Below, in pieces: positions 1 to 15,736 of a stretch of DNA of 15,736 bases (positions are counted from its first letter, which is position 1; every line of letters begins with the position of its first letter). The notes beneath the pieces are model-generated. The model made no database searches. It was not told where the DNA came from and saw only the letters and a list, made by a program, of their open reading frames with translations. Both the position numbers and the translations under genes were made by a program. Location of the stretch: positions 1-15,736 of the forward strand of contig JAFDWA010000011.1 in assembly GCA_018268735.1 (NCBI GenBank), read 5' to 3'. Origin of the DNA: Actinomycetota bacterium (lineage in GTDB: Bacteria; Actinomycetota; Acidimicrobiia; Acidimicrobiales; Microtrichaceae).

Positions 1-3000
1 GGCCTCGTCGATCCCGACGGCGACACCCTCGCGACCCTGCTGAGGTATCCGGCGCGTCACGGTCGGACCGTCGTGGTCGTGGTCCACGGGGACGACCTCC
101 CGGCCCACATCCCCGGGCTCCTCCTCGACCATCCCGAGATCGACCTGCGAGCGGTCGAGCTCGACGGGGACCCGGCATCCGCCGAACGACTGGCCGAGGT
201 GCTGCGCGACGGTCTGCGGCCACAGGTGCTGCGCATACGGCAAGGTCACGCCACGAGCGGCCGACTGCTCGCGACGCCGGTGCCCGACGTCGTCGCGAGC
301 GTCGCCCCGGCAGGCCAGCGCGAGCACACAGCGGTGTGGGGCGACGACGGCTCGTTGCACGTCGCCGCAGGGCTGCGACCCGGTGCGGCTGACGCCGCGC
401 CCGCGGGACAGGAGCGGATCCGCATCCTCGTCGATCGGGCGGTCGTCGCGGGCGCTGCCGCCGAGCTCGCACTGGCGGGCGAACCCGCAGGGGTGGGAGC
501 CGTCGGACGGGTGCTCGCTGGTCCGTCCGGGCTCCGTGACCGCACGGTCGCCGTCGTCGCCCGGGGCGCGGCGACCACCCAGATCGAGGTGGACGCCGAT
601 CGCGTGTGGCCGGTGCCCGACGTCGCGACCGGCACCGCCGCGCTCCTGGCCCTCCTGGCGCTGCACGCGGACCTGCCCGCCGCGGCCGCAGCGGCACCAG
701 GGGTGCTGCGCGCCGCCTTCGTGGCGCTCGTCGAGGTCGGACACCTCGCCGCCCCGGACACCACCGCGCTGGACACCACCGCCCCGACCACCACCGCGCT
801 GGCCGACCTCGCCGGCACGAGGCCCGACGCCCCGGCGACGGTGGTCGTCGGGGATCCGTCCACGCCCGTCGAGGAGGTCTCGGACCGCTGGGACGCAACC
901 GGCCGCTGGGCTGTCCTCGCGGCGGAGGACGATCCGCTCGGCGACGCGGTGCTCGCGTGGCTCCGCGACCGCGGCGCGGAGATCGTCACGATGGACTCGA
1001 CCGACGACGAGGCTGCGCTCACCGGGGTGGTGGCGATCGGCGACGCCCCGCTGGAACCGCTCGCCGGGCTCGACCGCCCCGTGATCTGGATCGGCCCCTC
1101 TGCAGTGCTCCTCGGCGGCAGCGAGGTCGATCCCGCTGCCGCCCGAGCGGCTGCGATCATGGCTGCACGACGCCGCGGGGGCCGACCCGCCACGACGTTC
1201 CTCGTCGGTCCGGACGTGGAGCACGCCGACGGGCTGGCCGTGCTCGATCGGGTGCTGTCGAGCGGGGTCGACGTCGCTGCCTACGACCCGCTGCAGCGCG
1301 AGGCGCTCGCCGCTTCCGACGTCGCCGGCGCTGCCCACGACGGCTGGTTCACCGCCCTCGCGCACCCGGACCCCATCGCCGACGCCACCGGTGATCTGCC
1401 GCTCGCCGCTGCGCTCGCCGGAGCCGACGGGGACGGGCGACTCGCCATCGTCAGACGGCACATCGCTGCCGACATCGCGACGATCATCGGCATCGACGAC
1501 GCCTCGATCGACACCGCCGAGCCGCTGGACACCTACGGAGTGGACTCGCTCGTCGGCATGGAGATGCGCAGCCGCATCCAGTCGAGCTTCGCCTACGAGG
1601 TGCCGCTGACGGAGCTGTCGCGGTCGATGACCGTGGACGACCTCTCGTCGCACCTGGTGGAGCACGCTGTGCCGGCGCTGGTGCGCGCCGGGGCCGGCGC
1701 GACCGGCGCGACCGAGCCCGCTGCTGTCCGACACGGCGGCGGGACCGAGCACCCGGGGTCCGCTGCGGTCGCGGTCCGCCGAGGCGACGGACCGACGAGC
1801 TGGTGGGTGCCGGGCATCTTCGGTGCCGCCGAGGTGTTCGGCCCGCTCGGTGACGCCCTGGACGGTCACGACATGTGGGCGCTGGAGCAGGCCGGCGCGA
1901 CCGCCACCTCGGTCATCGACGTGGCGACCGCCCACCTGCGCACGATCCGCTCACGTCAGCCTGTCGGGCCCTACCGGATCGGCGGCTACTCCTACGGCGC
2001 GCTGGTGGCGGCGGAGATCGCCGTCGCGCTGGAGTCCGCCGGAGAGGCCGTCGAGCGGCTGTGGCTGCTCGACCCGCCGCCGGTCGCCGCGACCGGGGAC
2101 CCCACGGGCGTGCGGACCAGCGCCGTCCGGAGCCTGCTGGCGGAGCACCTCTCGGAGCTCTTCGGCATCGACGCCCTCGCCGTCGACGACCTCCCGCCGT
2201 TGAGCGTCGAGGTCCGACGGGACGATCTCGCGCCGCTCGGATCGAGGCTGTCGTCGGGCTCCACTCCCTGGAGCGCCGAGCAGGCGACCGATCACCTGGT
2301 CCGCGTGTGGTCCACCACGACCGCCTCGCTCCAGGCGATGGCGGAGCACCGCCCGTCAGGTGTCGTCGCCGCAGCGACCGACCTCGTCGTCGCCGAGCTC
2401 AGCGGCCTGGGCGGACACGACACCGCCGCCGGCTGGCACGACGTCCTCGCCGGCGACGTGACGCCCACGACGCTCGACACCGACCACAGCGGACTCCTGC
2501 GAGCGGCGCACGCCGCCGCAGTGGCCGAGGTGGTCCGACGCTCGCTCGGAGGACCGACCCCCATGTGGGTGCCGAACCCGGAGGACCCGATGACCACCGA
2601 CACGGCTGCGGCGACCGGGCTCCGAGGCGCCCGTCGACGCCTCATCGCGGGCCTCACAGCCAGCCCGCGCTCACGATCGGCCGTCGGCGCCGTGGGCAAC
2701 GCCTACCGCCAGGCGGACTTCTTCCTGCGTGCGCTCGGCGCCGAACGCCGGTTCCGCCGCATGTGCGTGACCGGCGAGGACTTCATCGTCGGAGAGCACG
2801 CGCAGATCAACAACCTCTCCGGTGACCCCGAGCGGATCCGATTCGGCCACAACTGCCTGGTCGACGGCTACATCAACCTGCAGGAGCACGGGTACTTCAC
2901 GATGGGCAGCTACTCCGGACTCGGAGAGGGCGTGCGCATCGACTGCTCCGGCTACGTGGAGATCGGCAACGGCTGCACGATGGCGGAGGGCGTGTACGTC

Positions 3001-3414
3001 ATCGACGGCCTGCACCACCCGATCCTCGTCGACGAGCGGATCCGCCACGGCATCGACCTGTTCCAGGGCGACCACGTGATGGACGCGTACGGAACCGGGA
3101 CCGAGACCTCCTACGTCCGGATCGAGGACCTCGTCTGGATCGGCTTGCGTGCCATCGTCCTCAGCGGGGTCACGATCGGCCGCGGTTCGGTCATCGCCGC
3201 CGGGGCGGTGGTGTCGAGCGACGTCCCGCCGTTCTCGGTCGTGGCCGGCAACCCGGCGCGGGTCGTCGGTCGCATCCCGGCAGAGGACTTCGACATCGAG
3301 TCGCATCCGACCTTCCAGGCGACGCGCGGCAACCAGCGCCTGCCGGACCACCGGCGACCGGTCCGCGACGTCCTCGACGAGATCGCGGCGAGGGTCGCCG
3401 CACGCAGGACCTGA
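1..3414 (+). CDS. Type I polyketide synthase C-terminal part: degenerate ER/KR - ACP - thioesterase - LbH acyltransferase (5' partial)
   Basis: The frame is open from base 1 with no stop, so the GTG at 73 is only the first in-window start codon and the gene is truncated upstream. Domains in order: a KR structural half (about 60-290) resembling '[23 protein letters not shown]'; an ER-like remnant (about 410-755, with 'RVWPVPD'); a Thr/Pro linker (about 750-805); a KR Rossmann half (about 840-1370) without a recognisable glycine-rich motif or catalytic Tyr; an ACP with the phosphopantetheine serine in 'GVDSL' (Ser codon 1546-1548); a thioesterase with 'GYSYG' (Ser 1990-1992), Asp in 'LLDPPP' (2071-2073) and His in 'TDHSGLL' (2485-2487); and, from about 2590, a hexapeptide-repeat acyltransferase ending in '[14 protein letters not shown]', with a His-His pair (3013-3018) at the place expected for the catalytic His of maltose acetyltransferase-like enzymes. 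KS, AT and DH must lie upstream. It converges on the CCR gene. The ACP, TE and LbH calls are firm. The ER/KR assignment is by resemblance, and the product is unknown. Confidence 0.88.
751..802 (+). repeat. Imperfect 30-bp tandem duplication in the PKS Thr/Pro linker
   Basis: A 22-nt segment at 751-772 recurs at 781-802 with differences only at the seventh to ninth bases ('gac' versus 'acc'), giving a period of 30 bp (10 codons). It encodes a low-complexity Thr/Ala/Pro/Asp stretch ([15 protein letters not shown]). It sits where the ER cofactor-binding half would be expected, between the ER-like remnant and the KR-like remnant. Confidence 0.7.
2580..2592 (+). promoter_or_regulatory. Possible internal ribosome binding site and ATG for the acyltransferase part
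   Basis: GGAGG at 2580-2584 lies 5 nt before an in-frame ATG at 2590-2592, exactly at the linker between the thioesterase and the hexapeptide-repeat domain. A second in-frame ATG (2563-2565) has another GGAGG at 2548-2552, 10 nt upstream. Initiation here would give a free acyltransferase of about 274 residues, close to the size of stand-alone family members, as well as the full fusion. GGAGG also arises easily from Gly-Gly or Glu-Asp codons in GC-rich DNA, so chance is quite possible. Confidence 0.35.
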
Positions 3415-3418
3415 GAGC

Positions 3419-4789
3419 TCAGGTCAGCTCGCCGGCGCGGGCCTGTGCGAACAGGCGCGACCAGGCGGTGATCCGATCCTCGCCGATCCGGGCTCGCTTC
3501 TCCGGATCCTCGACGCCCAGCCCCTCGCGCTCGGCGAGGCAGAGCACCGCGACCTTGCCCTCGGCCCGGTTCTGCTTGACGACGAGCGCCGCCTCTCCGA
3601 CGTCGTCGAGCGAGTACGTCTCGGTGAGGAGGGGCTGGATCGTCCCCCGGTCGATCAGCGCGTTGACGTCGTGGTTCTCCTGCATGTTCGCACCGTGGGA
3701 TCCGATGATCCGCTTGAGCTTCATCCAGAGGTGGCGGTTGTCGTACTCGAGGTCGTAGCCGGTCGTCGCGGCGCAGGTGACGATCGATCCACCGCGCTTC
3801 GCGACGAACACCGACGCGCCGAACGTCTCGCGGCCGGGGTGCTCGAACACGATGTCCGGATCGGCGCCCGCCATCGATCGGATCTGCTTGCCGAGCCGGC
3901 GCCATTCGGACTCGTCCTGGGTGTCGGGATCCTTCCAGAACCGGTAGCCCTCGGCGCTGCGGTTGATGACGTGCTCGCATCCCAGCTCGTGCAGCACCGC
4001 CTCGCGCTCCGCCGAGGAGACGACCGCGACAGGGATGCCACCGCCTTCGAGCACGAGCTGGACCGCATAGCCGCCGATGCCGCCGGTGGCGCCCCAGATC
4101 AGCACGACGTCGCCCTGTCGCATCTGCGCGGCGTGGCGGCCGACCAGCATGCGGTAGCTCGTCCCGGCGCACAGCATGTTGACCGCAGCCTCCTCCCACG
4201 TGAGGTGGGTCGGCTTGGGCAGCAGCTGGGATGCTCGCACCACGCTCAGGTCGGCGAGGCCGCCGAAGTTCGTCTCGAAGCCCCACGCCTTCTGGTTGGC
4301 AGCGAGCATCTGGTCGTCGTTGGCGGCCGGGTCCTGGTCGTGGGTGACCACCGGTGCCATCACGACGCGGTCACCGACCTTCCAGCCACGGACCGCGCTG
4401 CCGGTGCGCACGATGATGCCGGCGCCGTCGGATCCCACGACGTGGTGGTCCTGGCTGTGGCGACGCTCCCACTGGCCCTCGCGTGCGAAGCGGTCGAGGA
4501 ACAGGAACGTCGACAGCGGCTCGAACACCGAGGTCCACACGGTGTTGTAGTTGATGGCGCTCGCCATCATCGCCACGACGACCTCGTCGGGTGCGAGCTC
4601 CGGCATCGGGACCTCGCCGACGTGCAGCGAGCGTCGCGGGTCCTTGTCGACCGAGGGGACGTCCGCGAACATCTCCTGCTCCGAGCGAAGCGTGTGGGCC
4701 GCCCGGTAGGTCTCACCCAGAGGGATCGCGGCGAGGTCGTCGCCGTCCACCCCGGCTCGGATGGCCTCCCTGATCGCGTCGATGCTCAC
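3419..4789 (-). CDS. ccr: Crotonyl-CoA carboxylase/reductase (or longer-chain enoyl-CoA carboxylase/reductase)
   Basis: This is a medium-chain dehydrogenase/reductase that reductively carboxylates crotonyl-CoA with NADPH and CO2 to ethylmalonyl-CoA. The 456 residues are near the usual family length. Family signatures: 'SAINYNTVWTS' (78-87), 'VGSDGAGIIVRTG', 'WGFETNFGG' (169-177), Rossmann 'WGATGGIGGY' (232-241), 'GYRFWKDPDTQD', 'FEHPGRETFGASVF' and 'IIGSHGAN' (361-368). The CO2-binding residues known from characterised CCRs (Asn in NYN, Phe-Glu in GFETN, His in GSH) are all present. I chose the GTG at 4789 because the only start codon further upstream in frame is a TTG at 4843, and the extra 18 residues look unlike the family; a G-rich stretch precedes this GTG. 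It lies 82 bp downstream of the FAAL gene on the same strand. Beside a PKS and an FAAL it most likely supplies an alkylmalonyl extender; a role in the ethylmalonyl-CoA pathway is the alternative. Confidence 0.93.
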   Translation of the reverse strand: MSIDAIREAIRAGVDGDDLAAIPLGETYRAAHTLRSEQEMFADVPSVDKDPRRSLHVGEVPMPELAPDEVVVAMMASAINYNTVWTSVFEPLSTFLFLDRFAREGQWERRHSQDHHVVGSDGAGIIVRTGSAVRGWKVGDRVVMAPVVTHDQDPAANDDQMLAANQKAWGFETNFGGLADLSVVRASQLLPKPTHLTWEEAAVNMLCAGTSYRMLVGRHAAQMRQGDVVLIWGATGGIGGYAVQLVLEGGGIPVAVVSSAEREAVLHELGCEHVINRSAEGYRFWKDPDTQDESEWRRLGKQIRSMAGADPDIVFEHPGRETFGASVFVAKRGGSIVTCAATTGYDLEYDNRHLWMKLKRIIGSHGANMQENHDVNALIDRGTIQPLLTETYSLDDVGEAALVVKQNRAEGKVAVLCLAEREGLGVEDPEKRARIGEDRITAWSRLFAQARAGELT

Positions 4790-4871
4790 CTGTCCCCCGT
4801 CTGGTCGCGGACACCGGCCCGCCGGGACGGGCGACGGCGTCAAGTGGTCTCAGCCACCCTATCGGGACCCG

Positions 4872-6614
4872 TCAGGAACCAGGGACGCCGACGAGCTCGA
4901 GCGAGCCCTCCTCGAACATGCGCTTGGCGGCATGGCGTTGGATCTTGCCGCTCGAGGTCTTCGGCAGGCTGCGCGGCGCGATGAACACGACCTCCGACGG
5001 AGCGACCTGGTAGTGCTCGACCACCGCCGCCTGCACCGCCCGGGCTGCCGCGTCGAGATCGCCGATCGTCGACTCGTTGACCTCCGCGACGATCGCGACC
5101 CCCTCGGTCGAACCGTCCACGTCGGCGACAGCGAAGGCGGCGACGCAGCCGGCGCGGACCCCCGGAACCGACTCGGCGACCAGCTCGAGGTCCTGCGGGT
5201 AGAGGTTGCGTCCGCGCACGATCAGGATGTCCTTGATCCTGCCGGCCACGTAGAGCTGGCCGTCGTGGAAGAACCCGAGGTCACCGGTGCGCAGGAACGG
5301 CCCCTCGCCGTCGGACGTCGTTGCGTGGAAGACCTCGGCGGTCTGACGGCGACGACCCCAGTACCCGTGGCCGACGCTGGGTCCGGCGAGCCAGATCTCG
5401 CCGAGTCGATCGTCCTCCAGCGGAGCGGACGAGTCAGGATCGACGATGCGGATGTCGTGGAGCGGTCCACCGACCCCGCACGACACCAGCTCGACCGAGC
5501 GGGCCTCCTCCGAGGGCTCCTCCGAGGGCTCCTCCACGAGCGCCGACACGGCGCGACCGGCTGCGAGCTCGTCCCGATCGAAGCGCGAGATCAGGGGGAG
5601 CTCACCGGTCGGCTTGGCCGACACGTAGAGGGTCGACTCCGCCAGGCCGTAGCAGGGCAGCATCGTGCGCTGCGAGTATCCGTGGGGCTCGAACGCCTCT
5701 GCGAAGCGTCGGATCGTCGACGCTCTGACGGGCTCGGCACCGTTGAACGCGTACTTCCAGCTCGACAGGTCGAGCCCCTCGCGGTCCTCCGCGGCGATGC
5801 GCCGGACGCAGAGCTCGAAGGCGAAGTTCGGAGCAGGACTCGTGGTGGCGGAGTAGGTCGAGATCGCTCGCAGCCACCGCAGGGGTCGGGAGAGGAAGTC
5901 GAGCGGCGACATGAGCGCACCCTGCCCACCTCGGTACAGCGGTTCGAGGATGCCGCCGATCAGGCCCATGTCGTGGTACGGCGGCAACCAGGACACGCCG
6001 ATGAACGGGTCGTCCCCGCCGCTGCTGGCGCGGATGAGCTCGAGGTTGGCGAGGAGGTTCCCGTGGCTCAGCACGACGCCCTTCGGCAGCGACGTGGATC
6101 CGGAGGTGTACTGGATGAACGCCGTCGTGTCCTGCGTCGAGCCCGGATCGGCCCAGTCGTCACCTCCGCTGGAGGTGGCATCGCCGACGAGGATCCACGG
6201 CGTCCTCGCGAGGTCCGGTGCCACGGCCCAGAGCTCGTCGCGGAACGCCACGAAGAGGTCGTCGGTGAGGATCGCGACGGCTTCTGCGTCCTGGGCGATC
6301 GCCTGCAGGCGAGGCACGCTGCGCTTGATGTTGACCATGTCCGGCAGGAAGGCCGGCACGGCGATCATCCCGGCGTAGAGGCAGCCGAAGAACGCAGCGA
6401 GGAAGTCCGGGCCCGGCGCCATGAGGATCACGACGCGGTCGCCGGGCCCTCCGACCTGGGCGAGTCGTGACGCCACCGATCGTGCATCGCTGTCGAGCGA
6501 CCCGAAGGTGATCTCCATCACGTCGTCGTCGCCGTCGAGCAGGTACCAGAACGACGTGTCGGCTCCCTGCTCGCCAGCGCGGCTGCGGAGCATGTCCACC
6601 AGGCTCACGAACAC
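4872..6614 (-). CDS. Fatty-acyl-AMP ligase (FAAL, FadD32-like)
   Basis: An ANL-superfamily adenylating enzyme of the FAAL group, which turns a fatty acid and ATP into acyl-AMP and passes the acyl group to an acyl carrier protein of a PKS or NRPS rather than to CoA. Visible motifs (580-residue numbering): P-loop 'YTSGSTSLPKG' (169-179), 'SWLPPYHDMGLIGG' (208-221, typical of FAALs), 'CYGLAESTLYVS' (321-332), 'LRTGDLGF', 'GRIKDILIVRGRNLYPQDLE' and a C-terminal 'PKTSSGKIQR' with the catalytic Lys near 556. I chose the GTG at 6614 because GGAGGT lies 6 nt upstream. An ATG at 6638 would add 8 residues but would have that Shine-Dalgarno inside the coding region. The gene precedes ccr and lies next to a PKS, so it probably supplies that enzyme's starter unit. 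A short acidic repeat (361-371) is described separately. Confidence 0.93.
   Translation of the reverse strand: MFVSLVDMLRSRAGEQGADTSFWYLLDGDDDVMEITFGSLDSDARSVASRLAQVGGPGDRVVILMAPGPDFLAAFFGCLYAGMIAVPAFLPDMVNIKRSVPRLQAIAQDAEAVAILTDDLFVAFRDELWAVAPDLARTPWILVGDATSSGGDDWADPGSTQDTTAFIQYTSGSTSLPKGVVLSHGNLLANLELIRASSGGDDPFIGVSWLPPYHDMGLIGGILEPLYRGGQGALMSPLDFLSRPLRWLRAISTYSATTSPAPNFAFELCVRRIAAEDREGLDLSSWKYAFNGAEPVRASTIRRFAEAFEPHGYSQRTMLPCYGLAESTLYVSAKPTGELPLISRFDRDELAAGRAVSALVEEPSEEPSEEARSVELVSCGVGGPLHDIRIVDPDSSAPLEDDRLGEIWLAGPSVGHGYWGRRRQTAEVFHATTSDGEGPFLRTGDLGFFHDGQLYVAGRIKDILIVRGRNLYPQDLELVAESVPGVRAGCVAAFAVADVDGSTEGVAIVAEVNESTIGDLDAAARAVQAAVVEHYQVAPSEVVFIAPRSLPKTSSGKIQRHAAKRMFEEGSLELVGVPGS
5505..5535 (-). 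repeat. 12-bp tandem repeat inside the FAAL gene
   Basis: A 31-nt stretch with a perfect 12-bp period (about 2.6 copies, plus-strand unit ctcctccgaggg) encodes Glu-Glu-Pro-Ser repeats (EEPSEEPSEEA). It keeps the reading frame and sits in a variable loop after the core adenylation motifs, so it is probably tolerated length variation. Confidence 0.85.
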
Positions 6615-6620
6615 AGACGG

Positions 6621-6626
6621 ACCTCC
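6621..6626 (-). promoter_or_regulatory. Shine-Dalgarno site of the FAAL gene
   Basis: On the minus strand GGAGGT ends 6 nt before the GTG at 6614-6612. This spacing favours the GTG over the ATG at 6638 as the start. Confidence 0.65.
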
Positions 6627-6659
6627 AGCCAACGACATCCCCGGAACGACATCCGATCG

Positions 6660-6668
6660 AGGGTACCA
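6660..6668 (-). promoter_or_regulatory. Weak candidate extended -10 element upstream of FAAL
   Basis: The minus strand reads TGGTACCCT, fitting TGn plus a TAnnnT hexamer, about 45 nt before the FAAL start in the gap after the 2H-GNAT gene. No convincing -35 hexamer is visible at the usual distance. It is the only promoter-like word I see in this 84-bp gap. Confidence 0.2.
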
Positions 6669-6690
6669 AGGCTCGGATGGACCTCCGACC

Positions 6691-6711
6691 CCGCGGCGTC
6701 ACATGCCGCGG
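6691..6711 (-). terminator. GC hairpin overlapping the stop codon of the 2H-GNAT gene
   Basis: CCGCGGC (6691-6697) and GCCGCGG (6705-6711) form a perfect 7-bp stem with a 7-nt loop. The loop contains the TGA stop of the 2H-GNAT gene (6699-6701). No T-run follows on the transcribed strand, so this would be a tail-less hairpin. It may end or protect the upstream transcript. Confidence 0.4.
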
Positions 6712-7658
6712 AACCACCAGGAGCGCATGGGCTCGAATCCCTGGCTCACGAGGAACGCCGCGTCCGCGGCGTCGGTGGCAGCGGCGACGACCGCTGCAGC
6801 GGCGCCGCGTGTCGCCGCAGCAGAGACCCACGCCCGCAGCACCTGCCCGGCGATCCCCTCTCGCCGTCGGTCCGCGACGACCGAGACCCGATCGAGCTCG
6901 ACCACCGACGCGCCGGGAGGGAGTCGTCCGGCTGCGACGCCGAGCACCCGGTCCGGCTCGCCGGGTTGCTCGGCGACGACCACGATGTGCTGCGCGCGAC
7001 CCGCGGCACCGGGCACCGTGGCCGTCACTCCGAGCAGGTCCGCAGCGGCAGGTTCGACCATCGAGACGGTCCGCAGCACGAGCTCCACGCCACCGCGACC
7101 GACGACGAGCGGACCGCCGAGCGGCTCCTCGCGCACCGGCACCCAGCAGGCCTGGCCGTGGCGAGGGTGCTCCGGCCCGTGGCGGTGCTGCTCCAGCAGG
7201 TGCAGCGAGCAGCAGCTCCAACGTTGGCGCAGGCCGGCGAAGGCCCGCATCCCGGCCTCGATCAGGGCGGTGTCCAACTGCTCGCAGATCGTGACGTGCG
7301 GATGGAACGGCCACACGTCAGGGCGGTCGAAGGGGCCGGCGCGCAGGTGGCCGCGCAGGGAGCGGAGGCCGTCGAGGTCGGCGCCGTCCACGGCGAGGTG
7401 CAGCGTCGGGGTCTCCGGGAGGAACGTCGCCACCGGTCCGACATCGAGATCGAACGGGTGCGAGGCACCCGCAACCCGTCGGAGCAGCGCGGTCACAGCA
7501 GGCAGGTCCTGCGCCGCAACGTTGACCGGCGGGACCAGCGTCAGGTGCGGGGCGACGTGGAAGGGCTCAGCGACGCCGACCGATCGTCGCAGCACGTCGA
7601 TCTCCGACGCCTCCGAGGGAGGCGCCAGCACCGCAACGGCGAGACGGCGACGGGCCAC
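6699..7658 (-). CDS. 2H phosphoesterase ('2'-5' RNA ligase'-like) fused to GNAT acetyltransferase
   Basis: A two-domain protein of 319 residues. The N-terminal half (about 1-180) carries two H-x-T motifs typical of 2H phosphoesterases, 'HLTL' (His38, Thr40) and 'HVTI' (His121, Thr123), about 80 residues apart. This family includes bacterial 2'-5' RNA ligase/LigT and cyclic phosphodiesterases acting on RNA or nucleotides. The C-terminal half (about 190-319) looks like a GNAT acetyltransferase: 'VVELDRVSVVADRRREGIAGQVL' matches beta4 plus the acetyl-CoA pyrophosphate-binding motif (R265-R-E-G-I-A270), followed by a helix and 'AFLVSQGFEPMRSWWFRGM', the usual GNAT end. Both sets of motif residues look intact. 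The start is a GTG with only a weak G-rich leader. It lies 48 bp after atpC and 84 bp before FAAL on the same strand. Substrates of both domains are unknown. Confidence 0.82.
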   Translation of the reverse strand: MARRRLAVAVLAPPSEASEIDVLRRSVGVAEPFHVAPHLTLVPPVNVAAQDLPAVTALLRRVAGASHPFDLDVGPVATFLPETPTLHLAVDGADLDGLRSLRGHLRAGPFDRPDVWPFHPHVTICEQLDTALIEAGMRAFAGLRQRWSCCSLHLLEQHRHGPEHPRHGQACWVPVREEPLGGPLVVGRGGVELVLRTVSMVEPAAADLLGVTATVPGAAGRAQHIVVVAEQPGEPDRVLGVAAGRLPPGASVVELDRVSVVADRRREGIAGQVLRAWVSAAATRGAAAAVVAAATDAADAAFLVSQGFEPMRSWWFRGM

Positions 7659-7666
7659 CCCCGCGA

Positions 7667-7687
7667 CGCTAGCGACCGGTCGCAGCG
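7667..7687 (-). terminator. Palindromic hairpin after atpC
   Basis: A perfect 12-bp palindrome, GCGACCGGTCGC (7672-7683), is extended by CGCT/AGCG arms (7667-7670 and 7684-7687) with one bulged base at 7671. It fills most of the 48-bp gap between atpC and the next gene. It lacks a T-run, so termination is only partly supported. A protein-binding palindrome or an RNA-stabilising hairpin at the end of the atp operon is also possible. Confidence 0.4.
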
Positions 7688-7706
7688 CCCCACACCCGCC
7701 CCCGGC

Positions 7707-8116
7707 TCAGGACCCCTCTGCAGCCTCGAGGCGGGTGCTGGCACGGGCGAGCGCGGCACGGGCCTCCGGGTCGTCCGCGTCGACGCGCAGCGCCTCCTCG
7801 GCGCGGGCCTTCGCCGCGCGGGCACGATCGACGTCGATCGTGTCGGCGAGCTCGGCGACGTCGGAGAGGATCGTGACCCGCGTGTTGCCGGCCGCATCGG
7901 GCGGAGAGACCTCGACGAACCCCTGGTGCACCGCGATGACCTGGACGGTCCCGTCGGCGGCCTTCAGGCGCACCTGGTGGGTGGCCAGCACGCCGATGAA
8001 CGGGATGTGGCCGACCTGGAAGCCGATCTCACCGGTCGTGGTGCGGCAGATGACCATCTCCGCCTCGCCGGAGTAGGCGATGCGCTCCGGGCTGACGAGC
8101 TCGACCTCGAGAGCCA

Positions 8117-8117
<1 letters not shown>
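7707..8117 (-). CDS. atpC: F1Fo ATP synthase epsilon subunit
   Basis: A 136-residue epsilon subunit of the F1 central stalk, which couples rotation to catalysis and can inhibit ATP hydrolysis. The N-terminal beta-sandwich is visible (MALEVELVSPERIAYSGEAE, then 'GEIGFQVGHIPFIGVLATHQVRL'). A C-terminal Ala/Arg/Glu-rich part should form the two regulatory helices. The length is normal. Its ATG overlaps the atpD stop by one base (TGATG), so translation is probably coupled. It is the last atp gene. Confidence 0.96.
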
Positions 8118-9592
<1,475 letters not shown>

Positions 9593-9613
9593 TCAGGCTG
9601 GTGACGCTGGCGG

Positions 9614-10597
9614 TCAGGTCCGGACAGGACCCGACGCGTGGCGGTGGCCGAGCTCGTGGAACGGCTCGGTGTCGAGGTGGTGCAGGATGATCTCTCCCGG
9701 CTCCTCGCGGTCATCCGCGAGGGCCTCGGCGCCGCCGATGATCTCCATGATCTCGGTGGTGATGGCGTCCTGACGGACCTGGTTCATCTTCCGGGTGTAC
9801 TTGACGATCAGCTCTTCGGCGTTGTCGGTGGCCGACTTCATCGCCCGCTGGCGGCTCGCGAGCTCCGACGCCGCTGCGTCGAGGAGCGCGGCGAAGACCC
9901 GGGACTCGACGTAGCGCGGCAGCAGCGTCTCGAGCACCGCGCTGGCCGAGGGCTCGAACTCGAAGCCGGCGGTGGCGGTGGCGTCGCCGCTCTCGGCGAT
10001 CGTGTGGGTGTCCTCCAGCGGCAGGAAGCGGCGGACGACCACCTCCTGGGATCCGAGCGAGATGAACCTCGTGTAGACGAGGTCGATGCGGTCACAGCCG
10101 CCGTGCTCGAACAGGTCGCGCACCCGAGCGGCGACGGCGACCGCGTCCTCGAAGCTCGGGTTCTCCGAGAACCCCTCGAAGCTCGCCTCGATCGGGTAGT
10201 GGCGGAAGCTGAAGTACGCCTTGGGCTTGCGGCCCACGGTCACGAGCGCGTAGTCGTGACCCTCCGACCGGGCGGCCTGGACCTCTCGCTCGGCGGCCTT
10301 GATGACCGACGAGTTGTAGGCACCGGCCAGGCCACGGTCCGCGGCCAGCACCACGACGCCGACCTTCTCGACCACGCCCAGCGGACGCAGGAGCGGGTGG
10401 TCGACCTCGGCGCCGGCCGCTGACAGGTCCTGGATGACCTGGGTGATGTGCTCCGCGTACGGACGGGCCTCGTTGGCGCGCTGCTGGGCCTTGACGACGC
10501 GCGTCGCCGCGATCAGCTCCATCGCGCGGGTGATCTTCTTGGTGTTCTGGACGCTGGAGATCTTCCGTCGGAGGATCCGCTCCTGTGCACCGGCCAT
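9614..10597 (-). CDS. atpG: F1Fo ATP synthase gamma subunit with C-terminal extension
   Basis: The rotor shaft subunit, 327 residues. The N terminus 'ERILRRKISSVQNTKKITRAMELIAATRV' and the C-terminal helix 'MKSATDNAEELI...NQVRQDAITTEIMEIIGGAEAL' are classic gamma sequences forming the coiled coil inside alpha3beta3. The usual end is near residue 294. About 33 further residues follow (DDREEPGEIIL, HHLDTEPFHELGHRH, ASGPVRT), rich in His and acidic residues. The ATG is preceded by a GGGAG Shine-Dalgarno. The gap to atpA upstream is 25 bp. Confidence 0.97.
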   Translation of the reverse strand: MAGAQERILRRKISSVQNTKKITRAMELIAATRVVKAQQRANEARPYAEHITQVIQDLSAAGAEVDHPLLRPLGVVEKVGVVVLAADRGLAGAYNSSVIKAAEREVQAARSEGHDYALVTVGRKPKAYFSFRHYPIEASFEGFSENPSFEDAVAVAARVRDLFEHGGCDRIDLVYTRFISLGSQEVVVRRFLPLEDTHTIAESGDATATAGFEFEPSASAVLETLLPRYVESRVFAALLDAAASELASRQRAMKSATDNAEELIVKYTRKMNQVRQDAITTEIMEIIGGAEALADDREEPGEIILHHLDTEPFHELGHRHASGPVRT

Positions 10598-10622
10598 GTC
10601 GGCTCCCTAGGTCCCGTCCGCC

Positions 10623-12263
10623 TCAGACCGTCGCCGCGTCCTCACCGCCGTCACGGGTGACGTCCTCCTCGGGGAGGTGGCGGCTGGAGCGCGCGATGGT
10701 GGCGTCGGGATCGGCCTGGGCCTGCGCCGGCGGGGCTGCGCCGTCGACGGTCGTCCCCTGGAACTGCGCCGCGAACGCCTTGACGGCGGCGTCGAAGGCG
10801 TCCTCGTCGTCGATCTTCCCGGTCGTTCGGATCGCGTCGAGCATCGCCGCGTGACGGGTGCGGAACCAGTCGAGCAGCCCGTCCTCGAACGAGCGGACGT
10901 CCTCGATCGAGATGCTGTCGAGGTAGCCACGGGTCCCGGCGAAGATGACCACGCACTGGTCCTGGACCGCCATCGGGCTGTTGATGCCCTGCTTGAGCAG
11001 CTCGGTGAGCCGGTAGCCGCGCTCGAGCTGCGCCTTGGACACCGCGTCGAGGTCCGAGCCGAACGCAGCGAACGCCTCGAGCTCGCGGAACTGCTGCAGG
11101 TCGGACTTGAGGGTGCCCACTGCGGTCTTCATCGCCTTGATCTGTGCGGCGGAACCCACGCGTGACACCGAGATGCCGACGTCGACCGCCGGACGCACAC
11201 CGGACTTGAACAGGTCGTCCTGCAGGAAGATCTGGCCGTCGGTGATCGAGATCACGTTGGTCGGGATGTAGGCGGAGACGTCACCGGCCTTGGTCTCGAT
11301 GACCGGCAGCGCCGTGAGGGAACCGGCACCGTTCTCGTCGGAGAGCTTGGCGGCCCGCTCCAGCAGGCGGCTGTGCAGGTAGAAGACGTCGCCGGGGTAG
11401 GCCTCGCGACCCGGTGGGCGACGCAGCAGCAGCGACACCTGGCGGTACGCCTCGGCCTGCTTGGAGAGGTCGTCGTAGACGACGAGGGCGTGCTCGCCGT
11501 GCTCCATCCAGTGCTGGCCCATCGCGCAGCCGGCGTACGGAGCGAGGTACTTGAACGGCGCCGGGTCCGACGCCGGGGCGACCACCACGACGGTGTACTC
11601 GAGCGCTCCCCGCTCGGCGAGGGTCGCCACCGTCTGCGCGACGGTCGACGCCTTCTGGCCGATCGCGACGTAGATGCACTTCACGCCGAGGCCACGCTGG
11701 TTGAGGATCGTGTCGATGGCGATCGTGGTCTTGCCGGTCTTGCGGTCGCCGATGATCAGCTCCCGCTGACCACGACCGATCGGGATGAGCGAGTCGATGG
11801 CCTTGATGCCGGTCTGCATCGGCTCGCCCACGGGCTGGCGACCCATGATGCCGGGCGCCTGGATCTCCATGCGTCGGGGCTGGACGCCGACGAGCGGACC
11901 CTTGCCGTCGATGGGCTCGCCGAGGGTGTTCACGACCCTGCCCAGGACGCCGTCGCCGACGGGCACCGAGAGGATGTTGCCGGTCGCCTTGACCGTCTGG
12001 CCCTCCTCGATCGAGTCGACCTCGCCGAGCACCACGGCCCCGATCGAGTCCTCGTCCAGGTTGAGGGCGAGGCCCAGCAGACCGGACTCGAACTCGAGCA
12101 GCTCGTTGACCGCCGCGTCGGGCAGGCCCGACACCCGGGCGATGCCGTCGCCGACCTCGATGACGCGGCCGACCTGGGTCAGCTCGACGTCCGGGGCGAA
12201 GCCCTCCAGGTTCTTCTTGATCGCCGCGGTGATGTCGGCGGTGTTGATCGTGAGCTCAGCCAT
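10623..12263 (-). CDS. atpA: F1Fo ATP synthase alpha subunit with long C-terminal tail
   Basis: Non-catalytic nucleotide-binding subunit of 546 residues, against about 513 in E. coli. Walker A 'GDRKTGKT' (172-179) and alpha-type segments '[18 protein letters not shown]', '[23 protein letters not shown]' and '[16 protein letters not shown]' are clear. After 'AFAAQFQGT' (about residue 500) comes a tail of about 45 residues, Ala/Pro/Gln-rich and then acidic ([18 protein letters not shown]). Mycobacterial alpha subunits also carry a C-terminal extension, one that suppresses ATP hydrolysis; here it is acidic rather than Lys-rich. The start ATG follows the atpH stop after a single base, which suggests coupled translation. 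Confidence 0.98.
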
Positions 12264-12264
12264 C

Positions 12265-12792
12265 TCAGAAGGCCTCTCGGAGTTGGTTCAGGCGGGTACG
12301 TACGGAGCCGTCGATCACCGAGTCGCCGATCGTGGTGACGATGCCACCCATCACGGTCGGGTCGACGACGTTGCGGATCGTGATGTCGATGTCGGTGCGG
12401 GCCTTGAGCGCTGCTGCGAGCTCGCTGAGCTGCGCTTCGGTGAGCGGCACCGCTGAGCGCACCTCCGCGACGGACTGGCCCCTGGCCGCAGCGCTGCGAC
12501 GAGCCAGCTCGTCCGCGATCGCCGGCAGGTCGGAGATGCGCCCGGCCGACACCAGCATCGACGTGAACGACACCGTGGTGCGCGACGCCTTGCCGTCGAG
12601 GAGGTCCTCGACGATCTGGGCGCGGCGCTCGACGGGGAGGTGGACGTCGGTCAGGGTGCTGCGGAGCTCGTCGTTGCCGGTCAGGAGCCGGCCGAGGCGG
12701 AACAGCTCGTCGGTGACCTCATCGGTGCTGGCCTCGGCCGCGGCGATGCTGTAGGCAGCATCTGCGTAGGCGGAGATCTGTGCGTCGCTCAT
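12265..12792 (-). CDS. atpH: F1Fo ATP synthase delta subunit
   Basis: A 175-residue delta subunit linking the peripheral stalk to the top of F1. Its N-terminal helical domain starts '[17 protein letters not shown]', and the family's C-terminal signature '[37 protein letters not shown]' is present. Its normal length and a separate b gene upstream show it is not the b-delta fusion of mycobacteria. The leader before its ATG is an 18-bp repeat region with no strong Shine-Dalgarno. Its stop is one base from the atpA start. Confidence 0.95.
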
Positions 12793-12802
12793 GTTGGTGT
12801 CC

Positions 12803-12863
12803 GTCGTTCGGGAGTGCTGTGTCGTTCAGGAGTGCTGTGTCGTTCGGGGGAGCTGTGTCGTTC
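12803..12863 (-). repeat. 18-bp tandem repeat between atpF and atpH
   Basis: Three adjacent 18-bp copies (12803-12820, 12821-12838, 12839-12856) plus a 7-nt partial fourth copy (12857-12863) fill most of the 85-bp gap between the b and delta genes. The minus-strand unit is acagcactcccgaacgac. Copies 1 and 2 differ at one base, and copy 3 at a few. The frame following the b-subunit TGA stays open through the array, so each unit could be read as six codons (Asn-Asp-Thr-Ala-Leu/Pro-Pro/Leu). Confidence 0.9.
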
Positions 12864-12877
12864 TTCGGGCGACCGGG

Positions 12878-13411
12878 TCAGTTCTGCGAGCCGACCTGGC
12901 TGATGTAGGCGTCGATCAGGCGCTGCTGGGTGGCGTCGTCGAGCGCCGAGCCGACGACCTCCTCCGCCGCTCCGAGTGCGAGGCGCGACAGCTCGCCGGA
13001 GAGGTCGGCCGTCGCCTGGGTGCGGGTGGCGACGAGATCGGTGGCGGCACGCTCGCGCAGCGCCGCGATGTCGGACTCGGTCCGCGCCGCGGTGTCGACG
13101 CCGAGCTGGTCGGCGGCTCGGCGAGCCTCCTCGACGATGCGGCCTGCTTCGGCGTCGGAGTCCGCGAGCGCCGCCTTGATCCGGTCGCGCTCTGCTTCGG
13201 CAGATTCACGGGCGGCGGAGGCCTCGCCGAGTCGATCGGCGATCTTCTCGGACCGACCTCGCATGCCCTTGGCGATGAAGTCCTTGCCGAACTTCACGAG
13301 CAGGAAGGCGACGACGAGGAAGGCGAGGGTGCCCCAGATGACCTCGTTGATGTCGGCAGGGAGCCACCAGCCGTTGCTGCCCTCGGATGCGAGGACGTTG
13401 AGTGCGTTCAT
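12878..13411 (-). CDS. atpF: F1Fo ATP synthase b subunit
   Basis: A peripheral-stalk subunit of 177 residues. After a short lead (MNALNVLASEGSNGWW) comes one membrane segment at about 23-42 (EVIWGTLAFLVVAFLLVKFG), then a long charged Ala/Glu/Arg helix (RSEKIADRLGEASAARESAEAERD and onward) expected to form the coiled coil, ending 'LIDAYISQVGSQN'. It follows a second b-type gene by 20 bp and has GGAGG 10 nt before its ATG. Of the two b-like genes this is closer to an ordinary b. The b/b' naming is inference. Confidence 0.9.
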   Translation of the reverse strand: MNALNVLASEGSNGWWLPADINEVIWGTLAFLVVAFLLVKFGKDFIAKGMRGRSEKIADRLGEASAARESAEAERDRIKAALADSDAEAGRIVEEARRAADQLGVDTAARTESDIAALRERAATDLVATRTQATADLSGELSRLALGAAEEVVGSALDDATQQRLIDAYISQVGSQN

Positions 13412-13431
13412 CTCTCGGGTTCCTCCCGGCC

Positions 13432-13974
13432 TCAGCGCTGTCCGCCGGAGCGGTTCACGTAGTCGTCGACGGTGCCGCGGTGCGCAGCGGGGTCGAGCGG
13501 GGCCTGCACGACCTTGGAGGCCGCGGCGACCGCGAGCTCGGCGACGTCTCCGGTGAGCTCCCCGAGCGCTGCGGCCCGCTGGCGGTCGAGCTCGGCCATC
13601 GCGTCCTGGCGCTCGGCAGCGAGCTCCGTCTCGACCGCTGCGACCTGCTGCGACCGACGCTGCTCTGCGGTCGCACGGGCTTCCTCGAGCACGCGCGACG
13701 CCTCGCCACGCGCCTCGGCGAGGGTGGCGTCGTAGTCACGTCGGACCTGCTCGGCCTGCGTGGACGCGGTCTCGGCGGCCTCGAGGTCGGACTGGACCTG
13801 CGCGTCGCGCTGTGCCCGGATCCGCATCAGCGGCGGAAGGCACACGTAGCGCATGAGGATCCACAACAGGAAGAAGAACACCGCACCCCAGAACAGCTCC
13901 CCTTTGTTGTCGGGGACCACGGGGTTGATCGAACTGCTGCCTTCTGCGGCCAGCACACTCAGTTGAGCGAGCAT
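13432..13974 (-). CDS. Second b-type subunit of ATP synthase (b'-like)
   Basis: A 180-residue protein with the same build as its neighbour: lead 'MLAQLSVLAAEGSSSINPVVP', one membrane segment at about 27-45 (ELFWGAVFFFLLWILMRYV), then a charged helix rich in Ala/Glu/Arg/Gln (MRIRAQRDAQVQSDLEAAET and onward). It lies between atpE and atpF, the place of b' (AtpG/AtpX) in cyanobacteria and some proteobacteria. It presumably pairs with the next gene product as a b/b' heterodimer. AGGAG lies 6 nt before the ATG. The assignment rests on position and architecture; a homodimer with a spare paralogue is the alternative. Confidence 0.88.
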   Translation of the reverse strand: MLAQLSVLAAEGSSSINPVVPDNKGELFWGAVFFFLLWILMRYVCLPPLMRIRAQRDAQVQSDLEAAETASTQAEQVRRDYDATLAEARGEASRVLEEARATAEQRRSQQVAAVETELAAERQDAMAELDRQRAAALGELTGDVAELAVAAASKVVQAPLDPAAHRGTVDDYVNRSGGQR

Positions 13975-13993
13975 CGGGTACTCCTGGTTCGGT

Positions 13994-14011
13994 CGACCCC
14001 GTGAGGGGTCG
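13994..14011 (-). other. Hairpin between atpE and the b' gene
   Basis: CGACCCC (13994-14000) and GGGGTCG (14005-14011) form a perfect 7-bp stem closed by a 4-nt loop, within the 68-bp gap downstream of atpE. It has no T-run. It could stabilise the 3' end of an atpE-containing mRNA fragment or reduce read-through to later genes. Confidence 0.55.
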
Positions 14012-14042
14012 CTCGGTCGGTCCGGTCAGGTCGTCGGTGTGA

Positions 14043-15225
<1,183 letters not shown>

Positions 15226-15234
15226 TCGGTCGGG

Positions 15235-15240
15235 CTCCTT
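15235..15240 (-). promoter_or_regulatory. Shine-Dalgarno site of atpB
   Basis: AAGGAG on the minus strand follows directly after the TAG stop of the atpI-like gene and lies 9 nt before the atpB ATG, so the two genes are probably co-transcribed and translated close together. Confidence 0.75.
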
Positions 15241-15736
15241 CTACGGCGCGGTCGGTGATGCGGACGGGGCGGGTGGCACCTCGTTCGACGGGGCGCCGTC
15301 AGAGGTGGGCAGGTACGGGTTCGGGGTGGATGCCGGCTTGAGGCCGGGGAACGCAAGGGTGTGGGAGATGTGGCGGAGCTCCCAGAACAGCAGGCCCAGG
15401 TGGGTCACGATGATCGTGATGCCGAGCGGGACCAGCTCGACCCACGGCTGGTTCCGAACCGCGAGGATGGCCACCATGATCAGGCCGAGCCGCACCAGGA
15501 AGCCGAAGAACGCCGCAGCGCCCATCGCGGCAGCGCCGATGCGACCGCCGACCTGGAGCATCCAGCCAGCGAGCAGGAAGTTCACCACGACGATCGCGAG
15601 GCCGTAGAGCGTCGAGAACACGCCGTCGAGGCCCCAGAACGCGGCCGAGACCATGATCGCGACCGGCAGGACCCAGAGGCTCCGCTTCACGATGTCGAGT
15701 GCGACGGCCATCGCCGGCGAGGGGCCCTCGATGCGG
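15241..15736 (-). CDS. AtpI-like small membrane protein at head of atp operon (5' end probably outside window)
   Basis: Four hydrophobic segments are visible (SLWVLPVAIMVSAAFWGLDG; a second around 'LYGLAIVVVNFLLAGWML'; a third with 'FFGFLVRLGLIMVAILAV'; a fourth 'LVPLGITIIVTHLGLLFWEL'), then a Pro/Ser-rich tail of about 35 residues. Size, topology and position just before atpB fit the ATP synthase I family, whose members help c-ring assembly or ion transport; sequence support is weaker than for the other subunits. The first in-window ATG is at 15711 (156 residues), but it lacks a good Shine-Dalgarno. The frame stays open to the window edge, reading 'RIEGPSPA' before it, so the true start may lie further upstream. 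Confidence 0.75.
   Translation of the reverse strand, partial: RIEGPSPAMAVALDIVKRSLWVLPVAIMVSAAFWGLDGVFSTLYGLAIVVVNFLLAGWMLQVGGRIGAAAMGAAAFFGFLVRLGLIMVAILAVRNQPWVELVPLGITIIVTHLGLLFWELRHISHTLAFPGLKPASTPNPYLPTSDGAPSNEVPPAPSASPTAP

Follow-up and report, generated by a model that had tools for sequence, protein, structure and literature searches.

The window, that is, the whole stretch of 15,736 nucleotides that was analysed, is an entire contig (C22) of a draft genome with 767 contigs and a completeness of 83%. Its features are listed in Table 1. The reading frame of a type I polyketide synthase (PKS) is open from the first base of the window and ends with a TGA codon at 3412-3414; the earlier note had this frame begin at 1700, but its 5' end lies beyond the contig edge. 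The Pfam domains PP-binding (residues 488-552), Thioesterase (602-848) and Hexapep (1039-1072) each scored above the cut-off in this one frame, which contains no in-frame stop codon in 2450-2700 and has a third-position GC of 0.85-0.94 in each of ten blocks. As had been claimed, the frame is unbroken, in a single open reading frame without a stop, from the acyl carrier protein (ACP) through the thioesterase (TE) to the left-handed beta-helix acyltransferase (LbH). Genes for a crotonyl-CoA carboxylase/reductase (CCR) and a fatty acyl-AMP ligase (FAAL)-like enzyme lie downstream. The sequence at 6699-7658 (minus strand), flanked on one side by the FAAL-like gene and on the other by putative ATP synthase genes, encodes a LigT/2'-5' RNA ligase-like domain with a weak GNAT domain. 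The genes at 7707-15711 (minus strand) resemble, by eye, an ATP synthase operon, which adjoins the synthase, CCR and FAAL-like genes.

Table 1. Positions of the synthase features and neighbouring genes in the window
Feature	Position	Strand	Remarks
Type I PKS, C-terminal 1137 residues	1..3414	+	5' end cut by contig edge
Degenerate reductive region, later part (ER-KR remnant)	1..1425	+	Motif scan; without catalytic motif
Second acyl carrier protein (ACP)	1462..1656	+	Pfam; Ser at 1546-1548 within GVDSL
Alpha/beta-hydrolase thioesterase (TE)	1804..2544	+	Ser 1990-1992, Asp 2071-2073, His 2485-2487
TE-LbH linker	2545..2589	+	Conserved Glu codon overlaps GGAGG 2580-2584; another GGAGG 2548-2552
Conserved in-frame ATG, candidate internal start	2590..2592	+	Anti-Shine-Dalgarno (anti-SD) duplex -9.8 kcal/mol
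LbH (hexapeptide-repeat) acyltransferase	2590..3411	+	His-His 3013-3018; [10 protein letters not shown] from 3238
Two N-terminal helices of acyltransferase	2602..2763	+	AlphaFold2, helices 5-24 and 26-58 of 274 residues
Crotonyl-CoA carboxylase/reductase (CCR)	3419..4843	-	TIGR01751 528.4 bits, cut-off 378.55; convergent to synthase
Fatty acyl-AMP ligase (FAAL)-like gene	4872..6638	-	AMP-binding above Pfam cut-off

When the acyltransferase part was used as query, six proteins with the TE-LbH join were retrieved (P0002-P0007); once longer proteins were admitted, ten further fused proteins of 2422-2650 amino acids came up (P0146-P0155). Since P0005 is a piece of P0006, there are 15 distinct fused relatives besides the protein of the window. 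Their LbH domains are 61-83% identical to that of the window, and when the 16 fused proteins are compared in pairs over their final 190 residues, identity ranges from 61% to 96%. One of them, P0007, is from a metagenome-assembled genome (MAG) of Microthrixaceae, on a contig of 3.04 Mb. The fragmented and incomplete state of the draft genome might suggest that an assembly or sequencing artefact masks a stop codon. However, the identical join in 15 distinct proteins refutes this by recurrence, and we regard the chance of such an artefact as vanishingly small. Because these proteins come from several sources and carry the join in-frame, a sequencing error at 2500-2600, which in the earlier note would have made two separate genes of the fusion, is excluded for practical purposes, and a lost stop codon or frameshift there is ruled out. 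In a tree of LbH sequences, the fused domains and the stand-alone protein P0026 form one group (support 95/97) with a partly open inner order, the outgroup being 11 rows of our own choice, among which the program warned of long branches. This grouping fits a single fusion event.

All ten full-length relatives have the order ACP-KS-AT-degenerate reductive region-ACP-TE-LbH, a single module; the Pfam domain scan was run on three of them (P0146, P0153 and P0155). In P0146 it gave PP-binding, ketoacyl synthase (KS) and acyltransferase (AT) domains, a long stretch without over-threshold domains, and then carrier, thioesterase and hexapeptide-repeat domains. Residues 2-1137 of the window's protein align to residues 1327-2452 of P0146 with 62% identity. 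Furthermore, on another contig of the same genome (C146), 920 residues match residues 1-929 of P0146 with 76% identity and represent the 5' piece of the synthase. About 398 residues are absent between the two pieces, and a query of the genome with P0146 found no contig that covers this gap; the pieces very likely belong to one gene, joined here by homology rather than by sequence. The N-terminal ACP precedes the KS on C146 as well as in 10/10 full-length relatives. By motif, KS, AT, ACP and TE are combined in one chain without working reductive domains, the gene of the present genome lying on two contigs. The enzyme had been described as the terminal module of a modular PKS; this was not borne out, and a last module is ruled out by the single-module full-length relatives.

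The active sites of the condensing and releasing domains are conserved. The KS Cys/His/His, the GQSIGE motif of the AT and the Ser of the N-terminal ACP are present in all 11 sequences that include this part (the C146 piece and the ten relatives), and the Ser of the second ACP and the Ser/Asp/His of the TE in 12 of 12 (the window, the ten relatives and P0006). The TE Ser motif is also found in P0002-P0004. The middle of the TE of P0007 is without the GYSxG motif, and this stretch looks frame-shifted. A motif scan was carried out with what we take to be the canonical KR, ER and DH patterns. Those of KR and ER were absent in 12/12 sequences, and that of DH was absent in nine of the ten full-length relatives, the matching string of P0155 being far from the expected place; the DH position of the window's gene falls in the gap before the window. 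The reductive remnant in the window had no match in the PDB at E<=1. In P0153, a PS-DH domain is still above the Pfam cut-off, and in P0155 a KR match is below it. About 800 residues of reductive region after the AT are retained in the full-length relatives despite the lost catalytic patterns, perhaps as a scaffold. The specificity loop of the AT is DIPGHGPLM in 11/11 sequences. It is neither YASH nor HAFH, the loop motifs named in the available part of a review (PMC6164871), and a text search of the literature, as far as its texts were accessible, gave no match for an IPGH loop.

The C-terminal domain has the fold of maltose and galactoside O-acetyltransferases, as had been proposed. Hexapeptide repeats in a left-handed beta-helix were found by Pfam, AlphaFold2 and Foldseek. 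In the AlphaFold2 model (mean pLDDT 89.7), two N-terminal helices precede the beta-helix. Foldseek matches this model best to maltose O-acetyltransferases, of which some contain acetyl-CoA; of the 50 matches listed, AntD, an N-acyltransferase, has the highest TM-score. In a profile of 38 sequences, the His-Pro motif, the His of which is presumably the catalytic residue, aligns to that of a galactoside-type O-acetyltransferase, and the AGNPA end of sugar O-acetyltransferases is also present. The His-His-Pro and AGNP motifs are invariant in 16/16 rows, and no 100-residue block of the synthase is more conserved than the one with His-His-Pro (P0146 2301-2400, mean majority 0.93). Unlike the maltose and galactoside enzymes, the present LbH is fused to a PKS, has the two-helix N-terminal extension and scores below all 25 curated family cut-offs listed, including TIGR03308 (66 bits against 201.65, the best), the WcaF family (60.6 against 192) and maltose O-acetyltransferase (56 against 314). 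A model of ACP-TE-LbH had a mean pLDDT of 65.5 and a pTM of 0.46; values below 60 were found in the linker and over most of the LbH, and no geometry was derived from this model. Other proteins also join an LbH to carrier-protein machinery. AMP-binding, LbH and carrier domains are in one chain in P0009-P0011 (carrier by Pfam scan in P0009 and by precomputed Pfam in P0010 and P0011), and P0156 is a nonribosomal peptide synthetase (NRPS) of 2590 amino acids with a luciferase-like monooxygenase domain and a C-terminal LbH, without a thioesterase match. Their domain orders differ from that of the window, and identity over part of the LbH is 41% (P0009) and 32% (P0156).

The recurrence of the fusion, which the earlier note had named as a check, holds for the 15 other database proteins but not for sampled genomes, where the LbH query found the present genome only: 1/33 genomes of the family, 1/397 of the order, 1/395 of the class and 1/336 of the phylum (E<=1e-40 in one sample and E<=1e-30 in the others; the samples overlap). 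The ACP-TE query likewise found 1/397, the present genome. The P0007 query found 0/298, with three candidates scored per genome among the rows listed and without a positive control. DNA of relatives was not detected in genome contigs (12 loci, none above 42% identity), viral contigs (no match) or plasmids (50 records, all below 60%). In the portion of the literature that was accessible, mostly outside subscription journals, no description of the ACP-TE-LbH order was found, which is weak evidence for novelty; the statement that the order is not a standard PKS architecture agrees with this, no described PKS with the same order having been met there. The accessible text of a paper on gene clusters of Acidimicrobiia (PMC8692599) gave nothing on this architecture. 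Among the literature matches listed, as far as their text was accessible, there was no architecture description for Pks13 together with FAAL, CCR and alkylmalonyl, or for CCR with FAAL and PKS.

The neighbouring genes bear on the substrates. The present genome has one CCR copy that we found, and CCR occurs in 31/33 genomes of the family, its own included, with best matches elsewhere of 62-69% identity (48% in one genome). Because it is so common in the family, the CCR is no proof of a special extender unit, and its candidacy as a cluster-specific extender enzyme is weakened. For the FAAL-like gene, FAAL and FadD32 models are among the top matches, all below their own cut-offs. It has at most 44% identity to matches in 28 other family genomes, differs from the FAAL-like gene that is common in the family, and is distinct from a second FAAL-like gene of the same genome on contig C54; because of these differences, it may belong to the synthase. 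On C146, the ATG of the synthase overlaps the stop codon of the open reading frame directly upstream, which resembles a polysaccharide flippase (Pfam 25.1 bits, below the cut-off of 28.2).

The architecture calls for comparison with Pks13, the condensing synthase that joins two fatty acyl chains into mycolic acids. According to the accessible part of a preprint (PMC9900942), FadD32 loads ACP1 of Pks13, KS, AT and ACP2 follow, the TE transfers the product to trehalose, the enzyme is a parallel dimer, and the genes form a fadD32-pks13-accD4 cluster. The present synthase shares with Pks13 the N-terminal ACP, KS, AT, second ACP and TE, the lack of recognised working reductive domains, and a FAAL-like gene nearby. 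Furthermore, among the PDB matches of P0146, only those of Pks13 chains have a best stretch that starts at the N-terminal ACP. However, the synthase has about 800 extra residues of degenerate reductive region, a TE of the fatty acid synthase (FAS) or NRPS type and a convergent CCR, and the C-terminal LbH is unmentioned for Pks13 in the accessible part of PMC9900942. In the gene order, the CCR lies between the synthase and the FAAL-like gene, and no AccD4-like carboxylase was recognised on C22 or C146, both of which end at the synthase. The TE matches those of NocB, FASN and EntF, and among the 21 PDB sequences matched by it none is labelled Pks13; with the whole P0146, other type I PKSs (7zma, CurL, DEBS) are the best PDB matches and Pks13 chains rank lower. 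Because of these rankings and the nature of the TE, we say that the enzyme may work like Pks13, and do not class it as Pks13. The mycocerosic acid synthase (MAS), the KS-AT of which matches residues 119-1010 of P0146, is also a single-chain PKS; unlike the present enzyme, we take it to have reductive domains that work, and to lack an N-terminal ACP, a TE and an LbH.

The best explanation, to which we give about an even chance by analogy with Pks13, is that the single-chain synthase carries out one non-reducing condensation of two fatty acyl units, followed by release by the fused TE and O-acylation by the LbH. We infer the individual catalytic steps, the acceptor, the donor and the export as follows. 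The N-terminal ACP would receive its fatty acid from the FAAL-like enzyme encoded nearby, the AT with its DIPGHGP loop would pick a carboxylated acyl unit, and the KS would condense the loaded acyl chain with this unit held by the AT and the second ACP. No reduction would follow because the searched DH, ER and KR motifs are gone, and the beta-keto product would stay unreduced. The TE may then release the beta-keto acid, either by hydrolysis or by transfer to a hydroxyl of an acceptor, for example a sugar, and the LbH may cap a hydroxyl of the acceptor or the product using acetyl-CoA or another acyl-CoA. The flippase-like protein encoded directly upstream might export the product. Of the original PKS-acyltransferase reading, the succession of TE and LbH in one chain stands, while the enzyme itself is a condensing synthase that resembles Pks13, has a single module and probably carries out no reduction. 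The coupling of release and acylation envisaged in the earlier note may apply, but the conserved seam Met would also let the cell produce the acyltransferase as a separate protein.

The seam between TE and LbH contains two ATG codons with Shine-Dalgarno-like sequences (2563 and 2590), which the earlier note had missed. All 16 distinct fused proteins have Glu-x(0-4)-Met at the seam, though the sequences between TE and LbH vary and Met accounts for 1.1% of their residues. The seam Met is not one alignment column, those of P0007, P0152 and P0153 being set elsewhere by the aligner. In P0152 and P0153, the Met directly follows the Glu and lies 59 and 52 residues, respectively, from the FFLRAL helix, compared with 37-47 in the other 14. 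In the DNA of the window, the seam reads CCG-GAG-GAC, so that GGAGG is followed by ACCCG and then by the ATG at 2590, with a spacing of 5 bases. The anti-SD energy of this ATG (Table 1) may be compared with that of the start of the synthase itself (-9.3 kcal/mol) and those of twelve other starts in the window (-3.2 to -10.5 kcal/mol), which were taken as given in the list of open reading frames; the ATG at 2563 (-9.5 kcal/mol) is not common to the relatives. Among 84 in-frame internal ATGs, three reach -9.8 kcal/mol, ATG 2590 included. The Shine-Dalgarno reading comes from the DNA of the window, the relatives being known as protein. P0026, the stand-alone relative of 274 amino acids (72% identity to P0146), begins at the seam Met. 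The simplest history would be a fusion of two genes with the start site kept; its retention across such divergence suggests that the start may be in use, and a free LbH made from it is a serious possibility.

It could be argued that the acyltransferase acts mainly as a separate protein translated from the internal start, and that the fusion is a by-product of a stop codon lost between two ancestral genes. The Glu-x(0-4)-Met of all fused proteins, including the Glu-adjacent Met of P0152 and P0153 despite their longer spacers, the GGAGG-5 nt-ATG arrangement with a predicted duplex as strong as that of the synthase start, and the start of P0026 at the seam Met would all agree with this. However, the 15 other fused proteins hold the frame open down to 61% LbH identity, 191 of 4836 in-frame codons have a Shine-Dalgarno-like match as strong as that of ATG 2590 in the one DNA considered, P0026, from a contig of 2,359 bases, may result from a split gene call, and of the 120 matches listed to proteins of stand-alone size P0026 is the sole one with a query coverage above 75%. 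We consider this explanation rather unlikely.

An alternative possibility could be that the LbH itself is the releasing acyltransferase and accepts the completed acyl chain straight from the second ACP or from the TE. LpxA-type enzymes use acyl-ACP, the LbH is fused next to ACP-TE, and separate proteins join adenylation, LbH and ACP (P0009) or end an NRPS with an LbH (P0156, no TE match). However, by both fold and profile its best matches are sugar O-acetyltransferases, which have the AGNPA end, and a second releasing enzyme is unneeded because the TE triad is intact; this makes the possibility an improbable one. Another role for the LbH might be that of a trimerisation tag without catalytic activity, by which the synthase is organised. 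LbH-fold enzymes are usually trimers. KS-based synthases are dimeric, as is Pks13 in the accessible part of PMC9900942. This role is very improbable in view of the invariance of His-His-Pro and AGNP in all 16 rows.

A KS dimer and an LbH trimer in one chain would give a polymer or close up as a D3 cage if the trimers are not filled by free LbH subunits. We put forward, quite tentatively and with low confidence, that one gene may give two products: a dimeric Pks13-like lipid synthase with a trimeric LbH end, and a free LbH from the conserved internal start. Six synthase chains would form a D3 cage of three KS dimers and two LbH trimers, while free subunits would fill up or cap the trimers and determine how much condensation takes place relative to acylation. 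The expected product, an alpha-branched beta-keto lipid bearing an added acyl group, would be one from outside the mycolic-acid bacteria.

The condensing synthase with its fused acyltransferase suggests that a Pks13-like joining of two fatty chains may occur outside the mycolic-acid group, the named relative being the Microthrixaceae MAG, and that a built-in acyltransferase may take the place of later tailoring. It also poses a structural question, namely how a two-fold synthase and a three-fold acyltransferase are accommodated on one chain, to which the Met codon at the seam may be an answer.
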